DNA of 64,000 nt from Streptomyces sp. NBC_01314. GTDB taxonomy: Bacteria > Actinomycetota > Actinomycetes > Streptomycetales > Streptomycetaceae. Where the stretch lies: assembly GCF_041435215.1 (NCBI RefSeq), contig NZ_CP108394.1, forward strand, positions 8,122,001-8,186,000, in the 5' to 3' direction. This document shows, one piece after another, positions 1-64,000 of this stretch. Made by a program: the position numbers and the translations under genes. The notes below the pieces were generated by a model that worked only from the letters and a program-made list of their open reading frames with translations, was not told the origin of the DNA and ran no database searches. Position 1 is the stretch's first letter. The number at the start of each line of letters is the position of its first letter.

Positions 1-1
1 C

Positions 2-2785
2 TACGACGCCCGCAACGCCACCGCCATGGCCGACTGGCAGTCCTCCGGCTTCGACGACAGCTCCTGGAGCGCACCCACCGACTTCGGCGCCGCCGGCGCC
101 GCGCCCTGGAACGGCCTCGTCGAACGGCCGATCCCGCAGATCCGCTACTCCGGCCTGAAGTCCTACACCAACAACGCCTCGCTCCCGGCCACCGGCCAGG
201 GTTCCACCGCGATCTGGGCCACCCTGCCCTCCAACATCCAGGTCACCCCCTACCTGAAGGTCGACGCCCCGGCCGGCACCGTGATCGGAATCCAGACCGA
301 CCACTACGACGACGGCAAGGGCCTGGTCGGCATCGACCAGGCCACCATCTTCAACGTCCGCGCCACCTACGTCTGCACCGGCGGAGTCCAGGAGTTCGAG
401 GCGCTGGCCTGGATGAGCGGTACCGCCGTGCGGTACATCATCCCGGCGGGCGTGACCATCATCGACCTCAAATACCGGGAGTCCGGCTACGACACCGACT
501 TCGACGGCTCGTTCACCAGCAACGACGCCTTCCTCGACACCGTGTGGACCAAGGCCGCCCGCACCATGTACGTCAACATGCGGGACAACTACATGGACTG
601 TCCCACCCGCGAGCGTGCCCAGTGGTGGGGCGATGTGGTCAACCAGCTCAAGGAAGGCTTCTACACCTTCGACACCAACTCCCACGCCCTGGGCAAGAAG
701 GCCATCGCACAGCTGGCGGCCTGGCAGGAGCCCGGTGGCGTGCTGTACTCCCCGATGCCCTCGACCATCTGGACCGCCGAACTGCCCAACCAGATGCTCG
801 CCTCCATCTGGTCGTTCTGGACCTTCCACCTCTACACCGGCGACACCAGCACGGTCACCGCCGCCTACCCGGCGGTCAAGAAGTACATGGACCTGTGGAG
901 CCTGGGCAGCGACGGCCTGGTGGCCCACCGCACCGGGGACTGGGACTGGCAGGACTGGGGCACCAACATCGACACCCGGATCCTGAACAACTGCTGGTAC
1001 TACCTGGCCCTCGACACCGCCGCCAAGCTCGCCGACCTCAGCGGCAACACCGGTGACGTCGCCGGATGGCAGGCCCAGCGCGCCAGCATCAAGGCCAACT
1101 TCGACACCCTGCTGTGGAACTCCACGAAGAACGAGTACCGCTCACCCGCCTACAACGGCGACACCGACGACCGCGCCAACGCCCTCGCCGTCGTCGCGGG
1201 CCTGGCCACCCCCAGCCACTACCCGGCGATCACCGAGGTACTGCGCACCCACCTCAACGCCAGCCCCTACACCGAGTTCTACGTCCTGGAAGGGCTGTAC
1301 CTGATGGGCGCGGCCACCGTCGCGGAGGAGCGGATGCGCAACCGCTTCGCCGCCCAGGTCGCCGACCCCGCCTGCCACACCCTGTGGGAGGTGTGGGTCA
1401 AGTCCGAGGGCACCGACAACCACGCCTGGAACGGCGGCCCGCTGTACGCCCTGTCCGCCTACGCAGCGGGTGTCCGCCCCACCACGGCGGGCTGGGAAAC
1501 CTACGAGGTCATCCCGCAGACCGGCACCCTCACGAAGATCAACACGGTGACGCCGACCGTCGAGGGTGAGATCCGCTTCGGCATCACCCGCGACGGCACC
1601 CAGGCGACCCTCACCCTCACCTCGCCGAGCGGGACGACGGCCCGTGTCGGTGTGCCCACCTACGGCGGCTCCCAGCCCGTCATCAAGGCCAACGGCACCA
1701 CCGTCTTCACCGGCGGCTCCTCCACGGGCAGCGTCAGCGGTCTGAGCTACGACGGCAAGGACTCCTCGTACGTCTACTTCAAGGTCCAGCCGGGCACGTG
1801 GACGTTCACGGCGACGGGCACCGGCCGCCTGGACAACCTGGCCCTGGGCCGGACGGTCACCAGCAGCAACAGCCTGGAGAACACCAACTGGGGCAGAAAC
1901 CGCCTCACCGACGGCAAACTCACCAGCGTCAGCGGCGCCAGGGGCTACACCAGCAACGACTTCGCCTCCGCCGACGTCAGCGCCACCCCCGTCTGGGTCG
2001 AGATCGACCTCGGCGCCGACACCGACCTGGACGCCGTACGTCTCTTCCCCCGCACCGACACCGGGGGAGCAGGTGGTGGTACGGCGGGCTTCCCGGTCGA
2101 CTTCACGATCCAGACCCGCCCCGACGGCTCCAGCACCTACACCACCGTCCGCACCGTCACCGGCCAGGCCAACCCCGACGGCAAGGTCCAGACGTACGGC
2201 TTCAAGACCACCACCGCCCGCCACGTCCGCCTGCAGGCCACCAAACTCGGCACCCCCGCCTCCGACGAAGCCACCAAGTTCCGTCTCCAGCTCGCCGAAC
2301 TCACCGTCCCCACCGCCGCGACGGCCGTCACGGCCAACTACACGCTGGAGAACAGCGACTGGGGCAAGACCCGGATCCTGAACGGCACCACCACCAGCGT
2401 CAGCGGTGGCAAGGGCTTCACCAGCATCGACTTCCCCGCCGCCAACGTCAGCGACACACCCGTGTGGATCGAGGTCGACCTCGGCGCCGACCGCTCCGTC
2501 GACTCCGTCACCCTCCACCCGCGCACCGACGCGAGCGGAGCCGGCGGCGGCTCGGCGGGCTTCCCCGCCGACTTCACGATCCAGACCCGCCCCGACGGCT
2601 CCAGCACCTACACCACCGCCCGCACCGTCACCGGCCAGGCCAACCCCAGCGGAGCCGCCCAGACCTACACCCTCACCTCCACCACCGGCCGCTACCTGCG
2701 CCTGACCGCAACCAAACTCGGCACCCCCGCCTCCGACGAGTCCACCAAGTTCCGTCTGCAGCTGGCCGAGATCGTCATCAAGTAA
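2..2785 (+). CDS. GH78 alpha-L-rhamnosidase, 5' end cut by window
   Basis: The frame is open from base 2 and begins YDARNATAM, so the N-terminus lies outside the window; the ATG at 26 is internal. It is likely an extracellular enzyme releasing alpha-L-rhamnose from pectic or glycosidic substrates. The GH78 (alpha/alpha)6-barrel signature DCPTRERAQWWGD appears near residue 200, followed by WDWQDWG and the late WEVWVKSEGTDNHAW block that carries the second acidic region of the family. After residue about 600 come two F5/8-type C (discoidin-like) modules that are tandem copies, offset by 471 bp (157 residues), sharing an identical stretch of roughly 45 bp near 2105 and 2576. A strong hairpin follows the stop. 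Family assignment is confident; the substrate is inferred. Confidence 0.9.
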   Translation, partial: YDARNATAMADWQSSGFDDSSWSAPTDFGAAGAAPWNGLVERPIPQIRYSGLKSYTNNASLPATGQGSTAIWATLPSNIQVTPYLKVDAPAGTVIGIQTDHYDDGKGLVGIDQATIFNVRATYVCTGGVQEFEALAWMSGTAVRYIIPAGVTIIDLKYRESGYDTDFDGSFTSNDAFLDTVWTKAARTMYVNMRDNYMDCPTRERAQWWGDVVNQLKEGFYTFDTNSHALGKKAIAQLAAWQEPGGVLYSPMPSTIWTAELPNQMLASIWSFWTFHLYTGDTSTVTAAYPAVKKYMDLWSLGSDGLVAHRTGDWDWQDWGTNIDTRILNNCWYYLALDTAAKLADLSGNTGDVAGWQAQRASIKANFDTLLWNSTKNEYRSPAYNGDTDDRANALAVVAGLATPSHYPAITEVLRTHLNASPYTEFYVLEGLYLMGAATVAEERMRNRFAAQVADPACHTLWEVWVKSEGTDNHAWNGGPLYALSAYAAGVRPTTAGWETYEVIPQTGTLTKINTVTPTVEGEIRFGITRDGTQATLTLTSPSGTTARVGVPTYGGSQPVIKANGTTVFTGGSSTGSVSGLSYDGKDSSYVYFKVQPGTWTFTATGTGRLDNLALGRTVTSSNSLENTNWGRNRLTDGKLTSVSGARGYTSNDFASADVSATPVWVEIDLGADTDLDAVRLFPRTDTGGAGGGTAGFPVDFTIQTRPDGSSTYTTVRTVTGQANPDGKVQTYGFKTTTARHVRLQATKLGTPASDEATKFRLQLAELTVPTAATAVTANYTLENSDWGKTRILNGTTTSVSGGKGFTSIDFPAANVSDTPVWIEVDLGADRSVDSVTLHPRTDASGAGGGSAGFPADFTIQTRPDGSSTYTTARTVTGQANPSGAAQTYTLTSTTGRYLRLTATKLGTPASDESTKFRLQLAEIVIK

Positions 2786-2803
2786 CACGCCCCACAGCCG
2801 ACA

Positions 2804-2843
2804 GCGGCCCGCCCCGGCACACCCACGTGCCGGGGCGGGCCGC
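2804..2843 (+). terminator. Intrinsic terminator after the rhamnosidase gene
   Basis: Perfect 17-bp inverted repeat (2804-2820 and 2827-2843) with a 6-nt loop ACCCAC, 19 bp after the stop at 2785. There is no U-tract, as is usual for Streptomyces hairpin terminators. It can serve both the rhamnosidase gene and the convergent oxidoreductase gene. Confidence 0.8.
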
Positions 2844-2967
2844 CTTGGCGCCGTAGCGGACGTAGCGGACCACGAGCTGTCGACCGTGCTCGTCGCGCCG
2901 GTCGGCCGGATCGGAGGGGTAGGCGGGTACGCCGGGTAGGCGTGGACTTCGGTCTCCGCCTGGCCGG

Positions 2968-3828
2968 TCAGCCCAGCAGACCGGCCAGCCGTCGCCACGC
3001 CTCGCGCGGCAGCGCGTCGCCCGGCCCGTCGTCGATCACCTGCAATGCCACATGGTCCGCCCCCGCCGCGTGGAACTCATCCACCTGCCCCCGGATCCGG
3101 TCGTCGTCGCCCCACGCGTACACCGCGTCGATCAGGCGGTCGCTCCCGCCGTCCACGAGGTCGGAGTCGGTGAAGCCGAGGCGGAGGAAGGTGTTCGTGT
3201 AGTTCGGGAGCCCCAGATAGAAGGCGAGGTGGGCGCGGGCGACGGACCGGGCGCGGTCCGCGTCGGTCTCCAGGACCACCTTCAGTTCCGGTGCCAGCAG
3301 GGGGCCCTCGCCCAGCGTCTCGCGCGCCTCCGCCGTGTGTTCCGGAGTCACCAGGTACGGGTGGGAGCCGGCCGCGCGGTCGCGGGAGAGGCGGAGCATG
3401 CGGGGGCCGAGGGCGGCGAGGACGCGGCGGTCAGCGGGGACTCCGGCCGTGTCCAGGGCGTCGAGATAGTCGACCATCGCGGCGTACGGGCGCCGGTACT
3501 GCTCCGCGAGTTTCGCGTGGCTCACGCCGAGGCCGAGGAGGAAGCGGCCGGGGTGGGTGGCCTCCAGCTCCGCGAAGCGTACGGCTGTCTCGGCGGCCTC
3601 GTGCATCCAGATGCTCTGGATGCCGGTGGCGACGGTGATATGTGCCGTCGCCTCGACAAGGGGGACGGCGTGCTGGACGGTCGTGCTGCCGCCGAGCCAG
3701 ATCGCGCCGAAGCCGAGTTCCTCCAACTCGGACGCCGCCTCGGCGAGTTCGCCGTTACGAGCCGGGTCCTCGGCCCGCAGGCCGATGCTCCAGATGCCGT
3801 ACCGTCCCACGCTGTTCTCTTTGGCCAT
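2968..3828 (-). CDS. LLM-class (probably F420-dependent) oxidoreductase
   Basis: 286 residues from ATG at 3828 (MAKENSVGRYGIWSIGL). The frame stays open further upstream, but that extension is Arg/Cys-rich and not protein-like. The sequence matches the bacterial luciferase-like TIM-barrel family, with the probable-F420-dependent pattern LEELGFGAIWLGGS, then VATGIQSIW and GRFLLGLGVSHAKL. Members use F420 or FMN to oxidise or reduce small molecules; the substrate is unknown. It is convergent with the rhamnosidase gene and diverges from the first GH43 gene across a 223-bp promoter region. Nothing ties it to sugar metabolism beyond position. Confidence 0.85.
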   Translation of the reverse strand: MAKENSVGRYGIWSIGLRAEDPARNGELAEAASELEELGFGAIWLGGSTTVQHAVPLVEATAHITVATGIQSIWMHEAAETAVRFAELEATHPGRFLLGLGVSHAKLAEQYRRPYAAMVDYLDALDTAGVPADRRVLAALGPRMLRLSRDRAAGSHPYLVTPEHTAEARETLGEGPLLAPELKVVLETDADRARSVARAHLAFYLGLPNYTNTFLRLGFTDSDLVDGGSDRLIDAVYAWGDDDRIRGQVDEFHAAGADHVALQVIDDGPGDALPREAWRRLAGLLG

Positions 3829-3981
3829 GCAGACGCCAACCCGCTCGCCTTCGCGATCTATTCCGGCGAGGCAGGCAGGCCGTCTCCAGCGAGGCAGGCA
3901 AGGCCGTCGGCACAAAATGTGTCGCATCCATTGACGCCCCTCCTGCCTCACCTTTACCTTCTGGCCGAAGTTACGTACAGC

Positions 3982-3997
3982 GTTCGCAATATCGAAC
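3982..3997. promoter_or_regulatory. Palindromic candidate operator upstream of GH43 gene
   Basis: Perfect inverted repeat GTTCG-CAATAT-CGAAC, 54 bp before the GTG start at 4052, in the divergent promoter region between the LLM oxidoreductase and the GH43 gene. Sugar-responsive repressors of Streptomyces hydrolase genes often bind such short palindromes. The regulator is not identifiable here. Confidence 0.45.
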
Positions 3998-4051
3998 AAT
4001 CTGCTCCCTTTAATCCCCCCTCTCTTGAGCCGCTCCTCGAAGGGACTTGCC

Positions 4052-5554
4052 GTGTTCCGCATTCAAGTCCGTCACTGGGTGACGTTGGGGGCCGCACTGC
4101 TGGCCCTGTTCGCGTCACTCCTGGCCGTCCAGCCGGCGGCGCCCGCCGCCGCGGCCGACGGCAAGCCGTTCACCAACCCGGTCAAGTCGCAGAAAGGCGC
4201 CGACCCGTGGCTGGAGTACTACAACGGCAACTACTACCTGGTGACGACCTCGTTCACCGGTGAGCTGACCATGCGGAAGTCGCCCACCCTGGCCGGGCTG
4301 AGTACCGCCCCCAGCGTGCAGGTATGGTCGGACAGCACCAGCAGCCGCAACTGGAACATGTGGGCGCCGGAGATCCACTTCCTCGACGGCAAGTGGTACC
4401 TCTACTACTCCGCCGGGCCGCGGAACTCCGCCTGCTGCGACGACCAGCGCACCCAGGTGCTGGAGAGCGCCGGGTCCGACCCCATGGGGCCGTACACCTT
4501 CAAGAACACCCTCACCGGCTCCAACCTGAACCCGGGCGGCTGGCTGATCGACTCCAGCGTGCTCAAGTACAACAACAAGCTGTACCTGGTCGGCAGCGGT
4601 TCGGCCGGCGGCAGCAAGCAGAGCCTCGTCATCGCGCCGCTCAGCAACCCGTACACCCTCGCCAGCTCCACGTTCACCGTCATCTCCAGCCCGACACTGA
4701 GCTGGGAGACGCAGAGCGGTGAGGTGAACGAGGGGCCCGAGCCGCTGTACCGCAACGGCCGCACCTTCCTCGTCTACTCCGCGAGCGCCTGCTGGGGGCC
4801 CGACTACAAGCTCGGGCAGCTGGAGCTGACCGGCTCCGACCCGCTGCTCGCCTCCTCCTGGACGAAGAAGCAGACGCCGGTCTTCCAGCGCAGCGACGCC
4901 AACAGTGTGTACGCGCCCGGTCACAACGGGTTCTTCACCTCGCCCGACGGGACCGAGAACTGGATCGTCTACCACGCCAATGACGCCGCCGGTGACGGGT
5001 GCGACAACGGGCGTACGACCCGCGCGCAGAAGTTCACCTGGAATGCCGACGGGACGCCGAACTTCGGGACCCCGGTCGCCCTCGGGACCACCATCGCCGG
5101 CCCCTCCGGTGAGACCGCGACCACGCCGACCGCGTACACGATCGTCAACCGCAACAGCGGCAAGTGCCTGGACGTCAGCGGCGGCAGCACCGCCGACGGC
5201 GCCAATATCCTCCAGTGGACCTGCAACGGCGGGGCCAACCAGAAGTGGCGGATCGAGGACCGCGCCGACGACACCAGCCGTCTCGTGAACGTCGCCACCG
5301 GCAAGGTCGCCGACGTCGCCGAGTGCGCGAGCGCCGACGGCGCCGACATCCGGCAGTGGTCCTGGCTCAACAACAACTGCCAGAAGTTCCGCATGGTCTA
5401 CCTCGGCGGCGACTACGTCCGTATCGTCAACGCCTCCACCGGCAAGGTCATGGACGTCGCCGACTGCGGCACCGCCAACGGTGCCGACGTACGCCAGTGG
5501 TCCTGGCTCAACAACAACTGCCAGCAGTGGCGGCTCGTCCCCACGACCGCCTGA
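4052..5554 (+). CDS. Secreted GH43 arabinanase/arabinofuranosidase with ricin-type (CBM13-like) domain
   Basis: 500 residues. I chose GTG 4052 because GAAGGGA lies 7 bp upstream and it gives a clean Sec signal peptide (MFRIQVRHWVTLGAALLALF, likely cleaved after AAAA-DG); a TTG at 4025 is the alternative. The five-bladed GH43 fold is marked by the catalytic base Asp51 in KGADPWLEYY, WAPEIHFLDGKWYLYYSAG, GGWLIDSS, and the acid Glu in VNEGPEPLYRNG. From about residue 360 a ricin B-type beta-trefoil begins (VNRNSGKCLDVSGG, two near-identical QWSWLNNNCQ repeats), which likely binds hemicellulose chains. It is followed 57 bp later by another GH43 gene, so the two probably form one transcription unit for arabinan breakdown. 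Exact linkage specificity is not visible. Confidence 0.9.
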   Translation: MFRIQVRHWVTLGAALLALFASLLAVQPAAPAAAADGKPFTNPVKSQKGADPWLEYYNGNYYLVTTSFTGELTMRKSPTLAGLSTAPSVQVWSDSTSSRNWNMWAPEIHFLDGKWYLYYSAGPRNSACCDDQRTQVLESAGSDPMGPYTFKNTLTGSNLNPGGWLIDSSVLKYNNKLYLVGSGSAGGSKQSLVIAPLSNPYTLASSTFTVISSPTLSWETQSGEVNEGPEPLYRNGRTFLVYSASACWGPDYKLGQLELTGSDPLLASSWTKKQTPVFQRSDANSVYAPGHNGFFTSPDGTENWIVYHANDAAGDGCDNGRTTRAQKFTWNADGTPNFGTPVALGTTIAGPSGETATTPTAYTIVNRNSGKCLDVSGGSTADGANILQWTCNGGANQKWRIEDRADDTSRLVNVATGKVADVAECASADGADIRQWSWLNNNCQKFRMVYLGGDYVRIVNASTGKVMDVADCGTANGADVRQWSWLNNNCQQWRLVPTTA

Positions 5555-5576
5555 TCCCCCACGACCGCCTGATCCC
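5541..5576 (+). repeat. 18-bp tandem duplication spanning the GH43 stop codon
   Basis: The 18-mer CCACGACCGCCTGATCCC occurs twice head to tail (5541-5558, 5559-5576). The first copy holds the stop TGA (5552-5554); the second places another TGA in the same frame at 5570-5572. Readthrough would add only SPTTA, a copy of the protein's own C-terminus PTTA. Confidence 0.95.
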
Positions 5577-5611
5577 CCACATCCTTGACCCCCGAAGGGC
5601 CGCAACAAGAC

Positions 5612-7060
5612 ATGAGACGACTTGTCAGACGGGTCATGGTGGCCGCCGCGGTGGCGCTCTCCGTGCTCACCGGCGTCACCACCCCCGCCCAGGCCGCCGC
5701 GCCCGCGTCCCCCGCCGTCACCTTCACCAACCCGATAGCCGAGCAGCGGGCCGACCCGCACATCTTCAAGCACACCGACGGCTACTACTACTTCACGGCC
5801 ACCGTCCCGGCGTACGACAAGATCGTGATGCGGCGGGCCACCACCCTCCAGGGTCTCGCCACGGCGACGGAGACCACCATCTGGACCAAGCACGCCAGTG
5901 GTGAGATGGGTGCCCACATCTGGGCACCGGAGATCCACTTCATCGACGGCAAGTGGTACATCTACTTCACGGCCGGCTCCTCCAACGACATCTGGAAGAT
6001 CCGCCCGTACGTCCTGGAGACCAGTTCCGCCAACCCGATCACCGGCACCTGGACCGAGAAGGGCCGCATCTCCCTGCCGCTCGACACCTTCTCGCTCGAC
6101 GCGACGACCTTCACCGTCGGCAGCACCCGCTATCTGAGCTGGGCGCAGAACGACCCGGCGGTCGGCGACGGCACCAACATCTACCTGGCGACGATGTCCA
6201 ACCCCTGGACGATCAGCGGCAGTCCGGTCATGATCTCCCGGCCCACCAACGCCTGGGAGAAGGTCGGCCACACCGTCAACGAGGGCCCGGCGGTCATCCA
6301 GCGCAACGGCAAGGTCTTCATGACCTTCTCGGCCGCCGCCACCGACGCCAACTACTGCCTCGGCCTGCTGACCGCCTCCGCCTCCGCGGACCTGATGAAC
6401 GCGGCCTCCTGGGTGAAGACCCCGAACCCGGTCTTCACCAGCAACGCCGCGACCGGCCAGTACGGCCCCGGCCACAACACCTTCACCACGTCCGAGGACG
6501 GAAAGTCCGACATCCTCGTCTACCACGACCGCAACTACAAGGACATCAGCGGCGACCCGCTCAACGACCCCAACCGCCGCACCCGCTACCAGAAGCTGTA
6601 CTGGAACGCCGACGGCACGCCCAACTTCGGCATCCCCGTCGCCGACGGCGCGACCCCGGTCCGCCTCTCCTCGTACAACTTCCCGGACAGGTTCATCCGG
6701 CACTGGGAGTACCGCGCGAAGCTGGAGGCCAACGTCACCAACCTCGCCGACTCGCAGTTCCGGATCGTGACCGGGCTCACGGGCAGCGGCACGGTCTCGC
6801 TGGAGTCGGCGAACTTCCCCGGCTACTACCTCCGCCACAAGAACAACGAGGTGTGGGTGGAGAAGGACGACGGCACGGCCCTGTTCGACGCCGACGCCTC
6901 GTTCTACCAGCGGGCCGGTCTCGCCGACACCGCGGCCGGGGTCTCGTACGAGTCGTACAACTTCCCCGGCCGCTACATCCGGCACTTCAACAACCTGCTC
7001 TACACCCAGCCCGTCAGCACGACCCTCGACCGGCAGGACGCGACCTTCTACAAGGAGTAG
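5612..7060 (+). CDS. Secreted GH43 exo-alpha-L-arabinofuranosidase with CBM42 (AbfB) domain
   Basis: 482 residues from ATG 5612, preceded by CGAAGGG. A Sec signal peptide (MRRLVRRVMVAAAVALSVLT, cleavage after AQA) leads into the GH43 propeller: catalytic base Asp in EQRADPHIF, HIWAPEIHFIDGKWYIYFTAG, SLDATTFTV, and the acid Glu in VNEGPAVIQRNG. From about residue 345 three AbfB/CBM42 trefoil repeats follow (SYNFPDRFIRH, SANFPGYYLRH, SYNFPGRYIRH), which bind arabinofuranosyl side chains. The architecture matches what I recall of the S. avermitilis exo-1,5-alpha-L-arabinofuranosidase Araf43A. With the preceding GH43 and GH78 genes it suggests pectin/arabinan side-chain degradation outside the cell. 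Confidence 0.92.
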   Translation: MRRLVRRVMVAAAVALSVLTGVTTPAQAAAPASPAVTFTNPIAEQRADPHIFKHTDGYYYFTATVPAYDKIVMRRATTLQGLATATETTIWTKHASGEMGAHIWAPEIHFIDGKWYIYFTAGSSNDIWKIRPYVLETSSANPITGTWTEKGRISLPLDTFSLDATTFTVGSTRYLSWAQNDPAVGDGTNIYLATMSNPWTISGSPVMISRPTNAWEKVGHTVNEGPAVIQRNGKVFMTFSAAATDANYCLGLLTASASADLMNAASWVKTPNPVFTSNAATGQYGPGHNTFTTSEDGKSDILVYHDRNYKDISGDPLNDPNRRTRYQKLYWNADGTPNFGIPVADGATPVRLSSYNFPDRFIRHWEYRAKLEANVTNLADSQFRIVTGLTGSGTVSLESANFPGYYLRHKNNEVWVEKDDGTALFDADASFYQRAGLADTAAGVSYESYNFPGRYIRHFNNLLYTQPVSTTLDRQDATFYKE

Positions 7061-7099
7061 GTCCCATCAGGTCCGGCTGTTCACGAGTCACCTGCGATT

Positions 7100-7134
7100 C
7101 ACCTGCGCGTCGCCCGAGAGGCGGCGCGCAGGTG
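7100..7134. terminator. Bidirectional terminator between GH43 and response-regulator genes
   Basis: 15-bp stem (7100-7114 with 7120-7134, one T-G wobble) and 5-nt loop CGAGA, between convergent stops at 7060 and 7149. Confidence 0.8.
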
Positions 7135-7148
7135 CGTTTCCGGTGCCC

Positions 7149-7826
7149 CTACTCCTGAGGCATGACCTGGACCAACCCCGACTGGTACGCCATTACCACC
7201 AGCTGAGCCCTGTCCCTGGCCCCCAGCTTCGTCATCGCCCGGTGCACATGGGTGCGTACCGTCAGCGGACTCACGTACAGCTTCTCGGCGATCTCGTCGT
7301 TGGAGTGGCCCTCGGCGGCCAGCGACATGACCTCGCGTTCACGGGTGGTGAGGGTGGTCAGTCGGTCGGGGGTGGTGAGGCGGCTGCCGGGGGCGGGGGC
7401 GGCGAGGAAGCGGGTGATGAGGGTGCGGGTGGCGGCGGGGGAGAGGAGGGTGTCGCCGGCGGCCACCGCACGGATGCCGTCGAGGAGCACGTCCGCGGTG
7501 ACGTCCTTGCCGAGGAAACCGCTGGCGCCGGAGCGCAGCGCCTGGGCCACGTACTCGTCGATCTCGAAGGTCGTGAGGATCAGTATGCGGGTGTCGGCCA
7601 GTTCCTCGTCGGCGCAGATCACGGCCGTGGCGGTGAGTCCGTCGGTGCCGGGCATGCGGATGTCCATGAGGACCACGTCGGGGCGGTGGACGCGGACGAG
7701 GTCGACCGCCTCCCGGCCGTCGGTGGCCTCGGCGACCACCTCCATGTCCGCGCAGGAGTCGATGAGGATACGGAAGGTGGCCCGCAGGAGGGCCTGGTCG
7801 TCGGCGAGCAGGACACGAATGGTCAC
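7149..7826 (-). CDS. NarL/LuxR-family response regulator
   Basis: 225 residues. The receiver domain (1-120) has acidic pocket Asp9/Asp10, phosphoacceptor Asp55 (VVLMDIRMPG), Thr86 and Lys108 (GFLGKDV). The C-terminal LuxR helix-turn-helix (about 158-205) reads LTTREREVMSLAAEGHSN and then DEIAEKLYVSPLTVRTHVHR. The start lies 9 bp after the kinase stop, so the two form a cognate pair. The MMPL exporter gene upstream on the same strand is a plausible co-regulated target, though a hairpin separates them. The signal is unknown. Confidence 0.93.
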   Translation of the reverse strand: MTIRVLLADDQALLRATFRILIDSCADMEVVAEATDGREAVDLVRVHRPDVVLMDIRMPGTDGLTATAVICADEELADTRILILTTFEIDEYVAQALRSGASGFLGKDVTADVLLDGIRAVAAGDTLLSPAATRTLITRFLAAPAPGSRLTTPDRLTTLTTREREVMSLAAEGHSNDEIAEKLYVSPLTVRTHVHRAMTKLGARDRAQLVVMAYQSGLVQVMPQE

Positions 7827-7835
7827 GGTGCTGTT

Positions 7836-9092
7836 CTACTTCCGCTGGTCAGGGGTCGGTGCCGCGTCCGGTTCGGGGGCGCGGGGACGGGGGCGCAGCG
7901 GGAGGTCGGTGGTGACCTCGAAGCCGCCTTCGGGACGCTGACCGGCCTTCAGGGAGCCGCCCACGGACTGGGCGCGCTCGCGCATGCCGATGAGGCCGAA
8001 GCCGCGGCGGTCGCCGAGCGTGCTGTGGGGGCTTGCCGAGCCGTCGTCGGTGACCCTGATCGTCAGATGGGCCTCCTCGTACGTGAGGCGGATGCGTGCC
8101 GCGTCCACGGCGGCGTGCTTGCTGACGTTGGTGAGGGCTTCCTGCACGATCCGGTACGCGGTCAGGTCCACGCCGGGGTCGAGCAGACCGGGGGCGCCCT
8201 CCGTGGTGACCATGACCGAGAGGCCGGCGGAATCGCACGCGGCCATCAGGTCCGGGAGCTGACCCAGTCCGGGGGTGGGGGTGAGTGGCGCCTCGGGGTC
8301 GTCGGGGCGGCGCAGCACACCGACGGTGGACTTCAGCTCGCGCAGCGCCGCCGACGTGGTGGAGGTCAGGTCGGTGAGGATCCGGTGGGCCTGCTCGGGG
8401 TCGGTGCGGGTGAGGTGCGCGGCGGTGCCCGCCTGGGCGTTGGCGAGGGCCAGGTGGTGGGCGACCACGTCGTGCAGATCGCGGGCGATGCGCATCCGCT
8501 CCTCGGTGACCCTCAGGCGGGCCTCCTCCTCCCGGGTGCGCTCGGCGTGCTCGGCGCGGGCCTGCACCGACTTCAGATAGGCCCGCCGGATCTGGGTCGC
8601 CCGGCCCGTGGCGAGGGGCAGCAGCAGCCAGAAGGCGGGGCCGATCGTCCTGAGCACCAGTGACAGGTGGGTCATGGAGTCGGAGAGCACGGCCGCGAGT
8701 GTCATCGTCGCGATGGTGGTGAGGCCGTAGACGCGGGTGGTCCCCCGGTCGGTGAGCGTGGCCAGCCAGTAGAGGGCGGCCATGATCGGCGCCAGCAGCA
8801 GCGGGGTGAGCAGATAGCCCATCGAGATCGCGCCCCCGGTGCCGACCACGGTCACGACGAGGGCGGTGCGCGGGTGGGTGCGGCGCTTGAGCAGGGCGAG
8901 ACAGGACGCTCCCATGAAGGCGACGCCGATTTTGCCCTCGGCCGGCGGTGCGGCGCCGGGCAGGGTGAGCGCCATGCCGAGGACCGCACAGCCCATCAGC
9001 GCCATGGCCATCGTCAGGTCAACGAGGAACGGATGGCGTTCCGAGAATTCCTCGAGGCGATCGGCGTAGCGCCGTTCCAGGCTGACGGTCAT
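7836..9092 (-). CDS. Sensor histidine kinase, HisKA_3 type
   Basis: 418 residues from ATG 9092, which has GGAG 6 bp upstream; an in-frame ATG at 9158 would add a His-rich leader partly encoded by a 12-bp tandem repeat (9138-9161). Four to five hydrophobic segments (30-160) form a membrane sensor without an obvious extracellular domain. The HisKA_3 dimerisation helix has the phosphorylatable His in RIARDLHDVVAHH, and the HATPase_c domain ends with GFGLIGMRERAQSVGG. It phosphorylates the response regulator encoded directly downstream. The short loops suggest it senses membrane-borne or transporter-linked signals, which is inference. Confidence 0.92.
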   Translation of the reverse strand: MTVSLERRYADRLEEFSERHPFLVDLTMAMALMGCAVLGMALTLPGAAPPAEGKIGVAFMGASCLALLKRRTHPRTALVVTVVGTGGAISMGYLLTPLLLAPIMAALYWLATLTDRGTTRVYGLTTIATMTLAAVLSDSMTHLSLVLRTIGPAFWLLLPLATGRATQIRRAYLKSVQARAEHAERTREEEARLRVTEERMRIARDLHDVVAHHLALANAQAGTAAHLTRTDPEQAHRILTDLTSTTSAALRELKSTVGVLRRPDDPEAPLTPTPGLGQLPDLMAACDSAGLSVMVTTEGAPGLLDPGVDLTAYRIVQEALTNVSKHAAVDAARIRLTYEEAHLTIRVTDDGSASPHSTLGDRRGFGLIGMRERAQSVGGSLKAGQRPEGGFEVTTDLPLRPRPRAPEPDAAPTPDQRK

Positions 9093-9187
9093 CGGTGACT
9101 CCGGTCGGTGGGGCTGGTGACCACGGTGGTCGTCATGGGTCGACATGGTGGTCGACATGGTGGTCGATTTCGGGTGGGAACGCCCCG

Positions 9188-9221
9188 GGGGCCGTCCGTG
9201 TCCTTGGCCACGGACGGCCCC
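9188..9221 (-). terminator. Terminator after the MMPL gene
   Basis: Perfect 13-bp stem (9188-9200 with 9209-9221), loop TCCTTGGC, just past the MMPL stop at 9238 and before the kinase gene on the same strand. It suggests separate transcription of the exporter and the two-component system. Confidence 0.75.
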
Positions 9222-9237
9222 GGTGGGGGCGGTCGGA

Positions 9238-11469
9238 TCAGGTGCGTGTCACTTCCAGTTCGGCCGGGGCGGCCGATGCCGGGTCCGTCTCGGCCGGGGC
9301 CGGCTCCGCGTCGGCGCGGCGGGTGAGCGCCTCGCCCTCCACGTCGACGTGGGGAAGTATCCGGTCCAGCCACTTCGGCAGCCACCAGGCCTTGTCGCCG
9401 AGCAGGGCGAGCACGGCCGGCACGATCGCCATGCGGACGACGAACGCGTCGAACAGGACCGCCGAGGCCAGCCCGAACCCGATCATCTTGATCATGGAGT
9501 CGCTCTCGCCGATGAACCCGGCGAACACCGCGATCATGATCAGGGCGGCGGCCACGACCACGCGGGCACTGTGCCGGAAGCCGCTGGTGATCGCCTCGTC
9601 GGCCCGGTCGCCATGGACGTACGCCTCCCGCATCCGGGAGACGAGGAACACCTCGTAGTCCATGGCCAGGCCGAAGACGATACCCACCAGGAAGATCGGC
9701 ATCAGGCTCATGATCGGGCCGGTCTGGTCCACGCCCAGGATCTCCGCGCCGTGGCCCTGCTGGAAGACCAGGACGACCACGCCGAGCGACGCGAGCACCG
9801 ACAGCAGGAACCCGACGGCGGCCTTGAGCGGGACGAGCAGGGAGCGGAAGACGACCATCAGGAGGATGACGGCCAGGCCCACCACGACCAGCAGATACGG
9901 AACCAGCGCGGACTGCACCTTGCCGGAGATGTCGATGTTCAGCGCGGTGGTGCCGGTGACCACGTACGTCGCCCCGGTCCCGGACTCGATGCCGGGACGC
10001 TCGTCCCGGATGGTGGTCACCAGGTCCTTGGTCTTCTGGTCGGTCGGCGCGGTGGCGGGCACCGCCGCGAAGACGGCGGTGTCGCCGGCCTCGTTGAAGT
10101 TCGCGGGGGAGACGGACACGATCCCCTTGGTGGCGCCGATCTCCTTCGCGACGGTCTGCGCGGCGCTCTTCGCGTCGGCGGCGCCCTTGGCGTCCACCAC
10201 GATCGTCAGCGGCCCGTTGAAGCCGGGCCCGAAGCCCTCGGCGAGCGCGTCGTAGGCCCGGCGCTCGGTGGTGGAGGTCTGCTTGGCCTCGTCGCCGGGC
10301 ATGCCCAGCTGGAGGTCGGTCATCGGCACCGCGAGCGCGCCGAGAGCGATGACACCGAGGATCAGTACGGGCACGGGGCGGCGCAGCACGAACCGCGACC
10401 AGCGGGTGCCCCCGTTGGTCCCGGGGCTCTCCTCGATCCGGCCGCTCCCGCGCGCCTTGCGCCCCAGAACGGCGTTCGGCCAGCAGCCGAGGAGGGCCGG
10501 GACCAGGGTCAGCGCGATCAGTACGGCGACGACGACCGCGCCCGCGGCGGCCAGCCCCATCTTCGTCAGCATCGGGATGCCGACCACGGACAGTCCGGCC
10601 AGCGCGATGACGACGGTGAGCCCGGCGAACACGACCGCCGACCCGGCCGTGCCCGTGGCGAGGGCGGTCGCCTCCTCGGGCGTACGGCCGTTGGCGCGTT
10701 CCTCGCGGTAGCGGGACACGACGAACAGGGCGTAGTCGATGCCGACCGCGAGGCCCAGCATCATCGCCAGGGTGCCGGTCGTGGTGGACAGGCCGAAGGC
10801 GTCGGACAGGGCGAGGATGGCGGCCATGCTGACGCCGACGCCGATGAGGGCGGTCAGCAGCGGCAGCCCGGCCGCGGCCAACGAGCCGAAGGTGACCAGC
10901 AGCACGACGGCGGCGAGGGCGACACCGATCACCTCGGCCGTCCCGCCCGGGCCGGAGCGTCCGACCACCGCGTTGCCGCCCGCCTCGACGGTCAGCCCGG
11001 AGTCCCGGGCCTTGTCGATGGCCTGCTCCAGCTGGGTCTTGGCGGCGTCGGAGAGGTCGCTGGCGGTGACCTCGTAGGTGACGGTCGCGTACGCCGTCGT
11101 ACCGTCCTTGCTGACCGCCCGCGCCTGGAACGGGTCGACGGCGTTCGCGACCTGCGAGCCGTCGGCCAGATCGGCCACGGTGTCCTCGACGGCCTTCCTG
11201 TTCTCGGCGGCGGTGACCTTCTCACCGCTCGGCGCGACGAACACGACCCGGGCGGTGGCGCCGTCGGCCGTGACCCCGGGAAAGCGCTGTTCCAGCAGGT
11301 CGAACGCCTTCTGGGACTCGATGCCCGGCATCGAGAACTCCTCGTCGGAGGCTCCCGGGGCCTTGAGGGCGCCGATACCGACGGCGCCCAGTACCGCCAC
11401 CCACATCAGGATGACGTACCAGCGTTTGCGGAAGGCCAGCCGGCCCAGCCGATGAAGGAAGGTTGCCAT
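9238..11469 (-). CDS. MMPL-family (RND superfamily) membrane transporter
   Basis: 743 residues, typical MMPL length. Two repeats, each with one transmembrane helix, a large extracytoplasmic loop (about 35-180 and 385-520) and five more helices. The proton-relay region of the first half contains GLAVGIDYALFVVSRYREE and the second half GIVFGLAMDYEVFLVSRMREA, both standard for the family. Members export lipids, siderophore-like molecules or drugs using the proton gradient; the substrate is not deducible. GGAGA precedes the ATG. The neighbouring two-component system may control it. Confidence 0.93.
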   Translation of the reverse strand: MATFLHRLGRLAFRKRWYVILMWVAVLGAVGIGALKAPGASDEEFSMPGIESQKAFDLLEQRFPGVTADGATARVVFVAPSGEKVTAAENRKAVEDTVADLADGSQVANAVDPFQARAVSKDGTTAYATVTYEVTASDLSDAAKTQLEQAIDKARDSGLTVEAGGNAVVGRSGPGGTAEVIGVALAAVVLLVTFGSLAAAGLPLLTALIGVGVSMAAILALSDAFGLSTTTGTLAMMLGLAVGIDYALFVVSRYREERANGRTPEEATALATGTAGSAVVFAGLTVVIALAGLSVVGIPMLTKMGLAAAGAVVVAVLIALTLVPALLGCWPNAVLGRKARGSGRIEESPGTNGGTRWSRFVLRRPVPVLILGVIALGALAVPMTDLQLGMPGDEAKQTSTTERRAYDALAEGFGPGFNGPLTIVVDAKGAADAKSAAQTVAKEIGATKGIVSVSPANFNEAGDTAVFAAVPATAPTDQKTKDLVTTIRDERPGIESGTGATYVVTGTTALNIDISGKVQSALVPYLLVVVGLAVILLMVVFRSLLVPLKAAVGFLLSVLASLGVVVLVFQQGHGAEILGVDQTGPIMSLMPIFLVGIVFGLAMDYEVFLVSRMREAYVHGDRADEAITSGFRHSARVVVAAALIMIAVFAGFIGESDSMIKMIGFGLASAVLFDAFVVRMAIVPAVLALLGDKAWWLPKWLDRILPHVDVEGEALTRRADAEPAPAETDPASAAPAELEVTRT

Positions 11470-11616
11470 GGGTCGCAGGTCTCCACGTCAGAAGTCTCGG
11501 ATACCTGCAAAGACTCCCGTCCGGGGCCCCCTCACGTCGTCGTGCGGCTGCCGACAGTTCCGGCTACTCAGAACGCAGTACGCCACGGCCGCCGGGTCAG
11601 ACCGAGGGATGACGGG

Positions 11617-11652
11617 GCCTGCCTACATGGCGTGGCCTGCCTACATGGCGTG
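11617..11652. repeat. 18-bp tandem duplication spanning a stop codon
   Basis: GCCTGCCTACATGGCGTG occurs twice head to tail (11617-11634, 11635-11652). On the minus strand the upstream copy contains the stop TAG (11641-11643) of the membrane-protein gene; the second copy repeats TAG in frame at 11623-11625. Readthrough would add AGHAM, echoing the protein's C-terminal HAM. Confidence 0.95.
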
Positions 11653-12174
11653 CAGGGTGTCGCGGGAGGCCTTGATGAAGTCCTTCAGCGCCTTCCAGAA
11701 CGGCCCGTAGGCGGCGTCGAAGCGGGCGGCGGCAGCGGCGTCGCCGTCGATCATCGCCTCCAGCGCCCGGTAGAACGGGTTCGTCGACCGCCGGACCGTG
11801 TTGGCGAGTTCGGCGACCTCGTCCGGCCCCTCCAGCGAGACGATCCACGTCCGGTGCCGCAGGGTGCCGTACTCGTCCCGCTGCCGGTCACGCAGCCGCC
11901 GCAGTTCCTCGACCTGCTCCGGCCCGAGCACCCCCGTCGTGCCCCGGTACAGCTCGGACACCTTCCAGTACACGTCACCCAGCCGCTGCGCCTGCTCGAT
12001 GTACTCCGCGTACGCCGTCCGCCGGGCCTCCCGCAGCCGCTCCACCCGCTGCGCGCCCGCCGTCGTGTCCGCCTGTATGCGCGCCGCCCGCGAGGTCCCC
12101 CGGCTCGTCACCCAGCTCGCGAGGACGGCCGTCCCGGCGGTGAGCGAGGCGATCCAGAACGCGTTGTCAGCCAC
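11641..12174 (-). CDS. Small membrane-anchored protein of unknown function
   Basis: 177 residues. A single N-terminal transmembrane segment (residues 5-22, FWIASLTAGTAVLASWV) is followed by a charged, largely helical cytoplasmic region rich in Arg and Glu (QRVERLREARRTAYAEYIEQ). I recognise no catalytic motif; such proteins are common and unnamed in Streptomyces. Its start overlaps the end of the MazG-like gene by 8 bp, so the two are translationally coupled. The 3' end lies in an 18-bp tandem duplication. Confidence 0.75.
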   Translation of the reverse strand: MADNAFWIASLTAGTAVLASWVTSRGTSRAARIQADTTAGAQRVERLREARRTAYAEYIEQAQRLGDVYWKVSELYRGTTGVLGPEQVEELRRLRDRQRDEYGTLRHRTWIVSLEGPDEVAELANTVRRSTNPFYRALEAMIDGDAAAAARFDAAYGPFWKALKDFIKASRDTLHAM

Positions 12175-12529
12175 GGCGGGAGCCCAGCGAGCGTTCGGTG
12201 ACCCCGGCCAGGTGGGCCGTGAAGACCGCGCGGGCGTCCGGGGTGAGGGTGCGCAGGGCGACCAGGGCCGTGATGACCACGTCGCACAGTTCCGACTGGA
12301 CGTCGTCCCACGTGTGGGTGGTGCCCTTGCGCGGGTTCTGGCCGGTCGCGCCGATGACCGCCTGCGCGACCTCGCCGACCTCCTCCTGGAGCTTCAACAT
12401 CCGCAGCAGCAGGCCCTCCTGGCCGCCGTGGGGTTGGTCGGCCTCCAGCCAGGCGTGGAGGCGGGAGACGGACTGCCAGAGGTCGCCGGGGGGGCCGGGG
12501 GCGGGGGCTTCGGCGTGCTGATCACTCAT
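12167..12529 (-). CDS. MazG-like nucleotide pyrophosphohydrolase
   Basis: 120 residues, the size of single-domain MazG-like enzymes that hydrolyse (d)NTPs to NMP and PPi, often housecleaning damaged nucleotides. The Mg-binding pattern is visible: KLQEEVGEVAQAV (EExxE-type) followed by ELCDVVITALVAL (ExxD). The start is preceded by a purine-rich stretch, and the end overlaps the next gene by 8 bp. The association with a membrane-anchored protein is seen, but its meaning is unknown. Confidence 0.85.
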   Translation of the reverse strand: MSDQHAEAPAPGPPGDLWQSVSRLHAWLEADQPHGGQEGLLLRMLKLQEEVGEVAQAVIGATGQNPRKGTTHTWDDVQSELCDVVITALVALRTLTPDARAVFTAHLAGVTERSLGSRRG

Positions 12530-12677
12530 GGGGCGCAGCCTGCCACGCCCCTACGACAGCGACAGGCACTCCTCGAAAGAGCCTCGAAAGAACCTCGGAA
12601 GAGCTGAGAAGAGCTGCGAAAGAGCTTCGAGGGAGACTCACCCCCCGAAGGAGACGGTCAGCCCTCGGAAGTGACGG

Positions 12678-13223
12678 TCACTCCTCGAACAGCGCCTCCT
12701 GCTCGCCCTCCTTCTCCTTGCGCACCCGCTGGTTGCGCATGCCGACGACCACCGTCGTGACCGCGGCCGTACCGGCGAGTGCCACCGGGACCATCCAGCC
12801 CCGGTCGAAGACATGGCGGAACGCGTGGTCGAGGGAGATCCTGCCGGGGCCGGTGATCGCGAGGCCGGCGGCGGCCAGGCCCAGGGTCGCGGCGTACTCG
12901 TAGCCGCCCTCGGCGTTGAAGAACCCGTTGGGCGCGTGGATGGCGGTCGCGCCGCCCATCGCGCCCGCCGCGGCGGCACCGGCCGCGGGTGTCGCGAGGC
13001 CCAGAGCGAGCAGCGCGCCGCCGCCCGTCTCGGCCAGCCCGGCGGCGGTGGCGCTCGCTTTGCCGGGCGCGTACCCGACGGACTCCATGAACGCGCCGGT
13101 CCCCTCGATCCCGTGCCCGCCGAACCAGCCGAACAGCTTCTGCGTCCCGTGCGCGGCGAGTACGCCGCCCGCGCCCAGCCGGAGCAGCAGCAGCCCCAGA
13201 TCACGTCGGTCGAATGAGGTCAT
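12678..13223 (-). CDS. DoxX-family membrane protein
   Basis: 181 residues from ATG 13223 with GGGAG 5 bp upstream; the longer open frame to 13307 is rejected. Four hydrophobic helices characteristic of DoxX (LLLLRLGAGGVLAAHGTQKLF, then FMESVGYAPGKAS, LALGLATPAAGAA and ITGPGRISLDHA). DoxX proteins are quinone-linked or redox-associated membrane subunits; the precise role is unclear. The C-terminus is basic/acidic (RVRKEKEGEQEALFEE). Divergent from the SnoaL-like gene. The 148 bp after its stop holds an imperfect run of CTCGAAAGAG-like words (about 12570-12640). Confidence 0.87.
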   Translation of the reverse strand: MTSFDRRDLGLLLLRLGAGGVLAAHGTQKLFGWFGGHGIEGTGAFMESVGYAPGKASATAAGLAETGGGALLALGLATPAAGAAAAGAMGGATAIHAPNGFFNAEGGYEYAATLGLAAAGLAITGPGRISLDHAFRHVFDRGWMVPVALAGTAAVTTVVVGMRNQRVRKEKEGEQEALFEE

Positions 13224-13420
13224 GACCACTCCCGAACAGCAGAGGTACCGGCGGAGAACCCGACAGTGCGAACGTGCGTGTGTCCCCCCGCGTATCCACC
13301 GTTGCACCGATCACACCTCCCCGGCCCGCCCGCGCACCCGTTCGGGTGCCGCCGCATTCGCTCGAATCCGCCGTGTGCCTCCGGTGGCGTGCTCCTGTGA
13401 ACGGTGTGAGGCTGGCCGCC

Positions 13421-13747
13421 ATGACGATCGCACTCGCCAAACTCAGTGACCCGGCCGTCCGGGCCTTCGTCGCCGCGGTGAACGCCCACGACCAGAACGC
13501 GTTCTTCGCGCTCCTCACGGACGACGCGACCATGTCCGACGACGGCTCCGACCGCGACCTCACGGACTGGACGGACCGGGAGATCTTCTCCTCCCACGGC
13601 CACCTGGAGGTCAAGCGCGAGTCCGCCGGCGGACGGGCCCTGGTCGCCAACTACTGCAACGACACCTGGGGCGAGATGCGCACCGCGTGGCGCTTCACGG
13701 TCTCGGAGGACGGCAGGATCAGCCGCTTCGAGACGGGCCAGGCCTGA
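13421..13747 (+). CDS. SnoaL-like/NTF2-fold protein
   Basis: 108 residues from ATG 13421 (MTIALAKLSDPAVRAFVAAV). An upstream extension of the frame to 13274 is proline/arginine-rich and not convincing. The pattern of an N-terminal helix (AFVAAVNAHDQNAFFALLTDDATMSDDG) and mixed strands with W-rich core is that of the NTF2-like superfamily, small cone-shaped proteins that may be isomerases, hydrolases or binding proteins. No catalytic residues can be assigned. It sits before the aldo/keto reductase gene with a 61-bp gap and may share its promoter. Confidence 0.75.
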   Translation: MTIALAKLSDPAVRAFVAAVNAHDQNAFFALLTDDATMSDDGSDRDLTDWTDREIFSSHGHLEVKRESAGGRALVANYCNDTWGEMRTAWRFTVSEDGRISRFETGQA

Positions 13748-13808
13748 CCGACGACGACCCGATCCCCCGAGGGGCTTGCCTTCGTGTGCACTCCAACTCC
13801 TAACGTCC

Positions 13809-14870
13809 ATGGTCATGGAGACGAACTCGCACACAGGCACAGGCGCAGGCACAGGTACGAACTCCCACACGGACACTCACCCGCAGCCGTACACCAGGCC
13901 CCTCGGCCGCAGTGGCATCGAGGTCAGCGCCCTCGGTTTCGGCTGCTGGGCGATCGGCGGTGAGTGGCAGGCCTCCGACGGGCAGCCGCTGGGCTGGGGG
14001 AAGGTGGACGACGAGGAGTCCGTACGGGCGGTGCGCCGCGCCCTCGACCTCGGCGTCACCTTCTTCGACACGGCCGACGCCTACGGCACCGGGCACAGTG
14101 AGCGAGTGCTCGGCCGCGCTCTCGGCAAGCGCCGCGCGGACGTCGTCGTGGCCACCAAGTGGGGCAACGTCTTCGACGAGGCCACCCGCACCCTCACCGG
14201 CCAGGACGACACCCCGGCCCACGCCCGCCGCGCCCTCACCGCCTCCCTCGACCGCCTCGGCACCGACCACGTCGACCTGTACCAGCTGCACCTCTCCGAC
14301 GCCGACCCGGAGCGCGCGGCCCAACTCCGCGAGACCTGCGAGGAGTTCGTCCGGGAGGGCCTGATCCGGGCGTACGCGTGGAGCACCGACGACCCGGACC
14401 GCGCCGCCGTGTTCGCCGAGGGACCGCACTGCGCGGCCGTGCAGCACCGGCTGAACATCCTGCAGGACGCGCCCGAACTCCTGGCGCTGTGCGAGAAGTC
14501 GAACCTCGCGAGCATCAACCGCAGCCCCCTCGCCATGGGCCTGCTCACCGGCAGGCACACCCAGGGGCGCACTCTGGAGGCCGGCGACATCCGCAGCACT
14601 CCGCCGGCCTGGCTGCCGGGCTTCACCGCCGGCACCGGCGCCGACCCGGAGTGGCTCGGCCGGGTGGAGGCGCTGCGCGAGATCCTCACCAGCGGGGGCC
14701 GTACGCTCGCGCAGGGCGCCCTCGCCTGGATCTGGGCCCGCAGCCCGCGGACCGTGCCCATCCCCGGCTTCCGCTCGGTCGCCCAGGCCGAGGAGAACGC
14801 GGGCGCCCTCGAGAAGGGGCCGCTCACCGCGGACCAGGTGGCCGAGATCGACCGGATCCTGGGGCGGTGA
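13809..14870 (+). CDS. Aldo/keto reductase
   Basis: About 353 residues. The start is uncertain: ATG 13809, ATG 13815 or TTG 13776; none has a good Shine-Dalgarno. The N-terminus is low-complexity Thr/Gly/His (TGTGAGTGTNSHTDTH). The (beta/alpha)8 AKR fold shows the catalytic tetrad in order: Asp and Tyr in FFDTADAYGTGHSERVLG, Lys in VVVATKWGN, His in DLYQLHLSD. The NADPH-binding end reads IPGFRSVAQAEENAGAL. It resembles the YhdN/general stress protein 69 subgroup of NADPH reductases acting on aldehydes or sugar-derived carbonyls. Substrate unknown. Confidence 0.9.
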   Translation: MVMETNSHTGTGAGTGTNSHTDTHPQPYTRPLGRSGIEVSALGFGCWAIGGEWQASDGQPLGWGKVDDEESVRAVRRALDLGVTFFDTADAYGTGHSERVLGRALGKRRADVVVATKWGNVFDEATRTLTGQDDTPAHARRALTASLDRLGTDHVDLYQLHLSDADPERAAQLRETCEEFVREGLIRAYAWSTDDPDRAAVFAEGPHCAAVQHRLNILQDAPELLALCEKSNLASINRSPLAMGLLTGRHTQGRTLEAGDIRSTPPAWLPGFTAGTGADPEWLGRVEALREILTSGGRTLAQGALAWIWARSPRTVPIPGFRSVAQAEENAGALEKGPLTADQVAEIDRILGR

Positions 14871-14927
14871 ACGGCCCGTGCCCCGCTGCAGCCGCGGGGC
14901 TCAGCCACCTCACTGAAGCCGAAGGCC

Positions 14928-15647
14928 TCAGCCGGCGTACTGCTCCTGCGCTTGGTCCTGCCCTTGCTCCTGCTCCTGCTCCGTGACCGTCAGCTGTCCC
15001 GCCTTGATCGTGGCGAGCCGGGGCGCCCGCCGGGCGATCGACGAGTCGTGTGTGACCAGGATGAAGGTGAGGCCCTGCTCACGCCACAGCCCCTCCAGCA
15101 GGGCCATGATCTCGTCGCGGGTGCCCTCGTCGAGGTTGCCGGTGGGCTCGTCGGCGAGAAGCACCTTCGGCCGTTTGACCAGCGCGCGGGCGATGGCGAC
15201 GCGCTGCTGCTGACCGCCGGACAGCTCGGACGGGGCGTGGGTGAGGCGCTCGCCGAGGCCCACCGAGCGCAGCGCCTCGGCGGCACGCTCGCGCCGCTCC
15301 CTCGCCTTCACGCCGAGCGGGACGAGCGCGGTCTCGACGTTCTCCTGCGCGGTCAGCGTCGGGATGAGGTTGAACGCCTGGAAGATGATGCCGATCTTCT
15401 CGGCGCGCACCCGGGTCAGCTTGGCCTCGCTGATGGAGGCGAGGTCCACACCGTCCAGCTCGACACTGCCCTCGGAGGGGCGGTCGAGGGCGCCGATCAT
15501 CTGCAGGAGGGTGGACTTGCCGCCCCCCGTGGGGCCCTGGATGACGAGCTGGTCGCCGTCCTCGATGACGAGGTCGATGCCGCGCAGCGCCTCGATCGTC
15601 TCCTTGCCACGCTTGTAGCGCTTGGTGACGCCGGTGAGCTTGTACAT
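14928..15647 (-). CDS. ABC transporter ATP-binding protein, MacB/LolD type
   Basis: 239 residues with all ABC motifs: Walker A GPTGGGKST (note T in place of the usual SGSGKST), Q-loop, signature LSGGQQQRVAIARAL, Walker B VLLADEPTGNLDE and H-loop THD. Forty-two bases separate the permease stop from this start, so permease and ATPase form an operon. The pair belongs to the MacB/FtsX mechanotransmission type, which uses ATP to drive periplasmic or extracellular work such as export of peptides or lipoproteins. The C-terminus is an unusual Glu/Gln tail (TEQEQEQGQDQAQEQYAG). Confidence 0.93.
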   Translation of the reverse strand: MYKLTGVTKRYKRGKETIEALRGIDLVIEDGDQLVIQGPTGGGKSTLLQMIGALDRPSEGSVELDGVDLASISEAKLTRVRAEKIGIIFQAFNLIPTLTAQENVETALVPLGVKARERRERAAEALRSVGLGERLTHAPSELSGGQQQRVAIARALVKRPKVLLADEPTGNLDEGTRDEIMALLEGLWREQGLTFILVTHDSSIARRAPRLATIKAGQLTVTEQEQEQGQDQAQEQYAG

Positions 15648-15689
15648 GGTTTGTCCTGTTTGTCTGTAGGGAGGTTGGGGGCCGGTCGG

Positions 15690-17180
15690 CTACGACACGC
15701 TGCGGAGCGCGTCCGCGGGCCGCATCCGGGAGGCGCGCCACCCGCCCATGGCCCCGGCGATCAGACCGCCGGCGATGGCGAGACCCGCCGCGAGCGCGAT
15801 GGTGGACACGGAGACGGGCGCGGACAGCGCGATCTCCAGGGCGTTGGAGGTCTGCTGACCGGGAGCACCGCCCCCGCCGGGGCCGCCGCCCATCCCGCCG
15901 CCCATGCCGCCGGTGTTGCCCAGCTCCGCCTTGAGGGTCGGGCTGATCGCGGTCACCGTGTACGCGGCGGCGAGGCCGAGGCCGATCCCGAGGGCACCGC
16001 CGAGCAGACCGTTGACGATCGACTCGCCGACGACCTGCCGGGTGACCTTGCGGCTCGGCCAGCCGAGCGCCTTCAGGGTGCCGAACTCGCGCACCCGGCG
16101 GGAGACGGCCGAGGAGGTGAGCAGCGCGGCCACCAGGAACGCGGCGGCGAGCACGGCGATGGAGAGCCACTTGCCGACGCTGGTAGCGAGGTTGGAGGCG
16201 GTGGTCAGCGAGCCGGAGACGGTCTCGGCGAGGTCGGCGGAGGTGGTGACCGTGGTGCCCGAGATGTTCTTCTGGATGGTCGCCTTGACGGCGTCGATCT
16301 GCTGCGAGTCGGTCGCCTTGACGTAGATCGTGGTGACGGTGTTCTTCGCGTCGCCGAGCGTCTGCGCCTGCTTCAGCGGCAGATAGACGTCGGTGGTCGA
16401 CTCGCTGGTGTCGGGCGTCGCGATACCGATGGCCTTGTACTTGGTGCCGGAGATCTTGACGCTCTCGCCGACCGTGTACTCGTTCTCCTTGGCGTACGAC
16501 TTGCTGAGCACCGCGACCTTCGCGTCGGTCTGCGAGGCCGTGAACGTCTTGCCCTTGGTGATCTTCGAGGTGGCGAGCGGGCCGAGGTCCTGGTCGGTGA
16601 CGTCGATACCGGCGACGGAGTAGCTGTTGACGCCGAACGAGGCGCCGCCGCCCTCGACGCGGGGCTGGCTGGTGCCGCCCCCCTGGCCGGTGCCGCCACC
16701 GGGGCCGCCCTGGCCCTGCTGTGCGGAGGAGGTGTCGTCGGTCCGTGCCTCGCCCTGGGTGAAGGAACCGTCGACCTTGGTGACGTTCAGGCTGAGCGCG
16801 CCCACGGCCTCCGCGACGCCGTCCTGTTTGGCCACCTCGGCGACGAGCGCGGACTTCAGGGTCTGCCCGCCCTGGGTCATGACCCGGTCGGAACTCTGCT
16901 CCTCACCGTCGTCGCCGTCGGCGGTGGCGTCGAACTCGAATCTCGGCCCGCCCTGCTCCTCGTCGTCCCCGGACGGTGCCTCTCTGGCCTTGGTGACCGT
17001 CATGTCGGTGCCCAGGCCGTAGAGCGACTGCAGGACCTTGTCCTGCGCCTGCCGCATCCCCGCCGAAACCGAGGTGACGGTGATGACCAGCGCGATTCCG
17101 AGCGCCAGACCCATGGCGATGACCAGAGCCGCTTTCTTGCGCCGGCTCAGCTCGCGCTTGAGATAGATGCCAAACATCCC
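15690..17180 (-). CDS. ABC transporter permease, MacB/FtsX type
   Basis: 496 residues from ATG 17180; GAGGAAC 6 bp upstream fixes this start over the TTG at 17189. One N-terminal transmembrane helix (about 18-40), a large extracytoplasmic domain with Gly/Gln-rich disordered stretches (QGQGGPGGGTGQGGGTSQ), then three C-terminal helices with the FtsX core GTLKALGWPSRKVTRQVVGE. A second low-complexity segment (GGMGGGMGGGPGGGGAPG) lies in the loop between the last helices. It forms the membrane half of the transporter with the downstream ATPase. The cargo is unknown; Gly-rich loops would face outside. Confidence 0.92.
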   Translation of the reverse strand, partial: GMFGIYLKRELSRRKKAALVIAMGLALGIALVITVTSVSAGMRQAQDKVLQSLYGLGTDMTVTKAREAPSGDDEEQGGPRFEFDATADGDDGEEQSSDRVMTQGGQTLKSALVAEVAKQDGVAEAVGALSLNVTKVDGSFTQGEARTDDTSSAQQGQGGPGGGTGQGGGTSQPRVEGGGASFGVNSYSVAGIDVTDQDLGPLATSKITKGKTFTASQTDAKVAVLSKSYAKENEYTVGESVKISGTKYKAIGIATPDTSESTTDVYLPLKQAQTLGDAKNTVTTIYVKATDSQQIDAVKATIQKNISGTTVTTSADLAETVSGSLTTASNLATSVGKWLSIAVLAAAFLVAALLTSSAVSRRVREFGTLKALGWPSRKVTRQVVGESIVNGLLGGALGIGLGLAAAYTVTAISPTLKAELGNTGGMGGGMGGGPGGGGAPGQQTSNALEIALSAPVSVSTIALAAGLAIAGGLIAGAMGGWRASRMRPADALRSVS

Positions 17181-17399
17181 GTTCCTCAAAGGTTCTTGGC
17201 GCCCGCTGTGGGCGCGGTCACAAGCTAGGGAGGAACCTTTGAGGGGTCATGAGTAGGGAATGTGCAGGGCCTGAGAATTCGAGGCCCGGGATCAGATTTC
17301 GATAAGACAGCGAATTCCTGAGCCATCCATGGGCTATTGCCAGGAAATCCCGCTTGGATACCGCCCGGAGAAGAAGAGAGGAAGAGAAGAAAAATGGGC

Positions 17400-17480
17400 G
17401 GGCAGCCGTTCTGTGCTCCGGTGCATCCCTCGCGGTCCCACGCGAGGTCCGCCCCCTTCCGGAGCACGGAACGGCTGCCC
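17400..17480 (-). terminator. Large nested hairpin followed by U-rich tract (terminator or leader attenuator)
   Basis: A 22-bp stem with one G-U pair (17400-17421 with 17459-17480) encloses a second perfect 7-bp hairpin (17428-17434 with 17441-17447). Read on the minus strand the stem is followed within 5 nt by ATTTTTCTTCTCTTCC, a true U-tract that is rare in Streptomyces. It lies 281 bp after the SDR stop and 220 bp before the ABC permease start, so it may end SDR transcription or attenuate the ABC operon. Confidence 0.75.
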
Positions 17481-17651
17481 ACTCCCCCCTCGGGTTGGTC
17501 GCGGAAGCCTACGCCTCCAAGTGTGAAGCTCTCGTGGAGACGAGTCCTGAGCATATGCCTGCCACGTGCTCCAATGGCCCGGAGTGACAGGTTCCGTTTG
17601 TGTAAGTTGAGCCCTGGACGAATGCCGCCGAGCCCGAGCGGCCAGGCCGTC

Positions 17652-17720
17652 CGGCAGCTACCGCGCGGGTCGCCCGGCAGCCACCGCACGGGCCTGTCGG
17701 CAGCCACCGCACGGGCGGCC
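17652..17720. repeat. 23-bp unit repeated three times
   Basis: Three contiguous 23-bp units (17652-17674, 17675-17697, 17698-17720) with core CGGCAGCYACCGCRCGGG; units 2 and 3 differ only near their ends. Located 41 bp downstream of the SDR stop, between that gene and the nested hairpin. Function unknown. Confidence 0.8.
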
Positions 17721-17760
17721 CGGCCGTTTACGCACCGGGCCGGCCCCGCGCGCCGGCGGC

Positions 17761-18579
17761 TCAGCCCCGACCGATGTACGGCATCGTCGTCGCCATCACC
17801 GTCGCGAACTGCACATTCGCCTCCAGCGGCAGCTCCGCCATGTGCCGTACGGTCCGGGCCACATCGGTCACATCCATCACCGGCTCGGGCACGAGCTGCC
17901 CATTGGCCTGCAGGACTCCGTTCGCCATGCGCTCCGTCATGTCTGTCGCCGCGTTGCCGATGTCGATCTGGCCGACCGCGATGCCGTACGGTCGCCCATC
18001 CAGTGAGAGCGACTTGGTGAGGCCGGTCAGCGCGTGCTTGGTGGCGGTGTAGGCGACGGAGTGCGGGCGGGGCGTGTGCGCGGAGATGGAGCCGTTGTTG
18101 ATGATCCGGCCGCCCCGCGGGTCCTGCTCCTTCATCTGCCGGTACGCCGCCTGCGCGCACAGGAACGCCCCGTTGAGGTTGGTGTCCACGACGTGCCGCC
18201 AGGCCGCGTAGTCCAGTTCCTCCACCGGCACCCCGCCGGGACCGAACGTGCCCGCGTTGTTGAACAGCAGGTCCAGCCGCCCGAACCGGTCGCGCACGGC
18301 GGCGAGGAGCGCGTCCACATCGCCGGGCCGCGAGACGTCCGTACGGACGCACAGCGCCTCCGGGGCCCCGGCCCCGGCGTCGCTGCCGGTGCCGGTGCCG
18401 CTGCCGCTGCCCGCGGCCGCCGTGACGCCGGCCTCGGCCGCGCTCTCGGCGAGCTTCTCCTCGCGGCGGCCCGCCAGCGCCACCGACCAGCCTGCGCGCA
18501 GCAACTCCACGGCCACGGCACGGCCGATGCCGGAGCCCGCACCCGTCACGATCGCGATCTTGGTTCCTTTGACCTTCAT
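17761..18579 (-). CDS. Short-chain dehydrogenase/reductase (classical SDR)
   Basis: 272 residues from ATG 18579. NAD(P)-binding [10 protein letters not shown] at the N-terminus, NNAG in the middle, and catalytic Ser-Tyr-Lys in [10 protein letters not shown] then [15 protein letters not shown] flexible Gly/Ser/Thr insertion ([20 protein letters not shown], about residues 56-75) between the first Rossmann helices and the cofactor Asp is unusual. The enzyme reduces or oxidises an unknown alcohol/ketone. Divergent from the PhoD gene. The terminator-like hairpin at 17400-17480 lies downstream. Confidence 0.9.
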
Positions 18580-18627
18580 GGGCTCGCAGCGTAGGGGAGG
18601 GTCCCCGCTCCGTCGCGCAGGTGGGGC

Positions 18628-18660
18628 CCGCCATCCGGAACTCATCCGTCCGCCATCTGG
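18628..18660 (+). promoter_or_regulatory. Candidate PHO box (three 11-bp direct repeat units) upstream of phoD
   Basis: Three exactly adjacent 11-bp units, CCGCCATCCGG, AACTCATCCGT and CCGCCATCTGG, share YCATCYG. PhoP of Streptomyces binds direct repeats of 11 nt with GTTCAYCYG-type cores, and phoD genes are known PhoP targets. The array ends 77 bp before the PhoD start. The core departs from the consensus at the first bases, so this is a candidate. Confidence 0.5.
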
Positions 18661-18737
18661 GTGTTGTGTACGTGCCAGAAGATCGTCGAACCTGGCCACT
18701 CCAATACCAAACACAACTACCGTCAGCAGAGGGCCAG

Positions 18738-20393
18738 ATGACACTCACACCCCACAGGTCGACGCAGCCCCGCTCGTCCCACGCGCCCGAACTCCGCGCC
18801 GCGGCGCGGCACTTCGACCGCCGCCGCTTCCTCACCGTCACGGGAGCCGCCGCCGCGCTCGCCTTCGCCACCAACCTCCCCGCGGCCGGTGCCGCGGCCG
18901 CCGCCACGCTCGACGCCCGGCAGATCACCGATGACCCCTTCACCCTCGGCGTGGCCTCCGGCGACCCGCACCCCACCTCCGTGCTCCTGTGGACCCGGCT
19001 CGCCCCCGCCCCGTACCAGCCCGACGGCGGGCTGCCCGCCGAACGCGTCGCCGTCCAATGGGAACTGGCCCGTGACGAGAGATTCCGACACATCGTCAGA
19101 CGCGGCACCGCCACCGCCCACCCCGAGTTCCACCACACAGTCCACGTCGAGGCCGGCCTCCTCGCCCCCGGCCGCGTCTACTACTACCGCTTCCGCACCG
19201 GCACCTGGATCAGCGAGACCGGCCGCACCCGCACCGCCCCCGGTCACCTGACCGGCTCCACCGCGCTCTCCTTCGCGGCCGTCTCCTGCCAGCGGTACGA
19301 CCAGGGCTACTACACGGCCTACCGGCACCTCGCGGACGAGGACCTCGACGTCGTCTTCCACCTCGGGGACTACCTCTACGAGTACGCCGTGAACTCCGTG
19401 GGTGGCGCCCGCAACTACACCGACCGCGTCCTGCCCGACGTCTTCAACCACGAGACGGTCACCCTGGAGGACTACCGACTGCGGTACGCCCTCCACAAGA
19501 CCGACCCCGACCAGCGGGCCGCCCACGCCGCGCACCCCTTCGTCGTCACCTGGGACGACCACGAGACCGAGAACAACTACGCGGGCGACAACCCCGACGG
19601 CGGCGTGCCCTCCGAGGAGTTCCTGCTGCGCCGCGCCGCCGCCTACCGGGCCTACTGGGAGAACCAGCCGCTGCGCCGCCCTCAGCGCCCCGACGGACCC
19701 GACATGAAGCTCTACCGCCGCTTCCGGTGGGGCCGCCTCGCCCAGTTCGACATACTCGACACCCGCCAGTACCGCTCCAACCAGGCGCAGGGGGACGGCT
19801 GGCAGATCCCAGGCCCGGAGTCCGCCGACCCGGCGCGCACGATGACGGGCACCACGCAGGAGCGCTGGCTCCTCGACGGCTGGGACCGGTCCGACGCGAT
19901 CTGGAACGTCCTCCCCCAGCAGGTCACCTTCTCCCAGCGCCGCAACGCCGTCGGCGACGTCTACAAGGTGTCGATGGACTCCTGGGACGGCTATCCGGCC
20001 TCCCGTGAACGCCTCCTCGCCGGCGCGGACGCCGCCGGCATCGAGAACCTCATGGTCCTCACGGGCGACGTCCACGTCGGCTACGCCTTCGACATCAAAC
20101 GCGACTTCGACGACCGCTCGTCCCGGACCGTCGGCACGGAACTCGTCGCCAGCTCCGTCAGCAGCGGCGGCAACGGCTCCGACAGGCCCGCCAACTGGGA
20201 CACCTACATGACCGCCAACCCCCACATGCGCTTCTACAACGGCCGCCGCGGCTACACGACCGTCACGCTCGACCGCCGGTCCGCCCGCGCCGACTTCAAG
20301 GCCGTCCCGTACGTGACGACGACGGGGGCCGGGATCTCGACGGTGGCATCCTTCGCGGTGGAGGCGGGCAAGCCGGGGCTCACGCCGGTGTAG
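18738..20393 (+). CDS. phoD: Tat-exported PhoD-family alkaline phosphatase/phosphodiesterase
   Basis: 551 residues from ATG 18738 (GAGGG just upstream). A Tat signal ([17 protein letters not shown]) is followed by an AAAAA-rich cleavage region. The PhoD N-terminal Fn3-like domain covers about 75-160 ([20 protein letters not shown]), then the metallophosphatase core: [28 protein letters not shown], and [12 protein letters not shown], which supply Ca/Fe ligands. It releases phosphate from extracellular phosphoesters including teichoic acid. A candidate PHO box upstream fits phosphate-starvation control. In-frame extra TAG codons lie 18 and 30 bp after the stop. Confidence 0.93.
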
Positions 20394-20426
20394 GCGAGGA
20401 CCGGGGCGTAGGCGGGGGCCTAGGCG
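20391..20426 (+). repeat. Degenerate 18-bp duplication of the phoD stop region
   Basis: Bases 20391-20408 and 20409-20426 align at 14 of 18 positions, both beginning TAGGCG. The second TAG (20409-20411) and a third (20421-20423) are in frame with phoD. Confidence 0.55.
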
Positions 20427-20436
20427 GGGGCGGGTC

Positions 20437-20623
20437 GCGAACGAACCTTCGCTTTGTGGGCGGGGGCGGGGGCGGGAGTGGGCGGGCGGAGGCCCGAGGG
20501 GCTGGGCCGGCGCGGAACGAACCTCCGTTTTCGCCGGGCCGACCCGGCCCGGCGCCGACCCCGCCCCCTACTCCACCCTCGGACGCCTCAGGCCCGGCCT
20601 CCGCCTACGCGAACGAACCTTCG
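20437..20623. repeat. Three dispersed copies of a GCGAACGAACCTTCG element
   Basis: Copies at 20437-20451 and 20609-20623 are identical; the one at 20512-20527 is variant (GCGGAACGAACCTCCG). The last copy encodes the C-terminal EGSFA of the Gfo/Idh protein and extends into a palindrome GAACGAA-CC-TTCGTTC (20611-20626). The first two lie beyond that gene's stop in G-rich spacer. Confidence 0.75.
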
Positions 20624-21630
20624 TTCAGCCTCTCCTCGCCGGGATAGCGCACCCCGATGCCGTCCCGGATCGCGTCCAGGGTGCGCATCACGGCGAGGGT
20701 GCCGTCGAGGGGGACGAGGGGGGACTCGGTCTCGCCGGCGCGCAGGGCCCGCATGACCTCGGCGGCCTCGTGACGGAGGCTGTTGCGGGGGCCGTGGGCC
20801 GGGTCGGCGGTGAAGGTCTGCGGGTCGCGGCCGTCGCGGTGCAGGACGAACCGCTCCGGGAAGAAGAACCCGGACGGTATGTCGATGCGGCCCTCGGAAC
20901 CGGTCACCGAGGCGGACGTGCCCGTGCCACCCACGATGGAGCAGTGCACCGAAGCGATAGCACCGCTCTCCCACGAGAGCAGTGCTCCGGTCTGGAGATC
21001 GACGCCCTCGTCGGAGAGCACCGCTCTCCCCGTGACATCCGACGGCTCCCCGAGCAGCAGTTGCGCGAACGACACCGGGTACACACCGAGGTCGAGCAGC
21101 GCGCCCCCGCCCTGCGCAGGATCCCGCAGCCGGTGCGAGGGCGGGAACGGCCCGGCGAGCCCGAAGTCCGCCTGCACGGTCCGCACTTCACCGATCGCGC
21201 CGTCCCGCACCATCTCGGCCAGCCGCCGCACCAGCGGATTGCAGTACATCCACATGGCCTCCATCAGGAACCGCCCGTGCTCCCGCGCCAGCGCGACCAG
21301 TTCCTCCGCCTCCCGCACGTTCAGCGTGAACGCCTTCTCGCACAGCACGTTCCGCCCCGCCTCCAGACACATCCCGGCGGCGACCCGGTGTGCCGCGTGC
21401 GGAGTGGCGACGTACACCACGTCCACGTCCGTGTCCTCGGCGAGCGCGCGCCAGTCGCCGTACGCCCTCGGTATCCCGAACCGTTCCGCGAAGGTCTTCG
21501 CCGAGGCCTCGCTCCGTGAGGCCACCGCCACGACCTCGGCGTCCGGCAGGTCGACGAGGTCGGCCGTGAAGGCCGCGGCGATCCCTCCCGTCGCCAGGAT
21601 CCCCCACCGCACACGTCCGTCGTTCGACAT
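20605..21630 (-). CDS. Gfo/Idh/MocA-family oxidoreductase
   Basis: 341 residues from ATG 21630. N-terminal Rossmann domain (WGILATGGIAAAFTADLV; VVAVASRS), then VDVVYVATPHAAH and the EKA motif in NVLCEKAFTLNVREAEELV that corresponds to the catalytic EKP of the family. The C-terminal alpha/beta domain (FGLAGPFPPSHRLRDPAQGG) forms the substrate site. Members oxidise sugars or inositol using NAD(P). It resembles the dimeric dihydrodiol dehydrogenase/glucose-fructose oxidoreductase subgroup. Convergent with phoD and divergent from the Bcr-type exporter. Substrate not known. Confidence 0.9.
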   Translation of the reverse strand: MSNDGRVRWGILATGGIAAAFTADLVDLPDAEVVAVASRSEASAKTFAERFGIPRAYGDWRALAEDTDVDVVYVATPHAAHRVAAGMCLEAGRNVLCEKAFTLNVREAEELVALAREHGRFLMEAMWMYCNPLVRRLAEMVRDGAIGEVRTVQADFGLAGPFPPSHRLRDPAQGGGALLDLGVYPVSFAQLLLGEPSDVTGRAVLSDEGVDLQTGALLSWESGAIASVHCSIVGGTGTSASVTGSEGRIDIPSGFFFPERFVLHRDGRDPQTFTADPAHGPRNSLRHEAAEVMRALRAGETESPLVPLDGTLAVMRTLDAIRDGIGVRYPGEERLNEGSFA

Positions 21631-21729
21631 CGCCACCCCTGTCCTCGGCCCCGGCGCGGGATTGTGACCCCGCCCACGTCGTACGAGCTGAGAGCATAGG
21701 TGGCGGACCGAACGGAGAGGGAGGGGCAC

Positions 21730-23169
21730 ATGCCCGAGGGGGACATACCGGGCTCGGCGACGGCAGCCGAGTCGAACACGACGGCGGGGGAGTACGCGAA
21801 GCCGGGCACGGCGGCGGCGGAACCGCGACCGCCACGACGGCCGAAGCGACAGCCGTCAACCCCACGGTCGTCAACCCCGCCGTCGTCCATCCCACAGTCC
21901 TCGAAGCCGCAGTCCTCGAAGACGAACCCCACCGCCCTCCGCCGTACCGGTCTCCTCGTCACCCTCATCCTGGGTGGCCTCACCGCCATCCCGCCCCTCG
22001 CGATGGACATGTACCTCCCGGCCCTGCCGGAGGTCACCAACTCCCTCCACACCCCGGCCACCACGGTCCAGCTCACCCTCACGGCCTGTCTCGCGGGCAT
22101 GGCGCTCGGCCAGCTCCTGATCGGTCCGATGAGCGACCGTTTCGGTCGCCGCCGTCCGCTGCTCCTCGGTCTCGCCGTCTACATCGTCGCCACCGCGCTC
22201 TGCGCCCTCGCCCCCACCATCGAGACCCTCATCGCCGTCCGCGTGGTGCAGGGCCTCGCCGGCTCCGCCGGGATCGTGATCGCCCGAGCGGTGGTCCGCG
22301 ACCTGTACGACGGCGACGCGATGGCCCGCTTCTTCTCGACCCTGATGCTGGTCTCCGGGGTGGCCCCGGTCATCGCGCCGCTGATCGGCGGCCAGATCCT
22401 CCGCGCCACGGACTGGCGGGGCGTCTTCGCCGTCCTCACGGTCATCGGCATCGCGCTCCTCGCGGTCGTCTGGGTGAAACTTCCCGAGACGCTCACCCCC
22501 GCCGAACGCCACAGCGGCGGCATCGGCGAGACCCTGGGCGCCATGCGCGGCCTGCTCACCGACCGGATCTTCATGGGCTACACGCTCGCCGGCGGCTTCG
22601 CCTTCGCCGCCCTCTTCGCGTACATCAGCGCCTCCCCGTTCGTGATCCAGGAGATCTACGGCGCCTCCCCGCAGACGTTCAGCCTGCTCTTCGGCGTCAA
22701 CTCCATCGGCCTCGTCATCGTCGGCCAGATCAACGGCAAGATCCTGGTCGGCCGGGTGAGCCTGGACAAGGTGTTTGCGGCGGGCCTCACCGTCGTCGCC
22801 CTGTCCGCCACCGCGCTGCTGCTGATGTCCCTGGGCGTCTTCGGCGAGGTCGGCCTGACGCCGGTGGCGGCGGCCCTCTTCGTCCTGATGTCCGCGATGG
22901 GCGTCACCCTCCCCAACACCCAGGCACTCGCCCTGATGCGGGTGCGCCACGCGGCGGGTTCCGCGTCGGCCCTGCTGGGTACCTCGTCGTTCCTGATCGG
23001 CGCGATAGCGTCCCCCCTGGTCGGCGTCGCGGGCGAGGACACCGCCGTGCCCATGGCCGTCGTCCAACTGGCCGCGACACTGGTGGCCGCGGCCTGCTTC
23101 ATGGCACTGTGCCGTCCTTGGAACAGGCGTACGACGGTGGGTACGACGGTGGAGGGAGCAGACAGCTGA
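21730..23169 (+). CDS. Bcr/CflA-type MFS drug exporter
   Basis: 479 residues from ATG 21730 with GGAGAGGGAGGGG upstream. A long disordered Ser/Pro/Lys-rich cytoplasmic N-terminus (about 1-75, partly made of CAGTCCTCGAAG-like repeats) precedes 12 helices. The Bcr/CflA hallmark AIPPLAMDMYLPALPEV in helix 1 and motif A GPMSDRFGRRRPLLLG are present. These proton antiporters expel chloramphenicol- or bicyclomycin-like drugs; the natural substrate here is unknown. The 3' end contains a 12-bp tandem repeat and overlaps the next gene. Confidence 0.92.
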   Translation: MPEGDIPGSATAAESNTTAGEYAKPGTAAAEPRPPRRPKRQPSTPRSSTPPSSIPQSSKPQSSKTNPTALRRTGLLVTLILGGLTAIPPLAMDMYLPALPEVTNSLHTPATTVQLTLTACLAGMALGQLLIGPMSDRFGRRRPLLLGLAVYIVATALCALAPTIETLIAVRVVQGLAGSAGIVIARAVVRDLYDGDAMARFFSTLMLVSGVAPVIAPLIGGQILRATDWRGVFAVLTVIGIALLAVVWVKLPETLTPAERHSGGIGETLGAMRGLLTDRIFMGYTLAGGFAFAALFAYISASPFVIQEIYGASPQTFSLLFGVNSIGLVIVGQINGKILVGRVSLDKVFAAGLTVVALSATALLLMSLGVFGEVGLTPVAAALFVLMSAMGVTLPNTQALALMRVRHAAGSASALLGTSSFLIGAIASPLVGVAGEDTAVPMAVVQLAATLVAAACFMALCRPWNRRTTVGTTVEGADS

Positions 23170-24299
23170 GCGCGCCGAGACTGCGCACGGACACCCCGGA
23201 ACGGGCCGGACTCGACCCCGAGGAACTGCGCCGTCTCGTACGAGACGTGCGCACGCTGACGGAAGGGGACCGCCCCCGGGCCCCCGCCGCCGTGGTCCTG
23301 GCCGGCCGCGGCCCCGTCATCGCCGTCGAGGAGGCGGCGGGCTGGGCGGTCCGCTACGAGGCCTACGACGAACGCGCCGACAGGGGACGGGAACTCCCGC
23401 CGGACGCCCGCGTGGCGGCGACCCCCCACACCCTGTTCGACCTCGCCTCCCTCACCAAGCTGTTCACCGCGGTGGCGGCGGTCCAGCAACTGGAACGCGG
23501 CACCCTCGGCATCGACGCGAAGGTGGCGGCGTACCTCCCCGGCTTCACGGGCGCCGCCGAACACGGCCTCACCGTCCGCCACCTCCTCACCCACACCTCC
23601 GGGTTACGCCCCGAACTCCCGCTGTACGACTGCCCGTCCCCGGCCGCCCGGCTGGCGATGCTCCGCTCGGAGGCCCCGACGGCGCCCCCCGGCACGGCTT
23701 ACCTGTACTCCGATCTGAACCTCCTGCTCCTCCAGCACGTCCTGGAACGGCTGACCGGCCGGACCCTCGACGTCCTGATCCGTGACGGCATCACCCATCC
23801 GCTGGGCATGGTGGCGACGGCCTTCGGCCCCTGCCCGGCCGCCGCGGCGACGGAGGACCAGCGCCGCCCCTGGGCGAAGGCGGACCGGGGCATGGTCCGC
23901 GGCCAGGTCCACGACGAGAACGCGTGGTCCCTCGGCGGTGTGGCCGGCCACGCGGGACTCTTCTCCACCGCCCGGGACCTGGCGATCTTCTGCCGCACCC
24001 TGCTCGCGGGCGGCTCCTACGGCCCCGCCCGCATACTCGGCCCCGACTTCACCGAGCTGATGCTCACCCCGCCGGGCCTCGGCTTCGCCCTCGACCAGCC
24101 CTGGTTCATGGGCGAGTTGGCCGGCCGGGGCGCGGCCGGGCACACCGGTTTCACGGGCACGTCCCTCGTCCTCGACCAGGCGACGGACACCTTCCTCGTC
24201 CTCCTCACCAACGCGGTCCACCCCCGACGCCGCGACCCGATCAACGCGGCACGGGCGGCGGCGGGGACCCGGGTGGCGAGGGCGGTGCGGGGCAGGTGA
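23109..24299 (+). CDS. Serine hydrolase, beta-lactamase class C/DD-peptidase-like
   Basis: 396 residues if GTG 23109 is used, overlapping the exporter by 61 bp; TTG 23118 and CTG 23166 are alternatives, the last having GGAGGGA upstream. Penicillin-binding/class C fold: nucleophile motif SLTK in LFDLASLTKLFTAVAAVQQL, YSDLN as the Tyr motif, and HTGFTGTS as the third-motif region. No signal peptide is visible, so it is probably cytoplasmic and acts as an esterase or peptidase rather than a true beta-lactamase. Translation is likely coupled to the exporter. Confidence 0.88.
   Translation: MPSLEQAYDGGYDGGGSRQLSAPRLRTDTPERAGLDPEELRRLVRDVRTLTEGDRPRAPAAVVLAGRGPVIAVEEAAGWAVRYEAYDERADRGRELPPDARVAATPHTLFDLASLTKLFTAVAAVQQLERGTLGIDAKVAAYLPGFTGAAEHGLTVRHLLTHTSGLRPELPLYDCPSPAARLAMLRSEAPTAPPGTAYLYSDLNLLLLQHVLERLTGRTLDVLIRDGITHPLGMVATAFGPCPAAAATEDQRRPWAKADRGMVRGQVHDENAWSLGGVAGHAGLFSTARDLAIFCRTLLAGGSYGPARILGPDFTELMLTPPGLGFALDQPWFMGELAGRGAAGHTGFTGTSLVLDQATDTFLVLLTNAVHPRRRDPINAARAAAGTRVARAVRGR
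23129..23152 (+). repeat. 12-bp tandem repeat near the exporter 3' end
   Basis: GTACGACGGTGG occurs twice head to tail (23129-23140, 23141-23152), 15 bp before the exporter stop and inside its overlap with the hydrolase frame. It encodes repeated TTV-GT in one frame and YDGG in the other. Confidence 0.9.
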
Positions 24300-24426
24300 G
24301 CCGCGTGGGCGGTGCGACGGTGCGGGGGAGTCGGCCCGGCCTTCCCGACCGTGGCCTCAGATCGCGGGCCTCAGACCCTCCGGACGGCCGCCGAAACGGC
24401 GGACGACGGCCCCATAGAATCGCCAT

Positions 24427-25536
24427 GTGAACGCCCCCGCCTCCTCCGCCGACACCCTCCGTACCGCCCTCGCCGGGCTCCTCGACGGGCTTCCGCCGAA
24501 GTCGGCCACGCAGGCGGTGGAGCGGCTCATCGCGAACTACCGGGGGCGGACGCCGACGCACGCGCCGGTGCTGAGGGACCGGTCGGACGTGGTGGCGTAC
24601 GCGGCCTACCGGATGCCGGCGACGTTCGAGGCGGTGTGCTCGGCGCTGGAGGCGTTCGCGGTGACCGTGCCCGGGTGGGTGCCCGGCAGTCATGTGGATG
24701 TCGGCGGGGGCACGGGCGCGGCGACGTGGGCGGTGAACGCGACCTGGGAGGGCGGCCGGCCGGTGACGGTGCTCGACTGGGCGGAGCCGGCGCTGGCGCT
24801 GGGGCGGGAGATCGCCGCGGTGAACCCGGAGCTGAAGGCCGCCGAGTGGCAGCGCTCTCGTATCGGATCGGCGCTCACGATCGAGAGCGCTGATCTCGTC
24901 ACCGTCTCCTACGTCCTCGGTGAGCTGACCGCCGCCGACCGCGCGGCCGTGGTCGAGGCGGCCGCGACCGCCGCCCAGGTCGTCGTGATCATCGAACCCG
25001 GCACTCCCGACGGTTACACCCGCGTCATCGAGGCCCGCGACCGTCTTGTCGCCGCCGGGTTCCACATCGCCGCGCCCTGCCCGCACAGCGCCGCCTGTCC
25101 CATCGTCCCCGGCGAGGACTGGTGCCACTTCTCCGCCCGCGTCAGCCGTTCCTCCCTGCACCGCCAGGTCAAGGGCGGCTCCCTGCCGTACGAGGACGAG
25201 AAGTTCAGCTACGTCGCCGCCACCCGCTTCCCCCCGGCCCCGGCCCCCTCCCGCATCGTCCGCAAGCCCCAGATCCGCAAGGGCCAGGTCCTCCTGGACC
25301 TCTGCGAGACGAAGACGGCCACCGACTCCGAGACGGAAGCGACCGAGACCGAAGCGACCAAGACGGAAGCGACCGAGACCGAAGCCGTCGGAGCGCGAGC
25401 CGTGCCCGCCCTCAGCCGGACCACCGTCACCAAGCGCCACGGCCTCCTCTACAGGGCGGCCCGCGACGCGGAGTGGGGCGACGCCTGGCCGCCGGTCGCG
25501 GACGGGGACGAGGGCGGGGGCGAGGGCGCGGACTGA
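24427..25536 (+). CDS. Rsm22-like small-subunit ribosomal methyltransferase
   Basis: 369 residues from GTG 24427. Rossmann SAM motif HVDVGGGTGAATWA near residue 90 and the Rsm22 four-cysteine cluster in PCPHSAACPIVPGEDWCHFS (about 218-237). The C-terminal KRHGLLYRAARDAEWGDAWP is typical of the family. Rsm22 proteins act on, or assemble, the small ribosomal subunit, and newer work describes a [4Fe-4S] cluster. An unusual low-complexity insert TETEATKTEATETEA (encoded about 25315-25395 by near-perfect GACGGAAGCGACCGAGACC repeats) precedes the C-terminal block. Confidence 0.88.
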   Translation: MNAPASSADTLRTALAGLLDGLPPKSATQAVERLIANYRGRTPTHAPVLRDRSDVVAYAAYRMPATFEAVCSALEAFAVTVPGWVPGSHVDVGGGTGAATWAVNATWEGGRPVTVLDWAEPALALGREIAAVNPELKAAEWQRSRIGSALTIESADLVTVSYVLGELTAADRAAVVEAAATAAQVVVIIEPGTPDGYTRVIEARDRLVAAGFHIAAPCPHSAACPIVPGEDWCHFSARVSRSSLHRQVKGGSLPYEDEKFSYVAATRFPPAPAPSRIVRKPQIRKGQVLLDLCETKTATDSETEATETEATKTEATETEAVGARAVPALSRTTVTKRHGLLYRAARDAEWGDAWPPVADGDEGGGEGAD

Positions 25537-25615
25537 ACCGCTGCCCCGACCGCCCCCTGCCCGCGCCCATAAATCGCTTGCGGTACCGGCACCACTTCTG
25601 GCTATCTAATCGATC

Positions 25616-26089
25616 ATGCCGACCACCCCACACCTGGCCGAGATAACTCCCGCCAACCTCGCAGCAGCACTCGCCGTACGCATCCGCCCCGACCAGGAAC
25701 ACCTGGTGGAGCCGGTCGCGCAGTCGCTGGCCGAGGCGTACGTCCACCCCGGTGTTGCCTGGCCCCGGCTGATCCGGGACGGCGACCGGGCCGTCGGTTT
25801 CCTGATGGCCTTCCTCGACATCGACTGGAAGGGCGACGGATCGGGCACCGACATCCGCTCCGGGCTGTGGCGTCTCAACATCGCCGCCGACGAACAGGGG
25901 CGGGGGTACGGCCGTTTCGCCGTCGAGTCGGTGGCCGCCGAGATCCGCAGCCGCGGCGGCAGCGAGCTGTACGTCACCTGGCACCCCGGCCCCGACGGCC
26001 CGGAGGCCTTCTATCTCGGCCTCGGCTTCCGCACGACGGGGGAGACCAGCGGGGACCAGACGGTGGCGGTGCTGGAACTGGGCGGATGA
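25616..26089 (+). CDS. GNAT-family N-acetyltransferase
   Basis: 157 residues. The acetyl-CoA pyrophosphate loop is NIAADEQGRGYGRFAVESV (Q-x-x-G-x-G/A form) around residue 86-102, followed by beta-5 ELYVTWHP and the terminal EAFYLGLGFRTTGE. The proportions resemble SpeG/diamine acetyltransferases, but the substrate cannot be assigned. It ends before a strong bidirectional terminator shared with the DUF6243 gene. Confidence 0.88.
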   Translation: MPTTPHLAEITPANLAAALAVRIRPDQEHLVEPVAQSLAEAYVHPGVAWPRLIRDGDRAVGFLMAFLDIDWKGDGSGTDIRSGLWRLNIAADEQGRGYGRFAVESVAAEIRSRGGSELYVTWHPGPDGPEAFYLGLGFRTTGETSGDQTVAVLELGG

Positions 26090-26169
26090 CGGCCGTCCCG
26101 TGCCGCCGCTGAGCCGCTCAACAGGCCTCACCTCCCTGGCGGGCCCGGCTCCGCATCTGTGGACGAGAG

Positions 26170-26222
26170 GCGGGTCCGCCCCGCCGGGCCCACTCAAGGT
26201 GGTTCCGGCGGGGCGGACCCGC
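26170..26222. terminator. Bidirectional terminator, perfect 18-bp stem
   Basis: 26170-26187 and 26205-26222 are perfectly complementary (18 bp) around a 17-nt loop, between convergent stops at 26089 and 26229. The right arm ends 7 bp from the DUF6243 stop. Confidence 0.88.
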
Positions 26223-26228
26223 TGCGGT

Positions 26229-26438
26229 TCACGAGGACTCGCCGGTCGTACCTTCCGTTGCCGTCTCCGCTTCCTGGCGTTTCTCCTGGAGCTTGCGCAG
26301 CAGCTCCCGCTTCTGGGCCTGGGGGTCGAGGCCGCCGCCGACACGGCCGTTCGCGGGGCCGCCGCGCAGGGCCTCGCGGCCCAGTTTCCGGCGCGAACCG
26401 CCCACTCCCAGCATGTTTCCTGCTCCACCTCGGGCCAT
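26229..26438 (-). CDS. DUF6243 family small protein
   Basis: 69 residues from ATG 26438 (GGGAG upstream fixes the start). Starts MARGGAGNMLGVGGSRRKLG, a basic Gly-rich head, and continues with GGGLDPQAQKRELLRKLQEK, a helical charged segment. I recognise this head-and-tail pattern as DUF6243, small proteins of Streptomyces with no known function. Divergent from a TetR gene across a 96-bp region with a long inverted repeat, so the TetR probably represses it. Confidence 0.82.
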   Translation of the reverse strand: MARGGAGNMLGVGGSRRKLGREALRGGPANGRVGGGLDPQAQKRELLRKLQEKRQEAETATEGTTGESS

Positions 26439-26462
26439 GACGGTCTCCCTCTCAATGACGAT

Positions 26463-26509
26463 ACGGTTCGTCTCGCTTACGTCCACCACCATCCAGCGAG
26501 ACGCACCGT
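26463..26509. promoter_or_regulatory. Long inverted repeat, candidate TetR operator
   Basis: 15-bp arms ACGGTTCGTCTCGCT (26463-26477) and the complement at 26495-26509, one mismatch, 17-bp spacer. It sits between the divergent DUF6243 and TetR starts. TetR dimers commonly autoregulate from such sites. Confidence 0.65.
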
Positions 26510-26534
26510 CTTGTCAACCTGATAAATTCGGACC

Positions 26535-27170
26535 ATGGCCAACAAGACCGTCCCTGATTCCGCCCGGCGCAGCGAGAAGTCGCGTCGCGCCATCTACGAC
26601 GCCGCCCTCGCCCTCGTCGGTGAGGTCGGGTACCAGAAGACGACCATCGAGGGCATCGCGGCCCGTGCCGGCGTAGGGAAGCAGACGATCTACCGGTGGT
26701 GGTCGTCGAAGGCCGACGTCCTGCTGGAGGCGTTCATCGATCTGAGCGCCCAGGCGGCGGAGGCCGCCGCCCGGCCCGAGGTCATCGGGGAGCGGGCCGA
26801 GTACGAGATCCCGGACACGGGGGACCTGGAGGCCGACCTCAAGGCGGTCCTGCGCGCCACCGTGGACGAACTGCTCGACCCCAGGTTCGAGGTCCCCTCG
26901 CGCGCCCTGGCCGCCGAGGGGGTGGTCAACCGGGAGCTCGGCGCCGAGTTCGTCGCCAAACTGCTCGAACCCCAGCTCCAGCTCTATGTGAAGCGCCTGC
27001 GCGCGGCCCAGCGGCAGGGTGCCGTACGTCCCGACATCGACCCGCGGATCGCCCTGGAGCTCTTCGTCTCCCCGCTCGCCCAGCGCTGGCTCCAGCGCAC
27101 GGGACCCATCTCGTACGCGTACACGGACGCCCTCGTCGAGTACGCCCTGTACGGCCTCGCGCCCCGCTGA
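26535..27170 (+). CDS. TetR/AcrR-family transcriptional regulator
   Basis: 211 residues. N-terminal helix-turn-helix SRRAIYDAALALVGEVGYQK then TIEGIAARAGVGKQTIYRWW, canonical for TetR. The C-terminal ligand domain (about 70-211) is of the TetR_C_11/16-like type (EFVAKLLEPQLQLYVKRLRAA). It probably binds the inverted repeat 26 bp upstream and controls itself and the divergent DUF6243 gene. The ligand is unknown. Confidence 0.92.
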   Translation: MANKTVPDSARRSEKSRRAIYDAALALVGEVGYQKTTIEGIAARAGVGKQTIYRWWSSKADVLLEAFIDLSAQAAEAAARPEVIGERAEYEIPDTGDLEADLKAVLRATVDELLDPRFEVPSRALAAEGVVNRELGAEFVAKLLEPQLQLYVKRLRAAQRQGAVRPDIDPRIALELFVSPLAQRWLQRTGPISYAYTDALVEYALYGLAPR

Positions 27171-27404
27171 GCCGGGTCAACTTCCCGCCCGGGTGTGATC
27201 AATCCGACCAAGTGGCGGCCGAGCGCCGAACACGTGGCCCGGTGGGCGGGACGTAAATCCCGTCAAATCATGCAATAGCCCACCATTCCTGTCCGCACTC
27301 CGGCATCGCCCCACCTACCCCGGATGTGGGCTCCGGCCACCCGCGGCGCAGGATGGTGGGACCATGGAGCATGCTGTCCGCACCACAGCGAGGCGAGGCG
27401 ATAG

Positions 27405-28157
27405 ATGAGCGCGACGTTCGGCGGCCGGAGCGGTCGGCAGGGCAGGTTCTCCGAGTGGCTGCGCGCCCGACGTACCAGCCGCCCGCTCGACGGAGCCGCC
27501 GACGAAGCCGGCCGTGAGGAACTGCTGCTCGCCGCCGCCGCTGCCGGACTCCCGCTCGCCCCCGCCGCGTACCCCTCGGGCTACGGGTGTTCCTGTGACC
27601 GCGTGGGCTGTCCCACCCCCGCCCGGCACCCGGTGTCGTTCGCCTGGCAGACGCAGTCGACCACCGACCGCGCCCAGATCGAGCACTGGGCCCGGCAGCA
27701 GCCGCAGGCCAACTTCATCACCGCGACCGGCATGGCCCACGACGTGCTGGACGTACCGCTCGCCGCCGGGAGCGAGGCCCTGGAGCGGCTGCTCGCCGCC
27801 GGGATCGAGGTGGGGCCCGTCGCGGAGTCCGAGTCCGAGTCCGACGACGGACGGCTGCTCTTCTTCACCCTCACCCGGGGCACGCCCGAGGACGAGGACG
27901 AGTGGTGGCCCTGCGAGCTGGACTGCCACCCGGAGACCATGGACGAGCACCCCGGCCTGCGCTGGCACTGCCGCGGTTCCTACGTCCCCGTACCACCGGC
28001 CCGGCTCCCCGGTGACCTCACCGTCCACTGGGTGCGCGGCCCCGAGCATCCGCTGCCGGACCCGCTGACCCTGCTGGAAATCCTCACCGACGCCTGCTCC
28101 CGCCATGTGGCCGAGCAGTCGGGCCACACGAACGCCGCCTGGCCCTCCAGGGGCTGA
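27405..28157 (+). CDS. Bifunctional primase/polymerase (Prim-Pol) N-terminal-like protein
   Basis: 250 residues. A Cys-rich motif CSCDRVGCPTPARHP at about 65-80 is the hallmark I know from Streptomyces stand-alone Prim-Pol proteins, followed by WQTQSTTDRAQIEHWARQQP and NFITATGMAHDVLDVP. The N-terminus is basic (GGRSGRQGRFSEWLRARRTS). No helicase domain is attached and no phage genes surround it, so a role outside plasmid replication is likely; it may be catalytically dead. Convergent with the lipoprotein gene of the efe operon. Confidence 0.82.
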   Translation: MSATFGGRSGRQGRFSEWLRARRTSRPLDGAADEAGREELLLAAAAAGLPLAPAAYPSGYGCSCDRVGCPTPARHPVSFAWQTQSTTDRAQIEHWARQQPQANFITATGMAHDVLDVPLAAGSEALERLLAAGIEVGPVAESESESDDGRLLFFTLTRGTPEDEDEWWPCELDCHPETMDEHPGLRWHCRGSYVPVPPARLPGDLTVHWVRGPEHPLPDPLTLLEILTDACSRHVAEQSGHTNAAWPSRG

Positions 28158-28171
28158 CCGCCCGGCCCGGC

Positions 28172-28202
28172 GGTGACCGCTCGGCCCGGCCCGGCGGTCA
28201 CC
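28172..28202. terminator. Terminator between Prim-Pol gene and efe operon
   Basis: 9-bp perfect stem GGTGACCGC (28172-28180) with 28194-28202, 13-nt loop, between convergent stops at 28157 and 28213. The left part is a near-repeat of the Prim-Pol stop region (TGACCGCCCGG at 28155 and TGACCGCTCGG at 28174). Confidence 0.65.
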
Positions 28203-28212
28203 CCGCCCTCCG

Positions 28213-29343
28213 TCACTCGCCCTTGGCCCCCGTGAGCCCGCCCACCTGGCTCAGGAACTTCACCTGCTGGTCCGACCGTGTCTTCGCCGGATCGAGGACC
28301 ACCTGGTTGTTCACGAACTCCAGGGTCAGGGACTGCTTCGGCTCGCCCGTCATCAGCGCCCTGACGGCCGCGTCGTTGACGGGGATGTTCACGTCCCGCG
28401 CGGCGGTCTGCTTCTGGTAGTGGCGGGTGGTGAAGAAGACCAGCGCCCCGCCGTCCGTGGTGCGCAGGCCGACCGGCGCGTAGTCGCCGTTGGTGAGCGC
28501 CTCGTCGATGTACTGCCGCGCCAGCCCCGGCTTCGCCGCGTTCTGCTGGCGCTCGGAACGCTCCTCGGAGGTGTACGGGCCGTCCGCGAAGAGGGCGCTG
28601 TCCTCCTTCAGGTACGTGACGTACTTGTCGGGCAACTCCGCGGGCGCGACGGAGAGTTGGGGGTCGTCCGGCGTGACCGCCTGGGCGTGGCCGTTCTCGT
28701 CCTTCTCGAACTCGGGCAGGTCGGCGGCGGCCACGACCGTGAGGAAGGACACCTCCCACAGATCGGTCAGCCCGTCCCGGGTGAAGACGAACAGCCAACG
28801 GTCCGTCGCGTTGCCCTTGTTGGCGGCGGCGTCGGCCACGAACCAGCGCGGCCAGGCCGCCTTCTCCGGGATCGTGTACGTGACGTCGGTCAGTTTCAGC
28901 GCCACGTGGTTCGGGTTGCCGCCCGGGTTGAGTTTCGCGCCCGAGCGGAGCTTGCCGCCGTCGATGTCGGCGAGCGCGCCGGTGACCCGGGAGGCGTCCT
29001 GGGACTGGTCGTACTCCTTGTCCGCCTTGTTGTACGCGGTGGTGAAGTCCTCCAGCGCCCGCGCCGCCTCCCCCTGGGTCGCCGTGGGCACGATCTCCAG
29101 GTCGCCGCGGACCACCACGCACCCGCTCGCCGTCAAGGACAGCGCGGTCACCGCCGTGGTCACCAGCGCGGCGCGGCCGTACGAACGTAGCCCGTTGCGC
29201 CGACGTAGCCCGTCGTGCCGAAGGAGTCCGCTGTTCTGACCGAGTTCGGTGTCCCGAAGGAGCCCGAGGAACCTCACGCCTGCACGAATCGGACGAACCT
29301 CACGAAGCCTTCGTGGGCTCGGAACCCCGAGAACCCTGCTCAT
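28213..29343 (-). CDS. Putative lipoprotein, last gene of the efe operon
   Basis: 376 residues from ATG 29343, overlapping efeU by 44 bp; GTG 29277 is an alternative. A lipobox LTASGC gives Cys75 from ATG 29343, or about Cys53 from the GTG, so the leader is unusually long and Arg-rich. The mature part has no family I recognise; it shows WLFVFTRDGLTDLWEVSFLT and ALVFFTTRHYQKQT, a pattern of a two-domain secreted protein. Position in the iron operon suggests an iron-related surface role, which is inference. Confidence 0.75.
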   Translation of the reverse strand: MSRVLGVPSPRRLREVRPIRAGVRFLGLLRDTELGQNSGLLRHDGLRRRNGLRSYGRAALVTTAVTALSLTASGCVVVRGDLEIVPTATQGEAARALEDFTTAYNKADKEYDQSQDASRVTGALADIDGGKLRSGAKLNPGGNPNHVALKLTDVTYTIPEKAAWPRWFVADAAANKGNATDRWLFVFTRDGLTDLWEVSFLTVVAAADLPEFEKDENGHAQAVTPDDPQLSVAPAELPDKYVTYLKEDSALFADGPYTSEERSERQQNAAKPGLARQYIDEALTNGDYAPVGLRTTDGGALVFFTTRHYQKQTAARDVNIPVNDAAVRALMTGEPKQSLTLEFVNNQVVLDPAKTRSDQQVKFLSQVGGLTGAKGE

Positions 29344-30175
29344 CAGGAATCTTCACCTTCCCCTTCCCGGAGGCGAACCCTACCGGGGCGAGGAACAGCG
29401 CGAGCGTCGGGATCAGATACAGGAGCCAGACCGTGACTTGGAGGACCGTCGGGTCCGGTTGGAAGTTGAAGACGCCCTTCAGCAGGGTGCCGTACCAGCT
29501 GTCCGGCGGGATCGTCCCCGTGATGTCGAACGCCCTGTCCCTCAGGCCGGGCAGGAAGTCGGCCTCCTGGAGGTCGTGGAAGCCGTACGCGAGGACGCCG
29601 GCCGCGACCACGACGAGCATGCCGCCGGTCCAGGTGAAGAACCTGGCGAGGTTGATGCGCAGCGCGCCCCGGTAGAACAGCCAGCCGAGCACGACGGCCG
29701 TCGCCAGGCCCAGCAGGGCGCCGATCAGCGGGGCCTCGGCGCCGTCGCCGGACGCCCGCACCGACGTCCACACGAACAGCGAGGTCTCCAGACCCTCCCG
29801 GCCCACCGCGAGGAACGCGGTCGCCACCAGGGCGCCCGTGCCCATCCGCAGGGCCGCGTCGAGCTTGCCGTGCAGGTCGGCCTTCAGATGGCGGGCCGTG
29901 CGCCGCATCCAGAAGACCATCCACGTCACCAGGACCACCGCGATGATCGACAGGGAGCCGCCGAGCGCCTCCTGCGCCTTGAACGTCAGCTCCTGGGAGC
30001 CGAATTCGAGGACGCAGCCGAAGGCGAGCGCCAGCGCGACGGCGACACCGATACCGATCCAGATGGGCTTCAGCGCGTCCCGGCGGTCCGTCTTCACCAG
30101 ATAGGCGATGAGGATGCAGACGACGAGACTGGCTTCCAGGCCCTCCCGCAGACCGATCAGGTAGTTCGCGAACAC
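29300..30175 (-). CDS. efeU: EfeU/FTR1-type ferrous iron permease
   Basis: 291 residues, seven hydrophobic helices. Both REGLE motifs that carry iron through FTR1/EfeU channels are present: LREGLEASLVVC at residue 9 and VGREGLETSLFVW in the middle. The C-terminus is charged (KGKVKIPDEQGSRGSEPT). The start lies 3 bp after the efeB stop, so it is coupled. The Efe system imports Fe2+ after oxidation or heme-iron extraction by the EfeO/EfeB partners. Confidence 0.94.
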   Translation of the reverse strand: MFANYLIGLREGLEASLVVCILIAYLVKTDRRDALKPIWIGIGVAVALALAFGCVLEFGSQELTFKAQEALGGSLSIIAVVLVTWMVFWMRRTARHLKADLHGKLDAALRMGTGALVATAFLAVGREGLETSLFVWTSVRASGDGAEAPLIGALLGLATAVVLGWLFYRGALRINLARFFTWTGGMLVVVAAGVLAYGFHDLQEADFLPGLRDRAFDITGTIPPDSWYGTLLKGVFNFQPDPTVLQVTVWLLYLIPTLALFLAPVGFASGKGKVKIPDEQGSRGSEPTKAS

Positions 30176-30178
30176 GGT

Positions 30179-31468
30179 CTACGCCTCCTTCGAGAACAGC
30201 GCCCGGCCCCACCAGTCGTCCGCGTCCCGGACACCCGGCGGCACCGCGAAGACCGCCGAACCGACGTGCTGGATGTACTCGTTGAGCGCGTCCGTGGCCA
30301 GATTGCGCTGGACCGGGATGAACCCCGTCCGCACATCGCGCTGGTAGGCGAGGAAGAACAGGCCCGCGTCCAGGCGGCCGAGCCCGTCCGTGCCGTCGGT
30401 GAAGGAGTAGCCGCGGCGCAGGAGCGTCGCCCCGTCGTTGGAGTCGGGGTGAGCGAGCCGTACGTGCGCGTCCGGCAGCATCGCCTTCAGGAACGGCTTG
30501 TCGCGTTCCTTCGCCTTGCCCACCGGGGCGCCCTCGCCCTTGTCACGGCCGAAGATGTCCTCCTGCTCCTGCAGCGAGGTCCGGTCCCAGGGCTCGATGT
30601 GCATCCGGATGCGGCGGGCGACGAGGTACGAGCCGCCGGTCATCCAGGCCGAGTTGTCGTCGACGTCCCTCTCGCCCACCCACACGAACTTCTTCAGCCG
30701 GGCCGTCTCCGTGCCCGCGATGTTGCGGGTGCCGTCCTTGAACCCCATGAGGTTGCGCGGGGTCTGCGCCTCGGGCGTGGTCGACGAGGTCTTGCCGAAC
30801 CCGAGCTGGGACCAGCGGACCGACACCTTGCCGAAGCCGATGCGGGCGAGGTTGCGGATGGCGTGCACCGCGACCTGCGGGTCGTCCGCGCAGGCCTGGA
30901 CGCACAGGTCACCGCCGCTGCGGGCCCGGTCCAGGTTGTCACCGGCGAACTGCGGCAGGTCCACCAGCGCCTCGGGCCGCTGCCCCGCCAGCCCGAACCT
31001 GTCGAACAGCGACGGCCCGAAGCCGATCGTCAGTGTCAGCCGGGACGGCTTCAGCCCCAGGGCCTCGCCGGTGTCGTCCGGCGGGGCCTCCGCCAGACCG
31101 CCGTACGCGCCGTCGCCGACCGCCTTCCCGGCGGTCATCCGGCGCGCGGCGGCCGTCCAGTCCTTCAGCATGGCCACGAACTCGGCACGGTCGTCCGTCT
31201 CCACGTCGAACGCCGCGAAGTGCAGCCGGTCCTGCACGGGCGTGGCGATACCGGCCTGGTGGGCGCCGTGGAAGGCGACGCCCGCCCCGGCGCTGGGAGC
31301 CGTGTCGTCGCCGGTGCGCGCCACGGCGACCGCGCCGCCGGCCGCGGCGGCACCGAGCGCGAGCCCGGCACCACCCCAGCCGATCAGCGCACGCCGCGAC
31401 GGAGTACGGGAGTTCTCCGACGCAGTACGGGGGCCGGGCTCGGGGGAGTCGTCGGTGGTCATCGTCAC
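30179..31468 (-). CDS. efeB: EfeB: Tat-exported DyP-type heme peroxidase
   Basis: 429 residues from GTG 31468, which forms a GTGA overlap with the efeO stop (ATG 31462 is possible). Tat signal SRRALIGWGGAGLALGAAA. DyP hallmarks: GFKDGTRNI (distal GXXDG with catalytic Asp) and proximal His in RIRMHIEPWDRTSLQ; terminal region ALNEYIQHVGSAVFAVPPGV. I recall the S. coelicolor/lividans counterpart as DtpA, linked to aerial development. Acts outside the membrane, oxidising substrates with H2O2 and supplying iron to EfeU with EfeO. Confidence 0.94.
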   Translation of the reverse strand: MTMTTDDSPEPGPRTASENSRTPSRRALIGWGGAGLALGAAAAGGAVAVARTGDDTAPSAGAGVAFHGAHQAGIATPVQDRLHFAAFDVETDDRAEFVAMLKDWTAAARRMTAGKAVGDGAYGGLAEAPPDDTGEALGLKPSRLTLTIGFGPSLFDRFGLAGQRPEALVDLPQFAGDNLDRARSGGDLCVQACADDPQVAVHAIRNLARIGFGKVSVRWSQLGFGKTSSTTPEAQTPRNLMGFKDGTRNIAGTETARLKKFVWVGERDVDDNSAWMTGGSYLVARRIRMHIEPWDRTSLQEQEDIFGRDKGEGAPVGKAKERDKPFLKAMLPDAHVRLAHPDSNDGATLLRRGYSFTDGTDGLGRLDAGLFFLAYQRDVRTGFIPVQRNLATDALNEYIQHVGSAVFAVPPGVRDADDWWGRALFSKEA

Positions 31469-32616
31469 TTCACCACGGCTGCCGCGAGCTGCGAGAGGGG
31501 CTCGGCGAGCGCGTTCACCGCGTCCGACAGCTCCTTCTGCTCCGCCTTGCCGACCTTGTCGTAGGAGACGAAGTCGTAACCCGTCTTGTCCTTGCGGTAC
31601 TTGTCGAGCAGCGTGTTCAGGGCCGCGAACTGCTGGTCGAGTTCCTTCGTCAGCTCCGGGTCGTTCTCGGCGGCGACGGACTTCAGCAACTCGTACGACT
31701 CCTCGGCGCCCTCGACGTTCGCCTTGAAGTCGACCAGGTCGGTGTGCGAGTAGCGCTCCTCCTCGCCGGTGACCTTGCCGGTGGCGACCTCGTCGAGAAG
31801 TTCCTTGGCGCCGTTGGCCATGGAGGTCGGGGTGATCTCGGCCTTGCCGACCCGCTTCTGCCAGTCCTCCAGGTCGGTCACCAGCTGGTCGGCCAGCTCG
31901 GAGTCACGGTCGGTGAGCTTGCCGTCCTGCCAGAGCGAACGCTCCAGGCGATGCCAGCCCGTCCAGTCCTTCTCCAGGTCCTGCCCCTCCTCCAGACCGT
32001 CCTCGCGCAGGTCGACCTTCGGGTCGATGTCACCGAAGGACTCGGCGACCGGCTCGGTCCGCTCCCAGCCGATACGGGAGGGCGCGTACGCCTTCTTCGC
32101 GGCCTCGACGTCCCCGTCCTTGACGGCCTCGGCGAACACCTTCACCAGCGGGAGGGTCTCGTCGGCCTGGCCCTGCACGTACTTGCGGTACGAGGCGACG
32201 GCCGCGTCGAGCCGGGGGTCCCTCTTGGCGACCTTGCCGCCGCCGGTGGCCTTGACGTCCTGCCGGATGCCGTCGCCCTTCATGCCCGGCTTGCAGGCGA
32301 TCCGGTAGTCGCCCGCCTTCACCTCGGCGGTGACCTTCTGCTTGGTGCCGGGCCCGATGTTCTCGCGCTCGGTGACCACGCGGTCGTCCGGGAAGAGAAG
32401 GTAGACCTCGGTGACCTTGGAGCCCTTGTTCTCGATGTCCAGCTCGACGTGGCCCGCCGGGAACTCCTTCTTCGACACCTCGCACTTGGTGTCGGTCGCG
32501 GTCACCGATATGGCCCCGTCCGCGCCCGCGCTGCTCTTCTCGGTGCAGCCGGTGACAGCGGTCAGGGCTGCCACCGTCGCGGCGGCGGTGACGGCGGAGA
32601 GTCTGAGGGGGCGCAT
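31465..32616 (-). CDS. efeO: EfeO: iron-uptake lipoprotein (cupredoxin + M75/imelysin domains)
   Basis: 383 residues from ATG 32616. Lipobox TAVTGC gives a lipoprotein. The cupredoxin-like domain (about 35-130) contains ISVTATDTKCEVSKKEFPAG and YRIACKPGM; the M75/imelysin domain follows with the family HxxE in WTGWHRLERSLWQDG. Binds ferric/ferrous iron at the cell surface and delivers it to EfeU. First gene of efeO-efeB-efeU-lipoprotein. A clear iron box lies 56 bp upstream of the start. Confidence 0.93.
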   Translation of the reverse strand: MRPLRLSAVTAAATVAALTAVTGCTEKSSAGADGAISVTATDTKCEVSKKEFPAGHVELDIENKGSKVTEVYLLFPDDRVVTERENIGPGTKQKVTAEVKAGDYRIACKPGMKGDGIRQDVKATGGGKVAKRDPRLDAAVASYRKYVQGQADETLPLVKVFAEAVKDGDVEAAKKAYAPSRIGWERTEPVAESFGDIDPKVDLREDGLEEGQDLEKDWTGWHRLERSLWQDGKLTDRDSELADQLVTDLEDWQKRVGKAEITPTSMANGAKELLDEVATGKVTGEEERYSHTDLVDFKANVEGAEESYELLKSVAAENDPELTKELDQQFAALNTLLDKYRKDKTGYDFVSYDKVGKAEQKELSDAVNALAEPLSQLAAAVVK

Positions 32617-32671
32617 TTCGGCTCCAAGGGAGTACACAGAGGACACACAGAGAAGGTGAGGCGACCCCAAG

Positions 32672-32690
32672 TTATCTGAGGCTAACCTCA
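32672..32690 (-). promoter_or_regulatory. Iron box (DmdR/IdeR operator) of the efe operon
   Basis: TTATCTGAGGCTAACCTCA agrees at 15 of 19 positions with the actinobacterial iron-box consensus TTAGGTTAGGCTAACCTAA, with a perfect AGGCTAACCT core. It sits where the efeO promoter should be, so Fe2+-DmdR1 would repress the operon. Confidence 0.85.
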
Positions 32691-32840
32691 CCAAATGCTG
32701 TACCCCCAGTGAAACCCTCTCTCCGGAGCCGTGCGAGCACGGCCCGATCACGGTGGCCAAAAACAGCCCCCATGATCCGGTCAAGAGCGGGTCAAGAGAC
32801 CCATTCGGCGGTCAAGAACGCGGTTTCACGTCGAAGCGTC

Positions 32841-33000
32841 AACTTCTGTGGCCTTCCGAGGCCTTCCGAGACTTTCCGGAACGTTCAGGGACGTTCCTAG
32901 ATGTTCCTGGACTTTCTTTGATGTTTGGGGATCTTCCTGGATCATCAGTGATCTTTAGGGGTCTTGCGCAACCTCACGGGATCTTCCGTGGGCCTTCGTG
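32841..33000. repeat. Degenerate 10-bp tandem array, about 16 units
   Basis: The DNA reads in a strict 10-bp period with consensus AYCTTCCKGG; examples are GCCTTCCGAG (twice), ATGTTCCTGG, ATCTTCCTGG, ATCTTTAGGG. TT at positions 4-5 is nearly constant. It ends 2 bp before the stop of the hmu pseudogene and starts about 150 bp from the efe iron box. No coding potential was seen. Confidence 0.85.
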
Positions 33001-33001
33001 A

Positions 33002-33841
33002 TCAAGAATCCCGTTTCGGCATGATCAGGACATCGCCGGTCCGCGGCTGCGGGAACACCTCGACCGGCTGCCGGTACACCTCCGACAGCAACTCCTCCTC
33101 GAAGACCCCGCCCGGCGGCCCGTCCGCCGCGATGCGCCCGTCCCGCAGTACGGCCACCCGGTCCGCGTACGCCGCCGCCAGCCCCAGGTCGTGCAGCACG
33201 ACGACCATCGCGTCCCCGGCCCGAGCCCGCGCCCGGCACACCCGCAGCACCAGTTCCTGGTGCCGCAGGTCCAGCGCGGCCGTCGGCTCGTCCAGCATCA
33301 GCAGCGGCGCCCGCTGGGCGAGCACCCGCGCCGGCGCCACCCGGGCGCGCTCGCCGCCGCTCAGCGCGGAGAAGGTCCGCGCCGCGAACCCGGTGACCTC
33401 CGTGACCGCCATCGCCTCCGCCACGGCTCTGTCGTCGGGGTCTTCTCACTCGTCCGCGTGCGGCTGCGGCGCCCACGGCGCCCGCCCCATTTGCGCCCCC
33501 GCGCACCCGAGCGACGCCCCGATCGGCAACGCCAGCACGATCCTCGGGAACCGCACGTTCCACAACACCGACTCGGGAACGCGTTCGAGCTCCGCCCCGC
33601 CGAGCCCGATCCGGTGGACGACCGAGGAGATCACGTCACCGGTGGGGATCGGATAGGCCCCGAGTCCACCGGCGACGGGAACCAGGATGAGGAGGGCGAC
33701 GACGAGACCGACGGTGAGGAGGAGGGGAGCGTGACGACGGGCGGAGGCGGAGGCCTGTGCCCCACCGGCCGCGGCCGACTCGCCCGCCTCCGCGGGCCTG
33801 TCGGACCACTCCGGCTCAACCGGCTTGTCCAGTACGGTCAC
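33002..33841 (-). pseudogene. hmuU'-'hmuV deletion chimera: broken heme ABC importer
   Basis: From GTG 33841 (AGAGGA upstream) the frame encodes the start of a FecCD-type heme permease: cytoplasmic head, helix 1 LLLTVGLVVALLILVPVAGG, and RFPRIVLALPIGASLGCAGA (residues about 97-116). There it switches without frameshift to the middle of a heme ATPase: QMGRAPWAPQPHADE, stop TGA (33446-33448), then in the same frame RAVAEAMAVTEVTG, ABC signature ALSGGERARV, Walker B LLMLDEPTAALD and VVLHDLG. Walker A and most permease helices are missing. About 1 kb was lost. hmuT is absent upstream. Heme import by this locus must be dead. Confidence 0.88.
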
Positions 33842-33963
33842 TTGATCCTCTCAAGGTTGGTCTCGGGGCTGGTCCCAGGGCTGGGGTCGGCCCTGCCTGA
33901 TCGCTGACCGGCGGTGCGGTGACCTGGTACGACCCGGGGCCCGGTTGATGTTTCAATGCTGGG

Positions 33964-34608
33964 GTGACCGACTTCGATGTGCTGCGGGTGTTCTGCGGAC
34001 CCCGCGGCGGATACGGCAACGAACTGGGCGTCGTCCGCGAGGGCTCCGTGATGCCCGACCGTGCCGAGCGCCAGGAGTTCGCCGCCAAACTCGGCTTCAG
34101 CGAGACCGTGTTCGTGGACGACCCCGAGCGCGGTGTCATCGACATCTACACCCCGTCGCTGCGCCTGCCCTTCGCCGGATACCCGTGCGTGGGCGCGGCC
34201 TGGCTGCTCGACGTTCCCGAACTCGTCACCCCGGCCGGTGTCGTCGGGGCCCGGCTGGACGGGGAGTTCAGCTGGATCGAAGCCCTGCCGGAGTGGGCCC
34301 CGCCCCGCACGTTCCGCCAGTACGCCTCCGCCGCCGAGGTCGACGACCTGCGCGTCCCGCCGCCCGGCGACTGGATCTACGCCTGGGCCTGGGAGGACGA
34401 GGCCGCCGGCCGTGTCCGCGCCCGCGCCTTCCCCGGCCGCGACGACGGTATCGACGAGGACGAGGCCACGGGCGCGGCGGCGCTGCAGTTGACCGCCCAG
34501 TTGGGCCGAGCCCTGAACATCACCCAGGGCACGGGCTCCCAAATCCTGACGGCGCCACAGCCGCATGGGTGGGTGGAGGTCGGGGGACGGGTGTTCCTGG
34601 AGCGGTGA
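33964..34608 (+). CDS. PhzF-family isomerase-like protein
   Basis: 214 residues from GTG 33964, shorter than the usual 260-300. PhzF/diaminopimelate epimerase-like signatures: RVFCGPRGGYGNELGVV (position of the catalytic acid near GN-E), LRLPFAGYPCVGAAWLL and DEDEATGAAALQLTAQLGRAL. Members catalyse proton shifts in phenazine and other pathways; most family members are of unknown function. There is no phenazine cluster here, so that role is unlikely. Convergent with heme oxygenase across a spacer holding a dispersed repeat. Confidence 0.85.
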   Translation: MTDFDVLRVFCGPRGGYGNELGVVREGSVMPDRAERQEFAAKLGFSETVFVDDPERGVIDIYTPSLRLPFAGYPCVGAAWLLDVPELVTPAGVVGARLDGEFSWIEALPEWAPPRTFRQYASAAEVDDLRVPPPGDWIYAWAWEDEAAGRVRARAFPGRDDGIDEDEATGAAALQLTAQLGRALNITQGTGSQILTAPQPHGWVEVGGRVFLER

Positions 34609-34688
34609 GGGTGCTGTTGGGAAGAGCGGTAGGGCGCCTTTACGAGGAGCGTGGGGCGCCTTGGGGAAGGCCGCACCCCGTGCTTTCA

Positions 34689-34738
34689 AGGGGCGCGGGG
34701 AACTGCGCGACCAGCCCCCACGAACCCGCAGCGACCAA
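34689..34738. repeat. Dispersed Streptomyces intergenic repeat, type A copy 1
   Basis: Contains GGGGCGCGGGGAACTGCGCG and ACCAGCCCCCACGAACCCGC; the same sequence with a few changes occurs at 42996-43044 in the SARP gene. I know this as a high-copy intergenic element in Streptomyces. Located between convergent PhzF and heme oxygenase genes. Confidence 0.85.
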
Positions 34739-34758
34739 CGAACCCCCCGGCGGAGCCC

Positions 34759-35427
34759 TCACGCACTCAACGGAAACTCTTCCCCCAAAGCAATAAAGAC
34801 CGCCGTGTTCAGCGCGAACGCCCGCTTGCACTCACTCACGATCCGCTGCTTCTCCAGATCATCGGCCCGCACCCGGTCCAGCAGCTCCCGATAACCCCGC
34901 TTGAACGCGGCCGGGTTGGTGATCTCCTCGAAGACGTAGAACCGGACCCCGTCGCCCTTCCTGGCGAGGCCCCACGTCTTCTCGGCCCGGTCCCGGACGA
35001 TCTGCCCGCCGGAGAGGTCACCGAGGTACCGCGTGTAGTGGTGGGCCACATAACCGCCGGCCCAGGTGCGCGCGCACTCGGCGACCCGCGCCGCGTACGC
35101 CTCGGTCGCCGGCAGCGCCGTGAGCGTCGAGCGCCAGCCGAAACCGCGCAGATACTCCAGGTCCCGCTCCAGCTCGGAGAGCCGCATCAGCTCGGGCTGG
35201 ATGAACGGCCCGGCGACCGGGTCACCGGCCAGCCCCGGCGCGGCGCTCTCCAGCGCCTCGTACACGAACCACAGCTGCTCGGTGTACCGCGTGTACGCCT
35301 CGACGCCGAGTTTGCCGCCGAGCATGTCGTCCATGAACGTCGTGGACACCACCTCGGTGTGCTGCTCGTGCGAGGCGGCACGAATGAGCGTGGAGAACGC
35401 CGTGTCCGATGTGACCGACGCGTTCAT
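34759..35427 (-). CDS. Heme oxygenase (biliverdin-producing)
   Basis: 222 residues from ATG 35427 with GGAGG upstream. Heme oxygenase fold: proximal His in LIRAASHEQHTEVVSTTFMD, YTRYTEQLWFVYEALE, and the distal helix HYTRYLGDLSGGQIVRDRAE with the conserved Gly-kink and Asp. It opens heme to biliverdin, CO and iron. Its iron box shows DmdR control. It would have used heme brought in by the hmu transporter, now broken next door, so only endogenous heme or another importer can feed it. Confidence 0.94.
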   Translation of the reverse strand: MNASVTSDTAFSTLIRAASHEQHTEVVSTTFMDDMLGGKLGVEAYTRYTEQLWFVYEALESAAPGLAGDPVAGPFIQPELMRLSELERDLEYLRGFGWRSTLTALPATEAYAARVAECARTWAGGYVAHHYTRYLGDLSGGQIVRDRAEKTWGLARKGDGVRFYVFEEITNPAAFKRGYRELLDRVRADDLEKQRIVSECKRAFALNTAVFIALGEEFPLSA

Positions 35428-35477
35428 GAAGGCCTCCGGTGCCGAAGTGAGGAAGACGAGAAGCTGACGCCATTTTC

Positions 35478-35496
35478 TATGGTTAGGCTTACCTAA
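35478..35496 (-). promoter_or_regulatory. Iron box of the heme oxygenase gene
   Basis: TATGGTTAGGCTTACCTAA matches 16 of 19 positions of the iron-box consensus; 51 bp upstream of the heme oxygenase start. Confidence 0.88.
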
Positions 35497-35568
35497 GTCA
35501 ACAGGTTCCCGACTCCCTGTCGGTAAAACGGTACCCCGAATCTCCACCGGCCCCACATGCAATCCACG

Positions 35569-35664
35569 CGACGGTCCGGCCAACGGTCTGCGCGACGATC
35601 AGGGCAACGGTCCGGGCGACTGTCCGTGCGACGAACCCGCGCGGCGAATCCGCACGACGAAAAG
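35569..35664. repeat. Degenerate 12-bp tandem array, eight units
   Basis: Eight contiguous 12-mers with consensus CRACGGTCCGGG (for example CGACGGTCCGGC, CAACGGTCTGCG, CAACGGTCCGGG), decaying towards 35664. Lies between the heme oxygenase iron box and the map stop, in a 294-bp non-coding region. Nothing else is apparent there. Confidence 0.8.
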
Positions 35665-35721
35665 CCCGCCCTGCGGCCGGAACCGTGGGCAGGCTGTCTC
35701 GCGGCGACGAACGACGTGGAG

Positions 35722-36579
35722 CTACGGAAGCGTGAGGATCTCCGCGCCGGTCTCCGTCACCACCAGCGTGTGCTCGAACTGGGCGGTGCGCTTGAGGTCC
35801 TTGGTGACGACCGTCCAGCCGTCGTCCCACATGTCGTAGTCGTACGACCCGAGCGTCAGCATCGGCTCGATCGTGAACGTCATCCCGGTCTGCATCACCG
35901 TGGTGGCGTGCGGGGAGTCGTAGTGCGGGACGATCAGCCCGGAGTGGAACGACGAGTTGATCCCGTGCCCGGTGAAGTCGCGCACGACCCCGTACCCGAA
36001 CCGCTTCGCGTACGACTCGATGACCCGCCCGATGATGTTGATCTGGCGACCGGGCCTGACCGCCTTGATGGCGCGGGTGAGGGACTCCCGGGTCCGCTCG
36101 ACGAGCAGCGACGACTCCTCGTCGACATCCCCCACCGGATAGGTGGCGTTGTTGTCGCCGTGGACGCCGCCGATGTACGCCGTCACGTCCAGGTTGACGA
36201 TGTCGCCGTCGCGCAGCACGGTCGAGTCGGGGATGCCGTGGCAGATGACCTCGTTGACCGAGGTGCACAGCGACTTGGGGAAGCCCCGGTAGCCGAGCGT
36301 CGACGGGTAGGCCCCGTGGTCGCACATGTACTCGTGCGCGACCCGGTCCAGTTCGTCCGTGGTGACACCGGGCGCGATGTGCTTGGCCGCCTCGGCCATC
36401 GCCCGAGCCGCGATCCGGCCGGCGATCCGCATCGCCTCGATGGTCTCGGGCGTCTGCACCTCCGGCCCGGTGTACGGAGTCGGGGCGGGCTTGCCCACGT
36501 ACTCGGGTCGGCGGATGTTTCCCGGGACGGGGCGGGTGGGGGAGAGCTTCCCCGGTGCGAGCAGCGACTGGCCAGACAT
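35722..36579 (-). CDS. map: Type I methionine aminopeptidase
   Basis: 285 residues. The N-terminal extension (about 1-35, [21 protein letters not shown]) is typical of one of the several actinobacterial MetAPs. The pita-bread fold metal ligands are visible: [19 protein letters not shown] (Asp, Asp), GHGINSSFH (His), FTIEPM (Glu) and [10 protein letters not shown] (Glu). HGIPDSTVL carries the catalytic His. It removes N-terminal Met from new proteins. Streptomyces genomes encode more than one MetAP. Confidence 0.95.
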
Positions 36580-36646
36580 GCCAGCGAGTTTAACCAGCGG
36601 TGGTGGGGGACCATGCAGGTGACGACTGGAGAAGGGAACTCAGGTC

Positions 36647-36877
36647 ATGCCCCTGTTCAAGCGGCGCACGGTCGGCAAGCCCGGCGAGTGGTTCTACTGC
36701 CTGGAGCACAAGAAGGTCGAAGAGGGCCCCGACTGCCCCGGAAAGGACCGTATGGGCCCCTACGCCTCCCGTCAGGACGCCACCCGGGCCATGGAAACGG
36801 CCCAGGAACGCAACGCGGAATGGGAGACCGACCCGCGCTGGCACGACACCCCGACGACGGACCCGAACACCGACTGA
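36647..36877 (+). CDS. Small conserved protein of unknown function
   Basis: 76 residues from ATG 36647, with GGAGAAGGGAACTCAGG just upstream. The sequence KPGEWFYCLEHKKVEEGPDC then PGKDRMGPYASRQDATRAM looks like a small CxxH..C metal-binding protein with a SPOR-like helix; codon use is typical of the genome. I have seen such proteins next to map in Streptomyces but know no function. Confidence 0.8.
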   Translation: MPLFKRRTVGKPGEWFYCLEHKKVEEGPDCPGKDRMGPYASRQDATRAMETAQERNAEWETDPRWHDTPTTDPNTD

Positions 36878-36972
36878 CCGGCCCGGCGGCACGGAACCGC
36901 CGAGCGGCGGGTGTGGGTCTCCGGCGAGGGTTCAGCACAGCCGGTCGGCCGCAGCCCGCAGTCGCCCCGGTG

Positions 36973-37003
36973 TCCGGCCCCAACCACGGGCGGTGGGGCC
37001 GGA
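36973..37003. terminator. Hairpin between convergent genes
   Basis: Perfect 10-bp stem TCCGGCCCCA (36973-36982) with 36994-37003, 11-nt loop, between the small protein gene stop (36877) and the MFS stop (37058). Confidence 0.65.
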
Positions 37004-37057
37004 GCCATGGTCCGCAGGGGCCGTCGGGGGTCCGCCCCCGCTGGAGGCCCGGACTTG

Positions 37058-38479
37058 TCAGGCGGGAGTGACGGGCGGGCTCGGTGGGACAGCTCCCCGC
37101 CGCTCACGCAACCGGGCCGCATGCTCGTTCGTCCGCACGTCGTAGGACATCAGCTGCGGCAGGCACAGCGCCAGCAACCCCACCGCCCCCACGCACAGCA
37201 CCCCACCGGCCCACACGGACGCCCGTACGGACGTCCACGCCGCCATGCCCCCGGCCCGCACCTGCCCCAGCTGAGGCCCGACGGAGTACGACAGCAGCTC
37301 GATCCCCGCCAGCCGCCCCCGCAACTCATCCGGAATGGTCTGATTCCACATCGCGGCCCGGAAGATCCCGCTGACCATGTCGAACGCACCCCCCAGCACC
37401 AGGAACGCCAGCACCAGCCACACATCGCGCACCAGCCCCGCCGCCATCACCGACAGCCCCCACAACATCGCTGCCAGCACCACCATCCGCCCGTGCCGGT
37501 GCACCCGTGACGCCCACCCACTGGTCAACGTCACCAGCAACGCCCCCGCGGGCAACGCCGCGTACATCAGCCCCAGCGACCACTCCGCGTCCAACTCGTC
37601 CGCGAGGAACGGCAGCAGGGCCAGCGGCATCGCCAGAAACATCGCGGCGAGATCGACGGCGTACGTACCGAGGAGTTCCTTGCGGCTCCAGGCGTACCGC
37701 GCCCCCTCCACGATGGACCGCAACGACGGTCTCGCCGCCTCGTGCGACGCGGGGGAGGGGGCGAGTCCCACGGCCAGCGCGACGGACGCCACGAAGGTCG
37801 CGAGGTCCGCCGCGTAGGCCCAGCCGAGCCCCGCGTAGGCCACGACGACACCCGCGAGGGCCGGCGCGGCGACGCCGCCCACCGTCCAGCGGAGCGAGTT
37901 GAGCGCGGCGGCGGCCGGCAGATGCTCGTGCGGGACGATACGGGGGACGATCGAGTCCAGGGCCGGTCGCTGGACCGCGACCAGCGCGGACGACAGGGCG
38001 GCCACCAGGTACAACGGCCACACCAGCGGCTCCGGCAGCAACGCGTTCACCAGCAGCCCCGCGCACAGGAGCCCCTGCCCGGCCTCGCTCCACAGGATCA
38101 GCGCCCGCTTGTCCAGGGCGTCGGCGAGCGCCCCGCCGTACAGCCCGAACACGATCAGCGGCACGAGTTCGACGGCGCCGATCGCCCCGACCGCCACCAC
38201 CGACCCCGTCAGCTCCTTCATCTGCACCGGCAGCGCCACGAAGGTCAGAAAACTCCCGAAGTTCGTGATCAGCCCCGCCACCCACAACCGCCGAAAGTCC
38301 ACGGACACCCGCCACGGCGCGAGATCGGGTAACAGCCCGCTCAGCCGCGAAGCCGCAGAAGAGTCCGAAGAGGTCGAAGAGGTCGAAGAGTCCGAAGAGG
38401 TCGAATCGGGAGAGGAGGGGGCCGAGGTGGGCGGGGAGGAAGCCGTGGAGGCCGAAGAGGCATCATCGGAAGCAGTCAC
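37058..38479 (-). CDS. MFS transporter, EntS-like (MFS_3) exporter
   Basis: 473 residues. The first 45 residues are almost pure Ser/Thr/Asp/Ala (STSSDSSTSSTSSDSSAAS), then a helical MFS core: DFRRLWVAGLITNFGSFLTF, GGALADALDKRALILWSE (motif A) and VQRPALDSIVPRIVP, a motif typical of the enterobactin-exporter-like group. About 12 helices. The position near iron genes makes siderophore export conceivable but not shown. The low-complexity N-terminus is encoded by GAAGAGGTCGAAGAG-like repeats around 38355-38410. Confidence 0.9.
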   Translation of the reverse strand: MTASDDASSASTASSPPTSAPSSPDSTSSDSSTSSTSSDSSAASRLSGLLPDLAPWRVSVDFRRLWVAGLITNFGSFLTFVALPVQMKELTGSVVAVGAIGAVELVPLIVFGLYGGALADALDKRALILWSEAGQGLLCAGLLVNALLPEPLVWPLYLVAALSSALVAVQRPALDSIVPRIVPHEHLPAAAALNSLRWTVGGVAAPALAGVVVAYAGLGWAYAADLATFVASVALAVGLAPSPASHEAARPSLRSIVEGARYAWSRKELLGTYAVDLAAMFLAMPLALLPFLADELDAEWSLGLMYAALPAGALLVTLTSGWASRVHRHGRMVVLAAMLWGLSVMAAGLVRDVWLVLAFLVLGGAFDMVSGIFRAAMWNQTIPDELRGRLAGIELLSYSVGPQLGQVRAGGMAAWTSVRASVWAGGVLCVGAVGLLALCLPQLMSYDVRTNEHAARLRERRGAVPPSPPVTPA

Positions 38480-38487
38480 GACGGGCC

Positions 38488-38721
38488 ATGCTCAACCGCC
38501 CCCAGCCCCCACAGCAACCACTTTTCCACGGCCTCACCGCCCGGCGGCCTCACCGCTTTGCACCGCCCACCGCCCTGCGGCGCTCCGATCTCCCACGTGT
38601 CGACACGGACACCGTCGGACTGCTCTACGAGACAGGCGACTTCGGCGCGTACGAGACGATCACCTTCCGCCGTCTCCCGCTCGCGTACCTCACCGGAGTC
38701 GGAGCAGCCGTATCCCCGTGA
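38488..38721 (+). pseudogene. C-terminal relic of an exo-alpha-sialidase
   Basis: A 77-codon frame whose last 45 residues (SDLPRVDTDTVGLLYETGDF then GAYETITFRRLPLAYLTG) read like the closing blade of bacterial BNR-repeat sialidases (SDL...VGLLYE.G....Y..I.F.R). The N-terminal 28 residues do not fit and no catalytic part exists nearby. I interpret it as the stump of a sialidase gene deleted upstream, now between an MFS gene and the F420 reductase. It may still be translated as a small protein; this is unlikely. Confidence 0.6.
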
Positions 38722-38772
38722 ACGCGCTCACCTCGCCGCCACCGGCGAAGGGCGCGCACGTAAAGTCGGCCC

Positions 38773-39501
38773 ATGACCTCTACTGACAGTTCACAGCAGC
38801 CCGCCGCGAAGGTCCCCGCGAAGGCCCCGGCCAAGGATCCCTGGGACCTGCCGGACGTGTCGGGGCTCGTCGTCGGCGTGCTCGGCGGCACCGGGCCGCA
38901 GGGCAAGGGCCTCGCCTACCGCCTCGCCAAGGCCGGCCAGAAGGTGATCATCGGGTCGCGGGCGGCCGACCGTGCGCAGGGCGTCGCCGGGGAACTCGGA
39001 CACGGAGTCGAGGGTGCCGACAACGCCGAGACCGCCCGCCGCAGCGACATCGTGATCGTGGCGGTGCCGTGGGACGGGCACGGCAAGACCCTCGAATCGC
39101 TGCGCGAGGAACTGGCCGGCAAGCTCGTCGTCGACTGCGTCAACCCGCTCGGCTTCGACAAGAAGGGCGCCTACGCGCTGAAGCCGGAGGAGGGCAGCGC
39201 CGCCGAGCAGGCCGCCGCCCTGCTGCCGGACTCGCGGGTCACCGCCGCCTTCCACCACCTCTCCGCCGTCCTCCTCGAAGACCCGGAGATCGAGGAGATC
39301 GACACGGATGTCATGGTCCTCGGCGAGGAGCGCGCGGACGTCGAGATCGTTCAGGCGCTGGCGGGCCGTATCCCCGGCATGCGGGGCATCTTCGCCGGGC
39401 GGCTGCGCAACGCCCACCAGGTCGAGTCCCTGGTCGCCAACCTGATCTCCGTGAACCGCCGCTACAAGGCCCACGCGGGCCTCCGTCTGACCGACGTGTA
39501 G
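38773..39501 (+). CDS. npdG: F420-dependent NADP reductase (F420H2:NADP oxidoreductase)
   Basis: 242 residues. A Lys/Ala/Pro-rich head (QQPAAKVPAKAPAKDPWDLP) leads to the NADP-binding GVLGGTGPQGKGLAYRLAKA and VIIGSRAADRAQ, then IVIVAVPWDGH and VVDCVNPLGFDKKGAY, all typical of NpdG/Fno. It transfers hydride between F420H2 and NADP+, linking F420 enzymes such as the LLM protein in this window to NADPH. Standard length about 220-240. Confidence 0.92.
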   Translation: MTSTDSSQQPAAKVPAKAPAKDPWDLPDVSGLVVGVLGGTGPQGKGLAYRLAKAGQKVIIGSRAADRAQGVAGELGHGVEGADNAETARRSDIVIVAVPWDGHGKTLESLREELAGKLVVDCVNPLGFDKKGAYALKPEEGSAAEQAAALLPDSRVTAAFHHLSAVLLEDPEIEEIDTDVMVLGEERADVEIVQALAGRIPGMRGIFAGRLRNAHQVESLVANLISVNRRYKAHAGLRLTDV

Positions 39502-39588
39502 CCGACGCGTGTACGCCCTCGGGCATGGGGGACACTGGACGCCGTATCACCTCGTCCGACCCGACCGTCCTGTCAGGAGCCGACCCCC

Positions 39589-39771
39589 ATGCCCCGCCTC
39601 GCCGTCTACGCGCTCATCGTCTGTCTCCTCGCGGTCACCGCCGCTGTGGTCTCCTTCAGCCGGGGCAGCTGGCTGGGAGTGGTGTGGGTGCTGATGGCCG
39701 GCCTGTCATCCAACATGACCTGGTACTACGCGCGGAAGGCGAAGCTGGAGCGCCGGTCCGCCACCGGCTGA
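39589..39771 (+). CDS. Small two-helix membrane protein
   Basis: 60 residues. Two hydrophobic segments (VYALIVCLLAVTAAVVSFS and WLGVVWVLMAGLSSNMTWYY) followed by basic ARKAKLERRSATG; topology inside-in. GGAG lies 8-11 bp upstream. Codon use is normal. No known family. Convergent with the site-2 protease gene. Confidence 0.72.
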   Translation: MPRLAVYALIVCLLAVTAAVVSFSRGSWLGVVWVLMAGLSSNMTWYYARKAKLERRSATG

Positions 39772-39788
39772 GCCACGCGGCCGTCCCC

Positions 39789-40586
39789 TCACACCCCGGT
39801 GAGGCAGATGTCGCTGTCCTCGCGCCAGAAGCGGTAGAGCCAGTAGCCGCAGTCGGACAGCTGGTCCTCGATCCCCAGGCCGCGCATGAACGCGTCGATC
39901 ACGTCCCAGAACACCCCGTTGACCGCCGGGATCCACAGCACCGCGAAGACGAGCAGCAGACCGAAGGGCGCGAGCGGCTCCACCTGGCGGCGGATCTTGT
40001 ACGACAGCCAGGGCTCGATGACGCCGTAGCCATCCAGGCCGGGCACCGGCAGGAAGTTCAGGATCGCGGCCGTGACCTGGAGCATCGCGAGGAAGGCGAG
40101 GGCGAAGAGAAACGCCGCCGGCACGCCGTCCGTGACGCCCAGCCAGAAGGGCGCGGTACAGACGGCCGCGAACAGGACGTTCGTCAGCGGTCCCGCCGCC
40201 GAGATCAGACTGTGCTTCCAGCGGCCCTGGATACGGCCGCGCTCGATGAACACCGCGCCACCGGGCAGACCGATTCCACCCATGATCACGAAGACGACGG
40301 GCAGCACGATGCTGAGCAGAGGGTGGGTATAGACGAGAGGATTGAGGCTCAAGTAGCCCTTCGTGCCAACGGTGATGTCGCCCCCGTGCAGCGCGGTGCG
40401 GGCGTGTGCATACTCGTGCAGGCACAGAGAGATCACCCAGGCCGAGGTGACGAAGAGGAAGACGGCAAGCCCTGGAGACGACGCGAAGCCACTCCATACC
40501 GCCCACCCGGTGATTGCCGTGATGGCAGTGATTCCGAGGAAGACGGGGCTGATCCGCTGTTCGCTCGTTCGGGAAGCGGTGGTCAT
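39789..40586 (-). CDS. Site-2 protease family membrane metalloprotease
   Basis: 265 residues from ATG 40586 with AGGAG upstream; longer frames upstream are rejected. Zinc motif HEYAH in VISLCLHEYAHARTALHGGD and the second-domain motif NFLPVPGLDGYG (third zinc ligand Asp) define an S2P-type intramembrane protease, about six helices. Substrates might be anti-sigma factors or peptides; unknown here. The gene and the 149-bp spacer after it (40587-40735, nothing recognisable) border a serine integrase gene. Confidence 0.9.
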   Translation of the reverse strand: MTTASRTSEQRISPVFLGITAITAITGWAVWSGFASSPGLAVFLFVTSAWVISLCLHEYAHARTALHGGDITVGTKGYLSLNPLVYTHPLLSIVLPVVFVIMGGIGLPGGAVFIERGRIQGRWKHSLISAAGPLTNVLFAAVCTAPFWLGVTDGVPAAFLFALAFLAMLQVTAAILNFLPVPGLDGYGVIEPWLSYKIRRQVEPLAPFGLLLVFAVLWIPAVNGVFWDVIDAFMRGLGIEDQLSDCGYWLYRFWREDSDICLTGV

Positions 40587-40735
40587 GGGCGAGGCTCCTG
40601 GTACGTAGGGCCGAGCTGGGGGGAAACTTCGGCCGTGCTGGTGAACATGAGGACAACGTCTCGCGGGGCTTTGAGTTTCCCGGAATGGGCCAGCCTGGCG
40701 GGAGTTTGGACCGCGCCTTTCGTGAGGCCCGGCGA

Positions 40736-42139
40736 CTACCTCAGAAACTTCGCAAGACGCTCTCGGAAGTCTTCGGGCATTTCCAGAACATGGCCGCCGA
40801 GTTCTCGGGGGTGACATCTGACAGTGACGCCGGCGTGGATCAGATCCTCACCGAGCTCGGTGACTCCCATGCTCTGCCACCGTTCGACGAAGGTGGTACC
40901 GAGCGGCACGAACCGCCAGTGGTCCTCATCGGCAGTATGTGACGGATTCGTCGACTCGCCCTTGGCGTCGGCACGTTGAACGTATACGCGGCGGGTGACA
41001 GGCACATCTCCGACTGCTTCGACCAGCATGTGCAGTACGGGCGTGAGGATCTCCTCGTCAGGCAGGAACACATAGCCGGGGCACGCCGGGGAGCCGACTC
41101 GTGAAAGGCAGCGGATCTTCTCGGTGACCCGGTACGTCCCGTCCTTACGCCGTTTTCTGGACGTGTGAAGCTGAAGGTTCTTGCCGCACCCTCCGCACTT
41201 GATCACGTTGAGGAGCGGGGTCCTGGGTGTCGTGGAGCGTCGGCCGACCGGGGAGGCGGAGTCGGCCAGGGCGTCCTGAAGGCAGTCGAAGACGTCCTGG
41301 TCCAGCACCGCTTCGGCAACGCGGATGGGGTACCCGCCCCGGTCGTGAACCAGGACGCGCTTCTTGTACTTCTTACCGGGGACATCCTCGCTTCGTGTCT
41401 TCCAGCCCAGCAGAGTGGGGGAGGTGAGGATTCCCTTCAGCGTGCGGGGGTACCAGACGAAGTCCTTGCCGGACTTGTTCCGTTGATATGTGTCCGCAGG
41501 GGATGGCACCCCGCGTTCTTCGAGGTCTCGGCAGATGGCGTTGACCGGCTCGCCGCCGATGACGCGTCGAGCGGCTTCCCGGACGATGTCTGCTGTCTCC
41601 GGGTTGATCTCCAGGTATCGGGCGCTGTCCTTTGCGAAGGTGCGATAGCCGAAAGGAGGTGAACCTCCGCCCCATCGTGTGGACGTGAGCAGGTGCGCAC
41701 GCGATGATGCGACCCGCTCGGCAGCGGCGCGGGCTTCCATCTGCGCGAATGTGGCGATCATGGTGGCCGTCTCCTTTCCCGTCGAACTTGTGAGATCGAA
41801 CGGTTCGGTGGCGGAAACTAGCCCCTTGCTGCCATGGCTCTCGGCCCATTCGATCATCCGGTGCAGATCACCGACTCGGCGAACGAACCGATCGAGTCGC
41901 CAGAAGACGATGACGTCGAATTCGGGTGCGCGGTCGTCGAGCCACCGGGACAGTTCTGGACGCTTCCACGGTGGCACCGTGGTGGCGGAGACGGATAGAT
42001 CGCTCGCAACGCCAACGATCTCCCAGCCACGCAGCTCACAGAAGGACTCGCACTCTTCGAGCTGCCGTTCAGGGCTGGTCGTCGACTCGGTGTGGACGGT
42101 CAATCGGACGGCGATGAGTGCCCTGGGAGATCGCGCCAT
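40736..42139 (-). CDS. Serine recombinase/integrase with Thr at the nucleophile position
   Basis: 467 residues. The resolvase domain (1-150) has SPERQ, DVIVFWRLDRFVRR and ATMIATFAQMEARAAAERV. The recombinase domain (about 170-270) has GSPPFGYRTF and LKGILTSPTLLGWKTR, and the zinc ribbon is IKCGGCGKNLQ with CLSRVGSPAC. The family's catalytic Ser, normally in an RLS/RVS motif at residue 10-14, is replaced: the text reads AVRLTVHTES (Thr14). Base composition looks less GC-rich than the neighbours, fitting horizontal transfer. No cargo or partner genes surround it; it may be the last remnant of an integrated element. Confidence 0.9.
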   Translation of the reverse strand: MARSPRALIAVRLTVHTESTTSPERQLEECESFCELRGWEIVGVASDLSVSATTVPPWKRPELSRWLDDRAPEFDVIVFWRLDRFVRRVGDLHRMIEWAESHGSKGLVSATEPFDLTSSTGKETATMIATFAQMEARAAAERVASSRAHLLTSTRWGGGSPPFGYRTFAKDSARYLEINPETADIVREAARRVIGGEPVNAICRDLEERGVPSPADTYQRNKSGKDFVWYPRTLKGILTSPTLLGWKTRSEDVPGKKYKKRVLVHDRGGYPIRVAEAVLDQDVFDCLQDALADSASPVGRRSTTPRTPLLNVIKCGGCGKNLQLHTSRKRRKDGTYRVTEKIRCLSRVGSPACPGYVFLPDEEILTPVLHMLVEAVGDVPVTRRVYVQRADAKGESTNPSHTADEDHWRFVPLGTTFVERWQSMGVTELGEDLIHAGVTVRCHPRELGGHVLEMPEDFRERLAKFLR

Positions 42140-42155
42140 GGCATGAGGCTAGCGT

Positions 42156-42182
42156 GTTTGTATCTAACAAACTGAGAGTTAG
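42156..42182. promoter_or_regulatory. AT-rich inverted repeats beside the integrase start
   Basis: GTTTG-TATCTAA-CAAAC (42156-42172) overlaps CTAAC ... GTTAG (42164-42168, 42178-42182), in an AT-rich island directly upstream of the integrase ATG (42139) and the SARP gene. It could be an integrase promoter/operator or an attachment-site half; attB/attP cannot be told from one strain. Confidence 0.35.
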
Positions 42183-42250
42183 GTAAATTCTTGCTTGGGT
42201 CTTCCCCGACGGCAGGGAGTACGTCCTCCAGGGCTATGGGGCGGGTGAGA

Positions 42251-45200
42251 ATGGACCCCGTGCGCTATCGCATCCTCGGCACCACCCAGGCACTGCAAGC
42301 AGACGGCACCCCCGTCCCGGTCGGGGGCGCCCGGCTGCGCGCCCTGCTGACCGTGCTCGCGCTGCGGCCGGGGCGTACGGTGCCCGCGACCGCGCTCGTC
42401 GACGAGGTGTGGGCCGGCGATCCGCCCGCCGACGCCCCTGGCGCGCTGCAAGCGCTGGTCGGTCGCCTGCGCCGGGCTCTCGGCCCCGAGGCGGTCGAGT
42501 CGGTGAACGGCGGCTACCGTCTCGCGGCCGCCCGGGACGACATCGACCTGCACCGCTTCGAACGCCTCGCGGACGAGGGGGCCCGCGCGCTCGCCGACGG
42601 CGACGCGGCCAAGGCCGCCGACGTCCTCGACGACGCCCTCGCCCTCTGGCAGGGCCCGCCCCTGGCCGACCTCCCCGACCGGGCCGCCGAGGCCGCCCGC
42701 TGGGAGACCCGTCGCCTCGACGCCCAGCGCACCCGCCTCACCGCCGTACTCACCCTGGGCCGGCCCGACTCCGCCCTCCCCGACCTCACCGCCCTCTGCG
42801 ACACCCACCCCCTCGACGAAGCCCTCCAGTCCCTCCGCCTCCGTGCCCTCCGGGACACCGGCCGCGCCGCCGAGGCCCTGGCCGCCTACGAAGAGGTCCG
42901 CACCCTCCTGGCGGACCGCCTGGGCACGAGCCCGGGCCCGGCCCTGCGCAGCCTCCACGAAGACCTGCTGAACTCAGACGGGGCCGCGCCCCGCCAGGGG
43001 CGCGGGGAACCGCGCGACCAGCCCCCACCAACCCGCACGCAACCACTCACCCCATCCACCCCACGGGGTCGAAGGGGCAGCGCCCCTGGTGAGGGAGGGA
43101 CGGGCAGGGGCGGCGGGGGCGAGAACTCCAGTCCGCACCCGCATCCGCAGCCACACCCCCACCCCACCCGCCCCCCAGGCAACCTCCGCGCCCGCCTCAC
43201 CTCCTTCGTAGGCCGCGACACGGACATCGACACCATCCGCGACGACCTCACCGCCACCCGCCTGGTGACCCTCCTGGGCCCCGGCGGCGCAGGCAAGACC
43301 CGCCTCTCCCAGGAGGCCGGCGACGCAGTGGCCGAAGCCATGCCGGACGGTGTCTGGCTCGTCGAACTCGCCCCCGTCGACGACCCGGCGAACGTCCCGG
43401 AGGCCGTGCTCACCGCCCTCGGCGCCCGCGAGACCGTACTGAGAGGCGCCGGCGCCGAGGAGATGCGTGTCGCGGCGGACCGCCAGGACGACCCGCTGGC
43501 CCGTCTCACCGAACACTGCGCCGGACGCCGCATGCTGCTGATCCTCGACAACTGCGAACACGTCGTGGACGCCGCCGCCCACCTCGTCGACCAGCTGCTC
43601 CAGCGCTGCCCGACGCTGACCGTGCTCGCCACCAGCCGCGAACCCCTCGGCGTACCGGGGGAGTTGCTGCGCCCGGTGGAACCACTGACGGAACCCCACG
43701 CGCTGCGCCTGCTCGCCGACCGGGGAGCGGCGGCCCGGCCCGGTTTCACCGTCGCCGCCGACCCGGAGGCCGCCGCCGAGATATGCCGCCGCCTCGACGG
43801 ACTCCCCCTCGCCATCGAACTGGCGGCCGCCCGGCTCCGTATGCTGACGCCCCGCCAGATCGCCGACCGCCTCGACGACCGCTTCCGGCTGCTCACCTCC
43901 GGCAGCCGTACGGTCCTGCCCCGGCAGCAGACCCTGCGCGCGGTCGTCGACTGGTCCTGGGAGCTGCTCGACGAGGACGAACGGTACGTACTGCGGCGGC
44001 TGTCGGTGTTCGCCGGCGGCTGCGACCTGGCCGCCGCCGAGGCCGTCTGCGGTCCCGCCGCGCTGGAGGCGCTCGGCTCGCTCGTCGACAAGTCCCTCGT
44101 CGTGGCGGCCCCTTCGGCGGGCAGCGGCACGGGCACGGGGGGCGGCGAGATGCGCTACCGACTCCTGGAGACCGTCGTCGAGTACGCCGGTGAACGGCTC
44201 GACGAGACGGGCACCCGCCCCACCGCCGCACGCGCGCACCTGACGTACTACCGCGAACTCGTCCGCGCCACCGACCCGTTGCTGCGCGGCTCCGGCCAGC
44301 GCGCCGCGATCGAACTGCTGGAGCTGGAGTACGAGAACATCCGCACCGCCCTCAGGTACGCCGTCGCCGAGCGGGACGAGCAGGAGGCGCTCTGCCTGAC
44401 GCTGTCGCTGTGCTGGTACTGGCAGATGCGCGATCTGAAGACCGAGGCCCGGCACTGGTCCGCGCAGGTCAAGGAGCTCGGCCCGCACCCCTTCACCGCG
44501 CCCGCGCGCCGCGTCCCGGACCTGCGCGGACGCGCCGTGGACAGCCCGCCGCCGATGAGTCCGGCCGTCCTAGACGAGGCCCGGCGCGGGGTGCACCTCG
44601 TCCATCTGGCCTGCATGGACATGGAGTTGCCCGCCTGGCAGACCTCCGAGGCCCAGGAGAAGCTGCGGGTCATCAGCGAGACCTACCGACCGGGCCAGCC
44701 GCAGACGTGCCGCTTCCCCGGCTTCATGTGGTTCTACGCCGTCCTGCTGACCGGCGACATGGACCGGCTGCGGGCCATCCTCGACTCCAACATCCGCACC
44801 TGCCGCGAACTCGGCTTCACCTGGGAGCTGGCGCAGACCCTGCAGACGCGGGCCAACATCCTCGCCAACCGCAGCGACTGGGCGGGGGACGCCATCACGG
44901 ACGCCGACGAGGCGCTGGAGATCTTCGACCGGCTCGGGGACGCCTGGGGCGCCGCCGAGGCGCTCTCGGCGCGCGGCGAGTCCCTGGAACGCCGGGGCGA
45001 GTTCGCGCTCGCCGCCGCGGACTACGAGCGGGCCATCGGGTACGCCGAACGGCTCGGCGCCAACGCCCAGTTGGGAGTCCTCGGCGTCCGGCTCGGCAGT
45101 GCGTACATAGAGGGCGGCGACGTGGAGCGCGGCGAGAAGATGCTGTTCGACGTGTTGGCGCCCGGGCGCCGCGCCGTCGCCCGCGAGGCGGTGCCCATCG

Positions 45201-45697
45201 CCCGCCTCTTCCTCGCCGTCCGGCTCGGCCGCAGCGGGCGCCCGGCCGAGGCCCGCGAGCAGCTCACCTTGCTGCGTGAGGACTTCCAGGCCGCCGACTT
45301 CGTGCTCTTCGCCGGGTTCGTCCTCGGCGTCGAGGGCTGGCTGGAGGCGATGGACGGACGCCACGAGGAGGCGCTGCCGCTGATGCGCCGGGCGCTGGAG
45401 CGGAGCCTGGACCGGCTGTCCCTGACGGTCGCGCCCCATATGCCCGCCATCCATCTCGTGACCGCCGCCATCTCCGTCGCGGGGGTCGACGGCGGCGTCC
45501 GCGCCCCCGACGCGGCCCGGATCCTCGGCGCCGCCGACGCGCTGCTGCCGCCCGGCCACTTCTCCAGCCCGATGGAGGTCGAGGCGCGCGCCAAGGCCGA
45601 GGCCGTGACGCGGGCCGGGCTGGACGACGCGGCCTACGAGAGGGCGTACGCCGAGGGCGGCGCCCTCGCCCTGGAGGAGGCCGCCGCCCTCGTCTGA
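42251..45697 (+). CDS. AfsR/SARP-family regulator with NB-ARC-like ATPase and TPR region
   Basis: 1148 residues from ATG 42251 (GGGTGAG upstream; TTG 42191 and ATG 42236 are weaker). Winged-helix OmpR-type DNA-binding domain (1-95, RYRILGTTQALQADGTPVPV), BTAD (about 100-245, HRFERLADEGARALADGD), a linker (249-305), NTPase with Walker A LLGPGGAGKTRLSQ (residue about 341) and Walker B MLLILDNCEHVVDA, then C-terminal TPR-like helices (680-1140). The linker TPSTPRGRRGSAPGEGG is encoded by dispersed intergenic repeats. SARPs activate secondary-metabolite genes; none is adjacent apart from the DrrAB pair. Confidence 0.9.
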   Translation: MDPVRYRILGTTQALQADGTPVPVGGARLRALLTVLALRPGRTVPATALVDEVWAGDPPADAPGALQALVGRLRRALGPEAVESVNGGYRLAAARDDIDLHRFERLADEGARALADGDAAKAADVLDDALALWQGPPLADLPDRAAEAARWETRRLDAQRTRLTAVLTLGRPDSALPDLTALCDTHPLDEALQSLRLRALRDTGRAAEALAAYEEVRTLLADRLGTSPGPALRSLHEDLLNSDGAAPRQGRGEPRDQPPPTRTQPLTPSTPRGRRGSAPGEGGTGRGGGGENSSPHPHPQPHPHPTRPPGNLRARLTSFVGRDTDIDTIRDDLTATRLVTLLGPGGAGKTRLSQEAGDAVAEAMPDGVWLVELAPVDDPANVPEAVLTALGARETVLRGAGAEEMRVAADRQDDPLARLTEHCAGRRMLLILDNCEHVVDAAAHLVDQLLQRCPTLTVLATSREPLGVPGELLRPVEPLTEPHALRLLADRGAAARPGFTVAADPEAAAEICRRLDGLPLAIELAAARLRMLTPRQIADRLDDRFRLLTSGSRTVLPRQQTLRAVVDWSWELLDEDERYVLRRLSVFAGGCDLAAAEAVCGPAALEALGSLVDKSLVVAAPSAGSGTGTGGGEMRYRLLETVVEYAGERLDETGTRPTAARAHLTYYRELVRATDPLLRGSGQRAAIELLELEYENIRTALRYAVAERDEQEALCLTLSLCWYWQMRDLKTEARHWSAQVKELGPHPFTAPARRVPDLRGRAVDSPPPMSPAVLDEARRGVHLVHLACMDMELPAWQTSEAQEKLRVISETYRPGQPQTCRFPGFMWFYAVLLTGDMDRLRAILDSNIRTCRELGFTWELAQTLQTRANILANRSDWAGDAITDADEALEIFDRLGDAWGAAEALSARGESLERRGEFALAAADYERAIGYAERLGANAQLGVLGVRLGSAYIEGGDVERGEKMLFDVLAPGRRAVAREAVPIARLFLAVRLGRSGRPAEAREQLTLLREDFQAADFVLFAGFVLGVEGWLEAMDGRHEEALPLMRRALERSLDRLSLTVAPHMPAIHLVTAAISVAGVDGGVRAPDAARILGAADALLPPGHFSSPMEVEARAKAEAVTRAGLDDAAYERAYAEGGALALEEAAALV
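42996..43044. repeat. Type A dispersed repeat inside SARP gene
   Basis: GGGGCGCGGGGAACCGCGCG followed by ACCAGCCCCCACCAACCCGC, nearly identical to the intergenic copy at 34689-34738. Here it is translated as RGRGEPRDQPPPTRTQ. Confidence 0.85.
43071..43129. repeat. Type B dispersed repeat inside SARP gene
   Basis: GAAGGGGCAGCGCCCCTGG, then AGGGACGGGCAGGGGCGG and CGGGGGCGAGAAC; same element as 53788-53851. Translated as GRRGSAPGEGGTGRGGGGEN. Confidence 0.85.
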
Positions 45698-45732
45698 CCT
45701 CTGCCGTCACCCTTGCGCCACGGCCTCGGAGG

Positions 45733-46581
45733 TCAGCTCTTCGTCTTGAACTTGTGGATCGCGATCGGTGCCATCACCGCCGTCAGCCCCACCGACCAGC
45801 CGAGCGTGACCAGCAGGTCGTGGGTGATCGGCCCACCGGTCATCAGCCCGCGCGCGGCGTCCGCGAGGGACGACAGCGGGTTGTAGTCGGTGAAGGCCTG
45901 CAGCCAGCCCGGCATGGACTGGGTCGGCGCGAAGATCGACGAGCCGAACTGCAGCGGGAACAGCACCAGGAAGCCCATCGCCTGCACGGACTGCGCGTTC
46001 TTCATCGTCACGCCCAGCACCAGGAAGATCCACATCAGGGACGAGCCGAAGACGACGGCCAGGCCCACCGCGCCGAACAGCCCCGGCCAGCTGGTGATGT
46101 CGAAGCCGATGAGGACACCGACGGTCAGCAGGATGGTCGTGGCGACGAGCATGCGCAGCAGCTCGACGGAGATCTTCGCGAGCAGCACCGAGGACCGGCC
46201 GATCGGCAGGGACCGGAAGCGGTCCATGACCCCCTTCTGGAAGTCCTCGTTGAAGCCCGTGCCGACGCCCATGGCGATGTTCATGCCCATCATCGCCATC
46301 AGCCCCGGCACCACGTACTGCACGTACTGTTCCTGGCCGCCGCCCAGCGCCTGCCCGATGGAGCCGCCGAAGACGTACACGAAGAGCAGGGTGAACACGA
46401 TCGGCATCAGGACCGCGTCGAACATCGACTCGGGGTCCTGCCGGATCCACAGCAGATTGCGCCGGACGAGCGCGCCGGTGTGCCGGGCATGGGCCCGCAG
46501 CCCGATCCGGCCGTCGGCCTGACCGGTCTGACCGGCTTCGATGGTCTCACCGGTCGTGGGAACGGTGGTGGCGGCGCTCAT
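45733..46581 (-). CDS. ABC-2 permease, DrrB type
   Basis: 282 residues from ATG 46581, overlapping the ATPase stop by 4 bp (ATGA). Six helices: RRNLLWIRQDPESMFDAVLM precedes FTLLFVYVFGGSI, then VPGLMAMMGMNIAMGVGTGF, and NPLSSLADAARGLMTGG near the end, typical of DrrB-like drug/lipid exporters. It forms the channel for the ATPase. A 35-bp gap separates it from the convergent SARP gene; functional linkage is possible but unproven. Confidence 0.92.
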   Translation of the reverse strand: MSAATTVPTTGETIEAGQTGQADGRIGLRAHARHTGALVRRNLLWIRQDPESMFDAVLMPIVFTLLFVYVFGGSIGQALGGGQEQYVQYVVPGLMAMMGMNIAMGVGTGFNEDFQKGVMDRFRSLPIGRSSVLLAKISVELLRMLVATTILLTVGVLIGFDITSWPGLFGAVGLAVVFGSSLMWIFLVLGVTMKNAQSVQAMGFLVLFPLQFGSSIFAPTQSMPGWLQAFTDYNPLSSLADAARGLMTGGPITHDLLVTLGWSVGLTAVMAPIAIHKFKTKS

Positions 46582-47603
46582 ACGGCGACCTCTTCGTAAG
46601 CGGGGGACGAGACGGCGTCCTGCGTCGCGCCGGTCCTGTGGCCGGTGAGGGACAGGAACACCTCGTCCAGGCTGGGCAGTTCGGTGCTGATCGAGGCGAT
46701 GGTGACGCCGCGCGCGGTGATCGCGCTGACGACCGCGGTCAGCTGCTCGTCGCTGAGGATCGGCACGAGAAGGGTCCCGGTTTCGGGGTCCACGGTGGTC
46801 GTGGCGAGCCCGGTGATGCCCAGGCCGTCCAACTCCCCGGCCAGCGGCCGCAGATGCGCCGGATCGGCCGGCCGGACCCGGAGCGTACGCCCGCCGACCT
46901 GGGCCTTCAGCTCCTCGATACGGCCGCCCGCGATCACCTTGCCCTTGTCGATCACGGTCAGCTCGGAGGCCAGCTGCTCGGCCTCCTCCATGTACTGCGT
47001 GGTCAGCAGCACGGTCACGCCGTCGCCGACCATGCGCTTCACCTCGGTCCACACCTCGTTCCGCGTCCGCGGGTCGAGGCCGGTCGTCGGCTCGTCCAGG
47101 TACAGCACGGCCGGGCTACCGATCATGGACGCGGCCAGGTCCAGCCGCCGCCGCATACCGCCGGAGTACGTCGCCGCCGGGCGTCCGGCGGCGTCGGTCA
47201 GCGAGAACCGCTCCAGCAGACCGGTGGCGCGGCTCTTCGCCTCCTTCCGGGGCAGGTCGAGCAGCCGGCCGATCATGTACAGGTTCTCGAAGCCGGACAG
47301 TTTCTCGTCCACGGACGCGTACTGTCCCGTCAGCCCGATCACCCGGCGCAACTGCCGCGGCTGGCGTACGACGTCGTAGCCGGCCACCGTCGCGTGCCCC
47401 GCGTCGGGCGTGATCAGCGTGGACAGGACCCGCACGAGCGTCGTCTTGCCCGCCCCGTTCGGGCCGAGCACCCCCATCACCGTGCCCTCACGCACATCGA
47501 GGTCGACACCGTCCAGCGCCCTGGTCTCCCCGTAATGCTTGACCAGCCCCCGCACGGCGACAGCGCCCTTCGCGCCGCCGGCGTTCTTGTCGATTCGTGT
47601 CAT
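46578..47603 (-). CDS. ABC-2 ATP-binding protein, DrrA type
   Basis: 341 residues from ATG 47603. Walker A LGPNGAGKTTLVRVLSTL, Q-loop GLTGQYASVDEKLSGFENLY, signature YSGGMRRRLDLAASM, Walker B VLYLDEPTTGLDPRTRNE, H-loop TTQYMEEAE (the H-loop His is Gln in this DrrA group). The C-terminal DUF4162-like domain ends ISTELPSLDEVFLSLTG. Exports drugs or lipids with the downstream permease. Walker and signature residues are intact, so it should be active. Confidence 0.93.
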   Translation of the reverse strand: MTRIDKNAGGAKGAVAVRGLVKHYGETRALDGVDLDVREGTVMGVLGPNGAGKTTLVRVLSTLITPDAGHATVAGYDVVRQPRQLRRVIGLTGQYASVDEKLSGFENLYMIGRLLDLPRKEAKSRATGLLERFSLTDAAGRPAATYSGGMRRRLDLAASMIGSPAVLYLDEPTTGLDPRTRNEVWTEVKRMVGDGVTVLLTTQYMEEAEQLASELTVIDKGKVIAGGRIEELKAQVGGRTLRVRPADPAHLRPLAGELDGLGITGLATTTVDPETGTLLVPILSDEQLTAVVSAITARGVTIASISTELPSLDEVFLSLTGHRTGATQDAVSSPAYEEVAV

Positions 47604-47691
47604 GAGGACGACGGTCCCAGGCCCCACCGACAAACCACCGACAGCCCACCTACACGACCGACGGGGCACCGACACGCGTGCGCGAACAAGG

Positions 47692-47729
47692 CCGCAGCCC
47701 GCCGACGGGGGAAGATCGGCGGGCTGCGG
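47692..47729 (-). terminator. Terminator after panB
   Basis: Perfect 14-bp stem CCGCAGCCCGCCGA (47692-47705) with 47716-47729, 10-nt loop, 32 bp after the panB stop on the minus strand. Confidence 0.82.
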
Positions 47730-47761
47730 GGAGTACCGCAGTGGCTCAACGGCCCTCGGGC

Positions 47762-48628
47762 CTAGTGGACGGAGTGCTCCTCCGACGGGAACGTCCCGCC
47801 CACGACGTCCTCGGCGAACGCCTTCGCCGCGTCACCCATGACCGCCCGCAGATCGGCGTACTGCTTCACGAACTTCGGCATCCGCCCCCCGGTCAGCCCG
47901 AGCATGTCGGTCCACACGAGGACCTGCGCGTCGGTGTCGGCGCCCGCGCCGATCCCGACGGTCGGGATGTGGAGCACGCGCGTGACCTCCGCCGCCAGCT
48001 CCGCCGGAACCAGCTCCAGGACGACCGCGAACGCGCCCGCGTCCTGGACGGCCTTGGCGTCGCGCAGCAGCTGCTGCGCGGCCTCCTCGCCCCGCCCCTG
48101 CACGCGGTAGCCCATCGCGTTGACGGACTGCGGGGTGAGGCCGATGTGGGCCATGACGGGGATGCCGGACTCGACCAGCAGCTCGATCTGGCGGTGCGAC
48201 CGCTCGCCGCCCTCCAGCTTGACCGCGCCGACCCCGGCCTCCTTGACCAGCCGGGTCGCCGAGCGCAGCGCCTGCACCGGGCCCTCCTGGTAGGAGCCGA
48301 AGGGCAGGTCGCCGACGATCAGGGCACGGCTGGTGCCCCGTACGACGGCAGCGGAGAGCATGGTCATCTCGTCGAGGGTGACGGGCACGGTCGACTCGTA
48401 CCCGAGGTGGCAGTTGCCCGCGGAGTCGCCGACGAGCATGACCGGGATGCCGGCCTCGTCGAAGACGGACGCGGTCATCGCGTCGTAGGCGGTGAGCATG
48501 GGCCACTTCTCGCCGCGCTCCTTGGCGAGGGCGATGTCCCGGACGGTGATACGGCGGGTGCCCTTGCCCCCGTACAGCGCCTTGCCGCTGTCGGACGGCT
48601 TCGTCTGGGCAGCCGAAAGCTGTGTCAT
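47762..48628 (-). CDS. panB: 3-methyl-2-oxobutanoate hydroxymethyltransferase (PanB)
   Basis: 288 residues. TIM-barrel PanB motifs: MLTAYDAMTASVFDEAGIPV, MLVGDSAGNCHLGYESTVPV (Mg ligand Asp), VGDLPFGSYQ (Asp), VGAVKLEGGE (Lys-Glu) and IPVMAHIGLTPQ. It makes ketopantoate from alpha-ketoisovalerate and 5,10-methylene-THF in pantothenate/CoA synthesis. Shine-Dalgarno AAGGAG lies upstream of ATG 48628. Divergent from the DHA2 exporter across a 190-bp region with a TetR-type operator. Confidence 0.95.
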   Translation of the reverse strand: MTQLSAAQTKPSDSGKALYGGKGTRRITVRDIALAKERGEKWPMLTAYDAMTASVFDEAGIPVMLVGDSAGNCHLGYESTVPVTLDEMTMLSAAVVRGTSRALIVGDLPFGSYQEGPVQALRSATRLVKEAGVGAVKLEGGERSHRQIELLVESGIPVMAHIGLTPQSVNAMGYRVQGRGEEAAQQLLRDAKAVQDAGAFAVVLELVPAELAAEVTRVLHIPTVGIGAGADTDAQVLVWTDMLGLTGGRMPKFVKQYADLRAVMGDAAKAFAEDVVGGTFPSEEHSVH

Positions 48629-48773
48629 CGCTACAGCTCCTTCATGTCATCTCGAGGCACCCTGACGGCGTCCCCGGACCGCTTCCATGGTGGCACCTCG
48701 GGCAGGAGACGGCTAGGGCAGGTCGATGTGACCGTTCAGGCACCCGGCACGTAAGAGCCGGGTAAAAGATTTA

Positions 48774-48796
48774 CGATACGAGACGGTCCCGTATCG
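48774..48796. promoter_or_regulatory. TetR-type operator upstream of the DHA2 exporter
   Basis: Near-perfect 23-bp palindrome: arms CGATACG (48774-48780) and CGTATCG (48790-48796) with inner GAC/GTC symmetry; one asymmetric pair. It ends 22 bp before the exporter ATG. The TetR gene just after the exporter is the likely repressor. Confidence 0.8.
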
Positions 48797-48818
48797 AAAT
48801 TGGTCTAGGGTCGACGCC

Positions 48819-50396
48819 ATGACTACCGCAGTCCCTGACCCCCGCGTACCGGCGGCGGTGCACCGGCGCCGCTGGGTGATTCTCGGTGTACTGATGCTGA
48901 GCCTGCTGATCGTGGTGCTCGACAACTCGATCCTCAACGTCGCCATCAAGACGATCTCCACCCCGGAGCCCACCGGCCTCGGCGCCACCCAGAGCGAGCT
49001 GGAGTGGGCGATCAACGCCTACACGCTCGTCTTCGCGGGGCTGCTGTTCTCCGCGGGCCTGCTCGGCGACCGGCTCGGCCGCAAGAAGGTGCTGCTCGGC
49101 GGACTCGTCGTCTTCGGCATCGGCTCGGCTCTGGCCGCCATGTCGGGCTCCCCGGCCGAGCTGATCGTCTTCCGCGCGGTGATGGGCTTCGGCGCGGCCT
49201 TCGTGATGCCCGCCACCCTCGCCGTCCTGATGAACGTCTTCGAGCGGGACGAGCAGCCGAAGGCCATCGGCATCTGGGCGGGCGGCGTCGGCCTCGCCAT
49301 CGCCATCGGCCCGATCACCGGAGGCGTCCTCCTCGACCACTTCTGGTGGGGCTCGGTCTTCCTGATCAACGTGCCGATCGTCGTCCTCGCGCTCGGCCTG
49401 ATGATCTGGCTGGTGCCCGACTCGCGCGACCCCGCCCCCGGCCGTATCGACCCCGTCGGCGTGGTCCTCTCCGTCGTCGGCCTCGTGCTCCTCGTCTACG
49501 GCATCATCCGCGGTGGCCAGCTCGCCGACTTCACCGATGTCACGGTCCTCGCGACCATCGCGGCCGGCCTCGCGGTCCTCACCGCCTTCGTCGTCTTCGA
49601 GAAGCGCAGCGACCACCCGTCCATCGACATCTCGTTCTTCAAGAACAAGGTGTTCTCGACCGCCATCGGCGTCATCGGCGTGGTCTTCTTCGCGCTGATG
49701 GGCGTGACCTTCTTCGCCGTGTTCTACACCCAGACCGTGCGTGGCTACTCCCCGCTCCAGACCGGCCTGTTGATGCTGCCGCTGGCCGTCGCGCAGCTCT
49801 TCTTCGCGCCGCGCGCCCGCCTCGTCGTGGACCGCTTCGGCAACAGCGCGGTGTGCACGGCGGGCATGACGCTGATCGCCGGAACGCTGGCCGCGTTCGC
49901 CGTGCTCGACGCGGACACGCCGATCTGGATCCTCGAAGTGATCTTCTTCCTCATGGGCGTGGGCATGGCGCACGTGATGACCCCGCTGAGCGTCGTCATC
50001 ATGCAGGCGCTGCCCCGCGAGAAGGCCGGCTCCGCGTCGGCGCTCAGCAACACCTTCCGCCAGGTCGGCGGCGCCCTCGGCATCGCCGTCCTCGGCTCGG
50101 TGCTGTCCACCGCCTACCGCGGCGGCATCGAGGACAAACTGCCGGCCGGTGCCCCGCACGCCGCCGCCGAGTCCATCGAGGCCACCCTCGGTTTCGCCGC
50201 CCGCCTCGGCGAGCGGGGCGAGGCCCTGGTCGGCCCGGCCCACGACGCCTTCCTGCACGCCATGCACGTGACCGCCCTGTGCGGAGCCGGCATCGCCCTG
50301 ATCGGCGCCGTGACCATGGCGGTGTTCCTGCCGGGACGGACGAAGGGCGGCCAAGAGGGCAAGGACGAGACGGAGTTGGTGGCCGCGGACCACTGA
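48819..50396 (+). CDS. DHA2-family (EmrB/QacA) MFS multidrug exporter
   Basis: 525 residues, 14 predicted helices. DHA2 signatures: [17 protein letters not shown] in helix 1, motif [17 protein letters not shown], and [15 protein letters not shown]. Exports drugs or toxic metabolites by proton antiport. A palindromic operator sits 22 bp upstream and a TetR gene starts 107 bp downstream in the same direction, a standard repressor/exporter pair induced by its substrate. Confidence 0.93.
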
Positions 50397-50503
50397 CCGG
50401 CATCCCGCGTACGGCACCCCACTGCCGTACGCGGGAGAGAATCACCCCGGACACCGGAGCACGACAGCGCCGGCCCCGGAGAACCACAGAGACGGAGTCG
50501 ACC

Positions 50504-51139
50504 TTGAGCCTCGCCGAGAGCCACGCCGGAGACGGGCGGGTCCGGGACGGGAGCCCCGGACGCGGGCGGCCCCGCAGCGAGGCCGTGGAGCGGGCCATCG
50601 TCGAGAGCGTGATGAGACTCCTCGAAGAGGGCGTGCCGCTCTCGGAGTTGTCGATCGAACGGGTGGCCCGCACAGCCGGCGTCGGCAAGGCGACCATCTA
50701 CCGCCGCTGGAGCGGCAAGGAGGCGCTCTTCGTCGACGTACTGCGCGCCGCGGAACCCCCGGACCCCGTACTGCCCGGCACCTCGATGCGCGACGACCTG
50801 GTCGTCTTCCTGGAGGCGGCACGCCAACGCGGGCTGCTCAACCGGCCGTCGGCGATCCTGCACAACGTCATCGCCCAGATGAAGAGCAGCCCCAAGATCT
50901 GGAACGCCTATCACGCGGACGTCGTCGCCCCCCGCCGCCGGGCCCTCGCCGATGTCCTGCGCCGGGGCCGGGACAACGGCGAACTCCGCGCCGACGTGGA
51001 CCTCGACCTCGTCGGAGACCTGGTCTTCGGCCCCATGCTCGTCCGTACCGTCATGCGCCCGGACGCCCCCCTCCCCGAGGAACTCGCGGAGAACATCGTC
51101 GACACGGTGCTCGCAGGGCTTCGTCCTCCTGCGAAGTGA
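50504..51139 (+). CDS. TetR-family repressor of the DHA2 exporter
   Basis: 211 residues from TTG 50504, with GGAG 7 bp upstream. Disordered head (RVRDGSPGRGRPRSE), HTH LLEEGVPLSELSIERVARTA then GVGKATIYRRWSGKEALFVD, and a C-terminal domain of the TetR_C_11-like group (ILHNVIAQMKSSPKIWNAYH). It probably binds the palindrome at 48774-48796. The frame stays open far upstream, but that part is antisense noise. Confidence 0.9.
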   Translation: MSLAESHAGDGRVRDGSPGRGRPRSEAVERAIVESVMRLLEEGVPLSELSIERVARTAGVGKATIYRRWSGKEALFVDVLRAAEPPDPVLPGTSMRDDLVVFLEAARQRGLLNRPSAILHNVIAQMKSSPKIWNAYHADVVAPRRRALADVLRRGRDNGELRADVDLDLVGDLVFGPMLVRTVMRPDAPLPEELAENIVDTVLAGLRPPAK

Positions 51140-51323
51140 GTCACGTTGATGTGCGCGTTTCGTTACAGACGTCAGGACCTGTCCGCCGGTCCGGAACTCC
51201 GAACAGCGGGTTGTTCGTCCTCGTTCCCGTACGACCGCCATGTGGCGGCAGGATCGACGGCGATCATCCCCTAGGGTCTTTAGGCGCGGGGGGACGAAGT
51301 GCACGGCAGGTTGTGAGGACGGT

Positions 51324-52373
51324 ATGGCGCAGGCGTACATGACGGAGACGGGCGGCGGCGGCACGGGTCAGGGCCCCGAACAATCCCGGCTTCGGCGCCT
51401 GCTGAGCCGCCTCTTCGGCGGCTGGAGAGAGGATCGGCGGATCTGGCGGCGCGGCATCGTCCTCGCCGTTCTCGCGGGCCTCGTCGCGCTGTTGATGGTG
51501 CTGCACGCCCAGGTCCCGAACGCCGTCGGCAACCTCGGCAGCCTGACCGAGACGTTCCTGCCCTGGCTGGGCATCGCGATCCCGCTGCTGCTCATCCTCG
51601 CGCTGGTCCGTAGATCGGCGACCGCGCTCATCGCGCTCCTGGTGCCCACGGTCGTCTGGCTGAACCTCTTCGGCGGGCTGGTCACCAGTAAGACGGGCAG
51701 CGGCGGTGACTTCACCGTCGTCACCCACAACGTGAACGCGGACAACGCCGACCCGTCCGGCACGGCCGACGAGGTCGCCGGCTCCGGCGCGGACGTGGTG
51801 GCGCTGGAGGAACTGACCGAGAACGCGATGCCGGTGTACGAGAAGGCGCTGGCGGCGACGTACCCGTACCACGAGGTCGTCGGCACCGTCGGGCTGTGGA
51901 GCAAGTACCGAATGAGTGACACCAAGGCCGTCGACATCAAGCTCGGCTGGGAGCGCGCGATGCGTTCGACGGTGGCGACGCCGGACGGGCCGGTCGCCGT
52001 GTACGTCGCCCATCTGCCCTCGGTACGGGTCAAGCTGGAGGCCGGGTTCACCGCGCGCCAGCGCGACAAGAGCGCCAACGCACTCGGCGAGGCCATCGCC
52101 GACGAGCCGATCCAGCAGGTCGCCCTCCTCGGCGACCTCAACGGCACCATGAACGACCGCGCCCTGAACGCCGTCACCGCCCAGATGCGCTCCACCCAGG
52201 GCGCGGCGGGCAGCGGCTTCGGCTTCAGCTGGCCCGCGTCGTTCCCGATGGCCCGTATCGACCAGATCATGGTCCGGGGCATGGAACCCACGGCCTCCTG
52301 GACCCTTCCGGAGACGGGCAGCGACCATCTGCCGGTGGCGGCGCGGGTGACGATCGACACGTCCGGGAGCTGA
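51324..52373 (+). CDS. Membrane-anchored endonuclease/exonuclease/phosphatase (EEP) protein
   Basis: 349 residues from ATG 51324 with GAGGA upstream. Three N-terminal helices (about 38-110: GIVLAVLAGLVALLMVLH, FLPWLGIAIPLLLILALV, ATALIALLVPTVVWLNLFGG) then an extracytoplasmic EEP domain: VVTHNVNADNAD (Asn), VVALEELTEN (Glu), VYVAHLPSV (His), LLGDLNGTMNDR (Asp/Asn) and GSDHLPVAARV (His). Such proteins may cleave phosphodiesters in lipids or DNA outside the cell; activity here is inferred. Confidence 0.9.
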   Translation: MAQAYMTETGGGGTGQGPEQSRLRRLLSRLFGGWREDRRIWRRGIVLAVLAGLVALLMVLHAQVPNAVGNLGSLTETFLPWLGIAIPLLLILALVRRSATALIALLVPTVVWLNLFGGLVTSKTGSGGDFTVVTHNVNADNADPSGTADEVAGSGADVVALEELTENAMPVYEKALAATYPYHEVVGTVGLWSKYRMSDTKAVDIKLGWERAMRSTVATPDGPVAVYVAHLPSVRVKLEAGFTARQRDKSANALGEAIADEPIQQVALLGDLNGTMNDRALNAVTAQMRSTQGAAGSGFGFSWPASFPMARIDQIMVRGMEPTASWTLPETGSDHLPVAARVTIDTSGS

Positions 52374-52523
52374 CGGCGCTGGTGGGACGGTCGGGGGCGC
52401 GGAGGGGACAGGGTCCGGGTTCGAGTTTGTTCCGTCGGTGAACTTACGATGGGAACCCGAATCCGATTCCCCTCCTCCTGCCCTCCTCCTGCCCTCCCGC
52501 TGTCATTGAAAGGTCTCTCCGCC

Positions 52524-53747
52524 ATGCCCTTGGCCCTGCTCGCTCTCGCCGTAGGCGCCTTCGGAATCGGCACGACCGAGTTCGTCATCATGGGCCTCCT
52601 TCCCGAGGTCGCGGCCGACCTCGGCATCTCGATCCCCGCCGCCGGCCACCTCGTCTCGGCGTACGCGCTGGGTGTCGTCATCGGCGCCCCGCTGCTCGCC
52701 GCGGTCACGGCCCGGCTGCCCCGCCGCAAGGTCCTGATCGGGCTGATGGTCCTCTTCGTCGTCGGAAACGCGCTCTCCGCCCTCGCCCCCGACGAGCACT
52801 GGCTGCTCGCCGCCCGCTTCCTCAGCGGTCTGCCGCACGGCGCCTTCTTCGGCGTGGGCGCCGTAGTCGCCACCACCCTCGTGGCACCCGAGCGCAAGGC
52901 CCGCTCGGTCTCGCTGATGTTCCTGGGCCTGACGATCGCCAACGTCGCCGGCGTACCGGCCGCGACCCTCGTGGGCCAGGACTTCGGCTGGCGGATCACC
53001 TTCCTCGGCGTGAGCGCGATCGGCCTGGCGGCCATCGCCTCCCTGGCGCTGCTGCTCCCGCACGACCGCGCGGCCGCCCCGACGGCCGGCCTGCGCGGCG
53101 AACTGGGTGCCCTGCGCTCGCTCCCCGTCTGGCTCGCCCTCGGCACGACCGTCGCCGGCTTCGGGGCCCTCTTCTCCGCCTACAGCTACATCACGCCGAT
53201 GCTCACGGACTCCGCCGGGTACGCCGGGACCAGCGTGACCCTGCTGCTCGCGCTGTTCGGCGTGGGGGCGACCATCGGCAACCTGGCCGGCGGCCGCCTC
53301 GCGGACCGCTCCCTGCGAGGCACGCTGTTCGGCGGCCTGGCGTCACTGATCCTCGTCCTGGCCCTGTTCCCGGTCCTGATGTCCGCCCAGTGGAGCGCCG
53401 CCCTGGCCGTCCTGCTCCTCGGCGTCGCCGCCTTCGCCACCGGCTCGCCCCTCCAGCTGATGGTCATGGAGAAGGCCGCCACCGCCCCCTCCCTCGCCTC
53501 CTCCGCCAACCAGGCCGCCTTCAACCTCGCGAACGCCGGCGGCGCCTGGATCGGCGGCCTCGCCCTGACGGCCGGCCTCGGCGCGACGGCCCCGGCGACC
53601 GTGGGCGCGGGCCTCGCGGTGATCGGCCTGGCGGTCGCGGGCGTGGCTTACGCGGTCGACACCCGCCGGGCGCCCGTCACCACGCCGCAGCGCGGGCGTG
53701 TGGTGGCGTCCCACGTGCCGGGGGAGTCGGAGACGGTTCGCGTCTGA
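52524..53747 (+). CDS. MFS transporter, AraJ/Cml-type (12 helices)
   Basis: 407 residues from ATG 52524 (AAAGG upstream); the open frame to 52449 is an artefact of the GCCCTCCTCCT repeat. Helix 1 LAVGAFGIGTTEFVIMGLLP is the signature of the drug-efflux group that includes AraJ, Cmx and NepI. It carries GLPHGAFFGVGAVVATTLV and GGRLADRSLRGTLFGG. Substrates are drugs, sugars or nucleosides; unknown here. Confidence 0.9.
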   Translation: MPLALLALAVGAFGIGTTEFVIMGLLPEVAADLGISIPAAGHLVSAYALGVVIGAPLLAAVTARLPRRKVLIGLMVLFVVGNALSALAPDEHWLLAARFLSGLPHGAFFGVGAVVATTLVAPERKARSVSLMFLGLTIANVAGVPAATLVGQDFGWRITFLGVSAIGLAAIASLALLLPHDRAAAPTAGLRGELGALRSLPVWLALGTTVAGFGALFSAYSYITPMLTDSAGYAGTSVTLLLALFGVGATIGNLAGGRLADRSLRGTLFGGLASLILVLALFPVLMSAQWSAALAVLLLGVAAFATGSPLQLMVMEKAATAPSLASSANQAAFNLANAGGAWIGGLALTAGLGATAPATVGAGLAVIGLAVAGVAYAVDTRRAPVTTPQRGRVVASHVPGESETVRV

Positions 53748-53787
53748 AGCGGGCGACCCCCTCCGAGCCATAAGGCGCCGGAGGGGG

Positions 53788-53851
53788 CGAAGGGGCACAG
53801 CCCCTGAGCTGAGGGGGAGGGACGGGTAGGGGCGGCGGGGGCGAAAGAACC
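53788..53851. repeat. Type B dispersed repeat, copy 2
   Basis: CGAAGGGGCACAGCCCCTGA, then GGGAGGGACGGGTAGGGGCG and CGGGGGCGAAAGAAC; the same element as 43071-43129 in the SARP gene. Between the convergent MFS and nadE genes; its GGGGC..GCCCC arms form a hairpin that may end both transcripts. Confidence 0.8.
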
Positions 53852-53857
53852 CGGCAC

Positions 53858-55612
53858 CTACGCCTGCTCGCGCCACCGGTTCGTGATCGGCAGCCGCCGG
53901 TCCTTCCCGAACCCCTTCGGCGAGATCTTCGTCCCCGGCGGGTACTGCCGCCGCTTGTACTCGGCCGTGTCGACCATGCGGAGCGTCTTGACGACCAGCT
54001 CGCGGTCGAACCCGGCGGCGACGATCGCGTCGGCGCCCTGGTCGCGGTCGACGTAGAGCTCCAGGATCGCGTCCAGGACGGGATAGTCCGGCAGGGAGTC
54101 GGTGTCGACCTGCCCGGGACGGAGTTCCGCGCTCGGCGGCTTGGAGATGGAGTTCTCCGGGATCGGCGGGGTCTGGCCGCGCTCCGCCGCCGCCCGGTTG
54201 CGCCACTCGGCGAGGCGGAAGATCGACGTCTTGTACACGTCCTTGATGGGGCCGTACGCGCCCACCGAGTCGCCGTACAGCGTCGAGTACCCCACCGCCA
54301 GCTCCGACTTGTTGCCGGGCGCGAGGACGATGTGGCCCTCCTGGTTGGAGATCGCCATGAGGAGCGTGCCGCGCAGGCGCGACTGGAGGTTCTCCTCGGC
54401 CAGGCCCGTCAGCTCGGTCGAAGCCATGTACGCGTCGAACATCGGCGCGATCGGCACCGTACGGAAGTTGAGGCCCGTCCGGCGCGCCAGCTCCGCCGCG
54501 TCGCCCTCGGAGTGGTCCGACGAGTACTTCGACGGCATGGACACGCCGTACACGTTCTGCGCGCCCAGCGCGTCGCACGCGAGCGCCGCGACCAGCGCCG
54601 AGTCGATACCGCCGGACAGACCGATCAGGACGGACCGGAAGCCGTTCTTCGCGGCGTACGCCCGCAGTCCGACCACCAGCGCCGAGTACACCTCCTCGTC
54701 GTCGTCGAGACGCTCCGCGTATCCGCCGGCCAGCTCCGGCTCGTACGCGGGCAGCGGCTCCTCGGAGATGACGAGGCGGTCGATGCGCAGCCCGTCGTCG
54801 ACGACACCCGTCACGGGGTCGGCGGCGGCCCTGGGGAGGTCCAGATCGAGGACGACGCACCCCTCCGCGAACTGCGGCGCCCGCGCGACGACTTCGCCGT
54901 TCTTGTCGACGACGATCGAGTCGCCGTCGAAGACCAGCTCGTCCTGCCCGCCGATCATCGCCAGGTACGCGGTCGTGCAGCCGGCCTCCTGGGCGCGCTT
55001 GCGGACCAGTTCGAGGCGGGTGTCGTCCTTGTCGCGCTCGTACGGCGAGGCGTTGACGGAGAGCAGCAGTCCGGCGCCGGCGGACCGGGCCGCCGGGACA
55101 CGGCCGCCGTCCTGCCAGAGGTCCTCGCAGATGGCGAGGGCGATGTCGACGCCGTGCAGCCGTACGACGGGCATGGTGTCGCCGGGCACGAAGTAGCGGA
55201 ACTCGTCGAACACGCCGTAGTTGGGGAGGTGGTGCTTGGCGTAGGTGAGCGCCACCTCGCCCCGGTACAGCACCGCCCCGGCGTTGCGCGGGGCGCCCGC
55301 CGGCTGGCCGAACCTCGGCGAGGCGGACTCGGAACGGTCGAGGTAACCGAGGACCACCGGCAACTCCCCGAAACCCTCCTCGGTGAGCCGCGCGGCGAGC
55401 GCCTTCAGCGCGGAGCGGGAGGCCTCCACGAAGGACTGGCGCAGCGCCAGGTCCTCGACGGGATACCCGGTCAGCACCATCTCGGGGAACGCCACCAGAT
55501 GCGCTCCCTGCTCGGCGGAGTGCCGGGTCCAGCGGACCACCGCCTCGGCGTTCCCGGCGATGTCGCCGACCGTCGAGTCGATCTGATTCAAAGCGAGACG
55601 AAGTTGAGGCAC
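53858..55612 (-). CDS. nadE: Glutamine-dependent NAD+ synthetase
   Basis: 584 residues from GTG 55612 (VPQLRLALNQIDSTVGD); the frame is open to 55663. N-terminal carbon-nitrogen hydrolase domain with Glu (LVAFPEMVLTGYP), Lys (LTYAKHHLPNYGVFDE) and Cys (LAICEDLWQDGGR), then the NAD synthetase domain with SGGIDS in LIGLSGGIDSALVAALA and APGNKSELAVGYSTLYGDSV. It amidates nicotinic acid adenine dinucleotide with glutamine. The length matches the bacterial glutaminase-fused form. Confidence 0.95.
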   Translation of the reverse strand: MPQLRLALNQIDSTVGDIAGNAEAVVRWTRHSAEQGAHLVAFPEMVLTGYPVEDLALRQSFVEASRSALKALAARLTEEGFGELPVVLGYLDRSESASPRFGQPAGAPRNAGAVLYRGEVALTYAKHHLPNYGVFDEFRYFVPGDTMPVVRLHGVDIALAICEDLWQDGGRVPAARSAGAGLLLSVNASPYERDKDDTRLELVRKRAQEAGCTTAYLAMIGGQDELVFDGDSIVVDKNGEVVARAPQFAEGCVVLDLDLPRAAADPVTGVVDDGLRIDRLVISEEPLPAYEPELAGGYAERLDDDEEVYSALVVGLRAYAAKNGFRSVLIGLSGGIDSALVAALACDALGAQNVYGVSMPSKYSSDHSEGDAAELARRTGLNFRTVPIAPMFDAYMASTELTGLAEENLQSRLRGTLLMAISNQEGHIVLAPGNKSELAVGYSTLYGDSVGAYGPIKDVYKTSIFRLAEWRNRAAAERGQTPPIPENSISKPPSAELRPGQVDTDSLPDYPVLDAILELYVDRDQGADAIVAAGFDRELVVKTLRMVDTAEYKRRQYPPGTKISPKGFGKDRRLPITNRWREQA

Positions 55613-55648
55613 GGCGCCCAGTGTAATCGTCAATGCGACGCAATGGGG

Positions 55649-55680
55649 TGTGGGGCGCCCCACGTTTGCGGCGCCCCACA
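55649..55680 (-). terminator. Terminator after the sedolisin gene
   Basis: 11-bp perfect stem TGTGGGGCGCC (55649-55659) with 55670-55680, 10-nt loop, 17 bp after the protease stop (55697, minus strand) and upstream of nadE. Confidence 0.75.
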
Positions 55681-55696
55681 GATCCTCCCGTGATCT

Positions 55697-57625
55697 CTAC
55701 CGGCGGTACGACTCCACATAACCCGGGGCGGGCGATCCCACCCCGGTCACGTCGTCGTACCCGCGCACGGCGTGCAGCGAGCTGTCGGCGCCCAGGGTGC
55801 GTACGGAGGTGGCGAGCCCGTCGGCCGTGTCGTAGCCGTTGACGAAGTCGACACGGGCCACCGCGAGCCCGGGGCCGCCCGTCGGATCGTCGGTGACATC
55901 GTGGAAGACCCTGGCGCCGTACGACGGCGAGGCGTACCGGGCGTAGATCGCCGGGTTGGCGAAGCCCAGCGGACGGCCGCCGTGCGCCTCCTGGGCCAGT
56001 GCCTGGACGCCTGCGACGACCGGCGCGGCGAGCGAGGTGCCGCCGATCCGGTACTCGCCGTACGCCTGCCCGCCCTCGGGCAGGGTCTGCGTCTGCCCGA
56101 CCAGGAACCCGGTGTTCGGGTCGGCGATCGCCGAGATGTCCGGCACCGTACGCATCGGCGCGCCCCCGTTCGCCGTCGCGAGCGCCGTCGGCACGAGACC
56201 CCGCTGGTAGAAGGGCTGCGGCACGGTCCGGCTGGTCCCGCCGCCCGCGCCGGACGTGAAGGCGCCGGGGAAGCCCGTCCAGCTCTCGCCGTCGTCGGAC
56301 AGCGTGGCCTTCAGCGTGCCCCAGCCGGTCTCCCACAGATACGAGTCGCCCTTGCCGACCGCCAGCGACGTACCGCCGACCGCCGTCACCCACGCCGAGT
56401 TCGCCGGCGTGTCCACCTGCTTGGTCCCCGTGTTCGCGACCTCGTCGCCGTTGTCCCCGGAGGAGAAGTAGAAGCCGATGCCCTCGACCGCGCCCAGCTG
56501 GAACACCTGGTCGTAGGCGGCGGCGAGGTCCGGGGTCTGGTTGGCCTCGATGTCGCCCCAGGAGTTGGAGACGATGTCGGCGAGACGCCCGTCGACGATC
56601 TTCCCGAGCGAGTCGATCAGGTCGTCGTCGTGGCAGGACGCGGCTCCGACGTACACGATGTCGGAGGCGGGCGCGACCGCGTGCACGGCCTCCACGTCGA
56701 GGGTCTCCTCGCCGTACCAGCCGGACGCGGAGCACTCCTTGGTCGCCGTGTACTTCTTCGGCAGCACCTGCCGCAACTGCCCGCCCCGGTAGGCCGCGTC
56801 ACCGTGCTTCCCGGCGTACGTGGCCGCGTCCGACGCGATCGTCGGCGAGGCGTACGCGTCCGTGATCGCGACCCGCACCCCCTTGCCCGTACGGCTCCCG
56901 GCCCCGTACGCCGCCCGCAGCTGTCCGCCCGTGTATCCCCGCACCGCGTACGGGATCTTCGTGCCGTAGGCGTCGGGCAGGGTGCTCGCGGTCTTCGAGC
57001 CGTAGGAGGAGGAGAAGGGCCCCGCGTTGCGGAACACCGTGTCCGGCGGGGGAAGCTGGTCGTCGTGGGTGGCCACGTGCGGGGCGGTGTCCAGGCCGGT
57101 GACGGTCAGCACGGCCCCGTTCAGACCGGCGGGCGCGGAGGCCGTCTTCGCCGGGGCGCGGTACGTGTGGCCGTCCTTGCGGTAGTTGTGCAGCTGCGTG
57201 CCGAACGCCCGCTCGGCGTCGGTCACTTCACCCGTCACCGAGATGTAGTGCCGGTTCGTGCCGGTGACGGTGAGCCCGGCGTCCTTGAGCCATGTCCGCA
57301 CCGCCGCCACCTGCGCCGCGGTCGCCCCGAAGCGCGCCCGCGTCCGCGCGGCGCTCAGGAACTTCCCGTACGACGTCGACGACGGGTCGGACACGGCCTT
57401 GGCGTACGCCGCCAGTCCGGCCGCGTCCCGGCCGGCCAGATAGACACGGGCGGACACCCGGGAGCCGTCGGCGGCGGCACCCGCGTCGGCCCCGGCCGTC
57501 GCCCACGCCGGTCTGGTCCCCAGCAGTGTGTCCCGGCCCGGGTCGGTCGAGGCATGGGCCACGGGTGTGCCCAGCGCCAGCGCGCCGGCGAGCAGCACGG
57601 CCCCTGTGGACCTCTTGGATCTCAT
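55697..57625 (-). CDS. Secreted S53 (sedolisin/kumamolisin) serine-carboxyl protease
   Basis: 642 residues. Signal peptide MRSKRSTGAVLLAGALALGT cleaved near AHA-STD, pro-kumamolisin activation domain (about 40-190, with SSTSYGKFLSAARTRARFGA), then the catalytic domain: Glu-Asp dyad in YGEETLDVEAVHAVAP, oxyanion Asp in SNSWGD, Ser in RIGGTSLAAPVVAGVQ and Ca ligands in FHDVTDDPTGGPG. Works at low pH outside the cell. The downstream 3' end carries a terminator; no inhibitor or partner gene is adjacent. Confidence 0.94.
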   Translation of the reverse strand: MRSKRSTGAVLLAGALALGTPVAHASTDPGRDTLLGTRPAWATAGADAGAAADGSRVSARVYLAGRDAAGLAAYAKAVSDPSSTSYGKFLSAARTRARFGATAAQVAAVRTWLKDAGLTVTGTNRHYISVTGEVTDAERAFGTQLHNYRKDGHTYRAPAKTASAPAGLNGAVLTVTGLDTAPHVATHDDQLPPPDTVFRNAGPFSSSYGSKTASTLPDAYGTKIPYAVRGYTGGQLRAAYGAGSRTGKGVRVAITDAYASPTIASDAATYAGKHGDAAYRGGQLRQVLPKKYTATKECSASGWYGEETLDVEAVHAVAPASDIVYVGAASCHDDDLIDSLGKIVDGRLADIVSNSWGDIEANQTPDLAAAYDQVFQLGAVEGIGFYFSSGDNGDEVANTGTKQVDTPANSAWVTAVGGTSLAVGKGDSYLWETGWGTLKATLSDDGESWTGFPGAFTSGAGGGTSRTVPQPFYQRGLVPTALATANGGAPMRTVPDISAIADPNTGFLVGQTQTLPEGGQAYGEYRIGGTSLAAPVVAGVQALAQEAHGGRPLGFANPAIYARYASPSYGARVFHDVTDDPTGGPGLAVARVDFVNGYDTADGLATSVRTLGADSSLHAVRGYDDVTGVGSPAPGYVESYRR

Positions 57626-57852
57626 GGGAAGGAACCCCCTGGAATGCGGTTCGTCGCGAGTGGATCACCCAACGGTGGTCACTCTCGCGATGAACCGTTC
57701 ATGCCAGGGAATGGTGGCGGGCAGGGCTGGGCCAAGAACCCCCCAAGCGAACGTATGGAAGCGTACGGAAGCCCCAAGGAACCGTGTGCGCAAGGGAATT
57801 GCGGCATACGTCCCTGGGGCTTCGGGGATGACCGGTCACCTCGACCCGAGGG

Positions 57853-58473
57853 CTACCTCGGCGCGGCTCCCCGGTCCTTGAGCATGCCCGTCATCAACGA
57901 GATCTCGGACTCCTGGGCGTTGACCATGCCCTGCGCGAGCTTCTTCTCCACGCCGACCGCGCACTTGGAGACACAGCCCTCCGCCATGTGGACGCCGCCC
58001 TTGTGATGGTCGGTCATCAACTGCAGGAAGAAGATCTCGGCCTGCTTGCCGTTGAGCTTGCCGAGCTTCTCCATCTCGGCATTGGTGGCCATGCCCGGCA
58101 TCAGCGAACCGTCCTCGCCGGAGGCCATCCCGCCCATGCCCATCCAGGCCATCGGCTCCTGCGACGACACCTTCGGCAGGCCCCACAGATCGAGCCAGCC
58201 GATCATCATGCCGCGCTGGTTGGCCTGCGTCTGCGCGATGTCGTACGCGAGCCGCCGGACCTCCTCGTCGTCCGTCCGGTCGCGCACGATGTACGACATC
58301 TCGACGGCCTGCTGGTGATGGACGGCCATGTCCCGGGCGAACCCCGCGTCGGCGGAGTCGGCGGCGGGGGCCTTCAGCCCGGACTCGTCGCCGTCGGCGA
58401 CCGCGTAAGTGATCGCCCCGGCCGCGACGAGCACCGCCGCGGCCCCGGAGGCGATCCAACCGATGTGCTTCAT
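57853..58473 (-). CDS. DUF305 protein, membrane-anchored, Met/His-rich
   Basis: 206 residues from ATG 58473 (the GTG at 58482 is an alternative). One N-terminal transmembrane segment (IGWIASGAAAVLVAAGAITY) and a ferritin-like four-helix DUF305 domain with HHQQAVEM and DHHKGGVHMAEG, plus the Met-rich stretch AWMGMGGMASGEDGSLMPGM. Such motifs suggest copper or other metal binding at the cell surface. Gene pairs with the DUF3105 gene (27-bp gap), a common pairing in actinobacteria. Function is unproven. Confidence 0.88.
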   Translation of the reverse strand: MKHIGWIASGAAAVLVAAGAITYAVADGDESGLKAPAADSADAGFARDMAVHHQQAVEMSYIVRDRTDDEEVRRLAYDIAQTQANQRGMMIGWLDLWGLPKVSSQEPMAWMGMGGMASGEDGSLMPGMATNAEMEKLGKLNGKQAEIFFLQLMTDHHKGGVHMAEGCVSKCAVGVEKKLAQGMVNAQESEISLMTGMLKDRGAAPR

Positions 58474-58500
58474 GTTTCCCACTGTGCCAGGCCGCTGCCG

Positions 58501-59160
58501 CTAGGAGAGGCCGTTGGTGCAGGCGGCACCCGGCTCGGGAGTCTGCTCACCCTGGACGTACGCCTCGAAGAACTTGTCGACGTTCGGGTCCTTCGCACTC
58601 GTCACCGTGCGCTGGTGACCCCACGCGCTGAGCATGATGGGGTCCTTCTGGTCCTCGACCGGGCTCATCAGCGTGTACGGGGTCTTCTTGACCTTCTCCG
58701 CGAGCGCCTTCACGTCGGCCTCGGAGGCCTTGCCGTTGTACGAGACCCAGACCGCGCCGTGCTCCAGGGAGTGCACGGCGTTCTCGTTCTTGATCGCCTT
58801 GTCGTAGACGTCGCCGTTGCAGTTCTGCCAGACCGGGTTGTGGTCACCGCCCACCGGGGGCTCCATCGGGTACTTCACGGTCTTGGTGACGTGGTTCTGC
58901 GTGAGCTTGGTGCTCCAGGTCTTGACGCCGTCCGACCCGGTCTTCCACTTGCCCGTGGCCTTGGAGTCGCTCGCGGTGCTGCTGCTGTCGTCGGACTGCG
59001 AGCGGATCAGGACCGTCCCGCCCACGACGAGGCCGGTGACTATCAGCACGCTGGCGCCGATCGTGAGGATCCGGGTCCGGCGCTCATGGGAGCGCTCGGC
59101 ACGGCGCATCGCCTCGATGCGCGCCTTGCGGTCCCCGCTGCTGTTGGTCTTGGCGGCCAT
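58501..59160 (-). CDS. DUF3105 membrane protein
   Basis: 219 residues from ATG 59160, with AAGGA upstream. A basic head (RKARIEAMRRAERSHERRTR), one transmembrane helix (ILTIGASVLIVTGLVVGGTV) and an exported DUF3105 domain with YPMEPPVGGDHNPVWQNC, ENAVHSLEHGAVWVSYNG and a C-terminal GAACTNG. The conserved His and two Cys suggest metal or disulfide chemistry. First gene of the DUF3105-DUF305 pair; the frame continues upstream to 61035 but that part is antisense to glnA2 and not coding. Confidence 0.88.
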   Translation of the reverse strand: MAAKTNSSGDRKARIEAMRRAERSHERRTRILTIGASVLIVTGLVVGGTVLIRSQSDDSSSTASDSKATGKWKTGSDGVKTWSTKLTQNHVTKTVKYPMEPPVGGDHNPVWQNCNGDVYDKAIKNENAVHSLEHGAVWVSYNGKASEADVKALAEKVKKTPYTLMSPVEDQKDPIMLSAWGHQRTVTSAKDPNVDKFFEAYVQGEQTPEPGAACTNGLS

Positions 59161-59565
59161 GGGTGGTGTCCTTAGTGGGGGATGGGTCGGATGGGACGGT
59201 CGGATCAGCTGATCGTAAGTTGATCCGCTCCCTCTCGTAAACGAGGGATCCCGCCTCCCATGCTGCCCCCTCGGCACCCCGGCCCGCCCACGGAACGACA
59301 CGGGCGTTACGGATGTCGGCGCGAGCAGGCAAGATGGGCGGTAGAGCGGTTGAGCGGCGGAGCGAGCGGTACACCCCCACAGCGGGAGGTACACCTCGGG
59401 AGGTACACCCGCCGTATGCCGGGCGTTCGACTGGAGGTCGGTTTGCCGATCAAGGTGCGCAACGCGCATGAAATGGTGTTGTGGTGGGATGCTCAGGTGC
59501 CCGACCGCCTCCCGCGGCTCGGGAGCAAGGCGGCCTGACCAGCAAGGAATGGGTGGAAGCGGAAG
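59161..59565. other. 405-bp divergent intergenic region, DUF3105/glnA2
   Basis: Non-coding, holding both promoters. Features seen: a perfect 12-bp palindrome GATCAGCTGATC (59203-59214), the imperfect hairpin TCCCTCTCGTAAACGAGGGA (about 59231-59250) and the element GGGAGGTACACC twice (59384-59395, 59398-59409) with a third GGTACACC nearby. These may be operators; no regulator is assigned. Confidence 0.5.
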
Positions 59566-60927
59566 ATGGACAAGCAGCAGGAGTTCGTGCTCCGTACGTT
59601 GGAGGAGCGCGACATCCGTTTCGTACGCCTGTGGTTCACGGACGTGCTGGGCTTCCTGAAGTCCGTCGCCGTGGCCCCCGCCGAGCTGGAACAGGCGTTT
59701 GACGAGGGCATCGGCTTCGACGGCTCGGCCATCGAGGGCTTCGCCCGGGTGTACGAGTCCGACATGATCGCCAAGCCGGACCCGTCGACCTTCCAGGTCC
59801 TGCCGTGGCGTGCGGAGGCCCCCGGCACCGCTCGGATGTTCTGCGACATCCTCATGCCGGACGGCTCCCCGTCCTTCGCGGACCCGAGGTATGTGCTGAA
59901 GCGGGCCCTCGCCAAGACCTCCGACCTGGGCTTCACCTTCTACACGCACCCCGAGATCGAGTTCTTCCTCCTGAAGGACAAGCCGACGGACGGCTCCCGC
60001 CCGACCCCGGCCGACAACTCCGGGTACTTCGACCACACCCCCCAGAACGTCGGCATGGACTTCCGCCGCCAGGCGATCACCATGCTGGAGTCCATGGGCA
60101 TCTCGGTCGAGTTCTCGCACCACGAGGGCGCGCCGGGCCAGCAGGAGATCGACCTGCGCTACGCCGACGCACTCTCCACGGCGGACAACATCATGACGTT
60201 CCGCCTGGTCATGAAGCAGGTGGCGCTGGAGCAGGGCGTCCAGGCGACGTTCATGCCGAAGCCGTTCAGCGAGCACCCCGGCAGCGGCATGCACACGCAC
60301 CTTTCGCTCTTCGAGGGCGACCGGAACGCGTTCTACGAGTCGGGCGCGGAGTACCAGCTCTCCAAGGTCGGCCGCTCCTTCATCGCGGGCCTGCTGAAGC
60401 ACGCGGCCGAGATCGCCGCCGTGACGAACCAGTGGGTCAACTCCTACAAGCGCATCTGGGGCGGCTCCGAGCGCACCGCCGGCGCCGGCGGCGAGGCCCC
60501 CTCGTACATCTGCTGGGGCCACAACAACCGCTCCGCCCTGGTCCGCGTCCCCATGTACAAGCCCGGCAAGACGGGCTCGGCGAGGGTGGAGGTCCGCTCC
60601 CTGGACTCCGGCGCGAACCCCTACCTGGCGTACGCGATGCTCCTGGCCGCCGGCCTCAAGGGCATCGAGGAGGGTTACGAGCTCCCGCCGGGAGCCGAGG
60701 ACGACGTCTGGGCCCTCTCGGACGCGGAACGCCGCGCGATGGGCATCGAGCCCCTCCCGCAGAACCTGGGCGAGGCCCTGTCCCTCATGGAGCGCAGCGA
60801 CCTGGTGGCGGAGACGCTGGGCGAACACGTCTTCGACTTCTTCTTGCGCAACAAGCGCCAGGAGTGGGAGGAGTACCGCTCCGAGGTGACGGCCTTCGAG
60901 CTGCGGAAGAACCTGCCGGTGCTGTAG
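59566..60927 (+). CDS. glnA2: Glutamine synthetase-like GlnA2 (gamma-glutamylpolyamine synthetase type)
   Basis: 453 residues. GS beta-grasp and catalytic barrel: GFDGSAIEGFARVYESDM, FYTHPEIEFFLL, FSHHEGAPGQQEID, FMPKPFSEHPGSGMHTHLSL, NQWVNSYKRIWGGSERTAG, and PSYICWGHNNRSALVRVPMY. The NLYDLP loop that holds the adenylylated Tyr of GSI-beta is absent (C-terminal LSDAERRAMGIEPLPQNLGE), and the length equals the S. coelicolor GlnA2 I remember, which glutamylates polyamines. So adenylylation by GlnE should not act on it. A 13-bp-stem terminator follows the gene. Confidence 0.9.
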   Translation: MDKQQEFVLRTLEERDIRFVRLWFTDVLGFLKSVAVAPAELEQAFDEGIGFDGSAIEGFARVYESDMIAKPDPSTFQVLPWRAEAPGTARMFCDILMPDGSPSFADPRYVLKRALAKTSDLGFTFYTHPEIEFFLLKDKPTDGSRPTPADNSGYFDHTPQNVGMDFRRQAITMLESMGISVEFSHHEGAPGQQEIDLRYADALSTADNIMTFRLVMKQVALEQGVQATFMPKPFSEHPGSGMHTHLSLFEGDRNAFYESGAEYQLSKVGRSFIAGLLKHAAEIAAVTNQWVNSYKRIWGGSERTAGAGGEAPSYICWGHNNRSALVRVPMYKPGKTGSARVEVRSLDSGANPYLAYAMLLAAGLKGIEEGYELPPGAEDDVWALSDAERRAMGIEPLPQNLGEALSLMERSDLVAETLGEHVFDFFLRNKRQEWEEYRSEVTAFELRKNLPVL

Positions 60928-60953
60928 CGCCGGGCGGAAGCCGTGCACGGCGA

Positions 60954-60983
60954 AAGGGGAGTCCAGGTCGCTGGGCTCCCCTT
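60954..60983 (+). terminator. Terminator after glnA2
   Basis: 13-bp stem AAGGGGAGTCCAG (60954-60966) with 60971-60983, one T-G pair, tetraloop GTCG; 26 bp after the stop. Confidence 0.88.
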
Positions 60984-61048
60984 CCGCGTGCCGGCGGGAA
61001 CCGGCATGATGATCGCCATGCCTCTGAACGCACACCTACGAAAGGCCG

Positions 61049-61546
61049 ATGCCGCGTAATCGGCCCGGCGCGCTGCGCGCCGCCCAGCGGCTCCGAGCAG
61101 ACCGGCCCCTGAGCCGGGACAGCCCACCGCTGACCCGTATCCACGGACTGTCGGCCCGTACCAGCGCCGCCGTACACCGCTGTGAGGCGCTCTCGACCGA
61201 CTACGACGTCTTCCCCGGCATGACCGCCTACGCCCTGCGGCGCTACCGAGCCTTCGTGGGGGCGCCGGGACGCCGGCCGCGCTATCCGTTCCTGGACGAC
61301 TGCGGGTGCCGTGCCTGCGCCCTCAGGGACATCAGGCACGTCCGCGACATGCTCGGCACGGTCCTGCGCCACCTGCCCCCACGGCCCCGCGCCGAACTGG
61401 GCCGCATGGTCGCGTCGCTCGACCTCCGCTATCTGGAACGCACCCTGCCGGACCCGTTCACCGACGCCCGGCGGCAGTGGCGGCCCCGGGTCTGGTGGTA
61501 CCGCCGCCTCGAAGGCTGCCGGTACGCCGCGACCGGGACCGTCTGA
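61049..61546 (+). CDS. Conserved actinobacterial hypothetical protein
   Basis: 165 residues, very Arg-rich. Blocks DCGCRACALRDIRHVRDMLG and DFPERTLPDPF-like WRPRVWWYRRLEG near the end suggest a small Cys-containing DNA- or RNA-associated protein, but I know no function. The coding statistics look genuine and the start ATG 61049 is 121 bp after the glnA2 stop. Convergent with the VOC gene; their gap contains an 18-bp repeat. Confidence 0.65.
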   Translation: MPRNRPGALRAAQRLRADRPLSRDSPPLTRIHGLSARTSAAVHRCEALSTDYDVFPGMTAYALRRYRAFVGAPGRRPRYPFLDDCGCRACALRDIRHVRDMLGTVLRHLPPRPRAELGRMVASLDLRYLERTLPDPFTDARRQWRPRVWWYRRLEGCRYAATGTV

Positions 61547-61565
61547 CGCGCGACCGCCGCTCTCC

Positions 61566-61601
61566 CCTGGTGTTACCGCTGCTCCTGGTGTTACGGCTGC
61601 T
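61566..61601. repeat. 18-bp tandem duplication spanning the VOC gene stop
   Basis: CCTGGTGTTACCGCTGCT (61566-61583) and the same with one change, CCTGGTGTTACGGCTGCT (61584-61601). On the minus strand the first-read copy holds the stop TAA (61591-61593); the next copy repeats TAA in frame at 61573-61575. Readthrough would add HQEQR, echoing AEQP. Confidence 0.9.
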
Positions 61602-62043
61602 CCGCCAGGTCCGCCAGGTCCGCCAGCACCCGGTGCAGTGGCTCCGTGACCCTGCGGCGGTACTCCTGGACCGCCCAGCCGTTGCCGTCGGGGTCCTTGA
61701 AGTACATGAAGGTGGCGCCGTCGTCGGGGGCGTACTGGACGGGTTCGGACACGTCGAGGCCGCGTTCGAGGAGTTCGGCGTGGGCGGCCTTGATGTCGGC
61801 GACGCAGAGCTGGAGGCCCTGGTACGCGCCGGGGGCCGGTTTCGGGCCCCGGGCCATGTCCCAGATGGCGTCGCCGAGAGCGATGGAACAGCCGGACCCC
61901 GGGGGAGTCAGCTGGACGATCCGCATGCCCGGCATGACCTCCTGGTCGACGTCGACATGGAAACCGACCTTGTCCCGGTAGAAGTCCCGGGCCCGGTCGA
62001 TGTCGCTCACGGGCAGCGGAATCACTTCGAGCGTGTACTGCAT
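61591..62043 (-). CDS. VOC-family (glyoxalase/bleomycin resistance-like) protein
   Basis: 150 residues from ATG 62043 (GGAGG upstream). Two beta-alpha-beta-beta-beta units: MQYTLEVIPLPVSDIDRARDFY, GYDVDVDQEVMPGMRIVQLTPPG, LQLCVADIKAAHAELLERGL, and FMYFKDPDGNGWAVQEY with the metal-site Glu/His positions of the fold. The terminal repeat RVLADLADLAEQP is encoded by 9-bp GCCAGGTCC repeats. Enzymatic or binding role unknown. Confidence 0.9.
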   Translation of the reverse strand: MQYTLEVIPLPVSDIDRARDFYRDKVGFHVDVDQEVMPGMRIVQLTPPGSGCSIALGDAIWDMARGPKPAPGAYQGLQLCVADIKAAHAELLERGLDVSEPVQYAPDDGATFMYFKDPDGNGWAVQEYRRRVTEPLHRVLADLADLAEQP

Positions 62044-62124
62044 CCCTGGTCCTCCAGGTCGCCGTTGACGGGAGTGCCTGTCCACATCTTTCGTGGCTTT
62101 CGTGCTGTTGCGCGAGCCTTCGCC

Positions 62125-62640
62125 TCAGCCGAACCGCCACCGCGTCTGGCTGAACGGCTCCCCCTTACCGAAGCCGAAAACGGTGGCGGGCGCCACCGAG
62201 AAGACGAAAGCCCGCCCCGCACCGTGCTGAAAACACCCGTCGCGCACCTCGAAGTGCCAGAAACTGCCGTACTTCGCCTCCCACGCGACGGCCAGTTCCC
62301 GCAACCGACCGTCATCGCTCACACGTACGGCCTCTCCCTCCACCACCAGGTCGTAGCCCTCGTCCCAGGTGTTCGTGCCGGTCGTCAGCACGACGTGCGG
62401 GTTCTCCGCGAGGTTCCTCGCCTTCCGCTCCTCCGGCCCCGTACAGAAGTGCAGCGCCCCCTGAGACCACACGCCGGGCAACGGCGTCACATGCGGCCGC
62501 CCGTCCGGCCGCACCGTCGAGATCCAGAACAGCCCGGCGCCGGACAGTCGCGCCTCGGCCTCCGGCCAGGGGATCGCGGCGGCGTCCGGGTCGCTGTAGC
62601 GGGGGTCGAGCCGGGTCTGCGGTGTGCTGGTGTCGGACAT
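62125..62640 (-). CDS. Pyridoxamine 5'-phosphate oxidase/FMN-binding split-barrel protein
   Basis: 171 residues. Split-barrel pattern: WPEAEARLSGAGLFWISTVR, PDGRPHVTPLPGVWSQGALH, NPHVVLTTGTNTWDEGYDLV and EGEAVRVSDDG. This is the general PPOX/F420-binding fold common in actinobacteria; whether it uses FMN or F420 cannot be told. About 80 bp separate it from the VOC gene, with which it may be co-transcribed. Confidence 0.9.
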   Translation of the reverse strand: MSDTSTPQTRLDPRYSDPDAAAIPWPEAEARLSGAGLFWISTVRPDGRPHVTPLPGVWSQGALHFCTGPEERKARNLAENPHVVLTTGTNTWDEGYDLVVEGEAVRVSDDGRLRELAVAWEAKYGSFWHFEVRDGCFQHGAGRAFVFSVAPATVFGFGKGEPFSQTRWRFG

Positions 62641-62742
62641 GAGGTGTCTCTTCCTGTCACCGGGTGCCTGTCGTCAAAGGGCAGACTCCACAGAGCGCCG
62701 AAACTCATCCCACAGTTCGCCGGCGTGCTCCGCACCTCGATG

Positions 62743-63174
62743 TCATGCGGGATCCTCCCCGCCGATGAACCGGGCCAGCACAGCCACACCGGCGGGCATC
62801 GCGAAGAGACAGCCGACAAGGAGACCGATGCCCGGGTCGGCCGCTGGGGGCAGGGCCCAGTTCGTCGCCGCGGCCCCGAGCAGGCTCAACGCCGCCAGCG
62901 CCAGCAGGGCGGCGACGACGGCGAGCCGGCGCGGCGGGCGCCCCTCGCGGTACAGCTCGATCGCGGGCCCGGCCGCGGCGATGGTCGCGGTGAACGCGGC
63001 GAGATGGGGGTTGGGCGCCGACCCGAACAGCCACCCCACCAGCGTGACGACTCCGTAGACGGCGAGACCGGCGAGTTCCAGCAGGGCGGTGGTCACCACC
63101 GGCTCCGACGACAGAACCGTCCCCCACGAACGACGCCGTATCGAGCCGTTCCCGCTGTCCTCTTCGTCACCCAC
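62743..63174 (-). CDS. Small four-helix membrane protein
   Basis: 143 residues from GTG 63174 (VGDEEDSGNGSIRRRSWG); the start is uncertain because no good Shine-Dalgarno is seen and the frame is open far upstream. Four hydrophobic segments: LLELAGLAVYGVVTLVGWLF, LAAFTATIAAAGPAIELY, LAVVAALLALAALSLLGAA, GIGLLVGCLFAMPAGVAVLA. It shows no known family, only a typical actinobacterial multi-helix protein. The upstream 250-bp gap before glnE holds nothing else recognisable. Confidence 0.7.
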   Translation of the reverse strand: MGDEEDSGNGSIRRRSWGTVLSSEPVVTTALLELAGLAVYGVVTLVGWLFGSAPNPHLAAFTATIAAAGPAIELYREGRPPRRLAVVAALLALAALSLLGAAATNWALPPAADPGIGLLVGCLFAMPAGVAVLARFIGGEDPA

Positions 63175-63427
63175 CTCGGCAGAGTAGCCGTGGACATGGC
63201 GAAAGACGGGCCGTGAACACCGGACTGAGCGGCCCGCCGGGACAGCGGCACCGGTGGGCCGCCCCGGCCAGGGCTCCGTGGAACCTCTCGGCGCCACCGA
63301 ACCCGCACCCCGCCGACCGGCGCTTCTCCCAGGCTCTCCGGTTAGGCTCAAGCCCGTACGACCTTGATCGACGGAGTCGGGCGATCGGGTGAGCGGACGA
63401 GCGGGCTTGATCCGACGGGAGGCCTGG

Positions 63428-64000
63428 ATGACGGCGCCGGGGCGCAGGAGCAGCACGTTCTCGCGACTGCTGCGGCACGGTTTCACCGATCCGAGCGCCG
63501 CCGAGCGGCTGCTGGAGAGCGAGGAACTGTCGGCCGTACGGAACGACCCGGTGCTGCTGGACGCGCTGGGGGCGACCGCCGACCCGAACCTCGCGCTGCT
63601 GGGTCTCGTACGGCTGCTGGAGGCGCAGCCGGACCGTACGGCGCGGCGGGCGGTGCTGGACACGCTGATAGCGGCGAAGCCGCTGCGGGACCGGCTGTTG
63701 GGGGTGCTCGGCGCGTCCGCCGCGCTCGGCGACCATCTGGCCCGGCACGCGCAGGACTGGCAGGCGCTCGTGACGTACGAGGCGCAGGACCTGCATCCGG
63801 GCGTCGAGGAGTTCGAGCAGGGGCTCGCGGAGGCCACCGACCCGGTCTCGCTGCGGGTCGCCTACCGCCGCTGTCTGCTCTCCATCGCCGCCCGTGACGT
63901 CTGCGGTACGACGGACCTCGCCCAGACCGCCGCCGAACTCGCCGACCTCGCCACCGCCACGCTGCGCGCCGCCCTCGCGATCGCCCGCGCCGCCGCGCCG
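63428..64000 (+). CDS. glnE: GlnE: glutamine synthetase adenylyltransferase/adenylyl-removing enzyme, 3' end cut by window
   Basis: The frame from ATG 63428 (GGGAGG 5 bp upstream; GTG 63389 in frame is an alternative) runs past base 64000 with no stop. The N-terminal sequence MTAPGRRSSTFSRLLRHGFT then LLESEELSAVRNDPVLLDAL matches the opening of actinobacterial GlnE as I recall. The full protein has two nucleotidyltransferase domains separated by a regulatory region; only the start of the first lies here. It adenylylates GSI (GlnA), not the GlnA2 in this window. It is preceded by a divergent membrane-protein gene. Confidence 0.85.
   Translation, partial: MTAPGRRSSTFSRLLRHGFTDPSAAERLLESEELSAVRNDPVLLDALGATADPNLALLGLVRLLEAQPDRTARRAVLDTLIAAKPLRDRLLGVLGASAALGDHLARHAQDWQALVTYEAQDLHPGVEEFEQGLAEATDPVSLRVAYRRCLLSIAARDVCGTTDLAQTAAELADLATATLRAALAIARAAAP

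What the first reader, a model, noticed from the sequence alone, without database searches (positions are those of the whole stretch)
33002..33841. In-frame deletion fused a heme permease to a heme ATPase, followed by a stop
Seen: the permease text RFPRIVLALPIGASLGCAGA switches, without frameshift, to ATPase text QMGRAPWAPQPHADE; then TGA (33446-33448), then ATPase text resumes in the same frame to the end. Walker A and most permease helices are missing, and no hmuT is upstream. Known: Streptomyces hmuTUV encodes a heme importer. Inference: one deletion of about 1 kb joined hmuU and hmuV, then a point mutation (perhaps GGA to TGA) closed the chimera. The ATG at the joint could be microhomology. 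The neighbouring heme oxygenase and its iron box look intact, so heme use survives without this importer.
Basis: partly seen in the sequence, partly recalled or inferred. Interest (0 to 1): 0.78.

Follow-up and report, generated by a model that had tools for sequence, protein, structure and literature searches.

The report
Wrecked half of split heme importer
A soil bacterium carries a fused, truncated leftover of the two membrane parts of a heme-import pump, and the pump's separate heme-catching parts, which its close relatives keep almost two million bases away, are gone too, so this looks like the dismantling of one two-piece machine.

Summary
The fusion is real. On the minus strand, hmuU codons 1-116 join hmuV's 3' part in one frame, and a TGA follows 14 codons after the joint ATG. 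In three relatives with intact hmuU and hmuV the same two ATG codons lie 1172 bp apart, giving the deletion size. It is a pseudogene: no Walker A, most of the permease gone, and substitutions at five further conserved residues.

The missing hmuT is not part of this event. The window's clade runs a split system: hmuUV beside the heme oxygenase gene, and a divergent hmuT ('hmuT2') 1.9-2.0 Mb away in the two one-contig closest relatives, with an HtaA-domain protein and three probably secreted proteins, two weakly neocarzinostatin-like. In the window's genome that distal site is empty, so both halves are lost. Across 392 genus genomes hmuU and hmuT co-occur (172 both, 215 neither, 5 one only). Two genomes carry hmuT2, the surface genes, a heme oxygenase gene and hmuUV in one cluster.

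The mutation itself is ordinary. The split importer with chromoprotein-like surface proteins is a new variant that I did not find in print. Heme binding by those proteins is untested.

The parts
33002..33841 (-). hmuU-hmuV fusion pseudogene (whole remnant)
33494..33841 (-). 5' part of hmuU, codons 1-116 (FecCD permease, PF01032, E 1.5e-7)
33488..33493 (-). joint: one hybrid codon and the ATG that is a codon in both parent genes; 1172 bp lie between the two ATGs in three relatives
33002..33490 (-). 3' part of hmuV from the joint ATG on (signature LSGGE and Walker B kept, Walker A lost; motif names recalled)
33446..33448 (-). TGA stop inside the hmuV part, in a variable linker
33842..33963 (.). 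gap between hmuU start and phzF-like start; no iron-box-like site here (best 8 of 19 mismatches), unlike G312 and G286
33964..34608 (+). PhzF-like gene, kept neighbour
34759..35424 (-). heme oxygenase gene, intact (start inferred)
35478..35496 (.). iron-box-like site upstream of the heme oxygenase gene (3 mismatches to a recalled 19-mer)
31465..32616 (-). efeO-type gene (cupredoxin-like + imelysin domains), intact flank (start inferred)
30179..31468 (-). DyP-type peroxidase gene (efeB-type by recall), intact flank

Best explanation
The feature is a dead remnant. A 1172-bp deletion between two ATG codons, each in its own gene's frame, joined about the first 30% of hmuU to about the last 58% of hmuV; a stop codon and missense changes are also present. 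The ancestor did not use a local hmuTUV operon. It had a split heme importer: permease and ATPase (HmuUV) next to the heme oxygenase gene, and the heme-binding protein HmuT2 plus surface proteins (one HtaA-domain, three chromoprotein-like or Ig-like) at an unlinked, iron-box-bearing locus. In this genome both halves were lost; the distal site, between the paa genes and an asnC-type gene, is empty. Shown: the fusion, its size, both absences, the empty distal site, the intact split arrangement in relatives, the co-occurrence. Inferred: that HmuT2 feeds HmuUV, that the surface proteins catch heme, and that loss of need for external heme allowed the decay. The order of the losses and of deletion and stop is unknown.
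For: Joint and 1172-bp spacing in 3 of 3 close relatives. The remnant deviates at 7 of 129 positions conserved in at least 95% of 44-45 near-full-length copies, two of the seven being the hybrid joint codon counted in both genes; the three nearest relatives deviate at 1, 0 and 0. Tree of 59 genomes: G000 sits inside a clade whose other four members (G408, G286, G312, G306) all have hmuT2 (supports 1.0, 0.98, 0.93, 0.70). hmuT2 is in 28 of 392 genomes. I fetched the hmuUV locus of 27 of these 28: none shows a classical hmuT there (in G410 the contig ends before the place), and 24 have near-full-length hmuU and hmuV. U and T together: 172 both, 4 T only, 1 U only, 215 neither. 10 of 11 inferred hmuU losses share a branch with a hmuT loss. 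Two genomes hold Ig-NCS-HtaA-NCS | hmuT2-HO-hmuU-hmuV in one cluster. Distal site empty in G000. HmuT2's best PDB matches include named heme-binding proteins, and the His/Tyr/Arg heme residues of CgHmuT align with the same residues. Iron-box-like sites at 7 of 8 distal loci, none in 20 shuffles of one locus.
Against: In the hmuU part the window's branch shows no sign of relaxed change (1 unique nonsynonymous, 4 synonymous). A distant near-full-length copy, G289, deviates at 9 conserved positions, more than the remnant. G408 and G225 lost one partner only, G188 has a classical hmuT without hmuU and was not examined further, and G008 has hmuT2 without hmuU in a 740-contig assembly. Another ATPase of G000 scores 256.7 bits against the heme-ATPase cut-off of 261; G306 has its counterpart (257.3) besides its own intact hmuV, so I take it as a paralogue (150 of 288 candidates scored). 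The tree uses four neighbouring genes, the G306 sister placement has support 0.70, and the shuffle test ignores relatedness. No reads were available. Nothing biochemical was tested.
Confidence: 0.8

Rival explanations
1. Plain local decay: hmuUV was lost by chance, and the absence of the distal hmuT2 locus is unrelated (the two loci are not one system).
For: More than half of the genus sample has neither gene (215 of 392), so loss is common; G408 lost hmuU and kept hmuT2.
Against: Genome-wide co-occurrence with 5 exceptions in 392; 5 of 10 shared losses fall next to hmuT2-type sisters in which the two loci are on different contigs or megabases apart; one-cluster arrangement in two genomes.
Confidence: 0.12
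2. Assembly error: an intact hmuUV was collapsed or mis-joined.
For: Reads could not be inspected.
Against: The window lies in an 11.3-Mb contig of a 2-contig assembly rated 100% complete; no second hmuU at E<=1e-85 and no heme ATPase over the family cut-off; only 4 identical bases at the joint in the parents; independent missense changes and an empty partner locus fit real decay.
Confidence: 0.04
3. The 131-aa fusion product, or a read-through product, has a new function.
For: The frame is open across the joint and, apart from one TGA, to the end of hmuV.
Against: No Walker A, only FecCD profile positions 2-63 of 311, proline substitutions at residues otherwise conserved in 45 of 45 and 42 of 44 copies; no iron-box-like site upstream; in the DNA search of 392 genus genomes G000 alone, among the rows listed, covers the fusion end to end (the row list was cut).
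Confidence: 0.04

Closest known systems
hmuTUV-htaA-hmuO heme uptake of Corynebacterium and the homologous SCO2267/SCO2270-2274 locus of S. coelicolor (PMC12161575, passages read)
   Same: HmuU and HmuV orthologues, heme oxygenase next door, HtaA-domain surface proteins, iron-box regulation
   Different: In the window's clade the binding protein (HmuT2, 61-66% identical to the classical one) and the surface proteins are at a distant locus; in the window the transporter is a pseudogene
Solved heme importers 5b57/5b58 and 4g1u (BhuUV-T and HmuUV, names partly recalled)
   Same: HmuU of relative G312 matches them best (E 1.8e-72 and 7.2e-70)
   Different: The window copy keeps about 103 of 361 reference residues of the permease
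Neocarzinostatin/C-1027/macromomycin chromoproteins (PF00960)
   Same: The 269-aa distal protein gives a weak PF00960 match (E 5.4e-5, under the cut-off), and six of the eight best fold matches of its low-confidence model are such chromoproteins
   Different: Carries a C-terminal tail of sorting-signal type and sits beside hmuT2; I saw no enediyne genes but did not search for them; ligand unknown
S. atratus heme/iron cluster with two HtaA genes and a heme ABC transporter (PMC10060970, passages read)
   Same: Classical version of the window's locus
   Different: HtaA genes local; no split described in the passages read

Membership tests
HmuU (FecCD-type heme permease) | Full FecCD domain | tested here: not met
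   Only profile positions 2-63 of 311 in the window copy
HmuV (heme ABC ATPase, NF010068) | Score over curated cut-off of 261 bits | tested here: not met
   168 bits, profile 101-260, one TGA; relatives G312 and G306 score 314 and 309
hmuUV pseudogene | Homology to both intact genes plus disabling changes, with intact orthologues in relatives | tested here: met
HmuT (heme-binding protein) for distal HmuT2 | PF01497 domain and the His/Tyr/Arg heme residues of CgHmuT | tested here: met
   PF01497 E 4e-33; residues kept in the alignment to 5az3, taken as CgHmuT by recall and by a constant numbering offset of 23. Binding itself not tested
HtaA family for distal 353-aa protein | PF04213 over cut-off | tested here: met
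   44.8 bits, cut-off 24, G312 copy only
Neocarzinostatin family for distal 269-aa and 179-aa proteins | PF00960 over cut-off of 25 bits | tested here: inconclusive
   23.6 and 22.7 bits in G312; the database's precomputed column gives PF00960 for many, not all, of the 120 listed relatives
Heme import by the split system | Heme-dependent growth requiring both loci | not testable with these tools
   needs knockouts

The most novel reading that the evidence does not exclude
Some Streptomyces run a split heme importer in which chromoprotein-fold (neocarzinostatin-like), wall-anchored proteins and an HtaA protein hand heme to an unlinked HmuT2, which docks on HmuUV encoded megabases away. The chromoprotein fold, known for carrying enediynes, would here be a heme catcher, and the window records the system's two-locus collapse.
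Probability: 0.45. Interest if true: 0.7.

Novelty: new variant of a known kind. Interest (0 to 1): 0.5.

Why it matters
The fusion alone is a common kind of pseudogene. Following it shows that hmuU and hmuT stay or go together even when about 1.9 Mb or more apart, so two loci annotated separately are probably one machine. It also points to a group of probably secreted proteins, named by their sources as hypothetical, LPXTG or 'neocarzinostatin apoprotein domain' proteins, with a testable role in heme capture, and gives related strains with and without the system for testing why soil bacteria keep or drop heme import.

Tried and rejected
Rejected: that hmuT was removed by the same deletion (relatives lack it locally too); that another heme importer in G000 replaces this one (six full FecCD permeases exist, but no HmuT at E<=1e-15, and no heme ATPase over the cut-off, the best being 256.7 against 261 bits; I did not work out their substrates); that the joint is a strong microhomology event. 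The local state table was wrong for G059, whose operon lies about 25 kb away; one search used it, and one search replaces one search's loss count.

Led nowhere: PDB sequence search with the distal HtaA-domain protein (best E 0.045); literature searches for a split system or for neocarzinostatin-type heme proteins (no title or abstract start in the listings describes either; four of the seven listings were cut, to 15 of 654, and only open-licence PMC text is searched). PMC10881299 (passages) concerns heme uptake in Mesorhizobium and was not used. The structure model of the 269-aa protein is poor overall (mean pLDDT 59.6), so its fold matches are suggestive only; the two best are an entry titled for artificial repeat binders (4jw3). 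The iron-box consensus was typed from recall, and its shuffle control used simple base shuffles of one locus, 20 times.

Full report
What is there. The minus strand from 33841 to 33002 reads as one frame of 280 codons with a TGA at codon 132 and the normal stop at the end. The first 116 codons are hmuU (FecCD permease, PF01032), then one hybrid codon, then an ATG from which hmuV text runs on. Against the intact reference of G079 (Streptomyces sp. GQFP), the window keeps HmuU residues up to 103 of 361 and HmuV residues 116-274 of 274, so the Walker A part is gone while the signature motif and Walker B remain (motif names recalled).

The deletion. Three relatives, G312, G286 and G306, have intact hmuU and hmuV, 90-91% identical in the hmuV part. 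In all three the two ATG codons that meet at the joint are 1172 bp apart. This is not a multiple of three; the frame is kept because the ATG is a codon in both genes. The parents share 4 nt there (GATG), and 3.5% of random hmuU/hmuV joints share that much, so it is weak evidence for a microhomology mechanism; two bases at the joint match neither parent. The TGA lies in an acidic linker that varies in sequence and length; the four aligned relatives have sense codons or a gap there.

Decay. Of 129 positions conserved in at least 95% of 45 HmuU and 44 HmuV near-full-length copies, the remnant departs at 7, two of which are the hybrid joint codon counted in both genes; the other five include two leucine-to-proline changes. 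G312, G286 and G306 depart at 1, 0 and 0; a distant copy, G289, at 9. In a four-genome comparison of the hmuV part the window's branch has 7 unique nonsynonymous (one is the stop) and 7 synonymous codons, against 1/7, 2/1 and 2/11 in G312, G286 and G306; in the hmuU part it has 1/4, against 2/2, 5/10 and 2/4, with no sign of relaxation.

The locus across the genus. The classical order is efeO, hmuV, hmuU, hmuT, divergent htaA1 and htaA2, phzF-like, heme oxygenase, methionine aminopeptidase (the last name is recalled). Of 40 loci fetched round matching neighbours, 14 have hmuV, hmuU and hmuT, 1 has hmuU and hmuT without hmuV, 5 have hmuU and hmuV without hmuT, 4 have only hmuV traces or a broken hmuV, and 16 have none (loci were picked by similarity to the window, so this is no estimate of frequency; L069/G059 keeps its operon about 25 kb away).

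The missing hmuT. Relatives with hmuUV but no local hmuT carry another hmuT, 61-65% identical to the classical one, elsewhere (8 of 10 genomes tested; G000 and G150 have none at E<=1e-15). In the one-contig genomes G312 and G286 it is 1.9 and 2.0 Mb from hmuU. This hmuT2 type occurs in 28 of 392 genomes. I fetched the hmuUV locus of 27 of these 28 (not G008). None shows a classical hmuT there, though in G410 the contig ends before the place; 24 have near-full-length hmuU and hmuV; of the other three, G408 has a hmuV trace, and in G278 and G410 the contig ends. G022 and G180 keep local htaA genes. HmuT2 has PF01497 (E 4e-33). Its best solved relatives include entries named as hemin-binding proteins; the two top ones bear general names and are RhuT and C. 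glutamicum HmuT by recall. The His, Tyr and Arg that bind or stabilise heme in C. glutamicum HmuT (PMC4926363, passages read) align with the same residues in HmuT2.

The distal module. In 7 of 8 distal loci fetched, hmuT2 lies opposite homologues of a 269-aa protein, an HtaA-domain protein, a 179-aa protein and an 869-aa protein; G408 keeps hmuT2 and a piece of the last. Domains were tested on the G312 copies only: PF04213 for the HtaA protein, an I-set Ig domain in the 869-aa protein, and neocarzinostatin-family matches just under the cut-off for the 269- and 179-aa proteins. A 35-sequence model of the 269-aa protein has mean pLDDT 59.6; of its eight fold matches with E<=0.001, six are macromomycin, neocarzinostatin or C-1027. 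The 269-aa protein is found at E<1e-90 in 26 of 28 hmuT2 genomes and in 0 of 52 hand-picked others; four of the others (G005, G014, G079, G381) have weaker matches, E 2.5e-39 to 6.1e-43. Iron-box-like sites with 1-3 mismatches of 19 lie at 7 of 8 distal loci (not G408) and none in 20 shuffles of one locus.

Why the two loci are probably one system. First, L116 (Streptomyces sp. NBC_00620) and L183 (G325) carry the surface genes, hmuT2, a heme oxygenase gene, hmuU and hmuV side by side. Second, over 392 genomes hmuU (E<=1e-85) and hmuT of either type (E<=1e-70) give 172 both, 4 hmuT only (G008, G188, G408, G410), 1 hmuU only (G225), 215 neither. Of the exceptions, G410's contig ends inside hmuV and G225's locus is itself broken; G408 is a real remnant; G008 (740 contigs) and G188 were not examined. 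Leaving out genomes with a hmuT of other than hmuT2 type, 24 of 27 hmuT2 genomes have hmuU against 1 of 216 without any hmuT (Fisher p 8e-29, ignoring relatedness). Third, on a 59-genome tree (10 of 69 genomes dropped for missing markers), a loss-only count gives 11 hmuU losses and 11 hmuT losses, 10 on the same branch; 2000 label shuffles give a mean of 2.0 and at most 6. Five of the ten have hmuT2-type sisters. This test treats leaves as exchangeable.

The window's genome. G000 falls with G306, G312, G286 and G408, all hmuT2 genomes (supports). Its distal site, between the paa genes and the asnC-type gene, holds none of the module, only about 190 bp with two scraps of a neighbouring HAD-type gene. 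No HtaA1-type protein (E<=1e-10), HmuT (E<=1e-15), full hmuU (E<=1e-85) or heme ATPase over the cut-off was found elsewhere; one other ATPase scores 256.7 against the cut-off of 261, and G306 has its counterpart (257.3) besides an intact hmuV (150 of 288 candidates scored). The heme oxygenase gene and its iron-box-like site remain. G000 and G306 both lack the iron-box-like site upstream of hmuU that G312 and G286 have; if the two are sisters (support 0.70) it was probably lost before the fusion. The order of the distal deletion and the fusion is unknown.

Known or new. The classical locus is known in S. coelicolor (PMC12161575, passages) and S. atratus (PMC10060970, passages). PMC10924467 (passages) reports a Streptomyces HtaA-domain protein as a Tat-dependent tail-anchored protein. 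I found no description of a split heme importer with hmuT2 or of neocarzinostatin-type heme proteins in the listings, four of which were cut.

Verdict. Observation confirmed; interpretation partly supported. The fusion is an ordinary pseudogene; its context is a new variant of heme import that this genome has lost in both halves.

Noticed in passing
window 32828-32994: About 165 bp of repeat-rich DNA, poorer in GC than its surroundings, between the hmuV remnant and the efeO promoter, with no match in the alignments to G312 or G306.
   Followed up: partly
L138 about 5670-5840 (G306): hmuU and hmuV are intact but no iron-box-like site was found upstream, as in the window.
   Followed up: partly
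L137 (G286): No efeO match beside hmuV in the fetched stretch, unlike G312 and G306.
   Followed up: no
L157 and L139 (G408): A second, half-way case: hmuU gone, hmuV a fragment, distal module reduced to hmuT2 and an Ig-protein fragment.
   Followed up: partly
L140 (G150): hmuV nearly full length but hmuU, hmuT and htaA all without a match at the locus: another stage of decay.
   Followed up: no
L075 (G005) 8337-9391: hmuU match is split into two pieces, suggesting a frameshift.
   Followed up: no
P0002 residues 28-179: Sequence match (E 2.3e-7) to a chain of PDB entry 7qhm called 'Thiamine biosynthesis protein X'.
   Followed up: no
window 33964-34608: Short PhzF-like protein, kept beside the heme genes in loci with and without the importer (most loci were picked by it, so no frequency follows); it matches only about a quarter of the PhzF profile.
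   Followed up: no
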